Origin: Opitutaceae bacterium
GTDB lineage: Bacteria > Verrucomicrobiota > Verrucomicrobiia > Opitutales > Opitutaceae
Reading direction: 5' to 3'
DNA: 51,011 bases
Assembly: GCA_017988885.1 (NCBI GenBank)
Contig: JAGNQV010000003.1
Span: forward strand, 1 to 51,011
This document shows, in pieces, positions 1 to 51,011 of this stretch. The notes under the pieces are model-generated. The model worked only from the letters and a program-made list of their open reading frames with translations, was not told the DNA's origin and searched no databases. How positions within the stretch are numbered: the stretch's first letter is position 1; each line of letters begins with the position of its first letter. A program made the position numbers and the translations under genes.

Positions 1-1395
1 GCCGGTAAAAACCTCGCGGTCAGCGGCGCCGGCGATGTCGTGGTCGCCGGCGGCATCGGCGCCTTCGTCAACAACATCGCCAAGACCGACACCGGCACCC
101 TGACCCTCGCGGGCAACAACTCCTACGCCGGCGCCACCACCATCGCCACCGGCGGTGCCATCAAGGTCACCCACAACCAAGGCCTCTCCGGCACCGGCGT
201 CACCGTGGCCAGCGGCGGTGCCCTCCAGTTCGCCCAAGCCGCCGGCCCCACCGATCTCACCGCCATCAGCGGGCCCACCACCGGCACGATCACGATCGCC
301 GGCACCGGCCTCAGCAACGGCGGCGCGATCCAAAACCTCACCGGCACCAACACCTATCTCGGCACCGTCACCCTCGGCGCCAATGCCCGCATCACCGCCG
401 ATTCCGGCTCCGCACTCACTTTAAGCGGCAACGTCACCGGCGCCGGCTACGCCCTCGATGCCGGCGGTATCGGATCGACTACCTACAACGGCATTATCTC
501 CGGCTCCGGCTCCACCTTCACCAAGACCGACGCCGGCACTGTCACCCTCGGCGGCACTTCCGCCAATACCTTTACCGGCAACCTCCAGGTCAACGACGGC
601 ACTCTCAATCTGAACAAGACCGCCGGCGTCAACGCCGTCGGCACCGGCGGCACCGTCACCGTTGGCGATAGTATCGGCTCCGCGCTCTCCGCTACGCTTG
701 CGCTCCAAGCCAGCAACCAGATGCCCGACAGCACCGCCTTGGTGCTTAACTCTGACGGCCGCGTGCAGCTGGGCACCTTCGCCGACGCCATCAGCACCAT
801 CGCCGGCACCGGCCAGATCGACCTCGGTGCTTCCGGCACCCTCTCCCTTGGCGCTGATAATTCCTCCTCCAGCTTTAACGGCTCCGCCACCGGCTCCGGC
901 ACCCTCACCAAGGACGGCACCGGCTCGCTCACGCTCAATACCGACATCGCCTACACCGGCACCTTCAACCTCAACGGCGGCACCCTCGTCCTGAACGACG
1001 CCGACCTCTCCGTCACCAACCTCAACATCAACGCCAATTCCACCATCGACTTTGGCGCCACCGGCGACAGCCACCTCTTCACCAACTCCCTGAGCTTCCT
1101 CAGCACCAGCGTGACGCTCAACATCATCAACTGGACCTTCGGCGTCGATGCCTTCTACGCCACCTTCTGGCCCGGTGCCACCTACGACCTGGTCAACAAC
1201 GGCAACACCGCCCCCATGAACCAGATCACCTTCGCCGGCTGGTCCAACACCGACACCGGCTGGGACTCCTACGACAACCAGATCTACCCCAACGTCCCCG
1301 AACCCTCCACCTACGGCGCCCTCCTTATGGCTGCCGCCTCCGCCCTCTTCGTCGCCCGCCGCTTCCGCGCTCAGCGCAAAGCCAAGCAGGACTGA
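1..1395 (+). CDS. PEP-CTERM surface protein with autotransporter-type beta-strand repeats (5' end outside window)
   Basis: The reading frame is open from the first base, so the start lies upstream and only the C-terminal 464 residues are seen. They are rich in Gly, Thr, Ser, Asn and Ala and carry repeats of the autotransporter-associated type (TLTLAGNNSYAG, TVTLGGTSANTFTG, SLTLNTDIAYTG), expected to fold as a right-handed beta-helix. The C-terminus is a PEP-CTERM sorting signal: VPEPSTYG, then a hydrophobic stretch (ALLMAAASALFVA), then a basic tail (RRFRAQRKAKQ). Such proteins are exported and processed at PEP by an exosortase; a candidate exosortase lies at 34032-35033. There is no C-terminal beta-barrel, so this is not a classical autotransporter. 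Its ligand or role cannot be read from the sequence. Confidence 0.93.
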   Translation, partial: AGKNLAVSGAGDVVVAGGIGAFVNNIAKTDTGTLTLAGNNSYAGATTIATGGAIKVTHNQGLSGTGVTVASGGALQFAQAAGPTDLTAISGPTTGTITIAGTGLSNGGAIQNLTGTNTYLGTVTLGANARITADSGSALTLSGNVTGAGYALDAGGIGSTTYNGIISGSGSTFTKTDAGTVTLGGTSANTFTGNLQVNDGTLNLNKTAGVNAVGTGGTVTVGDSIGSALSATLALQASNQMPDSTALVLNSDGRVQLGTFADAISTIAGTGQIDLGASGTLSLGADNSSSSFNGSATGSGTLTKDGTGSLTLNTDIAYTGTFNLNGGTLVLNDADLSVTNLNINANSTIDFGATGDSHLFTNSLSFLSTSVTLNIINWTFGVDAFYATFWPGATYDLVNNGNTAPMNQITFAGWSNTDTGWDSYDNQIYPNVPEPSTYGALLMAAASALFVARRFRAQRKAKQD

Positions 1396-1587
1396 GTAGC
1401 CGCAGGAAACAGTCATCGGTCTGATGGGAATGACGGTCATGAACGCGCGATAGTGAACTCGACTCAGCCCTCGCGAAGGTATTTTAAGGGCTTTGGAAAG
1501 TTTTTGGTTGTTTCGCCCAGCCCTGAAATTGACCCCTGAAAAACAGCAATCCCATGTCATTTCTGCAGATCCACAGAGACCTGCTAA

Positions 1588-1683
1588 ATCACAACGCGGT
1601 TGAATTATACTTGGGCTAAAGACTATGACCGCGACCAGAGCCAATTCGGATTCACGCTCGGTGCCGGCTCAAACTGGCTTTGA
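1588..1683 (+). pseudogene. Possible remnant of an outer-membrane protein C-terminus, in the 1396-1698 gap
   Basis: The gap after the PEP-CTERM gene holds no intact gene. From 1588 to the TGA at 1681 one frame reads ITTRLNYTWAKDYDRDQSQF followed by GFTLGAGSNWL and stop. The alternation of aromatic and polar residues resembles the last strands of a porin-like beta-barrel. A TAA at 1585 cuts it off and no start or ribosome-binding site fits, so it would be a decayed end. A weak inverted repeat (AGCCCT at 1466, AGGGCT at 1487) also lies in the gap, without a good T-run. The assignment rests on 31 residues and may be chance. Confidence 0.25.
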
Positions 1684-1698
1684 TGGGATCTTGCCAAG

Positions 1699-2226
1699 AT
1701 GATCGCTCCATCACTGCAACTCAGGCCACTACAGACGACAGACGAATTTGCATTCATGGAAGTGGTTCACGAGTTTCGCCGCGAAGATCCATGGGAGTTT
1801 GCGCTGGCCTATAACGATTCGATGAATTTCCCAGAGTATGTCCGGAAGAACGAGCTGTGGTCGCGCGGTGAAGAGCTTCCGCCCCGCTTTGTCCCGGCAA
1901 GTTTCTACGTCGGCGTCGTCGACGGAGTCATTGTTGGCCGGTTGTCCCTGCGACACGAATTGAATGACTTCCTGTCCAGGGTTGGCGGACACATCGGTTA
2001 CGGTGTCCGGCCTTCCCAGCGGCGGCGTGGCTACGCCACCGCAATGCTGCGCCAATCGATTCCACTGGCTGCGAGCGTGGGTATCAAACGCGCCTTGCTG
2101 ACTTGCGATGTCGGCAATGTCGCTTCGATGACGGTGATTGAGCGGTGTGGGGGAGTGTTTGAGGGTGTAACCGATGATCCCGCTCTTGCCGTCCAGAAGC
2201 GGCGTTATTGGATCCAAACCCAATGA
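1699..2226 (+). CDS. GNAT family N-acetyltransferase
   Basis: This 175-residue protein has the GNAT fold signature. Residues of about 70-78 (YVGVVDGVIVG) match beta-strands 2-3, and the acetyl-CoA pyrophosphate loop is YGVRPSQRRRGYAT at roughly 100-113, the (Q/R)xxGx(G/A) element being QRRRGYA. A second helix (NVASMTVIERCGG) matches motif B. It should transfer an acetyl group from acetyl-CoA to an amine; the substrate is unknown. The length is normal for a single-domain GNAT. It stands alone: the left neighbour is decayed sequence, and the NTF2-like gene to the right begins 46 bases downstream. The ATG at 1699 is the first in frame; its ribosome-binding site is weak. Confidence 0.85.
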   Translation: MIAPSLQLRPLQTTDEFAFMEVVHEFRREDPWEFALAYNDSMNFPEYVRKNELWSRGEELPPRFVPASFYVGVVDGVIVGRLSLRHELNDFLSRVGGHIGYGVRPSQRRRGYATAMLRQSIPLAASVGIKRALLTCDVGNVASMTVIERCGGVFEGVTDDPALAVQKRRYWIQTQ

Positions 2227-2272
2227 CGACTCAAAGGCCGAACCGGGTGCCGGCAACGGTGCGCAGTCCACG

Positions 2273-2683
2273 ATGACCGGCATGTCACTCGCTCCACAAA
2301 CCCCGCCATCGGATGATCCAGTCGCCGTCGTGCAGCGGCAGTTCGAGGCTTACAATGCGCGCGATCTCGATGCGATGCTCGCGACTTACGCGGAGGATGC
2401 GCAGCAGTTTGAGCATCCGGACAAATTGATCGCACGCGGAGCGGCAGAAATCCGGGTGCGGTTCGCGGTCCGGTTTCAAGAGCCCAATCTGCATGCCACG
2501 CTGCTCAACCGCGTCGTCATGGGCGATCTCGTCATCGATCACGAACGGGTGACGCGCACTTATCCCGAAGGTCCGGGTTCAGTCGAACTGTTGGCGATCT
2601 ACGAGGTGAAAGCCGGCCGGATTGCCCGGGCCTGGTTCCGTTTTGGCGAGAGGGTTTTAAGTGGAGCCGTGTCGAGGGGATAG
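2273..2683 (+). CDS. NTF2-like / SnoaL-like protein
   Basis: The product is 136 residues from the ATG at 2273 (a second ATG follows at 2282). The pattern VVQRQFEAYNARDLDAMLATYAED, followed by an H-P pair (FEHPDK) and ending in an IYEVKAGRIARAWF strand, is typical of the NTF2-like cone-shaped fold used by SnoaL cyclases, ketosteroid isomerases and many proteins of unknown function. Earlier in-frame codons reach back to 2174 inside the GNAT gene, but that extension is low-complexity and overlaps 53 coding bases, so the later start is preferred. Catalytic residues cannot be assigned. The gene ends with TAG followed by GGGCA, one of several GTAGGGC motifs seen at gene ends here. Confidence 0.75.
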   Translation: MTGMSLAPQTPPSDDPVAVVQRQFEAYNARDLDAMLATYAEDAQQFEHPDKLIARGAAEIRVRFAVRFQEPNLHATLLNRVVMGDLVIDHERVTRTYPEGPGSVELLAIYEVKAGRIARAWFRFGERVLSGAVSRG

Positions 2684-2700
2684 TAGGGCAGGGAGCGGCT

Positions 2701-3600
2701 GTGACCGTTGACGGAAACGGAGACTTGTCTTTGGCTGACGTGGTCATGCCGAACCTGTTTATCGTGGCCGGACCCAATGGCGCGGGCAAAACGACCTATG
2801 TGCGGCGTTTCCTGCCTCAGGAAATGCGTTGTCGGGAATTCGTGAATGCGGATTTGATTGCGGCCGGGTTGTCGCCGTTTGCACCTGATCAAGCAGCCTT
2901 CGAGGCCGGACGGATCATGCTGCGGCGACTGAGGGACCTAGCGGCGCAGCAGGTGGATTTTTCCTTTGAAACGACGCTGTCGGGCAAAGCTTACGCACCT
3001 CTGCTCAAAGACTGGCGGACAGCTGGCTACCGCATCCGGCTGGATTTTTTGTGGATTCCCGACCTTGGCATCACCCGGCAACGCGTGCGACAACGCGTAA
3101 CCAAGGGTGGGCACAATATTCCGGATGAGGTGCAATTGCGCCGATTTCATTTGGGTATTCGCAATCTCGTGGAGCTTTACCGTCCGCTGCTGGATGAATG
3201 GCGGCTCTACGATAACACGGGTTCGCAGCCCCATCTGGTGGCGCAGGAGAAGGACGGCGTATTCGAGGTGGTGGATGCCAGCCGGCTTGCGTTCATTGAG
3301 AAATCGACCAGTGTCCGCTTCATGCCTGAAGCCTCCCACGACCGGACTGAGGAACCAGTGGCCATGACATTTGAGGAGGAGACACGTCGTTCGATGCGGG
3401 CGATGCGCAAGGCGTTTGCCGATGTGGTGCTGGAGAACAAGGCCTACGGGTTGCCGGTGATCCAGTGGCGCAAGGACCGCGGGGTGGTGGAAGTGCCCGC
3501 GGAGCAGCTCGAACCATTGGCGCGGCGCATTCTCGAAGTAGATGGCGATCCACTGCCCGAGGCCGAGGAGCGGGCATTGCTGGCACATCTGAAAGTGTAG
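2701..3600 (+). CDS. Zeta-toxin-like P-loop kinase with fused C-terminal module
   Basis: A 299-residue protein. A Walker A motif GPNGAGKT lies at residues 24-31, followed by FVNADLIAAGLSPF and FSFETTLSGKAY, both characteristic of the zeta-toxin / UDP-GlcNAc kinase-like branch, then RVRQRVTKGGHNIPDE with the basic residues expected for the lid. The kinase part ends near residue 205. From Met222 (ATG at 3364) comes a different unit of about 50 residues: a helical stretch (RRSMRAMRKAFADVVLENKAYG) then LPVIQWRKDRGVVEVP. This resembles the short proteins often encoded beside such kinases, here fused to the C-terminus. The GTG at 2701 has a GGGAG ribosome-binding site 5 bases before it; an ATG at 2746 is the alternative. 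No separate antitoxin gene is adjacent. Toxicity is unproven. Confidence 0.8.
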   Translation: MTVDGNGDLSLADVVMPNLFIVAGPNGAGKTTYVRRFLPQEMRCREFVNADLIAAGLSPFAPDQAAFEAGRIMLRRLRDLAAQQVDFSFETTLSGKAYAPLLKDWRTAGYRIRLDFLWIPDLGITRQRVRQRVTKGGHNIPDEVQLRRFHLGIRNLVELYRPLLDEWRLYDNTGSQPHLVAQEKDGVFEVVDASRLAFIEKSTSVRFMPEASHDRTEEPVAMTFEEETRRSMRAMRKAFADVVLENKAYGLPVIQWRKDRGVVEVPAEQLEPLARRILEVDGDPLPEAEERALLAHLKV

Positions 3601-3687
3601 GGCAGAGGTGGACACGCAGTTTCCTCTGCGCGTCGTGAGCGCAATGGCCGGCACCGGGACGTGTCGGCCCACCCCCTTAGTGGAGTC

Positions 3688-3713
3688 AGCGGCCGTTGGC
3701 GTTAAGCGCCGCT
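3688..3713. repeat. Small nested palindrome upstream of lysA
   Basis: AGCGGC at 3688-3693 pairs with GCCGCT at 3708-3713, and inside it GGCG (3698-3701) pairs with CGCC (3707-3710). It lies in the 193-base gap between the zeta-like gene and lysA, with no T-run after it, so it looks more like a small REP-type element than a terminator. Confidence 0.35.
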
Positions 3714-3793
3714 CTAGCCCGGTCATTATGACATAAACGGGTCCTTCGTTGACAGGGTGGGGCGGGGTGCGCTGTTTTGGGGTTTTTACGCCC

Positions 3794-5053
3794 ATGACCG
3801 ACAAGTCCCTGCCTTTCACGAAGGAACAACTCGAAGCCGTCGCCGCCCAGGTGCCGACGCCGTTTCACATCTATGACGAGCCCGCGATGCGGAAAAACGC
3901 GCGCGCTTTCTACGAGGCGTTTGCCTGGGTGCCGGGCGGCTTTGTAAATTACTATGCGGTCAAGGCGCTGCCCAACCCGTATGTGCTCGAGGCGCTCAAG
4001 CAGGAAGGCCTTGGCGGCGACTGCTCATCCATTGCCGAACTGATGCTCTGCGAGGCGGTCGGCATCAAGGGCGACAAGATCGTCTTCACGTCCAATGACA
4101 CGCCGGCCTACGAATACCAGAAGGCCTACGAACTCGGCGCGATCATCAATCTCGACGACATCAGCCACATCGAGTTTTTGAAAAAGAGCCTCGGTGGCAA
4201 GCTGCCTGAGTTGCTCTGCTTCCGCTACAATCCCGGCCCGCTGAAGGAGGGCAACGTCATCATCGGCAAGCCCGAGGACGCAAAGTATGGGTTCACGCGC
4301 GCGCAGCTCTTTGAGGGTTACCGTCAGATCCGCGACCAGGGCGTTAAGCGCTTCGGCCTGCACACCATGGTCGCATCGAACGAGCTCAATCCCGACTATT
4401 TCGTCGAGACGGCGCAGATGCTGTTCGATCTCGTGGTCGAGCTGAACCGCGCGCTCGGCATCCGCTTCGAATTCCTGAATCTCGGCGGCGGCATCGGTAT
4501 TCCCTACCGGCCGAACCAAACTGCGGTGGATCTCGCCTACGTCGGCCGGAAAATCAAGGAAGCCTACGAGAAGACCATCGTGGCCAATGGCCTCGGCCCG
4601 ATCCGCATCACCATGGAATGCGGCCGCATGATCACCGGACCGTATGGTTACCTCGTGGCGCGCGTGCTGCACAAGAAGGCGATCTACAAGGACTACGTCG
4701 GCCTCGATGCGTCCATGGCCAATCTCATGCGCCCGGGCATGTATGGCTCCTACCATCACATCACCGTGCCGGGGAAGGAAAACGGCCCGAAGAAAGTTTA
4801 TGACGTCACGGGCTCGCTCTGTGAAAACAACGACAAATTTGCGGTGGACCGGGAGATTTCCGATCCGGCCATTGGTGACCTCGTGGTGATTCACGATTCC
4901 GGCGCGCACGGCCACTCGATGGGTTTCAATTACAACGGCAAGCTGCGCTCCGCCGAGGTGCTCTGGCAGGGCGGCGGCCAGTTCAAGGTCATCCGCCGCG
5001 CCGAGACGATGGCCGATCATTTCGCGACGCTGGATTATCCGGGGCTGAAATGA
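3794..5053 (+). CDS. lysA: Diaminopimelate decarboxylase
   Basis: The 419-residue product is a fold-type III PLP decarboxylase. The PLP lysine is K57 in NYYAVKALPNP. The glycine-rich phosphate-binding loop is LNLGGGIGIP, the C-terminal barrel carries MECGRMITGPYG, and the active-site cysteine contributed across the dimer is C343 in SLCENNDKF. The usual DapDC form is CES(G/S)D, so CENND is a variant. It converts meso-diaminopimelate to lysine and CO2; the MurE in this window appears to use the same meso-DAP. Carboxynorspermidine decarboxylases are related but normally shorter. The start MTDKSLPF at 3794 fits the family; an upstream in-frame ATG at 3749 would add an unlikely 15 residues. It appears monocistronic. 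Confidence 0.85.
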   Translation: MTDKSLPFTKEQLEAVAAQVPTPFHIYDEPAMRKNARAFYEAFAWVPGGFVNYYAVKALPNPYVLEALKQEGLGGDCSSIAELMLCEAVGIKGDKIVFTSNDTPAYEYQKAYELGAIINLDDISHIEFLKKSLGGKLPELLCFRYNPGPLKEGNVIIGKPEDAKYGFTRAQLFEGYRQIRDQGVKRFGLHTMVASNELNPDYFVETAQMLFDLVVELNRALGIRFEFLNLGGGIGIPYRPNQTAVDLAYVGRKIKEAYEKTIVANGLGPIRITMECGRMITGPYGYLVARVLHKKAIYKDYVGLDASMANLMRPGMYGSYHHITVPGKENGPKKVYDVTGSLCENNDKFAVDREISDPAIGDLVVIHDSGAHGHSMGFNYNGKLRSAEVLWQGGGQFKVIRRAETMADHFATLDYPGLK

Positions 5054-5241
5054 GATCGGGGTGATTATCCTTAATGGCCCTTGCTTGGACAGGACACCGA
5101 CAAGCCCGAGTATCCGCGGTGGAAGGGCGGCGTGTTTTGACAATACCCTTGGCAGCGAACGGGCGCGCTGTTTGATGAGCCACGCAACCCGCATGACCCC
5201 AATCCTGGCCACCGCATTCCTCTCCGCTCCGCGGCTTGCCC

Positions 5242-5868
5242 ATGCTTGAGACGCTGCTGGAGTATTTCCAAGGCACGCCGTTGTCCCTCTGGGGGCCGTT
5301 TTTTATTCTCCTGCTGTGCGGGCTCGGCGTGCCGGTGCCCGAAGACGTGGTGCTCATCGCCGCGGGCGTGCTGGGGCAGATCGACGGACGCTCCTGGGTG
5401 CAGGTGAGCGGCTTCATGTATCTCGGCGTGCTGATCGGCGATTCGATGATTTTTTTCGCCGGCAAGTATCTGGGGACGCGGCTGCTGGCTTCCGCCTGGC
5501 TGCGGCGCATCGTGTCGCCGGAAAAGCAGGCGAAGGTGGAGGACTACTTTATCCGTCACGGCTCGGCGGGACTTTTCATCGGTCGGTTCCTGCCCGGATT
5601 GCGGGCGCCCATCTTTTTCACGGCCGGATCGATGAAGGTGTCTTATCTCAAATTCCTTTGCTTCGATGGGGCGGCGGCCCTCATCAGCGTGCCGGTTTTT
5701 GTCTGGTTGGGGCACTGGTTGTGGCTCCGGTTTCAGGACAATATCGAGGAATTCAACCGCGCGCTCTCGCGCACGCATTCCTACACCTTGTTCATCACCT
5801 TTGGACTGGCGGTGCTGCTAGTGGTGGCCATCGGCCTTTGGATCCGTCGCGCCCGGAAAAAAGCTTAA
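5242..5868 (+). CDS. DedA / SNARE-associated family membrane protein
   Basis: A 208-residue integral membrane protein with hydrophobic segments near residues 15-40, 50-70, 135-160 and 180-202. The family hallmarks are present: a re-entrant acidic segment (GVPVPEDVVLIAAG), then GDSMIFFAGKYLG, and the signature FIGRFLPGLRAPIFFTAG with its essential Arg and Gly. DedA-family proteins are linked to flipping undecaprenyl phosphate and other lipids and to proton-motive-force homeostasis. The C-terminus ends in a basic patch (RRARKKA). The ATG at 5242 fits the family start but no clear ribosome-binding site precedes it. It lies alone after lysA, with a 188-base gap in which nothing else was found. 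Confidence 0.85.
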   Translation: MLETLLEYFQGTPLSLWGPFFILLLCGLGVPVPEDVVLIAAGVLGQIDGRSWVQVSGFMYLGVLIGDSMIFFAGKYLGTRLLASAWLRRIVSPEKQAKVEDYFIRHGSAGLFIGRFLPGLRAPIFFTAGSMKVSYLKFLCFDGAAALISVPVFVWLGHWLWLRFQDNIEEFNRALSRTHSYTLFITFGLAVLLVVAIGLWIRRARKKA

Positions 5869-6023
5869 ACGGCACCCGCCAAGCGGGGACGGGGTCTTGA
5901 TCCAACGCGCCTTGGGGAGCGCCCGTGATTCGTCAGCGTCACAACCGGATGGTCGCGCCTTTGGCGTTAAGAGTTTGCCCGCGTCAGGTCCTGCCAACTG
6001 TAACCGATGACCGTTCCCGCTGA

Positions 6024-6380
6024 AGAGTCCCTCGCCATTTGACGAAGGCGCATTGGAGCCAAGTTCTGGAAGAGGAATCGCAACGGACCGGCAAGAAATC
6101 CCAGGTGATAGCGGAAGGATCCGGCAACGCCCCATGGAAAATCACGGTGGCGAGCAAACTGAGGCAAGCAGGCACCCCTTATGCGTGGATCACGGGCGGC
6201 TTTGTCGATGGGCAAGACGAGTTCTGTCAGAGCGTATTTAAGTCGCGTAAAGCAGTAGCACCTAGCGGCTCGATCCCTTCTCTTGCCCGCGACCGAGGCG
6301 GGGCGTTGATCGAAGCTACTGTCTGCGATTGTGCACGGATTGTGAATAAATTCCCGAGGTTTTCAGGGGTCTTGGCTTGA
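6024..6380 (+). pseudogene. Degenerate ORF, possibly a transposase or REP-associated transposase C-terminal remnant
   Basis: The 573-base gap between the DedA gene and mraZ holds no convincing intact gene. This frame, opened by a TGA at 6021 and lacking an ATG (only a TTG at 6039), encodes HWSQVLEEESQRTGKKSQV, then NAPWKITVASKLRQAGTPYA and WITGG. The pattern W-K-x(4)-A-x-x-L-R followed by a W-I/L turn helix recalls the C-terminal DNA-binding tail of Y1-type REP-associated transposases in Verrucomicrobiota, but the following part is scrambled and no HUH catalytic domain lies upstream. It may be a decayed tail. The end of the frame overlaps the first mraZ operator base pairs. Confidence 0.28.
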
Positions 6381-6420
6381 CGTAAGTGGGTAAAAATGGG
6401 TTGAAATGGGGCACTTTGGG
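6376..6420 (+). promoter_or_regulatory. Probable MraZ operator / dcw promoter region: four TGGG boxes
   Basis: TGGG occurs at 6387, 6397, 6407 and 6417, exactly 10 bp apart (TGGGT, TGGGT, TGGGG, TGGGG), ending 21 bases before the mraZ ATG. MraZ of E. coli and other bacteria is known to bind TGGGN direct repeats with this spacing in the promoter of its own operon. A TTGACG hexamer (6376-6381) just before the first box may be a -35 element; no good -10 is visible at 17 bases. Autoregulation of the whole dcw cluster is the straightforward inference. Confidence 0.8.
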
Positions 6421-6441
6421 GGAGTTGGCCCTCATTGCCCC

Positions 6442-6894
6442 ATGTCTCAAACCGTCACTCCGCATTATACCGGCCTTTTTCGGCACACGTTGGACGACAA
6501 GAATCGGCTCACGATTCCGTCGGCGTGGAGGTTTGCGCACGGGGAGAACGACACGTTTCTGGCGACACCACATCCGGATGGTTACATCGCGGTGCTGCCG
6601 CCTTCCGAGGTGGAGAAACTGCGCGCCAAGATCGCCGCGATGGCGCTGAGCGATGGGGCGGGGCAGGATTTCGTGGCACGATTTTTTGCGCAGACGCATT
6701 CGCTGTGGTTCGACAAGTCGGGCCGCATGAATCTGAGCCCCGAGCTGTTGCAGCACGCGGGCGTCACGAAGGACGCGGTCCTCGTGGGCGGTCTCACCAA
6801 GTTCAATATCTACACGCCGGCGCGTTGGGAAAAGGTCGAGGCACGCACGTCGGGCGAAAACTTCGGCGACCTCATGCGCCGCCTCGGCATCTAA
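6442..6894 (+). CDS. mraZ: Transcriptional regulator MraZ
   Basis: The product is 150 residues with two SpoVT/AbrB-like halves. The first contains GLFRHTLDDKNRLTIPSAWR (the DxK(N/G)R DNA-contact motif) and the second HSLWFDKSGRMNLSPELLQHAG (the D-K-x-G-R motif again). The family forms ring-shaped oligomers that bind TGGG repeats and regulate the dcw operon; four such repeats stand immediately upstream. The ATG at 6442 gives the family-typical N-terminus, while an in-frame GTG-less extension back to 6406 would run through the operator and is rejected. It is the first gene of the dcw cluster and is followed after only 4 bases by a small unknown gene rather than directly by rsmH. Confidence 0.95.
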   Translation: MSQTVTPHYTGLFRHTLDDKNRLTIPSAWRFAHGENDTFLATPHPDGYIAVLPPSEVEKLRAKIAAMALSDGAGQDFVARFFAQTHSLWFDKSGRMNLSPELLQHAGVTKDAVLVGGLTKFNIYTPARWEKVEARTSGENFGDLMRRLGI

Positions 6895-6898
6895 GCCC

Positions 6899-7120
6899 AT
6901 GCACTACGCCGCCAAACTCACCTCTCCGCGGCTGCCCCTGCGCAAGGTGGCGGCCACGCTCCTTGCCCGGCGCCAGTTTCCGGCGTGGCTCGATGCCGCG
7001 GAGAGTGGCGTGGCTTATCCGCTGGCGGTGGTGATGCCACGCGTGCGCGACAGCCTCGTGCTGCGTCCCGTCGCCAAGCGCAAATCCCGGAGCCTGCCCG
7101 ATGAATCCCGCTCCCGTTGA
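6899..7120 (+). CDS. Small basic protein of unknown function between mraZ and rsmH
   Basis: This 73-residue frame starts 4 bases after the mraZ stop and overlaps the first 20 bases of rsmH, which suggests translational coupling. The sequence is basic (many Arg and Lys), with a helical start ([20 protein letters not shown]), a middle hydrophobic stretch (YPLAVVMP) and an Arg/Ser-rich tail ([14 protein letters not shown]). There is no signal peptide and no family I recognise. Position and tight packing favour a real gene; the absence of a strong ribosome-binding site and its small size weaken the case. The tail shared with the rsmH start may be less constrained. Confidence 0.55.
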
Positions 7121-8057
7121 GTTTTTCTCCGCGACCATGACGCCCGGCCACCAGCCCGTTTTGCTGCGCGAGGTGCTGGAGTTTCTGGCGCCACGCCCGG
7201 GCGGGTGCTACCTTGACGCCACTTTTGGCGGTGGCGGCCACACGGCGGCATTGCTGGCGGCGGCCCCCGGGGTGAGCGTCGTGGCGCTCGACCGTGACCC
7301 GGCGGCCCAGTCGCGCGCGGCTGGCTTGCGCGCGGAATGCGGCGAACGCTTCGAGCTGATCGACCGCGATTTCGGCCGGCTGGCGGAAATCCCCGCGACG
7401 GATTTTGACGGCATCCTTTTCGACTTGGGTGTTTCGTCGTTCCAACTGGACGACACCGAGCGCGGCTTTTCCTTCCGGAACGATGCGCCGGCTGACATGC
7501 GCATGGATCCGCGGCATGGCGTGCCGGCTTCGCGCTGGCTGGAGACGGCAACGGAAGAAATGCTGGTGCGCGCCATCCGCGATTTGGGCGAGGAGCAGCA
7601 CTGGCGTCGCGTCGTGCGCGCGCTCATTGCCGCCCGCGGCACCGGCGCGCTCGGGCGCACGGCCGCCCTCGCGGCGGTCATCGCGGAAGCCATTCCCGCC
7701 CGCGACCGGCACACGATGAAGCTCAATCCCGCGACGCGCTCGTTCCAGGGCATCCGCATCGCCGTCAACGACGAGATCGGCGCCATCGAGCGCGCGTTGC
7801 CCGCGGCGTTTGCCAAGCTCAAGTCCGGCGGCGTGCTCGCGGTCATCAGCTTTCATTCCCTCGAGGACCGGCCGGTGAAGCAATTTTTCCGCCGCCTGTG
7901 CGGTCAGCCCGAGAGCGTCAACGACAGCACGCCGCAGGATTTGCGCGTGAAGCTGGCCGCGCCACTCACCCGCAAGCCCGTCACGCCCGGTGACGCTGAA
8001 CTCGCCGCCAATCCCCGCAGCCGCTCCGCCAAACTGCGGGTGCTGCGCAAACTTTGA
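7101..8057 (+). CDS. rsmH: 16S rRNA (cytosine-1402-N4)-methyltransferase RsmH
   Basis: A 318-residue protein (formerly MraW). It shows [13 protein letters not shown] at the N-terminus, the SAM-binding loop [11 protein letters not shown], the acidic strand-2 end ALDRDP, the signature [19 protein letters not shown] with DMRMDP, then [17 protein letters not shown] and [16 protein letters not shown], and ends in [12 protein letters not shown] as in the family. It adds the N4 methyl group to C1402 in the ribosomal P site. The ATG at 7101 has GGAG 8 bases upstream; an ATG at 7137 (MTPGHQP) is an alternative that removes the overlap with the small upstream gene. It is followed after 21 bases by the FtsL-like gene. 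Confidence 0.97.
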
Positions 8058-8078
8058 TTTTCCCCGACCGGACACCCC

Positions 8079-8468
8079 ATGAAAAAGACCGACACCCATG
8101 CCTTCGTTAACCAGCTGCTCGTCTATACGCTGGTGATGATCTGCTTCAGCGGATCCATCGGCTTGGGCACGGTGTGGCTGCGTCACCAGATTTCGCTTAG
8201 CGCCAATGCCACGCGGGCCATCGAAGGCCGCATCAACGAACTCGAGCGCCACATCAGCGAGACCAAGGCGGCGGTCGAGGGCGCCCAAAACCCGGCGATG
8301 CTCGAGATGCTCAACAAGGAGTGGAAACTCGGCTTGCAGCGGCCGACCGAGCAGCAGGTGCAACGCATCACCGTGGATCCGGTCATGCAATTGGCGGCCA
8401 AGCGCAACCGCGAGATCTTCTCCGACCGGCCGCTGGCCGTTTCCTTTCAAGTCGCCCTGAAGCGCTGA
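8079..8468 (+). CDS. FtsL-like division protein
   Basis: A 129-residue bitopic membrane protein: a short cytoplasmic N-terminus (MKKTDTHAFVNQ), one transmembrane segment at about 13-33, then a predicted coiled coil (ATRAIEGRINELERHISETK) and a variable periplasmic tail. Sequence conservation of FtsL is always poor, so the call rests on the topology and on its place between rsmH and ftsI, where FtsL is found in dcw clusters. FtsL joins FtsQ and FtsB to activate the FtsW-FtsI synthase. It is longer after the coiled coil than E. coli FtsL. No separate ftsB is seen in the window. It ends 4 bases before ftsI. Confidence 0.7.
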   Translation: MKKTDTHAFVNQLLVYTLVMICFSGSIGLGTVWLRHQISLSANATRAIEGRINELERHISETKAAVEGAQNPAMLEMLNKEWKLGLQRPTEQQVQRITVDPVMQLAAKRNREIFSDRPLAVSFQVALKR

Positions 8469-8472
8469 TCCC

Positions 8473-10401
8473 ATGTCCAAGGGTTTCGCCTCAAACGTCC
8501 GCATCTTCCTCCTCGCCACGGTGATTTTCGGCTGCCTTGCGGGCATCGGTGTGCGGTTGGTTTTCCTGCACGTCATCGATCGCGAGGAACTCGTGCGCTA
8601 CATCGAGAAGACGCGCCGCCAGATCATCGTCGAGCATGCCCGCCGCGGCGACATCATCGACACCCGCGGCCATATCCTGGCGACCAGTCGCTCGCTCATT
8701 GTGCTCGGAGTTGATCCGTCGGCCCTGCGCAAGGAAGACGAGGCCAAGTGGCCGCGCCTCGCGGAGCTGATCGGCGTGCCGTTGCCGAAGCTGGAAGTGA
8801 TTCTCACGACCAAGTTTCGTCCGGAGACGGTGGCGGTGGCCCCGGCGGAGGCCGGGACGGCGGCCAAGCCGGCCGCGCTGGTGTTTGACTTTGGGGCCGC
8901 GCAGGTCGCGGCAGAAAAATCTGCGCCCGCCGGCGATGAGCCGGAGGTGGTGGAGGACGACGTCGCCGATGAGAGCGGTCGCCGGCCCATCCGCTGGGCC
9001 AAGCTCAGCGAGGGCGTGGAGGAGACCGTTTACGATCAGATCCAGACGCTCGGAGTGAAAGGCGTTTACGGCAACCGCGTTTACCGCCGCACCTATCCGC
9101 ACAATGCCCTCGCGGCCCATGTGATCGGTTACGTGAACAAGGCCAGCGAGCCGGCCGGCGGCATCGAGAGCTACGCCGATTTTTACCTGCGCGGCCAGGA
9201 CGGCTGGCGCGAGGGCGAACGCGACGGCCGGCGCCGCGAGCTCGCGCAGTTCCGCACCCGGGAGGTGCAGGCGATCGACGGTTACCATGTGATGCTTTCC
9301 CTCGACACCGTCATCCAGCACATGATCGAGGAGGAACTCGACGGCATCGCGAAGAAATTCAATCCCGCGAAGGCGACGATCATCGTCAGCGATGCGCGCA
9401 CGGGCTTCATCCTCGGGCTGGGCAACTACCCGTCGTTCAATCTCAACACCTACAACACCGCGCCGCTCGCCGCCCAGCGCAATGTCGCCATCACCGACCA
9501 GCTCGACCCCGGCTCCACCTTCAAGATCGTGACCGCAGCCGGCGCGCTCAACGACGGCCTCGTCACACCGGGCACGCACTTCAACTGCATGCTCAGCTCG
9601 ATCGAATACAAAGGGAAGGTGCGCCGATTCATGCCGGACGACCACCACTACGACCACGACCTGTCGGTGGCGGAAATTATCAGCCATTCGAGCAATGTCG
9701 GTGCCGCGCAACTGGGCATGAAGCTCGGCGAGCAACGCCTCTATGATTATGCCCGCGCCTTTGGCTTTGGCGAAAAGAGCGGGTTTCCCTTTGGCGGCGA
9801 GATCAACGGCCTGTTGAATTCACCTGACAAGTGGACCACGCCGGACATCACGCGCATCCCTGCCGGCTACAGCATTTCGGCCACGCCGATGCAGATTCAT
9901 TATGCGATGGCCACCATCGCGAGCGGCGGTCTGTTGCTCCGCCCGCAGATCATCCGCCAGATCCGCGACGCCTCGGGCGAAGTGGTTTACCGTTTTGACA
10001 CCGCCTCGAAGCGCCGTGTGATCAGCGAAACCACCGCCACCACGATGGCGCGGATGTTGCAAGCCGTGGTGCAGAAGGGCGGCACGGCGGTGGAAGGTGC
10101 CATTCCGGGTTATGAGGTCGCGGGCAAGACGGGCACGGCCCAGAAGCTCATCGACGGGCACTATTCCAAGAGCCGGCACATCGGTTCCTTTGTGGGCTTT
10201 TTCCCCGCCAGTCGTCCGCAGGTTGTCATTTCGGTGATTGTGGACGATGCTCAGGTGTCCGGCGGCGAAGCCTACGGCCGGGTCGTGGGCGCGCCTTCGT
10301 TCAAGCACCTCGGCGAACAACTCATCCAATATCTCGACATCAAGCCCGTGGATTACGCCGCGGGTGCCCGGCTGGTCTCGCTGGAAGGAGGCCGCCGGTG
10401 A
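8473..10401 (+). CDS. ftsI: Division-specific penicillin-binding protein (class B transpeptidase)
   Basis: The 642-residue protein has an N-terminal membrane anchor at about 8-30 (FLLATVIFGCLAGIGVRLVF), a non-catalytic dimerisation domain, and a transpeptidase domain with SxxK at S348-K351 (GSTFK), SxN at S406-N408 (SHSSNVG) and KTG at 552-554 (AGKTGTAQ). It cross-links septal peptidoglycan together with FtsW. An Ala/Pro/Glu-rich, acidic insert at about 118-172, seemingly disordered, interrupts the N-terminal domain and is not typical of E. coli or Gram-positive homologues. No PASTA domain is present. The last codon overlaps the murE start (GTGA). Confidence 0.95.
   Translation: MSKGFASNVRIFLLATVIFGCLAGIGVRLVFLHVIDREELVRYIEKTRRQIIVEHARRGDIIDTRGHILATSRSLIVLGVDPSALRKEDEAKWPRLAELIGVPLPKLEVILTTKFRPETVAVAPAEAGTAAKPAALVFDFGAAQVAAEKSAPAGDEPEVVEDDVADESGRRPIRWAKLSEGVEETVYDQIQTLGVKGVYGNRVYRRTYPHNALAAHVIGYVNKASEPAGGIESYADFYLRGQDGWREGERDGRRRELAQFRTREVQAIDGYHVMLSLDTVIQHMIEEELDGIAKKFNPAKATIIVSDARTGFILGLGNYPSFNLNTYNTAPLAAQRNVAITDQLDPGSTFKIVTAAGALNDGLVTPGTHFNCMLSSIEYKGKVRRFMPDDHHYDHDLSVAEIISHSSNVGAAQLGMKLGEQRLYDYARAFGFGEKSGFPFGGEINGLLNSPDKWTTPDITRIPAGYSISATPMQIHYAMATIASGGLLLRPQIIRQIRDASGEVVYRFDTASKRRVISETTATTMARMLQAVVQKGGTAVEGAIPGYEVAGKTGTAQKLIDGHYSKSRHIGSFVGFFPASRPQVVISVIVDDAQVSGGEAYGRVVGAPSFKHLGEQLIQYLDIKPVDYAAGARLVSLEGGRR
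10385..10391 (+). promoter_or_regulatory. Strong ribosome-binding site that supports a GTG start for murE
   Basis: AAGGAGG stands 6 bases before the GTG at 10398, inside the last codons of ftsI. It is the best Shine-Dalgarno match I see in the cluster, and most neighbours have none. It favours the GTG start over the ATG at 10503, which has no such site. Confidence 0.7.
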
Positions 10402-11987
10402 TCGGTTACCTCACGCAGAACTATCCGCTCATTCACGCCTTCGCGCCGCGCACCGTGCGCCGCACGCGTCAGGAAACCCTTGTCCTCAATCGCGTCTTCA
10501 AAATGGCTCCGAAAATTTCCGACTACTTCCCCGAAGGTGAAATCATCGCCGTGAAGGGCTCGCTCGACCGGCCCATCTCGGGCCTCGTGCTGGACAGCCG
10601 CCGCGTGGTGCCGGGCGCACTCTTTTTTGCGCTGCCGGGACTGCGCGCCGACGGAGCGACGTTTGTGGACGAGGCGATTGCGCGCGGCGCGGTGGCCATT
10701 GTGACCAACAAGCTGCCGACGGCCGCGCCGACGAAGGTGACGTTTATCCAGGTCGCCGATCCGCGCGCGGCCCTCGCCCGAGTGGCGCAGCGCTATTACA
10801 AATTTCCCGACCGCGAGCTGGGCGTCATCGGGGTGACCGGCACGAACGGCAAGACGACCGTCACGCATCTGATCAAGCATTTCCTTAATGGCGACCAGCG
10901 CGTCGGGCTCATCGGGACCATCCACTACGATCTCGGCGCACGCACGGTGCCTTCCTTTCGCACGACGCCGGAGTCGGTTGATATTTATGGCATGATGGCG
11001 CAGATGCGCGATGCCGGTTGCCGGCAAGCGGTGATGGAGGTCAGTTCGCACGGCATTGACCAGCAACGCGTGCTCGGGCTGCAGTTTGGCGCCGCGGTGT
11101 TCACCAACCTGACCCGCGACCATCTCGACTACCACCAGACGCTCGCAGCCTACTTCGAGGTGAAGACCCGGCTCTTCACGGGGAAAACGGAAGCCGCCCC
11201 GAAGGCCGCGATCATCAACCTCGATGATCCGTATGGCGAAAAGCTGGTGGCACTCATTCCGGCCGGCGTGAAGACCGTCACGTTTGGCGAACATCCCCGC
11301 GCGATGGTGCGCGCCGAGGAAGTGACGCTTGGCTTTAAGAACAGCACTTTCCGGTTGGTCTGGCCGCAGGGTGAACTGGCGGTGGATTCGCCGCTCATCG
11401 GTCGCTACAATGTGAGCAATCTGCTGGCGGCCATCGCCACGGCGTGGAGTCAGGGTCGCGATCCGGCCGTTTTTCTCGCGAAGTTACGCGCGTTCAAGGG
11501 TGTGCCCGGCCGCATGGAACGCATCGAGGAGGGCCAGCCTTACAACGTGCTCGTGGATTATGCCCACACCGACGACGCCCTGCGCAACGCGCTCGGCATG
11601 CTGCGCGCGATCACCCCGGGCCGGCTGTTTGTGGTGTTCGGCTGCGGGGGCAAACGCGACCGCACGAAGCGTCCCTTGATGGTCAAAGCCGTGCAGGATT
11701 TTGCCGACCACGCTTTTGCCACGGCGGACAATCCGCGCAGCGAGGCGCTCGCACAGATTTTCGCCGACATGAAGACGGGTGCGACTGAACCGGGAAAATT
11801 CACCTGGATCGATGACCGGCGGCGCGCCATCAGCCTTGCGCTGGATGCCTGCAAACCCGGCGATTGCCTGTTGGTGGCGGGCAAGGGTCATGAAAGCTAC
11901 CAGGAATTTGCCGATACCGTGACCCCCTTCGACGACCGGCAGGTGGTGCGGGAACTCATCGACATCAAAGCGATCAAGTCGGGATGA
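10398..11987 (+). CDS. murE: UDP-MurNAc-L-Ala-D-Glu:meso-DAP ligase
   Basis: A Mur ligase of 529 residues if begun at the GTG. The ATP-binding loop is GTNGKT at 148-153, with the family motif VMEVSSHGIDQQRV and a C-terminal substrate loop DNPR at 444-447 (ATADNPRSEA). DNPR is the signature of enzymes that add meso-diaminopimelate, whereas lysine-adding forms usually have a different sequence there. It therefore points to a Gram-negative-type peptidoglycan. The first 35 residues (from MIGYLTQNYP) precede the usual family start, MAPKISDYFP at 10503; the strong ribosome-binding site suggests the longer form may be made. The 3' end overlaps murF by 4 bases. Confidence 0.95.
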   Translation: MIGYLTQNYPLIHAFAPRTVRRTRQETLVLNRVFKMAPKISDYFPEGEIIAVKGSLDRPISGLVLDSRRVVPGALFFALPGLRADGATFVDEAIARGAVAIVTNKLPTAAPTKVTFIQVADPRAALARVAQRYYKFPDRELGVIGVTGTNGKTTVTHLIKHFLNGDQRVGLIGTIHYDLGARTVPSFRTTPESVDIYGMMAQMRDAGCRQAVMEVSSHGIDQQRVLGLQFGAAVFTNLTRDHLDYHQTLAAYFEVKTRLFTGKTEAAPKAAIINLDDPYGEKLVALIPAGVKTVTFGEHPRAMVRAEEVTLGFKNSTFRLVWPQGELAVDSPLIGRYNVSNLLAAIATAWSQGRDPAVFLAKLRAFKGVPGRMERIEEGQPYNVLVDYAHTDDALRNALGMLRAITPGRLFVVFGCGGKRDRTKRPLMVKAVQDFADHAFATADNPRSEALAQIFADMKTGATEPGKFTWIDDRRRAISLALDACKPGDCLLVAGKGHESYQEFADTVTPFDDRQVVRELIDIKAIKSG

Positions 11988-13384
11988 CGCATTTCAATTC
12001 CAGTCAATTGGCGGCATGGACCGGAGGTCGCTGGACGGCGCCCCCGGTCTTGCCGCTTACTGGCTTCACGGTCGATACGCGGCAGCTGCATGCCGGTCAG
12101 GTCTTCATCGCGCTCAAGACGGAGAAACGCGACGGCCACGACTTTCTGAACACGGCCCAAGCGGCCGGCGCCAGCGCCGCGATTGTGGCGACGGCGAACC
12201 CCGCGCTGCCGCTGCCGCAATTGGTGGTCGCGGATCCGCTGGCGGCGTTCCAAGCCATCGCGCGGGAGCACCGGCGGACTTTTCGCGGACCGGTCGTGGG
12301 CATCTCCGGCAGTGCGGGCAAGACCTCGACCAAAAACCTGCTGGCGCTGCTGCTCGGCGGCGAAACCGGCGGAGTGCTGGCGACCGAGGGCAATCTCAAC
12401 AATCACATTGGCGTGCCATTAACGCTCACGCGGCTCGATCCCGCGGTGCACAAATTTGCGGTCATCGAGGCGGGCATCAGTGCGCCCGGCGAAATGGCGC
12501 CGCTGGCGGCGATGATCGAGCCGGATGTGGCCCTCAATACACTCGTGGCGGCGGCCCACACCGCGGCCCTGGGCGGACTCGAAGGCGTGGCCCGCGAAAA
12601 AGCCCTGTTGCCCGCGGTGGTCCGGCCGGCGGGCGTGGCGATTTTTCCAAAACAAAGCGGGGAATTTGCGGCATTTCGCGCCTTGGATGTCCGACAAATG
12701 GTGATCGAGCCGGCGGAGGTTATCCGCCCGGACGAACCGCCAAAGGACAAGGTTTACTTCGCCGTCACGCAACGTGGTGACTCAACGGCAATCGCGTTGG
12801 CTTACGGCCCGCCACCGCCGCTCGTGTTCACCCTGCGGCGGGTGAGCGATGGTATGGCGCAAAACGCGGTGCTGGCCATTTGCGCCGCGCTGTGGCTCGG
12901 CGTGCCGCGCGACCAGATTCAAGCCCGGCTGGCGACTTGGCAGCCGGCAAAGCTGCGCGGCGAAATCCGGCATGAAGCCGGCCGGTTGCTCTATCTCGAT
13001 TGCTACAATGCCAATCCCGCGGCGATGGCCGATGCGTTGGCGACGTTTCATGCCATCGCGCCGGCCGTGCAGCCGCGCCTCTACGTCATCGGTTGCATGG
13101 AAGAGCTCGGCGCCGACTCCAGCGCGCAGCACCGCGCGCTGGGCCGGGCGCTGCAATTGCGTGCGGAAGACCGGCTGTTCGTCATCGGGGGACAAGCGCA
13201 CGAAGTGGGGGCGGGCGTGTTGGAGCAGGGTGATTTTACCCGGCAAATGCAGCTGGTCTCCACCCTCGACCCGGTGGCCGCCTGTTACGCCGACTGGCGC
13301 GGCGCGGTCTTCCTGAAAGGCAGTCGCCGCTACCAATTGGAAACCATCCTTGAACCGGCCTCAGCCGTGCCCGCCCATGCTTAG
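11984..13384 (+). CDS. murF: UDP-MurNAc-tripeptide:D-Ala-D-Ala ligase
   Basis: The 466-residue product is a Mur ligase. The P-loop is GSAGKTSTKN (MurF enzymes have GSxGKT), followed by the diagnostic TEGNLNNHIGVPLTL and EAGISAPGEMAPLA. The C-terminal domain includes LLYLDCYNANPAAM, matching the DxYNANP motif. It joins D-Ala-D-Ala, made by the Ddl encoded downstream, to the UDP-MurNAc tripeptide. The ATG overlaps the murE TGA (ATGA). The last 8 bases overlap the mraY start at 13377. Confidence 0.95.
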   Translation: MTHFNSSQLAAWTGGRWTAPPVLPLTGFTVDTRQLHAGQVFIALKTEKRDGHDFLNTAQAAGASAAIVATANPALPLPQLVVADPLAAFQAIAREHRRTFRGPVVGISGSAGKTSTKNLLALLLGGETGGVLATEGNLNNHIGVPLTLTRLDPAVHKFAVIEAGISAPGEMAPLAAMIEPDVALNTLVAAAHTAALGGLEGVAREKALLPAVVRPAGVAIFPKQSGEFAAFRALDVRQMVIEPAEVIRPDEPPKDKVYFAVTQRGDSTAIALAYGPPPPLVFTLRRVSDGMAQNAVLAICAALWLGVPRDQIQARLATWQPAKLRGEIRHEAGRLLYLDCYNANPAAMADALATFHAIAPAVQPRLYVIGCMEELGADSSAQHRALGRALQLRAEDRLFVIGGQAHEVGAGVLEQGDFTRQMQLVSTLDPVAACYADWRGAVFLKGSRRYQLETILEPASAVPAHA

Positions 13385-14489
13385 CTATCTCGCCGATTAC
13401 GATCAGTATTTTGGTCCGCTGCGTTTGCTGCGGTATCTCACGGTGCGCACCGTGCTGGCGGCCGGCACCGCGTTGCTCATCGGCTTCATTATCGCCCCCT
13501 GGCTCATCGCACGTTTCCGCGCGTTGAAGTTCGGGCAGCACTATGATGACGATCGCACGGGCGATCTCGCGCAAAAGTTCGACAAGAAAAACACGCCGAC
13601 GATGGGCGGGTTGATCATTTTTATCTCGGTGTTTTTGAGCGCGGTGCTCTGGGCGGCACCGAATGTCTGGGTGTTCGTGAGCCTTTTCGTCTATCTGGTT
13701 CTGACGATCGCCGGCTGGCGCGATGATTACCTCAAGGTGGTGCACAAGAACCGCGACGGCATCACCTCTTGGGAAAAAATCGGCTGGCAGTCGCTGGCGA
13801 CCCTGGTCGCGCTGGCTGTGTTGCTCTGGCATCCCACGAGCGCGCACAAGATCCGCGAGCTCTGGGTGCCGTTTTTCAAAACCGCGGTGCTGTCCTACAT
13901 GCCGTGGTGGCTGCTGTTGGTGTTGATTTATCTCTGGATCGTTGGCTTCAGCAATGCGATCAACCTCACGGACGGCCTCGATGGGCTTGCGGTGGGCTGC
14001 ACGCTCTCGGTCGCGCTGGTTTTCGGCATCATGGCCTACGCCGCGGGCAACATCAAAATCGCCGATTATCTGCTCATCAGTTACGTGCCCGGGGCGGGAG
14101 AGCTCACGGTGATTTGCGGCGCTCTCATCGGGGCTTGCATGGCGTTTCTGTGGTATAATTCCCACCCGGCCGAGGTGTTCATGGGCGACACGGGTTCGCT
14201 GGCTCTCGGCGGGCTCATCGGCGTGATGGCGTTCATGATCCATCAACCGGTCACGCTCGTGATCGTGGGCGGTGTGTTCGTGATGGAGGCGCTCTCGGTC
14301 ATCATCCAAGTCGGCACTTTCAAATACACCAAACGCCGCTACGGAGTTGGCCGGCGCGTTTTCCTGATGGCGCCGATTCATCATCATTTCCAGAAACTCG
14401 GCTGGCCGGAGTCCAAGGTGGTGCTCCGTTTCTGGGTGTTGTCACTCGGGTTTGCGCTCGCCGGCTTGGCGACGCTGAAAATCCGCTGA
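13377..14489 (+). CDS. mraY: Phospho-MurNAc-pentapeptide translocase MraY
   Basis: A polytopic membrane enzyme of 370 residues that transfers phospho-MurNAc-pentapeptide to undecaprenyl phosphate, giving lipid I. The signature motifs are all present: DKKNTPTMGGLI near the N-terminus, NAINLTDGLDGLA, FMGDTGSLALGG and the histidine-rich loop APIHHHFQKLGWPE. About ten hydrophobic segments are visible. The ATG at 13377 (MLSYLADYDQ) overlaps the murF end; an in-frame extension to 13350 has no support. It ends 5 bases before murD. Confidence 0.97.
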   Translation: MLSYLADYDQYFGPLRLLRYLTVRTVLAAGTALLIGFIIAPWLIARFRALKFGQHYDDDRTGDLAQKFDKKNTPTMGGLIIFISVFLSAVLWAAPNVWVFVSLFVYLVLTIAGWRDDYLKVVHKNRDGITSWEKIGWQSLATLVALAVLLWHPTSAHKIRELWVPFFKTAVLSYMPWWLLLVLIYLWIVGFSNAINLTDGLDGLAVGCTLSVALVFGIMAYAAGNIKIADYLLISYVPGAGELTVICGALIGACMAFLWYNSHPAEVFMGDTGSLALGGLIGVMAFMIHQPVTLVIVGGVFVMEALSVIIQVGTFKYTKRRYGVGRRVFLMAPIHHHFQKLGWPESKVVLRFWVLSLGFALAGLATLKIR

Positions 14490-14494
14490 ACCCG

Positions 14495-15778
14495 ATGCCC
14501 TTGCTCGTTCCAGATTTTCTGCAAATGCGACTGCGCAAGCCCGTGGCCATTTTGGGCGGCGGGGTAAGCGGTGAGGGCGCGCTCGCGCTGCTGCAGCGGC
14601 TGGGCGCAACGGGGACAATTTACGACGCCAAGGGGCGGGAATTTGATGAGGCGGCGGCCGGCGCCCACGCGCTGGTGGTATTTTCCCCGGGCTTTGCGCC
14701 CGAGCATCCCTGGCTGCAAGCGGCCGATGCCGCCGGCCTGCTGTGCCTGAGCGAACTGGATTTCGCCGCGTTGTCCTGGCGCGGTCGCGTCGTGGCGGTG
14801 ACCGGGACCAACGGCAAGACGACGCTCACTGAACTGCTGACGCACGCCTTGAGTGCCGCCGGAGAAACCGCCTTTGCGACCGGCAACATCGGCCGGTCAT
14901 TTGCCCGGCTCGTCGCCGAGACAGACGGTGGTCAACCGGAAGCCATCGCGGTGTGCGAGGCGAGTTCGTTTCAGGCCGAGACGCTCCAACATTTCCAGGC
15001 GGATGCCACCCTGTGGACCAATTTTGCCGAGGACCACCTCGAGCGGCACCCGGGGATGGAAGCCTATTTCAGTGCGAAGTGGCATTTGGTGACACGCACG
15101 GCGGGGGAGGTGGTGTTCGTGGGTCCGTCGGTGGCGGGCTTTGCCCAGAAATTTGGCCGCACGCTGCCGGCGCGGGCGATGGTCGTGGCCGAAAATGTGG
15201 CGGCGGATGCACGGCTCACCGGCACCGTTTTCGAGGATTATCCACAGCGGGAGAACTTTCTGCTCGCGGCGGCGTGGTGGCAGGCCAGCGGGCGCGACCT
15301 GGTGCAGCTCTATGCGGCGGCGCGGAGTTTCAAACTGGGCCGGCACCGGTTGGCGCAGGTGGGGGAGCACGAAGGCGTGGCTTACTGGAACGATTCGAAG
15401 GCGACCAATTTTCATGCGGTCGAAGCGGCGTTGGCGCGTTTTGCCGTGCCCGTGTTGCTCATCGCTGGCGGTAAGGCCAAGGGGGGCGACCTGGCTGGTT
15501 TTGTCGGTCGCATCGCCCCGCGGGTGCGGCATGCGTTCTTGATCGGTGAGACCAGCGCGACGCTCGCCGGACTTTGCGACGCTGCGGGTGTGCCGCGGAC
15601 GGTTTGCGCGAGTCTCGCGGCCGCCGTGGGGGCGGCAGCGGCCCGGGCCGGGGAGGGCGACGTGGTTTTGCTCAGTCCCGGCTTTGCGAGCTTTGATCTG
15701 TTCCGCAATTATGAGGACCGCGGCGAGCAGTTCGAAAAACTTGTGCGCGAACTCCGCGTCACGGCCAGTTTAAGATAG
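14495..15778 (+). CDS. murD: UDP-MurNAc-L-alanine:D-glutamate ligase
   Basis: This 427-residue Mur ligase has an N-terminal Rossmann-like domain (VAILGGGVSGEGALALLQ), the P-loop GTNGKTTLTELL, a central GNIGRSF motif and EASSFQAETLQ, then NFAEDHLERHPG with the His used in metal binding, and the C-terminal LIAGGKAKGGDLAGF. These features separate MurD from MurC, MurE and MurF. It adds D-glutamate to UDP-MurNAc-L-Ala in the cytoplasm. It starts 5 bases after mraY. Unlike in many dcw clusters, ftsW does not follow directly: a LysM gene intervenes after 33 bases. Confidence 0.95.
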   Translation: MPLLVPDFLQMRLRKPVAILGGGVSGEGALALLQRLGATGTIYDAKGREFDEAAAGAHALVVFSPGFAPEHPWLQAADAAGLLCLSELDFAALSWRGRVVAVTGTNGKTTLTELLTHALSAAGETAFATGNIGRSFARLVAETDGGQPEAIAVCEASSFQAETLQHFQADATLWTNFAEDHLERHPGMEAYFSAKWHLVTRTAGEVVFVGPSVAGFAQKFGRTLPARAMVVAENVAADARLTGTVFEDYPQRENFLLAAAWWQASGRDLVQLYAAARSFKLGRHRLAQVGEHEGVAYWNDSKATNFHAVEAALARFAVPVLLIAGGKAKGGDLAGFVGRIAPRVRHAFLIGETSATLAGLCDAAGVPRTVCASLAAAVGAAAARAGEGDVVLLSPGFASFDLFRNYEDRGEQFEKLVRELRVTASLR

Positions 15779-15811
15779 CATTTACACCAACAAACAATCA
15801 TCACTTCTCCT

Positions 15812-16717
15812 ATGAAAATCCTGAAAATCTTCGGCATCGTCGTCGGGATTCATGTCTTCGCCCTCATCCTTATTTTTGCGAACCCCGGATGCAGCACCTT
15901 GTCCAAAACCGCGACGAAGCCGGCTGGCACCGTGGCGCCAACCGCGGCGACGGCCGCCGTCTCGCTGCCCACCAGTCTGGCGCTCAACTACGGCTCTGCG
16001 ACCGAGGCGTCGGCCGCCACCGACACTTCGCCGGTCATGGTGGCCCCCATCACCTTCAACCCCGATGTGCCGGCGAGCACCGCGGCCGTGCGTTACAGCC
16101 CGACCCGGCCAAATACGCCGGCGGCGTCCACCTTGCAGACCGTGCCGGTGGCCGACGTCATTCCGGCTTCGACCTACACCGTGACCAAGGGCGACAGCCT
16201 GTGGTCGGTGGCGAAGAAAAATCATCTCTCAGTCGCCGAGCTCGCCGGGGCCAATAATCTTTCCGCCGGCACCACGCTGCGGCTCGGGCAGAAGCTCATC
16301 ATCCCCGGCAAGTCAGGCGCCGTCGCCGTGGCAGCGGAAGTCGCACCGGCAACGTTGCCCGAGGCACCGGCCCCGAAGCCTACGGGTGAATCGATCACGC
16401 ATGTCGTGAAACCCGGAGAAACCCTCGGCGGGATTGCGCGCAAATATCAGGTTTCGGTCGGCGAAATTGCGACCGCGAACAATATCACCGATCCGGCCAA
16501 GATCCGTCCGGGCCGTGAGCTCGCCATCCCCGGTTGGAAATCGCCGGCGGTGAAGGCGGCGGCCGTCGCGCCGACCGAAAAGACGGTTGGGCCGTCACCC
16601 GCGGCGCCGGTTTTCACTTTGCCGCCGCCCGGACAGGATTTGGACAAGGGTTTCAAGTCCACGGGTGATGCGCCCGTGATCAAGGTCGAGGAGGCCAGTC
16701 CCTTTAGCTCGAACTGA
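15812..16717 (+). CDS. LysM-domain cell-wall-binding protein inside the dcw cluster
   Basis: The 301-residue protein begins with a hydrophobic segment (FGIVVGIHVFALILIFA) that would act as a signal peptide or anchor, ending at NPGCST; the cysteine lacks a canonical lipobox, so lipidation is doubtful. An Ala/Thr/Pro-rich linker leads to LysM 1 at about 118-164 (YTVTKGDSLWSVAKKN, ending RLGQKLIIPG), and after a linker LysM 2 at about 196-244 (HVVKPGETLGGIARKYQV, ending ELAIPG). The C-terminus is Pro-rich with no enzymatic domain. LysM binds GlcNAc-containing glycans, so a septal peptidoglycan-binding role is inferred from the position between murD and ftsW. The start has no purine-rich ribosome-binding site. 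Confidence 0.85.
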   Translation: MKILKIFGIVVGIHVFALILIFANPGCSTLSKTATKPAGTVAPTAATAAVSLPTSLALNYGSATEASAATDTSPVMVAPITFNPDVPASTAAVRYSPTRPNTPAASTLQTVPVADVIPASTYTVTKGDSLWSVAKKNHLSVAELAGANNLSAGTTLRLGQKLIIPGKSGAVAVAAEVAPATLPEAPAPKPTGESITHVVKPGETLGGIARKYQVSVGEIATANNITDPAKIRPGRELAIPGWKSPAVKAAAVAPTEKTVGPSPAAPVFTLPPPGQDLDKGFKSTGDAPVIKVEEASPFSSN

Positions 16718-16726
16718 CGCGTTGCA

Positions 16727-17890
16727 ATGCCCAGTGCCTCGACTGCTGATTCCCGACCGGCGCGATTTGTCCTCAATCCCGCGGCGATCATTGTCGTCTG
16801 TGCCATTGCCCTTACGATTCTCGGCCTCACCATTCTGTTCAGCGCGAGCGCCTCATACAAACAGGGGCCGTATTATTATCTGAACAAGCAGTTGCTCGGC
16901 GTCGTGCTGGCGGCGGCGGTTTGCTACATCACGAGCCGGCTCAACCTCGATTACGCGCGGCGTTACGTATGGTGGATTGGCGGCGTCACGCTTTTTCTGC
17001 TGCTGCTCGTGCTGATCCCACACATTGGCGTGTGGCGGGGCGGGGCCCGCCGCTGGCTGGGCTTTGGGCCACTGGTGTTGCAAGTGGCGGAGTTCGCCAA
17101 GCTCGCGGTCGTGTTCTGCCTCGCGCATTATCTTGCCCTCAACCAGACGAAGCTGGGCGAGCTGAAGCGCGGCTTCCTGTTTCCCATCGGCATCATCCTG
17201 GCCTTTGCCGGCTTGATTGTGAAAGAGCCGGACTTCGGCACCGCGGCGCTCATCGTGGCGGTCGGGCTCACCTTGTTGTTCCTCGCCGGGGCCAAGTGGC
17301 GTTACATCCTGCCGGCGGTCGGGGCCGTGGTGCTGGCTTTTGCCGTGCTCGTCATGCTCAACCCGAACCGCCTGCGCCGCCTCACGGAATTTCTCGACGT
17401 GGAAGGTAATAAACAGGCCGGCACTTACCAGCTCTACCAGGCCTTGGCGGCGTTTGCGGCGGGCGGCACCGACGGCGTCGGCCTGGGGCAGGGGCGGCAG
17501 CAACTGAGCTATCTGCCGGAAGCGCACACGGACATGATTTTCGCCGTGGTAGCCGAGGAGCTCGGCCTGTGGTTCACGCTCGGCGTCGTGGCAGTGTTCA
17601 CGATTATTTTCATCGCGGGGCTCATCCACCTGCGGCGGGCGCCCAACCTTTTTCAATTCCTGCTGGTCACCGGCTGCCTGCTGCTGATTTCGCTGCAGGC
17701 TATCATCAATCTCGGCGTGGTGACCGGCGTGTTTCCGACCAAGGGCATGTCGATGCCCTTCATCAGCGCGGGCCTCTCCAATCTTCTGCTCATGGGCATG
17801 TTGCTGGGCATTTTTCTGAATACCCAGCGCACGTGGAGCCGGGCGGCGCTCTCCGGTCAGGCGCGTTCGATGCGGGAGGTCAATGCATGA
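16727..17890 (+). CDS. ftsW: Septal peptidoglycan polymerase FtsW (SEDS family)
   Basis: A 387-residue protein with about ten membrane segments. It shows ILGLTILFSASASY early, then GARRWLGFGPLVLQVAEFAKLA (the conserved W-E/K region), IVKEPDFGTAALI containing the catalytic Asp of SEDS glycosyltransferases, the large loop with YQLYQALAAFAAGGTDGVGLGQG and LPEAHTDMIFAVVAEELG, and GVFPTKGMSMPFISAGLSN near the C-terminus. These match FtsW/RodA; the dcw location and neighbouring ftsI favour FtsW. It polymerises lipid II at the septum. The TGA overlaps the murG ATG (ATGA). Confidence 0.95.
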   Translation: MPSASTADSRPARFVLNPAAIIVVCAIALTILGLTILFSASASYKQGPYYYLNKQLLGVVLAAAVCYITSRLNLDYARRYVWWIGGVTLFLLLLVLIPHIGVWRGGARRWLGFGPLVLQVAEFAKLAVVFCLAHYLALNQTKLGELKRGFLFPIGIILAFAGLIVKEPDFGTAALIVAVGLTLLFLAGAKWRYILPAVGAVVLAFAVLVMLNPNRLRRLTEFLDVEGNKQAGTYQLYQALAAFAAGGTDGVGLGQGRQQLSYLPEAHTDMIFAVVAEELGLWFTLGVVAVFTIIFIAGLIHLRRAPNLFQFLLVTGCLLLISLQAIINLGVVTGVFPTKGMSMPFISAGLSNLLLMGMLLGIFLNTQRTWSRAALSGQARSMREVNA

Positions 17891-19014
17891 GCACCTACCT
17901 CATTTCCTGCGGTGGCACGGGCGGCCATCTTTCGCCCGGCATCTCGCTGGCCGAAGGGCTCACGGGCCGCGGTCACGCGGTGACACTGCTTATCAGTCAG
18001 AAGAAAGTGGATGCGCGGCTCATTGAGAAATATCCGCAGTTCAAGTTCCTGCGCGTGCCCGGCACCGGCTTCGCGTGGCATCCGCTGGGCTTGCTGCGCT
18101 GTGTTTTTTCACAACTGCAGGGATTTGTTTTCTGCCTGCGGCTCATCCGGATGAAACGGCCCGACGGCATCATTGGTTTTGGCGGCTTCACTTCTGCCGG
18201 CATCGCGTTCGCGGGCTGGCTGCGGAATGTGCCGGTCGCACTGCATGAATCAAATCGCGTCCCCGGCCTGGCCATCCGGGTGCTCGGCCGGTTGGCGCAG
18301 CGGGTTTACCTGCCGCCGGGCATCCGGCTCGCCAGTGTGCGGGCGCGGAATATTCGCTACGTCGGTATGCCTGTGCGCCGTGAGATCCAGCGGTTGCCGG
18401 CGACGTCCGCCCGCACGGCGCTCGGGTTGGATCCGGTGCAAAAGGTGCTCGTGGTTTTTGGCGGCAGCCAAGGCGCCGGGCCGCTGAACGACTGGGTGCG
18501 GGCCAAGCTGCCGGCGCTCGCGGCCGAGGGCATTCAGGTTTATTGCGTGACCGGTCTGGGCAAGGGCGAGGCGGAGGTGCGGGACTTCAGGACGCGTGCC
18601 GGTGCGCCGGTCCGGTCCATTTTTGTGCCGTTCTGCGACCGGGTGGCCGAGTTGCTTTCCGCGGCGGACCTCGTGCTTTCGCGTGCGGGCGCCGGCACGA
18701 TTGCCGAGCTGATTCGCTGCGAGACCCCGGCGATTCTCGTGCCCTATCCGCAGGCGGCCGATGATCACCAGCGGGCCAACGCCTCGTTTTTCGAACGGCA
18801 GGGTGGCGGCGTCGTGGTCGAGCAAACACGGCTCGCTGCGATGGAGTCCGAGGTGCTCGATGTGATTTTCAACGACTGGCTCATCCGCAAGTTCCGTGGC
18901 AATCTGCAGCGCATGGACCGCGCGAACTCCCTCGATCTGATGCTGGCGGACATTGAGGCGCTCGCCACGCCGCCCTCCGCGGGTGGCTCCACTTTACAGC
19001 CTGCGCCGGTATGA
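17887..19014 (+). CDS. murG: UDP-GlcNAc:lipid I N-acetylglucosaminyltransferase MurG
   Basis: The 375-residue GT28 enzyme opens with ISCGGTGGHLSPGISLAEGL, the first G-loop. ALHESNRVPGLAIR corresponds to the HEQN(A/V)xxG motif, here with S replacing Q. VFGGSQGAGPLND is the third glycine-rich loop, and the C-terminal donor-binding region reads LSRAGAGTIAELIRCETPAILVPYPQAADDHQRANA. It converts lipid I to lipid II at the inner face of the membrane. The ATG overlaps the ftsW stop by 4 bases, and the stop overlaps the murC-murB start by 4 bases. A long in-frame extension into ftsW (to 17569) is spurious. Confidence 0.95.
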   Translation: MSTYLISCGGTGGHLSPGISLAEGLTGRGHAVTLLISQKKVDARLIEKYPQFKFLRVPGTGFAWHPLGLLRCVFSQLQGFVFCLRLIRMKRPDGIIGFGGFTSAGIAFAGWLRNVPVALHESNRVPGLAIRVLGRLAQRVYLPPGIRLASVRARNIRYVGMPVRREIQRLPATSARTALGLDPVQKVLVVFGGSQGAGPLNDWVRAKLPALAAEGIQVYCVTGLGKGEAEVRDFRTRAGAPVRSIFVPFCDRVAELLSAADLVLSRAGAGTIAELIRCETPAILVPYPQAADDHQRANASFFERQGGGVVVEQTRLAAMESEVLDVIFNDWLIRKFRGNLQRMDRANSLDLMLADIEALATPPSAGGSTLQPAPV

Positions 19015-21326
19015 GCACACCGGTGCTACCACTGCTCTTTGGCCGTGCGGTGCGGCACATCCATTGCGTCGGCGTGGGCGGCATGGGCATGGCCCCGCTG
19101 GCCATTTATCTGGCCCAGACCGGTTTCGCCGTCACGGGGGAGGACGACGGGATGACGGATGACGTGCAGCACCAGTTGCGGCGCGCCGCGGTCGCCCTGG
19201 GTCCCGTGCCCGCGGCATGCGAGCTGGTCGTTTGCTCTTCGGCCATCGCGGCGACGCATCCCGCTTTTATGGCGGCGCAGGCGCGCGGCCGACCGCGCGT
19301 GCGGCGCGGCGAACTGCTGGCCGAGGTGACCCGCGACAAAAAACTGGTCGCGGTCTGCGGCTCCCACGGCAAGACCACGACGACGGCGATGCTGATCACC
19401 GCGTTGCGGCAGGCGAATTTTCCCGCGGGTTATGTGTTGGGCGGCCTCTTGGGGGACGAGACGCTGGCGCCGGCGTGCGTGGGCGCCAATGACTGGGTCG
19501 TCGCCGAAGTGGACGAAAGCGATGGCACCATCGACCGGTTTGCGCCCGAGCTCACCGTGGTGGTGAACCTCGACTGGGACCACCCTGACTATTACCGGGA
19601 ACCGGCGGACTTGGAAAAAACCTTTGCGGCGCTGGTGGCGCGCACGCGCGGAGCAGTGCTCGTGAGCGACCGGTGCGCGCGTTCCCTCCGGCTGGCCCCG
19701 GCGGCCCAGACCTTTGGGCACAGCGGCAACTTTTCCTACAGTCTCGAACCGGAAGATCGCGAGCACATGCAACTGCAGTTGGGCGGGGCGTTCGCGCTGG
19801 CCACCGCCACGGTGCGGGCGCACGGCGATTTCAACGCGGCCAATGCCACGGCGGCGCTGGCCGCGGCCCAACTGATGGGGGCAAAGCTCTCCCCCGCGGC
19901 GCTGGCGGATTATCCGGGCGTCCGGCGCCGGCAGACGGTGCTGCATGCGGCCGACGGCCTGACCGTGCTGGAGGATTACGCGCATCATCCGGCGGAAATC
20001 CACGCGTTGCTGACGGGGCTGCGCGGGCGAATGGCGGGGACGGGCCGTTTGGTGGTGGTGTTTCAACCGCACCGGTTCAGCCGCACCGCGCAATTCAAGG
20101 TGGAGTTTGCAGCGGCGCTGGCGCTCGCTGACCGGGGACATTTGCTTGAGGTTTATGCGGCGGGCGAGGCCCCGGTAGCCGGCGGCACGGCGGCGGATAT
20201 TTACGCGGAGCTAAAAAAAAACGCCCCGAACGCGCAGGTGGATTACCTCCCGGGGGGCGACGAGGCGCTTTTTCGCACGCTGTCGCGCGAGATCCGGCCG
20301 GGCGACTGGGTGGTTTTTGCCGGCGCCGGCGACATCGATCGCAAGGCGCGGGCCTGGCTGGCGGGGTGGCGGGAGGAAACGATGAAAGCTGAGCGCTGGA
20401 ATAATTTTTTCGCGCGGTTGACCCCGCAAATGGGCCGGGACACGCAGCTGCGACGCGAGGAACCACTGGCACCCAAGACGACTTTGCGGGTGGGCGGCAC
20501 CGCGCGGGTTTACGCCGAGCCAGCGAATGCGGCGGACTTGCAGACGTTGCTGCGCGAGGCCGCGGCGGAGGAAGTGGAGGTGTTTGTGCTGGGCCGCGGT
20601 TCCAATCTCATCGTGCCGGATGAAGGCGTGGAGGGCTTGGTCATTTCGCTGGCTCATGAAAGCTGGGCGGTTTTCGAGCCGCGCGACGGAGGGCGCGTCT
20701 GGGTCGGCGCGGGCTTGCGGCTGAAAAAACTTTGCGGATCGGCGGCCAAGGCGGGCCTCACGGGCTTTGAGTTTCTCGAAGGCATCCCGGGGAATGTCGG
20801 CGGCGCGCTCCGCATGAACGCCGGGGCGATGGGCGGCTGGATGTTCGATGTGGTGGAGGAAGTGCAACTGATGACGTTGGCCGGCGAAGTGCGCACACTG
20901 CCAAAGGCCGCGATGCAGGTGGATTACCGGCATTGCGCGGAACTGCACCACGCCATTGCCTTGGGCGCCTTGTTGCGACCGGCGGCCCAGGCCGATGCCG
21001 GGGCGATCAGCCGGCAGATCGATGTTTACCGGAAAAAGCGCCAGGAGAGCCAGCCGCGCGAATCCAGTGCCGGTTGCATTTTCAAGAATCCGCCGGGCAA
21101 TTCCGCCGGCCGGCTCATCGACCAGAGCGGACTGAAGGGCGAGCGGGTGGGGGGCGCCGAAGTGTCGCCGGTCCACGCCAATTTTATCATCAACCGCGGC
21201 GGCGCCACGGGCGAGGACGTGCTGGAGCTCGTCCGGCGCGTGCGGGCGCGCGTGCGCCAGGCAACGGGCGTGGAGTTGGAACCCGAGGTTTTGCTCTACG
21301 GAAAAAAATGGAAGGATGTTTTATGA
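19011..21326 (+). CDS. murC-murB: MurC-MurB fusion: UDP-MurNAc:L-alanine ligase and UDP-MurNAc dehydrogenase
   Basis: A single 771-residue frame. Residues 1 to about 455 are MurC: HCVGVGGMGMAPLAIYL, the P-loop GSHGKT at 117-122, EVDESDGTIDRFAP, and NLDWDHPDYY, with the C-terminal domain (EDYAHHPAEIHALL). From about 458 the sequence is MurB: a FAD-binding half (RVGGTARVYAEPAN, VLGRGSNLIVPDEG, EGIPGNVGGALRMNAGAMGG) and the catalytic end (SAGCIFKNP, AGRLIDQSGLKG, GGAEVSPVHANFI, ELEPEV). The residue in the place of E. coli Ser229 is Cys689. Both enzymes act on consecutive substrates (MurB makes UDP-MurNAc, MurC adds Ala). An internal ribosome-binding site and ATG at the junction may also give free MurB. 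Confidence 0.95.
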   Translation: MSTPVLPLLFGRAVRHIHCVGVGGMGMAPLAIYLAQTGFAVTGEDDGMTDDVQHQLRRAAVALGPVPAACELVVCSSAIAATHPAFMAAQARGRPRVRRGELLAEVTRDKKLVAVCGSHGKTTTTAMLITALRQANFPAGYVLGGLLGDETLAPACVGANDWVVAEVDESDGTIDRFAPELTVVVNLDWDHPDYYREPADLEKTFAALVARTRGAVLVSDRCARSLRLAPAAQTFGHSGNFSYSLEPEDREHMQLQLGGAFALATATVRAHGDFNAANATAALAAAQLMGAKLSPAALADYPGVRRRQTVLHAADGLTVLEDYAHHPAEIHALLTGLRGRMAGTGRLVVVFQPHRFSRTAQFKVEFAAALALADRGHLLEVYAAGEAPVAGGTAADIYAELKKNAPNAQVDYLPGGDEALFRTLSREIRPGDWVVFAGAGDIDRKARAWLAGWREETMKAERWNNFFARLTPQMGRDTQLRREEPLAPKTTLRVGGTARVYAEPANAADLQTLLREAAAEEVEVFVLGRGSNLIVPDEGVEGLVISLAHESWAVFEPRDGGRVWVGAGLRLKKLCGSAAKAGLTGFEFLEGIPGNVGGALRMNAGAMGGWMFDVVEEVQLMTLAGEVRTLPKAAMQVDYRHCAELHHAIALGALLRPAAQADAGAISRQIDVYRKKRQESQPRESSAGCIFKNPPGNSAGRLIDQSGLKGERVGGAEVSPVHANFIINRGGATGEDVLELVRRVRARVRQATGVELEPEVLLYGKKWKDVL
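20371..20384 (+). promoter_or_regulatory. Internal ribosome-binding site and ATG at the MurC/MurB junction
   Basis: GGGAGG at 20371-20376 stands 5 bases before an in-frame ATG at 20382 (residue 458 of the fusion, MKAERWNNFF), exactly where the MurB domain begins. A separate MurB of 314 residues could be translated from the same message. The site could also be a relic of a former gene junction. Confidence 0.5.
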
Positions 21327-22258
21327 ATTTACCCATCATGGCGGTTTTTGCCGGCGGCACGTCGACCGAACGGGAAGTTTCCCTCGGTTCCGGCCGGGCC
21401 TGCGCGAGTGCGCTGGCGCGGTCGTTCCCCACGCGGCTTTTTGAAATCACGGCCGACGCACTGCCGGTGGGGCTCGATCCGGCGCGCCACGTGGTATTTT
21501 CCACCTTGCACGGCACGTTTGGCGAAGACGGCGGGATGCAGCGACTGCTCGATGCCGCCGGCGTGACCTACGCCGGTTGTGATGCGGCGAGCAGTGCGCT
21601 CACCATGGATAAGACGCGCACGAAGCAGGCGGCGGCCGCCAGCGGAGTCGCCGGGCCGAAAGCCGTGTGTTTTTCGACCGCAGCCAAGCCGGCCGTGGAT
21701 GAAGTGGTCGCCCAACTCGGCGAGCAGGTGGTGGTGAAGCCCAATGCCGAGGGGAGCAGTGTCGGCTTGAGCATCGTCAATGATCGTGCCGGTTTGGCGG
21801 CGGCGCTCGCCGGCATCCGTGCAGGAGACTGGTTGATCGAGCAGCGCATCATCGGGCGCGAGCTTTCGGTCGGGGTGCTCCGCGGTCGGGCGATGGGCGT
21901 GGTGGAAATCCGGCCCAAGTCTGGCGTCTACGACTACGCGAGCAAATACACGAAGGGGCTGACGGAGTATTTTGCGCCCGCGCCGTTGGATGAGGAACTC
22001 ACCCGGGAAACGCAGACCGCGGCCGAAAAGGCCTTCGCGGCCTGCGGTTGTCGCGACTACGCGCGCGTCGACTTCATGCTCGCCGGGAAAAACACGCTTT
22101 ATTTGCTGGAAATCAACACGCTGCCCGGCATGAAAGAAACCAGCTTGCTGCCGATGAGTGCACGCTGCGCGGGGCTGGATTTTACGGCGTTGGTTCGGGA
22201 ACTGGTCATGCCTGCCGTGCAGCGTTTCAATTCTTTGGCGGGGCTTGTTCGCCTGTGA
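21323..22258 (+). CDS. ddl: D-alanine--D-alanine ligase
   Basis: The 311-residue ATP-grasp enzyme has an N-terminal VFAGGTSTEREVSLGSG, then HGTFGEDGGMQRLLDAAG and the substrate-binding SALTMDKTRTK, ATP-grasp strands (VVKPNAEGSSVGLSIV) and the metal-binding end DFMLAGKNTLYLLEINTLPGM. It makes the D-Ala-D-Ala used by the MurF encoded in this cluster. The ATG at 21323 overlaps the murC-murB TGA (ATGA). The stop at 22256-22258 overlaps the ftsQ GTG. A variant linked to vancomycin resistance (D-Ala-D-Lac) is not suggested. Confidence 0.95.
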   Translation: MNLPIMAVFAGGTSTEREVSLGSGRACASALARSFPTRLFEITADALPVGLDPARHVVFSTLHGTFGEDGGMQRLLDAAGVTYAGCDAASSALTMDKTRTKQAAAASGVAGPKAVCFSTAAKPAVDEVVAQLGEQVVVKPNAEGSSVGLSIVNDRAGLAAALAGIRAGDWLIEQRIIGRELSVGVLRGRAMGVVEIRPKSGVYDYASKYTKGLTEYFAPAPLDEELTRETQTAAEKAFAACGCRDYARVDFMLAGKNTLYLLEINTLPGMKETSLLPMSARCAGLDFTALVRELVMPAVQRFNSLAGLVRL

Positions 22259-23283
22259 GCCGAGAAACCATTCCCCCCCCGCACACCCGCAACTGGCGAG
22301 AAATTCCCCAGCAGGTGAAACCGCGCGCCATGTCGTCCGGCGGCCGGCGCCGGCTGGCTTTTTCCACCCTGAAGACCGTCGGGGGCATCGCCGTGCTCCT
22401 GGGCTTGCTCACGGTGGGTTGGTTGGTCGTCGATTCGCTGCAGCAGCATCCGCAATCCATCGCCAAGACCGCCGACACTTCTCCGGTGAAGGAAATTGCC
22501 CTTACGACCGACGGCGTGCTCGACCAGACGTGGATCAAGCAGACGCTGGCGCTGCCGCGCACCGCGTCGTTGATGGAACTCGATTTGTTGCAGTTGCGCG
22601 AACGTCTGCTGGCCAGCGGGCAGGCGCTGACCGCGACTGTCAGCCGCAAGTTTCCGGCCACGCTCGCGGTCGCGGTGGTCGAGCGCACGCCGGTGGCCCG
22701 GGTCATGGCCCAGCTCGGCAATGCCGCGCCGCGCGAATTCCTCGTGGCCCGCGACGGGGTGGTCTATGCCGGCGCCGGTTATCCCCCCGAGTTGGTCAAC
22801 GGCTTGGTCTGGCTGGATGGCGTGAAGCTGGTGCGCAAAGGCGATCAATTCCTGCCGGTCGAGGGCATGGCCGTGGCCGCCGACTTGCTGGCCAAGGCGC
22901 GCAATGAAGCGCCGCACCTCTACCAGACCTGGAAAGTGGTTTCACTCGCCCGGCTGGAATCGGATAATGAAATTCAAGTGCGGACGGACAAAGTGGAAAA
23001 AATTATTTTCAGCGTGAAGGACGATTTCTTTCGCCAGCTCGCGCGGCTCGACGTGTTGGTGGATATGATTCCCGCGCAAGGGGAGCGGCCGTTGCGGGAG
23101 ATCGATCTCTCGATCGGCCGCACGGCCGATGGCCGGACGGAAGTGCCGGTCACGCTGGACCTGCCGCAGCCCGGCACGGGCAAAGGCGCCATGACGCGTC
23201 CGGCCGTCCCGGCTCCCGCCGTTTCCACGCCTGCCTTTAATCCATTCCTCCATCCACAGAAGAAACCGTCACGTGAGCTCTAA
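22255..23283 (+). CDS. ftsQ: Division protein FtsQ (POTRA domain)
   Basis: A 342-residue bitopic protein from the GTG at 22255, which overlaps the ddl stop (GTGA). A cytoplasmic stretch of about 40 residues precedes one transmembrane segment (about 44-62, VGGIAVLLGLLTVGWLVV). A POTRA-like region follows (VKEIALTTDGVLDQTWIKQ, LDLLQLRERLLAS, ATVSRKFPATLAVAVVERTPVAR), then the beta domain. The C-terminus is Pro/Ala-rich and longer than in E. coli. FtsQ links the cytoplasmic ring to the periplasmic synthases. Recognition rests on the POTRA pattern plus location directly before ftsA. Confidence 0.88.
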   Translation: MSRETIPPPHTRNWREIPQQVKPRAMSSGGRRRLAFSTLKTVGGIAVLLGLLTVGWLVVDSLQQHPQSIAKTADTSPVKEIALTTDGVLDQTWIKQTLALPRTASLMELDLLQLRERLLASGQALTATVSRKFPATLAVAVVERTPVARVMAQLGNAAPREFLVARDGVVYAGAGYPPELVNGLVWLDGVKLVRKGDQFLPVEGMAVAADLLAKARNEAPHLYQTWKVVSLARLESDNEIQVRTDKVEKIIFSVKDDFFRQLARLDVLVDMIPAQGERPLREIDLSIGRTADGRTEVPVTLDLPQPGTGKGAMTRPAVPAPAVSTPAFNPFLHPQKKPSREL

Positions 23284-24484
23284 AACCACTTTCATCGGCG
23301 CCGTCGAAATCGGCACCTCCAAGGTTACCGTGCTGGTCGGTGAATACACCGGCCGCGAACTCGCCATCATCGGCCGCGGCGAATGCCAGTCGCGCGGCAT
23401 CATCAAGGGCACCGTCGTGGACTATAAGGCCGCCAGCGAGTGCACCCACAGTGCGCTGGAGCTCGCGGAGCGCGAGGCCGGCGAGCGCATCGATCTCGTG
23501 TTTCTCGCCCAGACGGGCGGGCACTTGGAGGGGTTTTACAACGAGTCCAATGTGAGCGTGAAAGCCGCGGACAACATGATCGGCGCCGAGGATATTCGCA
23601 CGGTGTGCGAGCTCGCCCGTTCCAAGGAATTGCCCGAGGGCCGCATGGTCGTGCACCATATCCGCCGCCCGTTCCGCGTGGATGGCCGGCTCGTCCCGAA
23701 TCCCGAGCATCTTGTCGGCCAGCGGCTCAATGTCGGTTATTGGACAGTGCACGGTCAGGAAACCAAGCTGGCTGATCTCATCCACGTCATCCGCGGTTTC
23801 AATCTCGAGGTGCGCGAACTCGTGCTCTCCAGTCTCGCCTCCGGCCATATGGTCACCACCGCCGAGGAGCGCCAGCACGGGGTGCTCGCGATTGATATCG
23901 GGGCGGGCACGACGGATTTTGTGCTTTACCGCGACGGGGTGCCGCACACGACGGGCGTGCTGCCGGTCGGGGGCGCGCATCTCACGAATGATCTCAGCAT
24001 CGGCCTGCGGCTGACCGAGGGGCAGGCGGAAAAGCTCAAGCTCCGTTGGGGCCGCGCCAGTGTGCAGACGCGGGACAAGGCGGAGAAGGTCTGGCTCGAC
24101 GGCAATTTCGCCATCGGTGACCGCCAGTTTTCCCGCTACGCCATCGAGCAAATCACCATGGCGCGCACTTGGGAAATTTTGGAGGTCGTCAAAAAGAAAC
24201 TCGGCGGCGCGTTCACGCCCGACACCTGTGCCGCGGGCGTGGTGCTGACCGGCGGCACCGCCAAACTCTCGGGTATCGCGGAAACCGCCGCCAAGGTTTT
24301 TGGCGTGCCCGCCCACTTGGGTGAGACGCCCGGGTGGGTGGCGGAAAACCTCCGTGATCCCGGCTATAACACCGCGCTGGGCCTGCTTTACTACGGGGTC
24401 AGCTCCCAATCCGAGCGCTTGGTCACCCAGCGCCGCAAGGGTGGTTTCTTCCAAGCCGTCAACCGTCTCTTCGCCACTTCCTGA
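23273..24484 (+). CDS. ftsA: Division protein FtsA
   Basis: The 403-residue actin-like protein contains FIGAVEIGTSKVTVLVGE (phosphate 1), AIDIGAGTTDFVLYRDG (phosphate 2), GGAHLTNDLSIGL and a C-terminal VVLTGGTAKLSGI (adenosine motif). The 1C subdomain typical of FtsA, rather than MreB, lies between. The end (RKGGFFQAVNRLFATS) forms a short amphipathic helix fit for membrane tethering. FtsA anchors FtsZ to the membrane. The GTG start at 23273 overlaps the last 11 bases of ftsQ. ftsZ begins 5 bases after the stop. Confidence 0.95.
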   Translation: MSSKTTFIGAVEIGTSKVTVLVGEYTGRELAIIGRGECQSRGIIKGTVVDYKAASECTHSALELAEREAGERIDLVFLAQTGGHLEGFYNESNVSVKAADNMIGAEDIRTVCELARSKELPEGRMVVHHIRRPFRVDGRLVPNPEHLVGQRLNVGYWTVHGQETKLADLIHVIRGFNLEVRELVLSSLASGHMVTTAEERQHGVLAIDIGAGTTDFVLYRDGVPHTTGVLPVGGAHLTNDLSIGLRLTEGQAEKLKLRWGRASVQTRDKAEKVWLDGNFAIGDRQFSRYAIEQITMARTWEILEVVKKKLGGAFTPDTCAAGVVLTGGTAKLSGIAETAAKVFGVPAHLGETPGWVAENLRDPGYNTALGLLYYGVSSQSERLVTQRRKGGFFQAVNRLFATS

Positions 24485-24489
24485 GCGCC

Positions 24490-25752
24490 ATGAACCTCAA
24501 CGAACTTCCCCTCGAGCACGAGCTCCTCACCGACCGCAACATCGCGATCAAGCTGGTAGGCGTCGGCGGCGCCGGCTCCAACGCCGTGGACCGCCTGAAG
24601 ATGGAAAACTTGGAACGGCTGCAAATGGCGGTGATCAACACCGACTATCAGGCGCTCTCCAGCTCACCGGTGCAGGACAAGGTGCTCATCGGCATGAGCG
24701 TGACGCGCGGGCTCGGCGCCGGCGGCGATCCCGATCTCGGCCGCGAGGCCGCCGAGGCGGACCGTGAAAAAATCGCCGCGGTGGTGAAAGATTGCGACTT
24801 GGTTTTCCTCATCGGCGGCATGGGCGGCGGCACGGGCAGCGGGGCGCTGCCGGTCGTGGCCGAGACGGCGGCGGAAACCGGCGCGCTGGTGATCGCCTTT
24901 GTGACGATGCCTTTCAGTTTTGAAGGCGGCCGCCGCCTGAAGCAGGCGGAGGAAGGCCTGCTGGCGCTGCGCCGCGTGTGCGATGCGGTGATTCCGCTGC
25001 CCAACGACATGCTGCTGCAAGAGGGCGCGGCGGATGCGTCGGTGCTCGATTCCTTTGCCCGCGCCGACGAATGGATCGGTCGCGGCGTGAAATCCATCTG
25101 GGCGATGCTGTTCAAGACCGGCCTGATCAACGTGGATTTTGCCACGCTCCGCCAGTTGTTCCAGCAGCGCGGCGGCAAGACGCTTTTCGGCCTCGGCGAG
25201 GGCACGGGCGAGACCGCGGTGGTCGATGCCATCGCCAGCCTCAAGCTCTGTCCCTTGCTGCACACGCCCGAGTTTTCCCGCAAGGCCGACCGCCTGCTCG
25301 TCAACATCATCGGCGGCACCGATCTCACGCTGCCCCGCGTCAACGAGTTGATGACCGCCATCACCGACCAGTTCGGCCGTGAATCGCACGTCATCATGGG
25401 CGCGGTGATTGACGAAAGCATGCAGCACCGCGTCGAGGTTTGCGTCATCGGCATGAGCGACATGGGTGGGCGCACCCCAGTCCGCCGGCCCGTGGCCGCC
25501 ACCCCGCGCACGACCCGGCCGCCCTTTGCCCCCGCGGAGGTTGTCGGCGCGGCTCCGGCGAATGCGCCAGCGGCCCCGGCGGAGGTGCTGATTCCGGCCC
25601 TGACTGACGCCGAAAAGGCCGCGCAGGATGAATTCGGTTTTGGCGAGATCGAGAGCCGCGGCCATTTTGAGAAGACCGATCGCAATCTCTTCGATGGTCA
25701 GGATCTCGATGTGCCGACCTATCTGCGCAAGGGGATCCGGATCAGTCTTTGA
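24490..25752 (+). CDS. ftsZ: Division tubulin FtsZ with an altered T7 loop
   Basis: The 420-residue GTPase has IKLVGVGGAGSNAVDRL near the N-terminus, NTDYQALSSSP, TRGLGAGGDPDLG, the tubulin signature GGGTGSG at 112-118, and PLPNDMLLQ. In the T7 loop, which reaches into the neighbour's nucleotide site, E. coli has NVDFAD; here the sequence is NVDFAT (N214, D216, T219), so the second catalytic Asp (E. coli D212) is Thr. After a Pro/Ala-rich linker the conserved C-terminal peptide is DVPTYLRKGIRI, used for binding FtsA and others. The gene ends the dcw cluster. No frameshift is seen; the substitution is in a well-formed gene. Confidence 0.97.
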   Translation: MNLNELPLEHELLTDRNIAIKLVGVGGAGSNAVDRLKMENLERLQMAVINTDYQALSSSPVQDKVLIGMSVTRGLGAGGDPDLGREAAEADREKIAAVVKDCDLVFLIGGMGGGTGSGALPVVAETAAETGALVIAFVTMPFSFEGGRRLKQAEEGLLALRRVCDAVIPLPNDMLLQEGAADASVLDSFARADEWIGRGVKSIWAMLFKTGLINVDFATLRQLFQQRGGKTLFGLGEGTGETAVVDAIASLKLCPLLHTPEFSRKADRLLVNIIGGTDLTLPRVNELMTAITDQFGRESHVIMGAVIDESMQHRVEVCVIGMSDMGGRTPVRRPVAATPRTTRPPFAPAEVVGAAPANAPAAPAEVLIPALTDAEKAAQDEFGFGEIESRGHFEKTDRNLFDGQDLDVPTYLRKGIRISL

Positions 25753-25789
25753 ACTCAAGCGGTCGTGCCGCGTTCAGCCGGTCTGCATC

Positions 25790-27757
25790 ATGATTGAGGC
25801 GAGTGAGCATTTTTATCAGGACGACCCTCAGGTCGGTCCGGCGGATGTCCGCACGCGGTTGCGTGATGTGGAATATTTTTTCCTCGGCAACGGTCTGATC
25901 CAAGCCGCCGTGCAATGGGCGCCGGCGGGTGAGGGCACGCCGCTTGGCCTGTTGGTGATGAACCCGGATCGGCTCCGGAAAAAGCGGGAGGCGTTGACCA
26001 TGCATGCGGAGAACGGACTGGCCGCGACCCAATTACAGTTGAGTGTGGCGCAACAGGCTTTCACCGCCGTGGCCGGTCGCGTGCAGGTGGCATGGAGCAA
26101 GTCGGTTCAGCCGGTCGTCACCGCCAAATGGGCCGGAGGCGGAGTGCAGGTGGAGGAAAAATTTTCGTGTCCAACGTGGCGGCAGCCCGCGCTTTGCCGG
26201 GAAGTGATCTTGCGCAATCCGCGCAAGGTGCGCGTGCGCTGCGTGCTCACGACCGGCGTTGGCGCGAACGTAATTCACCGCCGGCTCACACTGGCCGCCG
26301 GGGCCAAACGCACGCTGTGGATCGGCTACACTCTGGCGACCGCGGCTGATCGCGTGCAGGTAGCCTGGTCGTCCCGCCTGCCGCAGGAGGTCCGGTGCCG
26401 GAGCTTCTGGTCGGGGCTGGCGCGGGTAAAATTCGGGCACGACCGGCTGGATCATTTTTTTCGGGCCGCCTGCCGGCAACTGCCGGTGGCGGTGTCGCGG
26501 CGCGGCTGCATTGATGGCAGCATCTGGCAATACAACCTCGAATGGCTGCGCGACCAGTCCATGGTGGCGCTGGCCCTCACGCTCATCGGCGCGACCGGGC
26601 CGGCGACGACTATTTTTGACCGGCTGCTCACCCAGTTTGTCACGCCGGAGGGAGACACGCTGGATTCCAGCGAAAAGCGCAACCCCGCCGAGGTGGAACT
26701 CGACCAGAACGGATTGCTGCTGTGCACGCTGAAGGATTATGTGCTGTGGACCGGCAACGTGGACTTGGTGCGCAAGCATTGGGCCAAGATCGAGGCGGTG
26801 GCCGAATTTCCCCTGCGCGCAGTGTTTCGGCACCCTGCGAGCGGATTGCTCTGCAACACCCGCGAGTTTTGGGAACGGCATGCGGCGCATGGCATCGAAC
26901 CCGGCTTGGAGCTGATCTATCAATGCTACGTGGCGCTGGGGCTGTCGGCCGCGGCCGTGCTCGCCCGGCTGACCGGCCGCGCGGCGCAGGCGCAACGCTG
27001 GGCAACCGAAGGCGCGCGGCTCAAAACGGCCCTGCTTGAGCATCCGCAGTTTCGGATGCACGACGCGCGCGGGTTCATCAAGCGCCGGGCGCCCGACGGC
27101 CGGGTGCAGGAAACCATCACGCCCACGGCCGGCGCACAACTGCCGGTCGAGGTGCCATTGGGGGCAGCGGGTCCACACTCCCTCAACCCGGACGCCGCCT
27201 CGGTGCTGCCGATTGCACTCGGCCTGATTGCGCCGCGCTCGGCGCTGGCCCGGCGCACGTTGCAAACCACGGAAACACTCTGGAATCAGGCGTGGAGCAA
27301 TGGCGGTTACGGCCGTTATCATGTGACTTCCGAACCCGACTCACCCGGCGGCTGGCCGTTTGCCTCGCTGTTCGTGGCCCGGGCCGCGATCGAGGCGGGA
27401 CAGGATGCAAAGGTTTGGCGGGTGCTGCACTGGTTGGATAGTCTGCCGGGGGCGAAGGCCGGCACGTGGTTCGAGTTTTACGGCCGCCGGCTCGCGCCGC
27501 CGTTTCCCCAGGTGGGCATCGTGGTGTGGAATTGGGCGGAGTTGATCATCCTTTATGTGCAACATTTCCTCGGCGTGCGGCCCGGCGAGCACGGCTTGGT
27601 GATCGCCCCGCATCTGCCCAAGGGTCTGACGGGCGCGCAGGCTGGGCTGCAGCTGGGCGGGCGTCGGCTCCGGTTGCAGGTCCGCCGCGGTCAAGGGGGC
27701 CAAGCGGACAAAATCACGGTCAATGGCCGGGCTTGGCGTGGGGCCCGGACGGTCTGA
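25790..27757 (+). CDS. Six-hairpin ((alpha/alpha)6-barrel) glycosidase-like protein
   Basis: The product is 655 residues from the ATG at 25790. The N-terminal third is beta-rich (FFLGNGLIQAAVQWAPAGEG), resembling the beta-sandwich before the barrel in GH15- and GH94-type enzymes. The rest is helical with a conserved start of the barrel (WQYNLEWLRDQSMVALAL, the W-x-R-D element near 251-256), LDQNGLLLCTLKDYVLWTG, and later FEFYGRRLAPPFPQVGIVVWNWAE. These recall glucoamylase, amylo-1,6-glucosidase and related families, but the exact family and acid/base residues cannot be fixed by eye. No signal peptide is seen, so it is probably cytoplasmic and could act on glycogen or a similar glucan. It starts 37 bases after ftsZ. 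Confidence 0.65.
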   Translation: MIEASEHFYQDDPQVGPADVRTRLRDVEYFFLGNGLIQAAVQWAPAGEGTPLGLLVMNPDRLRKKREALTMHAENGLAATQLQLSVAQQAFTAVAGRVQVAWSKSVQPVVTAKWAGGGVQVEEKFSCPTWRQPALCREVILRNPRKVRVRCVLTTGVGANVIHRRLTLAAGAKRTLWIGYTLATAADRVQVAWSSRLPQEVRCRSFWSGLARVKFGHDRLDHFFRAACRQLPVAVSRRGCIDGSIWQYNLEWLRDQSMVALALTLIGATGPATTIFDRLLTQFVTPEGDTLDSSEKRNPAEVELDQNGLLLCTLKDYVLWTGNVDLVRKHWAKIEAVAEFPLRAVFRHPASGLLCNTREFWERHAAHGIEPGLELIYQCYVALGLSAAAVLARLTGRAAQAQRWATEGARLKTALLEHPQFRMHDARGFIKRRAPDGRVQETITPTAGAQLPVEVPLGAAGPHSLNPDAASVLPIALGLIAPRSALARRTLQTTETLWNQAWSNGGYGRYHVTSEPDSPGGWPFASLFVARAAIEAGQDAKVWRVLHWLDSLPGAKAGTWFEFYGRRLAPPFPQVGIVVWNWAELIILYVQHFLGVRPGEHGLVIAPHLPKGLTGAQAGLQLGGRRLRLQVRRGQGGQADKITVNGRAWRGARTV

Positions 27758-27774
27758 GTCGAGAGGGTGCGCGG

Positions 27775-27792
27775 AGGGCGGATTTCCGCCCT
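27775..27792. repeat. Short perfect palindrome between the glycosidase-like gene and obgE
   Basis: AGGGCGGA (27775-27782) and TCCGCCCT (27785-27792) form an 8-bp stem around TT. No T-run follows, so it is a weak terminator. Its AGGGCG...CGCCCT ends resemble the elements at 35817 and 40452, suggesting a dispersed palindromic family. Confidence 0.5.
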
Positions 27793-27838
27793 AAACAGCC
27801 CCCTTGGCAAAGCTGAATCGTTCTGCATCGTTGCGCTC

Positions 27839-28879
27839 ATGTTTGTCGACGAGTGTGTAGTCAAATTAATGGCGGGTGATGGCGGACGCGGCTGCGTCAG
27901 CTTTCGCCGCGAGAAATACGAGCCGTGGGGCGGCCCCAACGGCGGCGATGGCGGCCGCGGCGGCGATGTCATCCTCGTGGGCGATGACGACACGAACAAT
28001 CTCGTGGCCTACAAATACAAGCCGCACTGGAACGCCGAGCGGGGCGAGCATGGGCTGGGCTCGGATCAGCACGGCAAGGACGGCCAGCCCTACCTGATGC
28101 GGCTGCCGTTGGGCACCGTCGTCATCGACGAAGCCACGCGCAAGGTCGTGGCCGAGGTCATCACCGACGGCGCGCAGATCGTGCTGTGCAAGGGTGGCAA
28201 TGGCGGCTGGGGCAACACGCATTTCAAGAACTCCGTCAATCGCGCCCCGAAGCGCGCCAATTCCGGCCAACTGGGGGAGGGCGGCACCTACCGGCTCATC
28301 CTCAAGAGCATCGCCGATGTCGGCCTCGTGGGTTTTCCCAACGCCGGCAAATCCTCGCTGACCTCCGCGATCACGAAGGCGCGGCCCAAGACGGCCGCTT
28401 ATCCCTTCACGACGTTGCATCCGCAGATCGGCGTCATCGAGTATCCGCCCGACCGCAAGGGCGTGCGCCGGCTGCTGCTCGCGGACGTGCCCGGCCTGAT
28501 TGAAGGCGCGAGTGAAAACCGCGGCCTCGGGCATCGCTTCCTGCGGCACATCGAGCGCTGCGCGTTGTTGCTGTTTCTCGTGGATATGGCCGGCACCGAT
28601 GCGCGGGACCCGCGCGACGATTACAAGCACCTCCTGCACGAGCTGAAGCTTTACGACCCGGCCTTGCTCAAAAAGCCGCGCCTCGTCGTCGCCAACAAGA
28701 TGGATAAGCCCGAGGCGGCCGCCCAGCTTGCAAAATTTCGCCGGCGCTATAAAACCGTCGATATCAGTGAAATCTCCTGTCTGACGGGCGACGGGCTCGA
28801 AAAACTTAAAAAGGAATTGTTAAAACGCGTCACCGCCTTCCGCCGCAGCGAAAAATTGTCGCCACCGGTTGCGGGCTAA
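27839..28879 (+). CDS. obgE: Ribosome-associated GTPase Obg
   Basis: A 346-residue GTPase. The Gly-rich Obg fold comes first (VDECVVKLMAGDGGRG, GGPNGGDGGRGGDVIL, GNGGWGNTHF), then the G domain with G1 GFPNAGKSSLT, G2 TAAYPFTTL, G3 DVPGLIEGAS, and NKMD as G4 (VVANKMDKPE). The C-terminus is short and lacks the long acidic tail of E. coli ObgE. Obg acts in 50S assembly and stress control. The usual partners rplU and rpmA are not upstream; the neighbour is the glycosidase-like gene. The ATG at 27839 is the family start (MFVDE); codons upstream run into the palindrome. Confidence 0.96.
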   Translation: MFVDECVVKLMAGDGGRGCVSFRREKYEPWGGPNGGDGGRGGDVILVGDDDTNNLVAYKYKPHWNAERGEHGLGSDQHGKDGQPYLMRLPLGTVVIDEATRKVVAEVITDGAQIVLCKGGNGGWGNTHFKNSVNRAPKRANSGQLGEGGTYRLILKSIADVGLVGFPNAGKSSLTSAITKARPKTAAYPFTTLHPQIGVIEYPPDRKGVRRLLLADVPGLIEGASENRGLGHRFLRHIERCALLLFLVDMAGTDARDPRDDYKHLLHELKLYDPALLKKPRLVVANKMDKPEAAAQLAKFRRRYKTVDISEISCLTGDGLEKLKKELLKRVTAFRRSEKLSPPVAG

Positions 28880-28892
28880 ACCAGTTTTGCCG

Positions 28893-29588
28893 ATGAAAAT
28901 GCCTTCCGAACTTCGATCACTGGTCATGCGCGCCAACCGCTTGTTGGGCGCGGCGCTGGTCGAGGCCAACCTCATCAAGATCGAGGATCTCGAGAAGGCC
29001 AATGAGCGCTTGTTGGAAGTGCTGGCGTTGGAACAGCCCCGGCAAAGCACCGTGCTGGGCATCCTCGCCTATGAGATGAAGGTGCTGCGCGAGGAAGATG
29101 CGCTCCAGCATATCGTGGAAAACGACGGTGCCGGCCTGGTGGACCTGCGCGACTACGACGTGTCCGACGACGTGAAGAAAATCATCGAGCCCGGTCCCTG
29201 CTGGGCCACGTGGTCGGTGCCCTTCGACAAGGAGGAGGATTTTCACTTTGTCGCGACCGCCTACTATCTCAGTCCGCCGGTCCGGGCGTTTTGGGAAAAG
29301 CAGCTCGATGGACCCATCCTGTGGTTTGGTTCCACGCTGGAGGGAATTGCCGACTATTTGGAAAAAATGGAGGCGGAACGCGCGGCGTCGCCCCAGAGCG
29401 GCACCCGTTCACCTTTTGCCGCGGCGGTGGAAGCCGCCGGCGCCAGCACGCCGCCTTTCGGCAAGCCGCGCTCCTCACCCCCGTTCGGTGGCACGCAATC
29501 GCCTTTCGCCATCCCGGCGTCCGGCAGCGGCACGCCGTTTACCACGACCGACGCCGCGCCGGTCGTGCCACCCCTGACCAACTCCTAG
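28893..29588 (+). CDS. Stand-alone MshEN-like protein beside a PilB/GspE ATPase
   Basis: A 231-residue protein of no family I can name with certainty. Residues of about 10-80 (RANRLLGAALVEANLIKIED, LGILAYEMKVLREEDAL) have the two-helix LG..L.E..LI...DL pattern of the N-terminal MshEN domain of type II secretion and type IV pilus ATPases, which can bind c-di-GMP. A middle section (PCWATWSVPFDKEEDFHFVA) is unfamiliar. From about 170 the sequence is low-complexity with repeated (S/P)PFG- or SPFA-like units. It has no signal peptide or membrane segment. The next gene, 3 bases on, is the ATPase itself, so a regulatory or docking role is inferred. Starts at 28893 or 28899 are both possible. Confidence 0.6.
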   Translation: MKMPSELRSLVMRANRLLGAALVEANLIKIEDLEKANERLLEVLALEQPRQSTVLGILAYEMKVLREEDALQHIVENDGAGLVDLRDYDVSDDVKKIIEPGPCWATWSVPFDKEEDFHFVATAYYLSPPVRAFWEKQLDGPILWFGSTLEGIADYLEKMEAERAASPQSGTRSPFAAAVEAAGASTPPFGKPRSSPPFGGTQSPFAIPASGSGTPFTTTDAAPVVPPLTNS

Positions 29589-29591
29589 GCC

Positions 29592-31301
29592 ATGCCACTC
29601 GGAAAAGTTCAGTCGCAGATTGTCGCCAAACTCGCAGCCATGGACCGCCTCACGGTGGAGCAGCGCGATGCTATCGCGGCGACGCCCGGCGATCTGAACG
29701 GTGATGCCCTCGACAAGCTGCTGCAGGAAGAATACAAGATCACGCCCTTCCAACTGCTGGTCGGCAAGGCGCGGGCGCTGAATATCGCGCCTTACAATGT
29801 CGCCCGCTACCGGTTGAGTGCCGCGACGTTTGAGCGCATCCCGCAGGAGTTTTGCCTGGAAAATCTCGTGCTGCCGGTCGGCCACGTGGGCGAGTTCCTG
29901 CTGGTGGCGTTTGCGAATCCCTTTGAAGTCACCCTGCCGACGAAGATCCACGAGATGACCGGCATGCGGGTCATCCGTCTCCTCGGCCGGGAGAAGGACA
30001 TCCGCGAAAAGTTCAGCAAGGGCGCAGAATCGTCGGGCGCGGGTTTCGACGATGTCGTGCAACAGATCGGCGCGGAATTTGGCGGCAGCGGCGAGGTCGT
30101 GGAGGAGGATCTGGTCAACGAGGAATCCGGCCCGATCATCCAGCTCGCCAACCGCATCATCGAGGATGCCTATTACATGGGCACGAGCGATATTCACGTC
30201 GAACCGCAGGAGAAGGAAGTCATTGTCCGCTACCGCATCGACGGTCTCTGTCAGGAAAAGCTCCGCCTGCCGGCCAAGGTCGGCCCGGCGCTCGTCGCCC
30301 GCCTGAAGATCATGTGCAACCTCGATATCTCCGAGCGGCGCCTGCCGCAGGACGGGCGCATCGTCTTCAAGCAATACACGAAAAAATCCCTCGACCTTGA
30401 CCTGCGTGTTTCCACCGCGCCGCTCAATCACGGCGAGGGCGTGGTCATGCGTATCCTCGATAAACAGAAGTCCACGCTGCCGCTTACCGCCCTCGGCTTT
30501 TCCGACGCGAATCTCGCCAAATACCGCGAGGTCATCCGCCAGCCTTACGGCATGATCCTGCATTGCGGCCCGACCGGCTCCGGCAAGTCGATGACGCTTT
30601 ACTCCGCGCTCAACGAGATCAACACGCCCGACATCGTCATCCGCACCGCCGAGGACCCGATCGAATACACGCTGGCCGGCATCAACCAGATGCAGATGCA
30701 CCGGCAGATCGGACTCACGTTTGCCAGTGCGTTGCGCGCCTATCTCCGGCAGGACCCTGACATCATTCTCGTGGGCGAAATCCGCGACAAGGAGACCGCC
30801 AATATCGCCGTCGAAGCGGCGCTCACCGGTCACTTGCTCATCAGCACGCTGCACACCAACGACGCGCCGAGCACCATCGCCCGCCTCACCGACATGGGCG
30901 TGGAGACGTTCATGATTTCCTCCTCGCTGCTGTGCGTCTGTGCGCAACGCCTCATGCGCCGCGTCTGCAAGACCTGCCGCAAACCCTACGAGCCGCAGGG
31001 CCGCGAAAAGGCCGTGCTCGAAAAAGCCATCGGCTGGAGCGGCACGATCTACAAGCACACGCCCAAGGGTTGCCCGAAGTGTGGCAGCAGCGGTTACAAG
31101 GGCCGCGTCGGTATTCACGAGCTCATGGTCACCAACGATGAGTTGGTGGAAGGAATCAACAAAGGACTCGAAACCGCGGAACTGAAAAAAATCGCCGTGC
31201 GCGGCGGCATGAAAACACTGCACCAAGACAGTCTGCTCAAGGTGAAGGATGGTCTGACCACGCTGGAGGAAGCCATCGCCACCGCGCCGCCGGATATGTG
31301 A
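29592..31301 (+). CDS. Type IV pilus / type II secretion assembly ATPase (PilB/GspE family)
   Basis: A 569-residue hexameric ATPase. An MshEN-like N-terminal domain ([20 protein letters not shown]) is followed by the N2 domain ([20 protein letters not shown]), Walker A GPTGSGKS, the Asp box ([10 protein letters not shown]), Walker [13 protein letters not shown], the His box ([10 protein letters not shown]) and a zinc-binding tetracysteine module ([23 protein letters not shown]). The zinc module separates PilB/GspE from the retraction ATPase PilT. It powers assembly of a pilus or pseudopilus at the inner membrane. No pilC, pilD or pilin gene is in this window, so the rest of the machine must be elsewhere. 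It begins 3 bases after the MshEN-like gene. Confidence 0.93.
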
Positions 31302-31340
31302 GTTTGCCCTGCCGTGGCCGCGTGTGTTGAAATTTGCCCG

Positions 31341-31838
31341 ATGAAATCCCTGACTGTGCTGCTTTCCGCCCTCGTGCTGCTCTGCGCGGCAGGCTGCGCG
31401 CCCAAGATCACCTCACTCCAGCGCAAGACCGCGGCGAATCTCGCGAGCGAGGCGCAATTTGCCCTGACGTTGCGCGACTGGCCGCGGGCGGAGGATTTGC
31501 TGCAAAAAGCCACCGCACTCTGTCCCGACAACGGTGAATACTGGCTCAATCTCGGCACCGTGCGCCGCCGGACCGACAATCTGGCCGGCGCCCGCAAGGC
31601 CTACGTCAGCGCGGCCAAGACCTATGGAACCGCCTACAAGGCCGGTGACCGCCAGGAACCGCAACTACTCCTGCAGCAGGTGTATGTTTACTCGCTGCTC
31701 GGGCAAAACAAGGACGCGCAAAAGGTGCTCAAGCAGGCCCGCGCGGACCATCCCGACTATCCCGGCGTAAGAAATTTTACCGACGATGCTCTGGCGCGGA
31801 TGCTGTCCGAGCCGAACTTCAAGGCCCTCGCCCTTTGA
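31341..31838 (+). CDS. TPR-containing lipoprotein
   Basis: The 165-residue protein starts with a lipoprotein-type signal peptide (MKSLTVLLSALVLLCAAGC); the likely lipidated Cys is C19. Tetratricopeptide-like helices follow (AQFALTLRDWPRAEDLLQKA, YWLNLGTVRRRTDNLAGARKAY, VYVYSLLGQNKDAQKVLKQA). TPR lipoproteins such as PilF/PilW assist assembly of pilus secretins, which would fit the ATPase gene 39 bases upstream, but the sequence is too short and generic to prove it. The ATG at 31341 fits the signal peptide; upstream codons do not. Confidence 0.75.
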   Translation: MKSLTVLLSALVLLCAAGCAPKITSLQRKTAANLASEAQFALTLRDWPRAEDLLQKATALCPDNGEYWLNLGTVRRRTDNLAGARKAYVSAAKTYGTAYKAGDRQEPQLLLQQVYVYSLLGQNKDAQKVLKQARADHPDYPGVRNFTDDALARMLSEPNFKALAL

Positions 31839-32021
31839 GGTGGAGCAGGCGCACGCTGCTTCAGCGGGTCTCCGCCAGTCCATGAATCTTCCCTTGTGGC
31901 TCTGCCGGTGGACGCGCCAGCTGGGAGCGCGGGCGGCCCGCCCGCCGGTCGGTCGCATTTTGACTTTCGCAAACCCAGCCCGCTTACGAAAATTGAGGAC
32001 CAACGGCGCCGGCCTTAGCCC

Positions 32022-32654
32022 ATGAACTATTGGCCCGAGTTTCTCACGATTGCCGTGGCGCACCTGCTGGCGGTGGCCAGCCCGGGACCGGACTTTGCCA
32101 TGGTGCTCCGGCAGAGCCTCGTGCACGGACGCCGCACCGCCATTTGGACCAGCGTGGGCATTGGCAGCGGCATCTCGCTGCATATCGCGTATTCGCTACT
32201 GGGGATCGGCCTGCTGCTCATGAGCTCAGTCGTGGCCTTCACGATGCTCAAATATGCTGGCGCCGTCTATCTGGCTTGGATTGGCGTGCAGGGACTACGC
32301 AGCCGGCCGCGGGCGGTGGGCGGATTACTTCAGGCTGGTGGAGTCGTGGCACCCACGACCCGTGCGGCGTTTGTCACGGGTTTTCTGACCAATGCGCTGA
32401 ATCCCAAGGCCGCGATGTTTTTCATCGCGCTGTTCCCCGTGGCGGTGAGTCCAACGACGCCAAAGCTCGTGCAGGCCGGCTACGGCCTGTGGCTCATTCT
32501 CACCACGATGGCTTGGTTTTGCTTTGTGTCGGTCGTGTTCACCCGGGCAGGCGTGCGCGACCGGTTCCTCCGGCAGGTGCACTGGATCGATCGGGCGCTG
32601 GGCGTGGTTTTTCTGGGCTTTGCCGTGAGTCTGGGCCTGGCGACGGTGCGATAA
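32022..32654 (+). CDS. LysE/RhtB family amino-acid exporter
   Basis: A 210-residue membrane protein with six hydrophobic segments. The N-terminal LAVASPGPDFAMVLRQSLVHGRR is the family hallmark (SPGPxx), followed by GIGSGISLHIAYSLLGIG and, after AYLAW-like YLAWIGVQ, the second half with FVTGFLTNALNPKAAMFFIALFPV. Members export amino acids or related small molecules. The substrate is unknown. The 183-base gap upstream shows nothing clear. The gene ends 149 bases before a perfect palindrome at 32804. Confidence 0.88.
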   Translation: MNYWPEFLTIAVAHLLAVASPGPDFAMVLRQSLVHGRRTAIWTSVGIGSGISLHIAYSLLGIGLLLMSSVVAFTMLKYAGAVYLAWIGVQGLRSRPRAVGGLLQAGGVVAPTTRAAFVTGFLTNALNPKAAMFFIALFPVAVSPTTPKLVQAGYGLWLILTTMAWFCFVSVVFTRAGVRDRFLRQVHWIDRALGVVFLGFAVSLGLATVR

Positions 32655-32803
32655 TCTGGTCGTCCGCCAAACAGGGCAAAGCGGCTCAACGCTATGGAGG
32701 AGTCGCCCGAAGCACGGCCGAAGTTGAGGAAAGCGCGTGCCCGTGCCGCGGGCAGAACGATGGACAAATCGATTCCACGCTCTCTGCAGGGCGGTGAGTC
32801 GGC

Positions 32804-32828
32804 ACACGTCAACTATTAGTTGACATGT
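32804..32828. promoter_or_regulatory. 25-bp palindrome, candidate operator for the YjdF-like gene
   Basis: ACAcGTCAACTA-T-TAGTTGACaTGT: eight perfect pairs around one base, plus three outer pairs after one mismatch. It lies between the lysE-type gene and the start of the YjdF-like gene at 32923 and is A/T-rich in a GC-rich region. There is no T-run on either side, so an operator for a dimeric regulator is more likely than a terminator. The regulator is unknown and no regulator gene is adjacent. Confidence 0.45.
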
Positions 32829-32922
32829 TTTGGGTGGTCACGGCCCACCGAGGCGGGCAATTCGCGGGGGGGACGGCCAATGTGGGATTGCGACCGGAGG
32901 GCATTGGCCTGCTAATCAATTC

Positions 32923-33549
32923 ATGGATCGTCGGCTTAAATGGTTTCTCGCCCTGCTCGTGCCCGTGCTGGTGTGGTCATGGATCAATCCCCATGACCGG
33001 CTGACGTGGTGGCTGGAAATCACGCCGGTGTTCATCGGCGTGCCGCTCATGCTGGTGAGCTGGCGGAAATTTCCGCTCTCTTCGTTGCTGCTCGCGCTGC
33101 TCTGGCTGCATGCCGTCATCCTCATCGTCGGCGGGCACTACACCTACGCCCGCGTGCCGCTCGGTGACTGGGTGCGCGAGCTGACCGGAGGCGACCGCAA
33201 TAATTACGACAAGCTGGGGCATTTTGCACAGGGATTCATCCCGGCCATCCTCACGCGGGAAATCCTCTTGCGGCTCTCACCGTTGGGCAACCGCGGCGAT
33301 GGGCGGCCCAGTCGGTGGCTGGGTTTTCTGGCGGGGAGCGTGTGTCTGGCATTCTCCGCGTTCTATGAGCTGGTGGAGTGGTGGGCGGCGGTGCTCACGG
33401 GCGGCGCGGCAGATGATTTTCTCGGCACGCAGGGCTATGTCTGGGACACGCAGAGCGACATGGCATGGGCGCTGATCGGAGTGATGGTGGCGCTGGTGTT
33501 GTTCAACGGGGTGCACGACCGGTCGATGGCGAAGGTGACAGGAAGGTAA
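32923..33549 (+). CDS. DUF2238 / YjdF-like inner membrane protein
   Basis: This 208-residue protein has about six membrane segments and matches the E. coli YjdF family in size and landmarks: GGHYTYARVPLGDW, NNYDKLGHFAQGF, FSAFYELVEWWAA and GTQGYVWDTQSDM. The family is widespread but its function is unknown; the conserved His, Asp, Glu and Asp residues at the membrane faces suggest a channel or an enzyme. The ATG at 32923 (MDRRLKWF) is the natural start. A candidate operator lies 95 bases upstream. Confidence 0.85.
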   Translation: MDRRLKWFLALLVPVLVWSWINPHDRLTWWLEITPVFIGVPLMLVSWRKFPLSSLLLALLWLHAVILIVGGHYTYARVPLGDWVRELTGGDRNNYDKLGHFAQGFIPAILTREILLRLSPLGNRGDGRPSRWLGFLAGSVCLAFSAFYELVEWWAAVLTGGAADDFLGTQGYVWDTQSDMAWALIGVMVALVLFNGVHDRSMAKVTGR

Positions 33550-33620
33550 GCAGGAGCGCGGTGGCGCGATGCGTCCCGCCGAGCCAGGCTGCCCTACAAA
33601 TGCAATGGACGAAAAGTGGA

Positions 33621-33770
33621 GGTGGAACGCGTTGCCCTCAACGCGTTGGGCGCCGGCAGTCTGGCCCCAGCGGCTTGGGGGCAAGCCGCTCCACCTTGAG
33701 GTATCGGAGGACTGGGAGGCGGAGAACGATTACGAGAACGAGGAACGAGAACGATTTTTGGGGGCGAGGG
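33621..33770. repeat. Modular REP/BIME-like repeat, copy A
   Basis: The 33550-34031 gap is filled mainly by repeats. This copy has GGTGGA (33621), hairpin 1 AACGCGTTG-CCCT-CAACGCGTT (33626-33647), hairpin 2 AGCGGCTTG-GGGG-CAAGCCGCT (33669-33690), then TCCACC (33690-33695), so the outer ends also pair and the whole could form a three-way junction. A purine tail with GAGAACGA units follows (33717-33770). Hairpin 2 read on the minus strand (GGTGGAGCGGCTTGCCC) is a diverged inverted copy of hairpin 1 (GGTGGAACGCGTTGCCC), the layout of a head-to-head REP pair. Confidence 0.85.
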
Positions 33771-33832
33771 ATGGGCGGCGTTTGCGGTGCGGGGAGACAA
33801 AAGGGAGGAGTTTGAGCGATGTTGGAAGTGAC

Positions 33833-33982
33833 GGTGGAACGCGTTGCCCTCAACGCGTTGGGCGCCGGCAGTCTGGCTCCAGCGGCTTGGGGGCAAGCCG
33901 CTCCACCTTGAGGCGTCGGAGGACTGGGAGGCGGAGAACGATTACGAGAACGAGGAACGAGAACGATTTTGGGGGCGAGGAA
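33833..33982. repeat. Modular REP/BIME-like repeat, copy B, directly upstream of the exosortase gene
   Basis: Near-identical to copy A and offset from it by 212 bases; the 62-base spacer between them (from about 33771) is also partly repeated at 35055. It carries the same two hairpins and the GAGAACGA tail, ending within 50 bases of the exosortase start. Confidence 0.85.
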
Positions 33983-34031
33983 CGGTGATTTTACGGTTCA
34001 CTTCCGGGGCGGGGTTCATTCGGCTACTGGG

Positions 34032-35033
34032 GTGTTCAAAGCCACCTGGTCCAAGCTCACCCAATCCGTGCCGCCCGCGTTCATGGCGGCGTTGCTGCTG
34101 GGCGGGGCGTTTCTGCTTTTTCTCGCGTGGGATCAGTCGCATTGGTGGCACACGAAAGAGGACTATTCCTTCGGCTGGCTCGTGCCGGTGTTCACGGCCT
34201 ACGTCATTTATGACCGCTGGGGTGCGATCCTGACGGCGTTGGGCGGATGTGCGGCGGCGGGAAGTCCGCGGGCGGGGGGCGCGATGAAGTGGCTGCTGGT
34301 GCTGATGGCGGCGGCGATGATGCTCTGCGGCGCGTTGTTTTTTCTGCTGGGTGCATTTTACCGGGCGGGAGCGGGGCCGTCGTATCCCGGCACGCTGGCG
34401 CTGACGATGGGCACGGCGGGCATCCTGTTCGCACTGCTGTTCTTCAATCTGCCGGAGAGTCCGTCGCCGGCGCGGTCGGGTTTCTGGGACGATGCGCGGG
34501 TGCGGTTGGCGGGACTGTTTCTGTTTCCAATTTTAATCTGGTTTGTCTCGGCGCCGATGGTGTCGGTGGTGGAAAACCAGTTGAGCCTTTTCCTGCTGCA
34601 CAAGGTGGTGAGTGTGGTGTCGTTTGTCTTCGATGTGCTGGGCATGCCGGTGGAGCAGGAGGGCAATGTGTTGCTGCTGCCGACGGGGCGGGTGGGCGTG
34701 GAGGAGGCGTGCTCGGGCATCCGCTCGCTGACGGCGTGTCTCTTTGCCGGCTCGTTTCTTGCGGCGATGTTTCTCAACCGGCTCTGGAAAAAGATGGCGC
34801 TCGTGGCGGCTTCAATGGTGCTGGCCTTTGTGACCAATCTGATTCGCAGCCTGTTTCTCACGGCTTGGGCCTACAATTACGGGCCGAAGGCGATCGAAGG
34901 CACGGTGCACGATGCGGCGGGTTACTCGGTGCTGGGGCTGACCATGATCGGGCTGTTGTGCCTGCTACCGCTCTTCAACTTGAAGTTGGCGACGCTGGTG
35001 GAGCCGGAGGATAACGGGGCGCAAAAGCTTTGA
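34032..35033 (+). CDS. Exosortase/archaeosortase family transpeptidase
   Basis: A polytopic protein, 333 residues from the GTG at 34032. The exosortase triad is present: Cys227 in EEACSGIRSL, Arg272 in NLIRSLFL and His293 in GTVHDAAGY, each near a membrane segment; about eight segments are visible. An early DYSFGWLVPVF matches the (Y/F)SHG-like N-terminal motif of the family. Exosortases cleave PEP-CTERM-type signals during export; a substrate is encoded at the left edge of the window. No EpsI domain is fused and no eps cluster is adjacent. The start is uncertain: earlier frames run into repeat B, and an ATG at 34083 would begin at the first membrane segment. Repeats abut both ends. Confidence 0.88.
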   Translation: MFKATWSKLTQSVPPAFMAALLLGGAFLLFLAWDQSHWWHTKEDYSFGWLVPVFTAYVIYDRWGAILTALGGCAAAGSPRAGGAMKWLLVLMAAAMMLCGALFFLLGAFYRAGAGPSYPGTLALTMGTAGILFALLFFNLPESPSPARSGFWDDARVRLAGLFLFPILIWFVSAPMVSVVENQLSLFLLHKVVSVVSFVFDVLGMPVEQEGNVLLLPTGRVGVEEACSGIRSLTACLFAGSFLAAMFLNRLWKKMALVAASMVLAFVTNLIRSLFLTAWAYNYGPKAIEGTVHDAAGYSVLGLTMIGLLCLLPLFNLKLATLVEPEDNGAQKL

Positions 35034-35245
35034 GAGGTGGAGAACGAGAACGATTTGGGGAGCGAGGGGTGGGGCGGCGTTTGCTGTGGGAGTGACAAGG
35101 GGGAGGAGCGGCGTGATGTCGGAATTAACGGTGGAACGCGTTGCCCTCAACGCGTTGGACGTCGGCAGTCTTGCCCCAGCGGCTTGAGGGCAAGCCGCTC
35201 CACCTTGTGGCGTCGGAGGACTGAGAGGTGGAGAACGAGAACGAT
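35034..35245. repeat. Modular REP/BIME-like repeat, copy C, directly downstream of the exosortase gene
   Basis: Right after the exosortase stop come a GGTGGAGAACGAGAACGATTTGGGG tail (split at 35036-35060) and a spacer like that between copies A and B, then a third copy (35130-35245) with hairpins AACGCGTTG-CCCT-CAACGCGTT and AGCGGCTTG-AGGG-CAAGCCGCT and a GAGAACGA tail. It is more diverged than A and B (GGACGTCGG for GGGCGCCGG). No gene was found from 35034 to 35324. Confidence 0.8.
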
Positions 35246-35324
35246 ACAGTCGGAAACTGCAGGGCGGGGCTTTTCAACCTGAAGCTGTGGCACTGGCGGC
35301 ATGCACCGGCCCAAGCGCGGTGGA

Positions 35325-35807
35325 TTACGAAAGCTTGCCGGCGTAAAAGCGGATCGCGCGCTGGTAGGCGGTCAGGCCGGGGTCTTCACTCGTGTCAGCG
35401 ATGACCGTGAGGAGGAGTTGCAGCGATTCCGTGTGCTGACCGAGCGGGTGCAGCGTCATGGCGAGGAAGACATCGAATTCCCGGCTGTCGGGAAACTGGC
35501 TGCGGCCGGAGCGCAACACCGCGGCGGAACGTTCAAACTGGCCGAGGCTGCGCAAGGTGGAGCCCAAGCCGAGCAAGGCGCCGGAGAGTTCGTTGGCCGG
35601 CAGGCCGAGCGCGATGGCTTTTTCGTAGTAGGGGAGCGCCTCGGTCTCGCGACCGAGCACATCGCAGGTCCACGCGAGCTGGTAATTGATCTCGGCGATC
35701 TGCGGAAAGCGCGCGTCGAGTTGCCTGAGCAGATCGAGGACGTGCGCAATCTGACCGCCGTGCCGCGCGCCCACGATGGCATCCAGCTCTTCGCGCCAAG
35801 GCATCAT
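35325..35807 (-). CDS. TPR protein
   Basis: A 160-residue soluble protein with tandem tetratricopeptide-like helices: INYQLAWTCDVLGRETEALP, YYEKAIALGLPANELSGALL, LGSTLRSLGQFERSAAVLRS and a last pair (FLAMTLHPLGQHTESLQLLL). The YQLAW..D..G.E..A pattern is common in small bacterial TPR proteins without assigned function. It has no signal peptide. It lies downstream of thrS on the same strand, 21 bases beyond its stop, with a small palindrome between. Confidence 0.75.
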   Translation of the reverse strand: MMPWREELDAIVGARHGGQIAHVLDLLRQLDARFPQIAEINYQLAWTCDVLGRETEALPYYEKAIALGLPANELSGALLGLGSTLRSLGQFERSAAVLRSGRSQFPDSREFDVFLAMTLHPLGQHTESLQLLLTVIADTSEDPGLTAYQRAIRFYAGKLS

Positions 35808-35816
35808 GCAGGGTAG

Positions 35817-35838
35817 GGGCGCTTATCCTTAAGCGCCC
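35817..35838. repeat. Palindrome at the thrS stop codon
   Basis: GGGCGCTTA (35817-35825) pairs with TAAGCGCCC (35830-35838) around TCCT; the thrS stop (minus strand) lies in the right arm. There is no T-run. It may be a weak terminator or a member of the palindromic family seen at 27775 and 40452. Confidence 0.45.
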
Positions 35839-37670
35839 TGAGGAGGACGGCTGGGGACAACCGCCCCGACCTTCTTCTCCGGCAACGCCCGGGTCGCGAT
35901 TTCCGTCCGGAGTTTTTCGAGATAGGCATCGGCGGTCATCACGCCCTCGTCGCCGCGGGCGCGGCTGCGGACGGACACGCTGTTGTTCTCGGCTTCCTTT
36001 TGGCCGATCACGATCGTGTAGGGCACCTTGTCGAGTTCGGCGCGGCGGATCTTGGCCCCGAGCTTTTCGTTGTGCTCGTCCAAGGTGGCGCGGCAACCGG
36101 CGGCCTTAAGTTTGGCATGCAGGGCGCGGCTGTATTCCTCAACCTTGTCGCTGATGGGCAACAGGCGCACCTGCTCGGGCGCGAGCCAGACAGGAAAATC
36201 GCCGCCGAAGTGTTCGATGAGAAATGCGATGAAACGTTCATGCGTGCCAAGCGGGGCGCGGTGGATGCAGAGCGGCGTCGCCTTGGTGTTTTCCGAGGTA
36301 ACGTATTCAAGACCAAAGCGCGCAGGCACGGCGAAGTCCACCTGGTTGGTTGCGATGGTAAACTCGCGGCCGACGATGCTCCACACCTGCACGTCGATCT
36401 TGGGGCCGTAGAAGGCGGCCTCATTGGGAACCTCGACGAAATTGATGCCACTCTCGACGAGCACCTGGCGCACCATGTCCTCGGTTTTTTTCCACAACTC
36501 CGGCTCATTGACGAATTTCTGGCCGAGCTTCGCCGGATCGTGGGTGCTGAAGCGCATCTGGTTTTTGCCCAGCCCGAAGAGCTTGAAATACTTCAGATAC
36601 ATCTCGTTGACCGCGCGAAATTCATCCGAGAACTGTTCCTCGGTGCAGTAAATATGCGCATCGTTCATCTGCATCGACCGCACACGCATGAGGCCGAGCA
36701 GCTCGCCGCTTTGCTCGTAGCGGTAGCAGGTCCCATATTCGGCGAGACGGAGAGGCAGATCACGATAACTGCGCGGCAATGCGTCGAAAATCTTGTGGTG
36801 ATGCGGGCAGTTCATCGCCTTGAGATAATATCTGTCGCCATCACTCGTGGATGACGCCTCACCTTCCTTGTCCGCGAGGGTCATTGGCGGAAACATTGAG
36901 TCGGCGTAGTAGGGTAGATGGCCGCTTTTCTTATACATGCTCTCCCGGGCAATGTGGGGTGTGCGCACGCGCTCGTAGCCGGCGGCGAATTCAGTTTCTT
37001 TGGCGAGTTTTTCGAGTTCCTCGATGAGAACCGTGCCCTTGGGCAGCCAAAGCGGGAGGCCGGGACCGACATCCTCGGTGTCAAATGTGAATAGCTGCAG
37101 TTCCTTGCCGAGTTTACGGTGGTCGCGAGCCTTCGCGAGCTCGAGGTTTTCGAGATATTGCGCGAGTTCCTCCTTGGTGGGGAAGGCGGTGCCGTAGATG
37201 CGTTGGAGCTGCTTGTTCTTCTCATCGCCGCGGTGGTAGGCACCCGCGATGGAGAGGAGCTTGAACGCCTTAAGCTTCGACGAATAGCGCACGTGCGTGC
37301 CGGCGCAAAGGTCCATGAATTCGCCGTTCTGGTAGAACGAGATTTTCTCGCCCTCGGGAATGTCGGCGAGGCGGCCCAGTTTGTAGCGCTCCTGACCGCG
37401 TTCCTGAATGATGGCGGCGGCCTCTTCGCGGGAGACTTCCTTGCGCAGGAACGGCTGGTTCTCGTCCGCGACCTTCTTCATCTCGGCCTCGAGCTTGATG
37501 AGGTCGTCGGCCGTGAGTTTGTGTTCGAGGTCGATGTCGTAATAAAAGCCGGTGTCCGTGGGCGGTCCAATGTCGAGTTTCGCGTCGGGAAAGAGGCGAA
37601 GGATGGCGGTCGCGAGGATGTGCGAGCCGGAGTGGCGGAGTTCTTCGAGGGGAGACATGACGTGGGACAT
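35829..37670 (-). CDS. thrS: Threonyl-tRNA synthetase lacking the TGS domain
   Basis: A class II synthetase of 613 residues. It starts almost directly with the editing domain (HSGSHILATAILRLFPDA, then DLCAGTHV), so the N-terminal TGS domain of about 60 residues found in E. coli is missing. The catalytic core has motif 1, motif 2 (YRYEQSGELLGLMRVRSMQM) and motif 3 (GTHERFIAFLIEHF), with the zinc ligands Cys in MNCPHHH, His in NDAHIYC and His in CIHRAPLG. The C-terminal anticodon-binding domain is complete. It edits mischarged Ser-tRNA-Thr. There is no ribosome-binding site before the ATG at 37670, and an inverted repeat ends 14 bases upstream. It follows cysS on the same strand. Confidence 0.95.
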   Translation of the reverse strand: MSHVMSPLEELRHSGSHILATAILRLFPDAKLDIGPPTDTGFYYDIDLEHKLTADDLIKLEAEMKKVADENQPFLRKEVSREEAAAIIQERGQERYKLGRLADIPEGEKISFYQNGEFMDLCAGTHVRYSSKLKAFKLLSIAGAYHRGDEKNKQLQRIYGTAFPTKEELAQYLENLELAKARDHRKLGKELQLFTFDTEDVGPGLPLWLPKGTVLIEELEKLAKETEFAAGYERVRTPHIARESMYKKSGHLPYYADSMFPPMTLADKEGEASSTSDGDRYYLKAMNCPHHHKIFDALPRSYRDLPLRLAEYGTCYRYEQSGELLGLMRVRSMQMNDAHIYCTEEQFSDEFRAVNEMYLKYFKLFGLGKNQMRFSTHDPAKLGQKFVNEPELWKKTEDMVRQVLVESGINFVEVPNEAAFYGPKIDVQVWSIVGREFTIATNQVDFAVPARFGLEYVTSENTKATPLCIHRAPLGTHERFIAFLIEHFGGDFPVWLAPEQVRLLPISDKVEEYSRALHAKLKAAGCRATLDEHNEKLGAKIRRAELDKVPYTIVIGQKEAENNSVSVRSRARGDEGVMTADAYLEKLRTEIATRALPEKKVGAVVPSRPPQGA

Positions 37671-37684
37671 GGGCGGAAAGGGCT

Positions 37685-37779
37685 GAAAAGCTGAAAGACT
37701 GAAGGGCTGAATGTAAGACTGACAGGAATGGTTGGTTGCGCGAGACTGTGGGCTGGAGTTGGGGCAGTTTTTCAGTCCT

Positions 37780-37797
<18 letters not shown>
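37685..37797. repeat. Long inverted repeat between cysS and thrS
   Basis: A 27-base arm at 37685-37711 (GAAAAGCTGAAAGACTGAAG plus GGCTGAA) and its near-exact reverse complement at 37771-37797 (24 of 27 match) enclose 59 bases. Each arm is itself a run of CTGAAAG-like units. The right arm overlaps the cysS 3' end and the left arm stops 14 bases before the thrS start, so the cysS-thrS transcript could fold here. Confidence 0.7.
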
Positions 37798-39186
<1,389 letters not shown>

Positions 39187-39281
39187 GAAACAGAAGGTTG
39201 AGGGCTAACAGGTTTTCCGCCGGGGCGGAAAGGTGTTTTTACTAAGCGGCGCGTCGTGGCACCGGCTGTCGCTGCGGGCCT

Positions 39282-39309
39282 GCCCGCCATAGTCTCGGCG
39301 AGGGCGGGC
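39282..39309. repeat. REP-like palindrome in the cysS-hemB gap
   Basis: GCCCGCC (39282-39288) pairs with GGCGGGC (39303-39309) across 14 bases. A second small hairpin, TTCCGCC-GGG-GCGGAA, lies at about 39216. Both fall in the 238-base divergent gap between cysS and hemB, where promoters for both must lie; no clear promoter hexamers were seen. Confidence 0.45.
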
Positions 39310-39424
39310 GCTGAAGGCAGTCAACAGCGACCCGTAGTTCGCGGGAACGTCGTCCGGCGAGTGGGATTGCAAAAACGTGTGGCAGCCAGCAGCATGGCGG
39401 TTTAGATTTATCAATTCACTGTTT

Positions 39425-40438
39425 ATGTCCCGCAACTTCAAGCTCGATTTGCCCCTCCGTCCACGGCGTCTGCGCCGCACCGCCAGTGTGCGCGTCATGG
39501 TTGAGGAGACGGTGCTACGCCCGGCGGACTTCATTGCGCCGCTGTTCGTGGTGGACGGCAAGGGCCGGCCAGAGCCGATTGCCTCCATGCCCGGGGTGAG
39601 CCGTTTCAACCTCGCCGACCTCGTGAAAGAGTGTCGGGCGTTGCACAAACTCGGGGTGCCGGCGGTGGCGCTTTTTCCGAAGCTCGGCAACCGGCTCAAG
39701 GACGCGGATGGCACGGCGGCCTTGCACGAGGATGCGCTGATTCTGCGCGCGGTGCGCGCGGTGAAAAAATCGGTGCCCGGCCTGTTGGTGATGACCGACA
39801 TTGCGCTCGATCCTTACACGACCCACGGGCACGACGGGGTGCTCACCGAGTCAGGGGACGATGTGGATAACGACCACACCGTCGGCATTCTTTGCCGCAT
39901 GGCGGTGCTGCATGCCGGAGCCGGCGTGGATTTGGTCGCGCCGAGCGACATGATGGACGGGCGCGTGGAGGCGATCCGCAAGGCGCTGGATGCCGCCGGC
40001 CACACCGGCACGGGCATCATGGCCTACTCGGCCAAATTCAATTCCGCCTACTACGGGCCGTTCCGGGAAGCGGTGGGCAGCGCGAAGGCGGCCGGCACGC
40101 GGTTGCTCAGCAAGGCGACCTACCAGCTCAATCCGGCCAATCGCCGCGAGGCGCTGGTCGAGGCCTCGCTCGATGCCGCGGAAGGCGCGGACATTGTCAT
40201 GGTGAAGCCCGCCGGTCCGTATCTGGACATCATCCGCGAGGTGCGCAACGCGACGAAGAAGCCGGTGGCCGCCTATCAGGTTTCGGGCGAATACGCCCAG
40301 ATCCATGCCGCGGCAAAACTGGGCTGGCTCGATTACGAGCGCTGCCGGCACGAGTCGTTGCTCGCCATCAAGCGCGCCGGTGCCGACATGATCCTCACTT
40401 ATTTCGCGAAGGAAATGGCGCAGGTGCTAAAAAGGTAG
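39425..40438 (+). CDS. hemB: Delta-aminolevulinic acid dehydratase (porphobilinogen synthase)
   Basis: The 337-residue enzyme condenses two 5-aminolevulinate molecules into porphobilinogen in heme synthesis. The two active-site lysines are K204 (YSAKFNSAYYGPFR) and K261 (MVKPAGPYLDI). The metal-site loop is DIALDPYTTHGHDG, with Asp in place of the three zinc cysteines, so it belongs to the magnesium-dependent type. The ATG at 39425 (MSRNFKLD) is the family start; codons further upstream are unsupported. It is monocistronic and ends at a palindrome. Confidence 0.95.
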   Translation: MSRNFKLDLPLRPRRLRRTASVRVMVEETVLRPADFIAPLFVVDGKGRPEPIASMPGVSRFNLADLVKECRALHKLGVPAVALFPKLGNRLKDADGTAALHEDALILRAVRAVKKSVPGLLVMTDIALDPYTTHGHDGVLTESGDDVDNDHTVGILCRMAVLHAGAGVDLVAPSDMMDGRVEAIRKALDAAGHTGTGIMAYSAKFNSAYYGPFREAVGSAKAAGTRLLSKATYQLNPANRREALVEASLDAAEGADIVMVKPAGPYLDIIREVRNATKKPVAAYQVSGEYAQIHAAAKLGWLDYERCRHESLLAIKRAGADMILTYFAKEMAQVLKR

Positions 40439-40451
40439 CCAACGCACGAGA

Positions 40452-40468
40452 CGGGATCAGCGATCCCG
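40452..40468. repeat. Palindrome between convergent hemB and the membrane-protein gene
   Basis: CGGGATC (40452-40458) pairs with GATCCCG (40462-40468) around AGC, followed by CCCTAC. The stop of the minus-strand gene lies inside. Convergent location suits a terminator for both sides, but no T-run is present. It resembles the AGGGCG-type palindromes elsewhere in the window. Confidence 0.45.
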
Positions 40469-41161
40469 CCCTACAGTCCACAGTTTCCGCGTCAGCACGA
40501 TGTGCCCCAGCAATGCTCCGCCGACGCAGACGGGGCCGATCAGGGCATAGGGCAGATGCAATGCGAGGAGGAGTGGCGGGGTTACGTCCCAACCGAACGG
40601 CACGGGCGAAGACATCAGCGCGACGCGCATGACATTGAGGAGGAGTCCTAATCCGACGAGGTTGGCGAACCACGCAATTGCCCGGCTGCGACCAGCCCAC
40701 GGAAAAGCGACCAGGGCCACGGTTCCACTAACGATGTCCCAATTCCGGCCGGTCCATGTCATCGTGACCGGGATAACGCCCTGCGCGCTCCAGCTGTGCA
40801 GCACCAGTTCGAGCGGCAGGCGAAAGGCTTGAAAACCCACAAGCGCGGCAATGGGCACACCCGCAGCCAACCGGCCGCCCAAGGGTGAAACTCCCACGGC
40901 GCAGCTAACAATCAGCACTGAACCGAAGAACAAGGGCAGGCCTGATAATGGCAGGGCCGCCATGTATCCGCTGGTGATCAGACCGGCCAGCAGGCCAAGC
41001 CACAGTGCGGTGCAGAATGCCACGAGCGAGGTCATCCGGCGGGCGCGCACCGCATCGGCGCGGTAGGAAAAATGAACCGCACCGAGCAATGCGGCAATCA
41101 CACCGGTCACGATCACCAGAAAGGCGGCGATCGAAGCGGGACTGGCAGCTTGAAAGTCCAT
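40457..41161 (-). CDS. Uncharacterised multi-pass membrane protein
   Basis: A 234-residue, very hydrophobic protein with about seven membrane segments. A conserved-looking centre reads FQAFRLPLELVLHSWSAQ, then GVIPVTMTWTGRNWDIVSG, which I have seen in hypothetical proteins of several phyla but cannot name. The charged Arg, Glu, His and Asp there, near a membrane face, suggest a functional site. The start MDFQAASP at 41161 is the first in-frame ATG. The gene 34 bases upstream is the Wza-like lipoprotein, so they may share a transcript. Convergent with hemB. Confidence 0.6.
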   Translation of the reverse strand: MDFQAASPASIAAFLVIVTGVIAALLGAVHFSYRADAVRARRMTSLVAFCTALWLGLLAGLITSGYMAALPLSGLPLFFGSVLIVSCAVGVSPLGGRLAAGVPIAALVGFQAFRLPLELVLHSWSAQGVIPVTMTWTGRNWDIVSGTVALVAFPWAGRSRAIAWFANLVGLGLLLNVMRVALMSSPVPFGWDVTPPLLLALHLPYALIGPVCVGGALLGHIVLTRKLWTVGRDR

Positions 41162-41195
41162 GGGAGCGGCAGTGGGTCCTCCGCCTGCGCCAGCC

Positions 41196-41789
41196 TTAGA
41201 ATGGCGAGCGTGGCACCTGGATGGAATCGCCCGGCATGAGCAGGACGTCTTGCGAGGGATTTTTCTGCGCGAGCTTGATGTTCACGTCGTAGGCCTGCTG
41301 GTCGCGCACGAGCGAGACCTTGGTTTCCTTCGCATAGAGGGTGAAGCCGCCGGCGGACTGGATGGCCTTGGCGATCGTCAGGTCGGGCGTCCAGATAATG
41401 CGGCCGGGGCGGCTAATCTCGCCGCCGACATACACGTAGCGTTCGGTGACTGAAACGGAGACGTCAACCGAAGTGTAAAATTTGCGGTTGAGGTAAGTGT
41501 CACGAATACGCTGTGCAAGGTCGCTCGTAGTGTGGTTAGCCGCGGCGATGGGGCCGATGTAGGGCAGGCTAATGAGGCCCTGCTCGTCGATCTGCACCGA
41601 ATGGGCACTGGGATCGGGCACGCCTTGGAGGGCAACGGTGAGCGAGTCACCCGGTTTGAGTTGCGCGGCGGACGCGGCGGCGGGGATGGGCGGGTTGCCC
41701 CCGTTTACGGCGGTGGTCTCGCAACCGGGCAACAGGGCGAGGGCCAGAATGGCGAGGAGGGACAGCGGAACGCGGGGGAAAATGACCAT
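41196..41789 (-). CDS. Polysaccharide export lipoprotein (Wza-like)
   Basis: The 197-residue product has a lipoprotein signal (LALALLPGC, lipid-anchored Cys near residue 23), a polysaccharide export domain (LKPGDSLTVALQGVPDP, GLISLPYIGPI, RIRDTYLNRKFY) and an SLBB domain (VYVGGEISRPGRIIWTPDLT, AKAIQSAGGF, DVLLMPGDSIQVP). It is shorter than E. coli Wza and lacks the C-terminal helix that spans the outer membrane. It presumably sits in the periplasm with polysaccharide or exopolysaccharide export. No glycosyltransferases or tyrosine kinase genes are adjacent. Confidence 0.88.
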   Translation of the reverse strand: MVIFPRVPLSLLAILALALLPGCETTAVNGGNPPIPAAASAAQLKPGDSLTVALQGVPDPSAHSVQIDEQGLISLPYIGPIAAANHTTSDLAQRIRDTYLNRKFYTSVDVSVSVTERYVYVGGEISRPGRIIWTPDLTIAKAIQSAGGFTLYAKETKVSLVRDQQAYDVNIKLAQKNPSQDVLLMPGDSIQVPRSPF

Positions 41790-41868
41790 GTAAATGGTTT
41801 GGTGGTTTAAAGCGCAGCAAAAGGCAACCCCGGCCGCAACCGGCGGCCGCGGGCCGCCCGGGTGGGCG

Positions 41869-41904
41869 GATGAAAATAAAAAGCGGCGGTGAGCACCGCC
41901 GCTT
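41869..41904 (-). terminator. Strong intrinsic terminator of the acidic-tailed gene
   Basis: On the minus strand an 11-bp perfect stem (AAGCGGCGGTG / CACCGCCGCTT, 41881-41904) is followed by TTTATTTTCA. It lies 27 bases past the stop of the gene at 41931 and is the best terminator in the window. Confidence 0.88.
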
Positions 41905-41930
41905 GCGCGTGAGAGAAACAGGCAGGCAGC

Positions 41931-42701
41931 TCAGCGTTTGCGCGAGCGCTTGGCCGGACGTTCATCCTCGTCGGCATCATCCTCGCCCGATTTCTCGTCC
42001 TCGTCCTTATCCTTTTCCTTTTTTTCCTCGTCGGCATCCTTGTCTTCGTCGTCTTCGTCCCACTTCAACGAGTCGTCATTCTTGAGCTTTTCTTCCTCTT
42101 CGGCGTCGAGCTCGGGCAAATCCTCGTCCTCGTCGATTTCCTTGGCCGGCGCCTCGTCGTCGGATTCATAGCCGGCGGGCATGAAGTCGAGGATGGCGGT
42201 GAGCTCTTCAAAGGTATGGATGGCCTTGCCTTCGATGAATTGGGTGTTTTGCGCCTCGCGGATTTCGTCTTCCACCTCATCCACGGTGAGCTTCGCCTCG
42301 AACTCGAAAAGGTCGTTGAGCATTTTCACCCGGCAGCGGGTGAGATGATCGAGCAAGTCGGCGTAGGGACCGTTTTCCTCGTCGAGCGTGTCGGCGAGTG
42401 CGAAAAGTTTCTCGTCGGATTCGAACAGGGAATCCTTCACGCGCTTCAGGCGCACCTTGCCGCTGCCGAGATCCTTCTCGATGCGGAAGGGGATGAACGC
42501 CGCTTCAAACATATCCTGATTGAAGCCATAGTCGCGCATCGGCTCGACCAGCTCGATGAGATGGTGGACCTGGCGTGGATCGACGATGCTCAGGCCGTCC
42601 ACATCCCAGCGCACCGGATCACTGGTTTCAAAGATCCACCAGTTGTGGTCTTCGCCGAGACGGATTGCGCACCAATCGAGTGTAGAAGTAGCTTTGGCCA
42701 T
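41931..42701 (-). CDS. Unknown protein with long acidic, charged tail
   Basis: A 256-residue protein without a recognised family. The N-terminal part (MAKATSTLDWCAIRLGEDHN, then WWIFETSDPVRWDVDG) is globular, followed by helical sequence with a LDHLTRCRVKMLNDLF stretch. The last 75 residues or so are almost only Asp, Glu and Lys, ending in a basic patch (ERPAKRSRKR). Such tails occur in nucleic-acid- or histone-like proteins and chaperones, but nothing shows this here. The ATG at 42701 was chosen because the upstream extension to 42866 overlaps pyrD in the opposite direction and is rich in unlikely residues. It is followed by a strong terminator. Confidence 0.75.
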   Translation of the reverse strand: MAKATSTLDWCAIRLGEDHNWWIFETSDPVRWDVDGLSIVDPRQVHHLIELVEPMRDYGFNQDMFEAAFIPFRIEKDLGSGKVRLKRVKDSLFESDEKLFALADTLDEENGPYADLLDHLTRCRVKMLNDLFEFEAKLTVDEVEDEIREAQNTQFIEGKAIHTFEELTAILDFMPAGYESDDEAPAKEIDEDEDLPELDAEEEEKLKNDDSLKWDEDDEDKDADEEKKEKDKDEDEKSGEDDADEDERPAKRSRKR

Positions 42702-42864
42702 TGAACGGTAAATTGTGGCGCAGCGTGCAAGCGGGTTTTTAAAAAACAAGCAGAAAAAACGCCTCGCTGCCAAGGGGACGCTGCAACGCGGAAAACCGGC
42801 TGCGTCCAAGCATTTAGGCTTCGCAGCACTTGATTTTTCGCCAACCGGTTTCACAGTCGCCGCC

Positions 42865-43947
42865 ATGGGTCTGCTCTACGAAAAACTTCTTCGCCCGTTC
42901 CTGTTCCGGCTTGATTCCGAGCGGGCCCATGAGCTCGGCGTCGAGGCGCTGACCCTGCTGGGCCGGGTGCCGCCGGCGTGCCGGTTGCTGGAAACGCTGA
43001 CACGGCTCGCCCCGGCGACGCACCGGCCGGTCGAGTGCTTTGGCCTGCGTTTTCCCAACGCGATTGGACTGGCGGCCGGCTTTGACAAGAATGCCCGGGC
43101 CTGGCCTGCCGCCGCCGCGCTGGGTTTCGGCCACGTGGAGATCGGCACCGTGACCATGTTGCGCCAGCCCGGCAACGCGCAGCCGCGGGTGTTCCGTTAT
43201 CCCGCCGAGGAGGCGGTGATCAATCGCATGGGTTTCAACAACGCCGGGGCCGACGCCATCGCGGCGCAACTGGCCCGCCAGCCCGGACCGGGACACCGGC
43301 GCATCCCACTGGGGATCAATCTGGGCAAGTCCAAGGTCGCGCCCCTCGATCAGGCCGTGGCCGATTATCTCGGCAGCTTCGCGCGGCTGGCCGATCATGC
43401 GGACTATCTGGTGCTCAACGTCAGCAGCCCCAACACACCCGACCTGCGCAAGCTGCAGGACGAGGACCGGCTGCGCGAATTGTTGGGCGCCGTGGCCGCG
43501 GCCAACCGCGCCCGGGCGGCACTGCCGGGCAAGACGCGCAAACCGCTCCTGCTAAAAATCGCGCCCGACCTCAATTTCCGCCAGATCGACGCGGTGCTCG
43601 GCGTCATCGCGGAATTCGGCTTCGACGGCATCATCGCAACCAACACCACACTGGCGCGGCCCGGCTATTTTGCGGGCGTGGCCGAGGCGGGGGGATTGAG
43701 CGGGGCGCCGCTGCGCCGACGCTCGACCGAAATCATCAATTACATTGCGCGAGCGACCAACGGCCGGCTGCCGATCATCGGGGTGGGTGGCGTCACGGAT
43801 TTTGCCAGCGCCGCCGAGAAGCTCGATGCCGGTGCCACCCTGGTCCAGCTTTACAGCGGCCTGATCTACCGCGGACCGTTTTTTGCCGCGCAACTGGCGC
43901 GGGCGCTGGCGGAACGGCAGCGAAAAACGGTCCCGATCTGGGGTTAA
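42865..43947 (+). CDS. pyrD: Dihydroorotate dehydrogenase (quinone), class 2
   Basis: The 360-residue protein has the N-terminal helical extension of membrane-associated class 2 enzymes (MGLLYEKLLRPFLFRLDSER), then the FMN barrel: GLAAGFDKNA, GHVEIGTVT, INRMGFNN, NVSSPNTPDLR (catalytic Ser region), LLKIAPDL, IIATNTT, EAGGLSGAPL and GVGGVTDFASA. It oxidises dihydroorotate to orotate and passes electrons to quinone. A dihydroorotase gene, the previous step, is at the right edge. Divergent from the acidic-tailed gene, with 163 bases between. Start at 42865; upstream codons are unsupported. Confidence 0.95.
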   Translation: MGLLYEKLLRPFLFRLDSERAHELGVEALTLLGRVPPACRLLETLTRLAPATHRPVECFGLRFPNAIGLAAGFDKNARAWPAAAALGFGHVEIGTVTMLRQPGNAQPRVFRYPAEEAVINRMGFNNAGADAIAAQLARQPGPGHRRIPLGINLGKSKVAPLDQAVADYLGSFARLADHADYLVLNVSSPNTPDLRKLQDEDRLRELLGAVAAANRARAALPGKTRKPLLLKIAPDLNFRQIDAVLGVIAEFGFDGIIATNTTLARPGYFAGVAEAGGLSGAPLRRRSTEIINYIARATNGRLPIIGVGGVTDFASAAEKLDAGATLVQLYSGLIYRGPFFAAQLARALAERQRKTVPIWG

Positions 43948-43958
43948 TCGGCGGGAAA

Positions 43959-43982
43959 AAGGCCCGGTGATTTCCGGGCTTT
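43959..43982 (+). terminator. Probable pyrD terminator
   Basis: GCCCGG (43962-43967) pairs with CCGGGC (43974-43979), loop TGATTT, with G-T and A-T pairs extending the stem (43959-43982) into TTT. The T-run is short, so efficiency is uncertain. It separates pyrD from the tRNA gene. Confidence 0.6.
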
Positions 43983-44029
43983 ACAAGCTTCGGGCGATTG
44001 CTCTTAGTCCGCCTTCCTCGTTTGAAAGT

Positions 44030-44114
44030 GCTCGGGTGGTGGAATTGGTAGACACACACGTTTGAGGTGCGTGTGCCGTAAGGCGTGCAGGTTCGATTCC
44101 TGTCCCGAGCACCA
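44030..44114 (+). tRNA. tRNA-Leu (anticodon GAG)
   Basis: The acceptor stem GCTCGGG (44030-44036) pairs with CCCGAGC (44104-44110), followed by A and an encoded CCA (44112-44114). The D arm is GGTGGAATTGGTAGAC, the anticodon loop TTGAGGT has GAG at 44064-44066, a long variable arm (GCCGTAAGGC) marks a class II tRNA, and the T arm is GCAGG-TTCGATT-CCTGT. GAG reads CUC and CUU leucine codons. Confidence 0.97.
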
Positions 44115-44225
44115 TTTTTCTTCCGGCGAACGGCCGGTTTTGGCCGAGGCCGCGGCGGGCCGGCGAGACGATGGGTCGCAACGTGCTTGCCTTGCACCCA
44201 GTCGTTCCTTACGCGCTGGGGGAAT

Positions 44226-45254
44226 ATGGCCGAAACCCCCAAGCCGGTGGCAATCGTTGATTGGTATCGCACTCCGCTCCCGAGCGACCTTTTCAAAAAA
44301 CTGCATCAGCGCAGTGACTGGCGGGCCTTTGTGCAATCCGCCGGCTTCCTCGCCATCGCGGCGACGACCGGCACGCTGACCTTCTGGTCGTGGGGCCACT
44401 GGCCGTGGTATGCCACCGTGCTGTGCTTCTTCCTCCACGGGACGGTCTCGCACTTTTACGTGAACGGCATGCACGAACTCGGGCACGGCACGGTTTTCCG
44501 CACCAAATGGCTGAACGCGGTTTTCCTCCGCATCATTTCGTTTCTTGGCTGGAATCATCCCGAGGTGTTCACCGGCAGTCACCAGCGGCACCACCGCTAC
44601 ACCCTCCATCCGCCGGATGACCAGGAAGTCATCCTGCCGGTGAAGCTCATGGTGAAGCACTTCCTTGAGCAGGGCTTCGTCAACCCGCGCGGCTTCTGGT
44701 GGACGATGAAATATACGCTCCACATCGCGCGCAACCAGATCGGTGCCGACGGTGGTTGGGAGCTGATCTGTTTCCCTGCGGACCAGCCGCAACTGCGGGT
44801 CGTGCCGGTCCGCTGGGCGCGCATCGTTATTTTTGGCCACCTGCTCATCGCGGCAGTTTCGCTTTATTTCGGGCTATGGATCATCCCGTGCATCGTGTCG
44901 CTCGCGCCGTTTTGCGGCGGTTGGTTGTTCTTCCTGTGCAACAACGCCCAGCACACCGGCCGCGTGGACAACGTGCCCGACTTCCGGCTGTGCTGCCGCA
45001 CCATCGTGCCGAACCCGCTCGTGCGTTTCCTTTACTGGCAGATGAACTACCACACCGAGCACCACATGTATGCGGCGGTGCCCTGCTACAATCTTCCCCG
45101 GCTGCATCGGGCGATCAAACACGACATGCCGGTTTGCCACGGCATCATCGGGGCGTGGCGGGAAATCTCCACGGTGCTGCGGCGCCAGAAACAAGATCCG
45201 GCCTACAAGCCCGAGATTGTGCTGCCACCGGCCAAGGCCGCCGCTTCGGCCTGA
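44226..45254 (+). CDS. Membrane fatty-acid desaturase
   Basis: A 342-residue membrane di-iron protein. Three His boxes are present: HELGH in NGMHELGHGTVF, HQRHH in TGSHQRHHRYT, and HTEHH in NYHTEHHMYA. Hydrophobic pairs of helices lie at about 40-75 and 195-240. It should introduce a cis double bond into an acyl chain, or hydroxylate a lipid; carotenoid enzymes share the boxes, so the substrate is open. The ATG at 44226 has a GGGGGA ribosome-binding site; an upstream frame runs into the tRNA and is not real. It lies 111 bases after tRNA-Leu. Confidence 0.87.
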   Translation: MAETPKPVAIVDWYRTPLPSDLFKKLHQRSDWRAFVQSAGFLAIAATTGTLTFWSWGHWPWYATVLCFFLHGTVSHFYVNGMHELGHGTVFRTKWLNAVFLRIISFLGWNHPEVFTGSHQRHHRYTLHPPDDQEVILPVKLMVKHFLEQGFVNPRGFWWTMKYTLHIARNQIGADGGWELICFPADQPQLRVVPVRWARIVIFGHLLIAAVSLYFGLWIIPCIVSLAPFCGGWLFFLCNNAQHTGRVDNVPDFRLCCRTIVPNPLVRFLYWQMNYHTEHHMYAAVPCYNLPRLHRAIKHDMPVCHGIIGAWREISTVLRRQKQDPAYKPEIVLPPAKAAASA

Positions 45255-45406
45255 ATTTGACAAAATCTCTGGCCGGCACCTCCGTTTTTACCCACTGGGA
45301 AAGCGCTTGCTTCACCCCGCAGTGCGTGGAGACTGCTGGCCGACCGTAACCGCACCGAACTACCAAGCAGACCACCATCGCGGGTCACCAACCCGCTTTT
45401 GACTAC

Positions 45407-47215
45407 ATGGACGACAACGCCGCCAAGGAAAATCCGTCTTCGGATTTCAACAAACTCGACCTGAGCCAGCTTCAAAGCTTCAGCTTCGGCACCCAATGGA
45501 CACAGGACAAGCAGTCACCCGCCTCGCCGGATAGGCGTGACCGGGGTGACCGCCCGCCGCGTCGCGATGACCGGCGGGATGGGCCGGGCGAGCGGCGCGA
45601 CAGCCGCGCCTTCCAAAAACTGGCCGGAGCCGGCGTGGACGGCGGCGGTGCCCCCGCCGGGATGCCCGATCGCCGGGAAGGTGCCATGCCCGATCGCCGT
45701 CAACGGCCTAATTTCCCAGGCGGTCCCCGCCGGGACGGTCCGGGTGATGACCGCGGTTCGCGCTACGCCTCGCGTGGCGAGCAGCCCCAGGAGCGCGGCC
45801 CTTACGAGAGCCCGTATTTTTCCGCGACGTTCTATCCCGAGGATACCAGTTTCAACGCTCTCGCGAAGACCATCCGCGCCTCGTGCCGCACGATCGAACT
45901 TTTCGAAATCGCCCGCACGGTCGTTGCCAAGGACGACCGCTTCGTCGTGGTCCTCACGCGCAAACCGTCCACCGACGGCACGCCCGCGAAACCGCTGTAT
46001 ATCTCGGTGCCCGATGGCATTCCCTTTGAAACCGAGGAGGCGGTGGTCGCCCATGTGATGAGCAAGCATCTCGACAAATTTTTCGACACCGCCGAGGTCG
46101 AGGTCGAGCCGCCCAAGGGTAATTTCCAAGTGATCAACAAGTGCGGCATCACCGGCGATTTGCTCGGGCCGCCGAATTATCACCGCTACAATCAATTCGT
46201 CCAACAGCATTTCGCGACGAAGGTGGCGCGCATGTCGCCCGAGGCCTTCCGGGCCCGCATCGAGTCGGTCCGCGATCCCGAGGTCGTGGCCCAGTGGCTC
46301 GAGAAGATGAAGAAAGTCACGCGCTACGTGCTCAAGCCGGTGGAAAAGCCGGCCAGTCTCGCGCCCGCCGCCGAGGCCACCGCGCCCGCGGCAGAGACGC
46401 CGGTCGCAGCAGACCCGGCTCCCGTGGAAAACGCACCGGTCGCGGAAGCGCCGGCCGCGCCCGCCTTCGATTCGCTCGAGGAAGCCCGCGCCTATCTGCT
46501 GGCCAACGCCCGCGAACGTGTGGCGAAAACCACGGACGCCGCGCGTTTCCACGGCCGCTTGGGGGAAATTTTTCCGCCGGGCGAAATCCTGCGCGCGATC
46601 GAGGGCGCGCTGGAACGCCAGCGCCGTTTCCCGCTCGACACGGCCAATGCTCTCCGCGGCCGCCTGCGCCGCGAGCATTTCACCATCTTCAAGAAGGGCT
46701 CGAAGGGCGTCTCTTATGTCTGCGCCGTGAAGCGCAAGTTCCGCACGCCGAGCCAGACCTTCTCCGACAGCATCGGCGGGCTCATCTCCTTCATCGAGGC
46801 GAATGCCATGATTCGCGCGAGCGAGTTGGTGGGCAAATTCCTGAAGATCGATCTGCCCAAGCCGGTCGAGGCCCCGGCGCCCGTCGCAGGCGCGGACACC
46901 GCCCCAACTCCGGCGAAATCGTCCGAGCCCGAGCTCACGGTTGAGCAACGCGCCAGTATCGCCCGCATGCAGGGTGATCTGCGCTGGCTCGTGACCGAAG
47001 GCTACGTCACCGAATTCATCGACGGCCGGCTCTTTGCCCCGCCGCCGGTGGCCGAAGCCCGCAAAAAGGAATCCGAGACCGAGGAAAACGATCCTGAGAA
47101 TTTTCCGGACGCACCGGTTTCCACGCCGCCGTTTGCAGCGCAGGCTTCGGCTCCGGCTGAAGCGGAAGCCGCTCCGGCTGCTCCTACTGAAGAAACACCG
47201 CCCGCTGCGAGTTAA
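45407..47215 (+). CDS. Large unknown protein with RG/RD-rich disordered N-terminus
   Basis: A 602-residue protein of no named family. Residues of about 33-130 are disordered and rich in Arg, Asp, Gly and Pro (RRDRGDRPPRRDDRRDGPGE), like RNA-binding RGG proteins. A folded region follows: YFSATFYPEDTSFNALAKTI, then KCGITGDLLGPPNYHRYNQF and RIESVRDPEVVAQWLEKMKK. An Ala/Pro linker leads to a second folded part (GEIFPPGEILRAIEGALERQ, NALRGRLRREHFTIFKKGSK, VSYVCAVKRKFR) and then a region like a winged helix with a disordered end. Similar hypothetical proteins occur, as I recall, in Verrucomicrobiota and Planctomycetota. RNA or DNA binding is an inference. Confidence 0.75.
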   Translation: MDDNAAKENPSSDFNKLDLSQLQSFSFGTQWTQDKQSPASPDRRDRGDRPPRRDDRRDGPGERRDSRAFQKLAGAGVDGGGAPAGMPDRREGAMPDRRQRPNFPGGPRRDGPGDDRGSRYASRGEQPQERGPYESPYFSATFYPEDTSFNALAKTIRASCRTIELFEIARTVVAKDDRFVVVLTRKPSTDGTPAKPLYISVPDGIPFETEEAVVAHVMSKHLDKFFDTAEVEVEPPKGNFQVINKCGITGDLLGPPNYHRYNQFVQQHFATKVARMSPEAFRARIESVRDPEVVAQWLEKMKKVTRYVLKPVEKPASLAPAAEATAPAAETPVAADPAPVENAPVAEAPAAPAFDSLEEARAYLLANARERVAKTTDAARFHGRLGEIFPPGEILRAIEGALERQRRFPLDTANALRGRLRREHFTIFKKGSKGVSYVCAVKRKFRTPSQTFSDSIGGLISFIEANAMIRASELVGKFLKIDLPKPVEAPAPVAGADTAPTPAKSSEPELTVEQRASIARMQGDLRWLVTEGYVTEFIDGRLFAPPPVAEARKKESETEENDPENFPDAPVSTPPFAAQASAPAEAEAAPAAPTEETPPAAS

Positions 47216-47238
47216 GCGATCCGGCTTTCTGATTCCGT

Positions 47239-47697
47239 ATGGCAGCCTCCAGCGCTTTGGCTGAAGTAGAGGCGTATCTGCACCGGCACATCCCGATTTC
47301 CCGCGGGATGGGCGTGCGGGTGGTGGCGTGCGGCCCCGGGGGCGCGACCTTGTCCGCCCCGCTGGCGCCCAATCTCAATCATCGCGCCACGGTCTTTGGC
47401 GGGAGCGCCTCGGCGGTGGCGATTCTCGCGGCGTGGACGTGGCTGCATTTTGCGTTGCAGGCGGAGGGGCTGCGCTGCCGGCTCGTCATCCAACGCAACA
47501 CGATGGACTACGTGGCACCGATCGACGGCGATTTCACGGCGCGCTGCGAGGGCCTCGCCGAGGCGGCGTTCGAGAAATTCGGGCGCACGCTCCGCCGCCA
47601 CGGCAAGGCGCGCACCGAGCTGGCGGTGCGGTTGGAACTGGGCGGCACCATCGTGGCGAAATTCAGCGGTGAGTATGTCGCGGTGCGGTTAAAGTGA
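47239..47697 (+). CDS. YiiD_C-type thioesterase-like hotdog protein
   Basis: The 152-residue product has the hotdog-fold pattern of the YiiD C-terminal domain: ISRGMGVRVVACGPGGATLS, then APLAPNLNHRATVFGGSASAVA (PLxPNxNHxxTxFGGS is the family mark), then CRLVIQRNTMDYVAPIDGDF. Such domains are thought to be acyl-CoA or acyl-ACP thioesterases. It starts 23 bases after the previous stop and overlaps the end of convergent tsaE by 9 bases. Its substrate is unknown. Confidence 0.83.
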   Translation: MAASSALAEVEAYLHRHIPISRGMGVRVVACGPGGATLSAPLAPNLNHRATVFGGSASAVAILAAWTWLHFALQAEGLRCRLVIQRNTMDYVAPIDGDFTARCEGLAEAAFEKFGRTLRRHGKARTELAVRLELGGTIVAKFSGEYVAVRLK

Positions 47698-48132
47698 ATC
47701 CGACCGCAAGCGCACCGTGTGCCGTTGATCCGGGGTGATGCCGAGATCGAGGTGCAGGGCATCGGGCGGGATCCACGCGGCGATTTTTTCGGGCCACTCT
47801 ACCGCGAGGCACCAGGGTGTGATCAGAAAATCCTCCAACAGCAGGTCGTCGATTTCCTTGGGTGAGGCGATGCGGTAGGCATCGAGATGCAGCAAGGTGC
47901 GGTGGCCGCGGTGCACCGTATAGATGTTAAAAGTCGGACTGGTGACCGGCGCGGTGACGCCGAAGCCTTGGGCGAGCCCCTGCACAAAGGTCGTTTTGCC
48001 CACGCCGAGATCGCCGTGCAGTGCGAGGGTGGCGTCGGGTGGCAATGCGGTGGCGAGTGCGGCGGCGAGTGCCTGGGTCTCGGCGGCCGAGGCCGTGGTC
48101 ACGCCGGCGCGGAGCTTAGCGTAAATGCTCAT
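47689..48132 (-). CDS. tsaE: tRNA threonylcarbamoyladenosine biosynthesis ATPase TsaE
   Basis: A 147-residue P-loop ATPase with Walker A GDLGVGKTTF, then TSPTFNIYTVHR (the SPTF motif), LLHLDAYRI and VEWPEKI near the C-terminus, as in YjeE/TsaE. It works with TsaB and TsaD to make t6A37 on ANN-decoding tRNAs; these partners are not in the window. The ATG at 48132 (MSIYAKL) overlaps the end of thiL by 17 bases, so translation is probably coupled. Upstream in-frame codons lie inside thiL and are rejected. Confidence 0.93.
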   Translation of the reverse strand: MSIYAKLRAGVTTASAAETQALAAALATALPPDATLALHGDLGVGKTTFVQGLAQGFGVTAPVTSPTFNIYTVHRGHRTLLHLDAYRIASPKEIDDLLLEDFLITPWCLAVEWPEKIAAWIPPDALHLDLGITPDQRHTVRLRSDSL

Positions 48133-49045
48133 AGCCGCGGTAGGGATCGAGGTTGAGGGCTCCGGCCGGCAGCGAGCCGGCGCGCACAAACCGGCCGATG
48201 CAGGTGAGCGCGGTGCGGGGAAAAGCACGCTGCCAGGCTTGCGCGAACGCGGCCCGGTGGGTGCCGGCCGCCACGGCGAGCACGAGTTCGTAGTCTTCGC
48301 CATCGGTGAGGGCGGCGCGGAGGCTGCAGTGTTTGCGGCGGGGCAGCGCGGCGGCAGCGAGATCCGGGGTGAGCCCCGCCGGCGTGAGGCTGCGCAGATC
48401 TTTGGCGAGGCCGTCGCTCACATCCATCATCGCCCGCACACTGGTGCGGCGGGCGAGCCACACGCCTTCGGCGAGCCGCGGCGTGAATTTGAAATGATGA
48501 CCGGAGCGCAAACTGTCGCCGAGCCGGCCGGTGACATAGATCCAGTCGCCGGTGCGAGCGCCGGTGCGGGTGATGACGCGGGCGCCGGTCGTGGCCCCGA
48601 GCAAGGTGAGACTGGCGGCAATGACGCCGTCGGCCTGGGCCACGTCGCCGCCGACAATGGCGACCCGGTAGCGGCGGGCGCAGGCGGCGAGTCCGCGGTA
48701 AAATTCTTCCAACCAGCGGGTGCTCACGCGGGCATCGAGCGTGAGCGCAAGGACGGCGGCCGTGGGCCGGCCACCCATGGCGGCGAGGTCGCTGAGGTTG
48801 CGCTTGAGAAGCTTGGCGCCCACGGCCCGAGGCGGCACGGCATCATCGAAGTGACGGCCATAAATCACCGGATCCACCGTGATGAGCTGGCGGCCCCGCA
48901 CGGCCGGCAGCACGGCGCAATCATCACCGATGCCAAAAGGGGTGCGCGGCGAGACGGTGCCCAGCCAACGCTGGATGGCGGTGATGAGCTTTTCCTCGCC
49001 CAAGGCCGAGACGGATTCTGCGAACTTGCGGGTGAAGGGATGCAC
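48116..49045 (-). CDS. thiL: Thiamine-monophosphate kinase
   Basis: The 309-residue product has GIGDDCAVL (metal and ATP binding), VDPVIYGRHFDD in place of the usual VDxLVExxHF, DLAAMGGRPTAAVLAL, GGDVAQADG, then DVSDGLAKDL and TDGEDYELVLAV, all typical of ThiL. It phosphorylates thiamine monophosphate to the diphosphate. VIYGRHF is a variant of the family motif. No ATG fits; the GTG at 49045 (VHPFTRKFAESV), 8 bases after the preceding CPBP gene stop, is the best start. Other thi genes are absent here. Confidence 0.9.
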   Translation of the reverse strand: MHPFTRKFAESVSALGEEKLITAIQRWLGTVSPRTPFGIGDDCAVLPAVRGRQLITVDPVIYGRHFDDAVPPRAVGAKLLKRNLSDLAAMGGRPTAAVLALTLDARVSTRWLEEFYRGLAACARRYRVAIVGGDVAQADGVIAASLTLLGATTGARVITRTGARTGDWIYVTGRLGDSLRSGHHFKFTPRLAEGVWLARRTSVRAMMDVSDGLAKDLRSLTPAGLTPDLAAAALPRRKHCSLRAALTDGEDYELVLAVAAGTHRAAFAQAWQRAFPRTALTCIGRFVRAGSLPAGALNLDPYRGYEHLR

Positions 49046-49053
49046 GCGATGAC

Positions 49054-49878
49054 TCAAAGTCCGTCCAGACCGGCCCGGAGGAGCAGGATGGTGTTCAGGT
49101 TGAAAAGACCGTGGGCGATGATAGGCACCGCGATGCTGCCGGTCCGTTCGTAGGCGAGGGAGAAGATGACACCGAGCACGGCCAGCGGCGCAAAGCTGGC
49201 GAGGTTGGCGTGCAACGCGGCAAAGAGGCAGGCGGGCAGAAAGAGGGCCGCCCACCGCGGCAATCGCGTGCGGGCGAAGCGAAACAGGCCGGCGCGGAAC
49301 ACCAGTTCCTCGGTGATGGGCGCCACCACCGTGGCGAGGATGATCATGAGGGTGAGCAGGCGGGGCGATTTCGCATTGGCGAAAATATCAATCAAGTCCT
49401 GCGGTTCCACGGGAATGCCGGCGAATTCCAGCAGGCCTTGCCAGGCCAGGCTGACCGCGGTGAGGACCGGGAGCACGATGAGAAAAGTCGCGAGGCCGGC
49501 GGGCAGCAGGCGGCGGAGTGGTTGGGCGAGGCGGGCAACCCACGGGCGGTCGTAGCGCAGCATAAAAAGCGCAACGCCCAGAAACATGCCGCCGTGAAAG
49601 GCGGCGCCGGTTAGGATCAGGCGGGCGGTTGCGCCCATGGGGACCAACTGCAGGAGTGGCACCGCCGCCATTTGGGCGATGAGGCCGCCACAGACGACCA
49701 GCCACAGAAAAAGGAAAAAACTACTGAGGGGGATTTCCCAGGCAGGCAAAGGCGACGGCTGGCTACGCGTCGCGCCACGGGCCGTGGGGCTGAGGCCGAG
49801 TCGCCACAGCAGGATGCAGCCGGCGAAGAACAGAGCCAGTTCGATGGCAATGGCGGCTTGGGCGGTGGAATCGGGCAT
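49054..49878 (-). CDS. CPBP family intramembrane metalloprotease
   Basis: A 274-residue polytopic protein. The CPBP (Abi, Rce1-like) motifs lie at the C-terminal half: EELVFRAGLF (EExxxR), FAALHANLASF (FxxxH) and SIAVPIIAHGLFN (HxxxN/D). About eight membrane segments are visible. Such proteins process prenylated or signal peptides, or give bacteriocin self-immunity; the role here is unknown. It is the likely first gene of a short operon with thiL and tsaE, with 8 bases to thiL. The ATG at 49878 (MPDSTAQA) starts it. Confidence 0.87.
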   Translation of the reverse strand: MPDSTAQAAIAIELALFFAGCILLWRLGLSPTARGATRSQPSPLPAWEIPLSSFFLFLWLVVCGGLIAQMAAVPLLQLVPMGATARLILTGAAFHGGMFLGVALFMLRYDRPWVARLAQPLRRLLPAGLATFLIVLPVLTAVSLAWQGLLEFAGIPVEPQDLIDIFANAKSPRLLTLMIILATVVAPITEELVFRAGLFRFARTRLPRWAALFLPACLFAALHANLASFAPLAVLGVIFSLAYERTGSIAVPIIAHGLFNLNTILLLRAGLDGL

Positions 49879-49931
49879 GAGCTACGAGTGCGGCGAAAAA
49901 CCGCGCGCGGCGCAACGCCAACCATGCGTGC

Positions 49932-51011
49932 TCAAGCGACGATCTTCTGTCCGTCAAAAACCACCTTGCCGGCCACGATGGTCGTCTTGACGCGGCCGGT
50001 CAGCTGCTGGTGGTTCCAGGGGGAGTTGAAGGATTTACTGAAGGCGCTGCTGGTATCGTAGAGCCAAGTTTCGTTGGGGTCGAAAATGCACACGTCGGCG
50101 GCGGCGCCCACGGTCAGGGTGCCGGCAGGCAGCTTCAGAATGGCGGCGGCCTTGCGCGTCATGAGGTCGATGACGGCGTTGAGCTTGAACCGGCTCTGCC
50201 GCACGAGGATGGCGAGGCAGATGGGCAGGGCGGTCTCGAGTCCGATGATACCATTGGGGGCGTAGTCAAACTCGCGGTCTTTTTCTTCAGGGGCGTGCGG
50301 CGCATGGTCGGTGCCGATGCAATCGAGCGTGCCGTCGCGCAGGCCGGCGATGATGGCTTTGCGGTCCGCCTCGGTGCGGAGCGGCGGGTTCATCTTGAGG
50401 TTCGGGTCGTAGGTGGCGAGGTCCGCATCGGTCAGCGCGATGTGGTGCGGCGTGGCCTCGGCGGTGACATTGATGCCATCCTGCTTGGCGCGGCGCATGA
50501 GTTCCACGGCATGCGCCGAGCTGATGTGCTGCATGTGGATGTGCGCGCCGGTGTAGCGGGAGAGAATGATGTTGCGCGCGACGATGATGTCCTCGGCGGC
50601 GTGGGGCCAGCCCTTGAGCCCGAGGCGGGTGGACATCACGCCCTCGTTCATGACGGCCTTATCGGTCATGGACTCATCCTGACAGTGATCGAGAATGGTA
50701 AGCCCGAACATTTTGGCATATTCGACGGCGCGGCGCATGAGCTCGTTGGATTGGACGCAAAGGCCGTCGTCGGTGAGGGCCACGACGCCCGCCTTTTGGA
50801 GCGAGCCGTGCGGGGCGAGCTGCTGGCCCTTCATGCCCACGGTGATGCAGCCGGTGGGGTAAACGTGCACCGGAGCGACAGCGGCGAGGGATTTGATGAG
50901 CGCGACCGTGCCGGCGTTGTCCACGACGGGCGCGGTGTTGGGCATGCAGACCACGGTGGTGAAGCCGCCGGCGGCGGCGGCCTGGGCGCCGGTGAGGATG
51001 GTTTCCTTGTG
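49932..51011 (-). CDS. pyrC: Dihydroorotase, 5' end outside window
   Basis: The frame is open to the last base, giving the C-terminal 359 residues. It begins with HKETILTGAQAAAAGGFTTV, which follows the missing metal-binding HxH in this family. Then come VCMPNTAPVVDN, the carbamylated-Lys region, HMQHISSAHAVELM, TAEATPHHIALTD, NPPLRTEADR and the catalytic-Asp element CIGTDHAPH. The C-terminal beta-strands have DPNETWLYD and SKSFNSPW. It belongs to the class I (amidohydrolase) dihydroorotases and forms dihydroorotate, the substrate of the PyrD encoded at 42865. A pyrB upstream is plausible but unseen. Confidence 0.93.
   Translation of the reverse strand, partial: HKETILTGAQAAAAGGFTTVVCMPNTAPVVDNAGTVALIKSLAAVAPVHVYPTGCITVGMKGQQLAPHGSLQKAGVVALTDDGLCVQSNELMRRAVEYAKMFGLTILDHCQDESMTDKAVMNEGVMSTRLGLKGWPHAAEDIIVARNIILSRYTGAHIHMQHISSAHAVELMRRAKQDGINVTAEATPHHIALTDADLATYDPNLKMNPPLRTEADRKAIIAGLRDGTLDCIGTDHAPHAPEEKDREFDYAPNGIIGLETALPICLAILVRQSRFKLNAVIDLMTRKAAAILKLPAGTLTVGAAADVCIFDPNETWLYDTSSAFSKSFNSPWNHQQLTGRVKTTIVAGKVVFDGQKIVA

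Follow-up and report, generated by a model that had tools for sequence, protein, structure and literature searches.

The window, a stretch of 51,011 nucleotides, is contig 85 of a 3.17-Mb MAG (82% complete) from a member of the Opitutaceae, order Opitutales. It holds a complete dcw cluster in which ftsZ comes last: ftsI/pbp–murE–murF–mraY–murD–(LysM protein)–ftsW–murG–murCB–ddl–ftsQ–ftsA–ftsZ. The features on which the analysis turns are as follows.

22048–23283, forward strand: ftsQ, with a POTRA_1 domain
23273–24484, forward strand: ftsA, directly upstream of ftsZ (TIGR01174, 288 bits; cut-off 175.9)
24490–25752, forward strand: ftsZ, 420 aa, with matches to TIGR00065, PF00091 and PF12327
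24643–24651, forward strand: D52 and Q54 (E. coli D45 and Q47), the T2 loop / helix H2 partners of the neighbour's T7 loop; kept
24721–24723, forward strand: G78 (E. coli G71), T3 loop; kept in 134 of 134 Opitutales sequences
24823–24843, forward strand: tubulin signature GGGTGSG (residues 112–118), intact and in agreement with the pattern GGGTG[ST]G
24934–24936, forward strand: R149 (E. coli R142, S. aureus R143), arginine-finger-like; R in 131 of 134 Opitutales sequences
25129–25146, forward strand: T7 (synergy) loop NVDFAT, residues 214–219, codons aac gtg gat ttt gcc acg
25135–25137, forward strand: D216, aligned with E. coli D209 and S. aureus D210; the sole T7 carboxylate
25144–25146, forward strand: T219 (acg), aligned with E. 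coli D212 and S. aureus D213
25708–25734, forward strand: C-terminal conserved peptide DVPTYLRKG, intact and kept in Opitutaceae

Elsewhere in the region, the LysM-type protein is encoded at 15812–16717, between murD and ftsW, and murC and murB are fused into a single gene (19011–21326; 771 aa), an arrangement that reportedly also occurs in Verrucomicrobium spinosum. A large ORF without a Pfam match at E 1e-5 (25790–27757) separates ftsZ from obg.

The product of ftsZ scores 311.3 bits against the TIGR00065 equivalog profile (cut-off 295.2), 145.8 against PF00091 (cut-off 33) and 53.3 against PF12327 (cut-off 27), and a family search identified it as the sole FtsZ of its genome. An AF2 model (pTM 0.73) has the FtsZ fold: it superimposes on S. 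aureus FtsZ (VIA Z 37.1, rmsd 2.4, 301 residues), and Foldseek returned TMt values mostly of 0.85–0.90. In its fold, its ftsA-adjacent position in the dcw cluster, its nucleotide-site residues and its C-terminal peptide the protein is an ortholog of the FtsZ of E. coli, B. subtilis and S. aureus.

The T7 loop differs. Studies of a small number of model species underlie the usual view that both aspartates of this loop are indispensable if FtsZ is to assemble and to hydrolyse GTP. Alignment with FtsZ from E. coli, M. tuberculosis, B. subtilis and S. aureus equates N214, D216 and T219 of the window protein with E. coli N207, D209 and D212 (E. coli numbering is used for sites from here on). Compared with the two-aspartate pattern NxDxxD/E, the loop has an acid at 209 (D216) and a threonine, T219, at 212. 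The first-pass annotation had read the loop in just this way, and both the codons and the alignment agree with it.

How widely the state is shared was determined from FtsZ families sampled at order, class and phylum level, the Opitutales set comprising 134 distinct sequences (families f1–f6) assigned by the order label of the genome tool. Not one of the 134 has an acid at position 212, where T (93), A (21), S (10), Q (9) and G (1) are found; all 134 keep D209. In each of the first 110 loci the T7 loop opens with N-[VLI]-D-F; a small or polar residue comes next, and the site of D212 is then occupied by T, A or G. It is the non-acidic state that runs throughout the order; threonine itself, on which the first-pass annotation had centred, accounts for only 93 of the sequences. 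A catalytic role for the threonine hydroxyl in place of the missing acid is ruled out because alanine and glycine, besides serine and glutamine, also occur at the site.

In the FtsZ tree the Opitutales sequences form a single clade (SH-aLRT 99) whose members all share this state, and the loss of D212 is therefore best placed on the stem of the order: it would have been lost once, before the order diversified, and would represent an ancestral, order-wide condition rather than the trait of one genome. Since that time at least 16 changes have taken place at site 212, none of them to D or E, although 31 of the 134 codons lie a single base from one of these residues; site 209 has not changed at all.

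The incompleteness of the MAG raises the question of whether a sequencing or binning error, a decayed gene, or a second, canonical FtsZ elsewhere in the genome might account for the missing aspartate. There is virtually no chance of this. The same state is present in all members of the order, among them closed genomes, which have one FtsZ each, and a record not labelled as a MAG (L075, strain EW11), and dN/dS over the ftsZ core is 0.02–0.11, which denotes strong purifying selection. Error, pseudogene and second copy are each ruled out on these grounds, and the absence of an acid at 212 is far beyond chance or error. The earlier argument that the gene is unlikely to be decayed, made from the intact GGGTGSG and DVPTYLRKG motifs and the dcw cluster, is strengthened by a dN/dS well below 1.

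The remainder of the active site is conserved. The window protein keeps the equivalents of D45, Q47, G71, E138, R142 and N207; among the 134 Opitutales sequences G71, E138 and N165 are invariant, and N207 (129), D45 and R142 (131 each) and Q47 (118) nearly so. Q47 is replaced by K or R in 14 of the 134 sequences; in E. coli, Q47K FtsZ fails to complement (PMC5405962).

What a single carboxylate might accomplish is suggested by filament structures of S. aureus FtsZ, in which D210 swings to position the attacking water while D213 stays still and is linked by a water bridge to the arginine-finger-like R143 (PMC8936486). Since the equivalent of D216 moves to place the water in that enzyme, and the rest of the site is kept in Opitutales, hydrolysis with D216 alone would be the best-supported mechanism. 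According to this mechanism the upper subunit would bring just one carboxylate of its T7 loop, D216, to the GTP of the lower subunit, and we infer that D216 positions the attacking water as D210 does in S. aureus; at the site of D212 there would be only T, A, S, Q or G, small or polar residues that supply no catalytic carboxylate. On this basis the window protein is probably an ordinary division FtsZ, the only one of its cell, with a working one-aspartate site.

The principal rival, which takes further the slow hydrolysis put forward as the main reading in the first-pass annotation, is that the protein is nearly non-hydrolysing and forms long-lived filaments, with little treadmilling or with disassembly brought about by other proteins. 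Mutants at the same residue lend this some force. In E. coli the D212G substitution reduces GTPase activity about tenfold or more (PMC5405962, PMC7320174) and makes membrane-bound rings static (PMC7320174); a residual 7% for D212A is quoted at second hand in PMC8142252. D212G does not complement other than with rare genomic suppressors, yet the suppressor strains grow on FtsZ-D212G (PMC5405962), so that cells whose background has been adjusted can divide with an FtsZ of low GTPase activity. In S. aureus, D213N abolishes assembly of FtsZ (PMC8936486). These proteins, together with Arabidopsis FtsZ1 D275A, resemble Opitutales FtsZ in that the same residue is replaced and D209 kept; they differ in that they are impaired versions of a protein tuned for two acids, whereas the Opitutales state is ancestral and fixed under purifying selection. 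If the site were dead, moreover, its residues would be expected to drift in the way that N207, Q47 and R214 have drifted where D209 was lost, but in Opitutales D209, N207, D45, Q47 and R142 are almost invariant, and across the phylum both T7 acids are absent from just 4 of 240 distinct sequences. We consider a nearly inactive enzyme unlikely, though far from negligible. The expectation of an effect on GTP hydrolysis thus stands in part: by analogy with the E. coli mutants, hydrolysis with one aspartate is probably slower, or the geometry of water and cation altered, while the retention of D216 and of the rest of the site leads us to infer that hydrolysis continues.

Another residue of the same chain could instead have assumed the role of D212, as had been suggested as a further option. 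That D never returns to the site, despite being one base away in many species, would accord with this, as would a set of charge changes derived in Opitutales: E274 is replaced by K or R and R235 by A (window residues 283 and 243), and acids have appeared at E. coli positions 118, 171, 307 and 315. However, when families lacking D212 but keeping D209 were compared with families having both, no alignment column showed the gain of an acid, a histidine or a base, and the acids and charge changes specific to Opitutales are not common to the other D212-less lineages in the alignment. Nor do Opitutales T7 loops contain a shifted acid. Two individual candidates were also rejected: the T3 acid (D80, E. 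coli N73) is D in two-aspartate families and in M. tuberculosis as well, and an aromatic residue or histidine at E. coli 46 (Y or H) is present in only 78 of the 134 sequences, all from one family. Compensation within the chain is accordingly improbable. The R235 and E274 replacements, which with the loop NxDxxT/A/S/Q/G set Opitutales FtsZ apart from the canonical protein, constitute an order-specific change in charge and possibly alter a contact at the bottom interface.

Beyond the order, the T7 aspartates have been lost in both directions. Other Verrucomicrobiia have usually lost the opposite aspartate: in the 62 distinct sequences with data, an acid is present only at 212 in 38, at both sites in 18, only at 209 in 5 and at neither in 1. 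For the remaining classes of Verrucomicrobiota (44 with data) the corresponding numbers are 10, 11, 20 and 3. Each of the two losses demands at least 12–15 changes on the tree. Parts of the tree have weak support, but the data are better described if either loss makes the other slower than if the two are independent (LG tree, LRT 16.3, p 0.0027; mixture tree, LRT 19.2, p 0.0007), also with Opitutales removed (LRT 13.8, p 0.008). A Fisher test with one state per family agrees (p 0.0018); an independent-pairs test yielded too few supported pairs for a verdict, and the simulated count of double-lost tips is by itself not significant (P 0.12).

These data bear on a further possibility, namely that constraint on the T7 loop is simply relaxed in the fast-evolving FtsZ of the phylum and that the missing aspartate has no mechanistic meaning. 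Verrucomicrobial FtsZ has been called among the most divergent (PMC9871819), the cut-off of the FtsZ model is reached in only 15 of 145 Verrucomicrobiota genomes, and both aspartates have been lost many times. Relaxation does not readily explain why D209 is unchanged in all 134 Opitutales sequences, or why the two losses are negatively associated even without the order; we regard it as highly improbable.

The opposite reduction is seen in FtsZ of the Verrucomicrobiales type (L163–L167, L189, L207, L234 and L287; families f8 and f31), V. spinosum included, which has G at 209, often lacks N207 and keeps D212; NVGLDD and RMGIAD are examples of its loops. This departure could be said to go further than the one in Opitutales. 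One genome of this type, G477 (8.2 Mb, 100% complete), carries exact matches to both of the published internal sequencing primers for V. spinosum ftsZ (PMC1845146) and must on that account be V. spinosum or something very near to it. The T7 loop of its FtsZ (L287) reads VRMGIADL, with N207 replaced by R, D209 by G, and D212 kept. Like the Opitutales protein it is encoded by a dcw gene and has a single T7 acid; unlike it, the aspartate that has gone is the other one. Transposon sequencing shows ftsZ of V. spinosum to be essential (PMC12283558), and it follows that at least one species studied in this phylum, albeit outside Opitutales, lives with an FtsZ that lacks a T7 aspartate.

Judged from sequence, the one-aspartate FtsZ of Opitutales is a real, order-wide and functional protein, and a new variant of FtsZ; a literature search found no paper describing a missing T7 aspartate in Verrucomicrobiota. 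It is plausible, if short of probable, that FtsZ needs one T7 carboxylate at either position, and that Verrucomicrobiota have repeatedly been cut down either to 209 alone (Opitutales and several other classes) or to 212 alone (Verrucomicrobiales and relatives, often with loss of N207), which would give two GTP-hydrolysing geometries in dividing bacteria. In its residues, at any rate, a catalytic site supposed to be fixed has been pared down to one acid by different routes in different orders. An order without one T7 aspartate, within a phylum that drops either but seldom both, amounts to a natural mutagenesis experiment, and makes testable both the role of each carboxylate and the GTP turnover that the Z-ring requires.

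The four sequences devoid of both acids, L188, L262, L273 and L275 (loops RINRSH, NVTPGI, SSTFPS and TNNFAH), would be the best candidates for a non-hydrolysing FtsZ. Two members of family f13 (L277 and L278) are so divergent that alignment of the T7 loop is poor or fails altogether. Four genomes from other classes (G346, G354, G373 and G405) encode a second, weakly FtsZ-like protein (for example L281), which scores 29–36 bits in reading frames of 366–376 aa.
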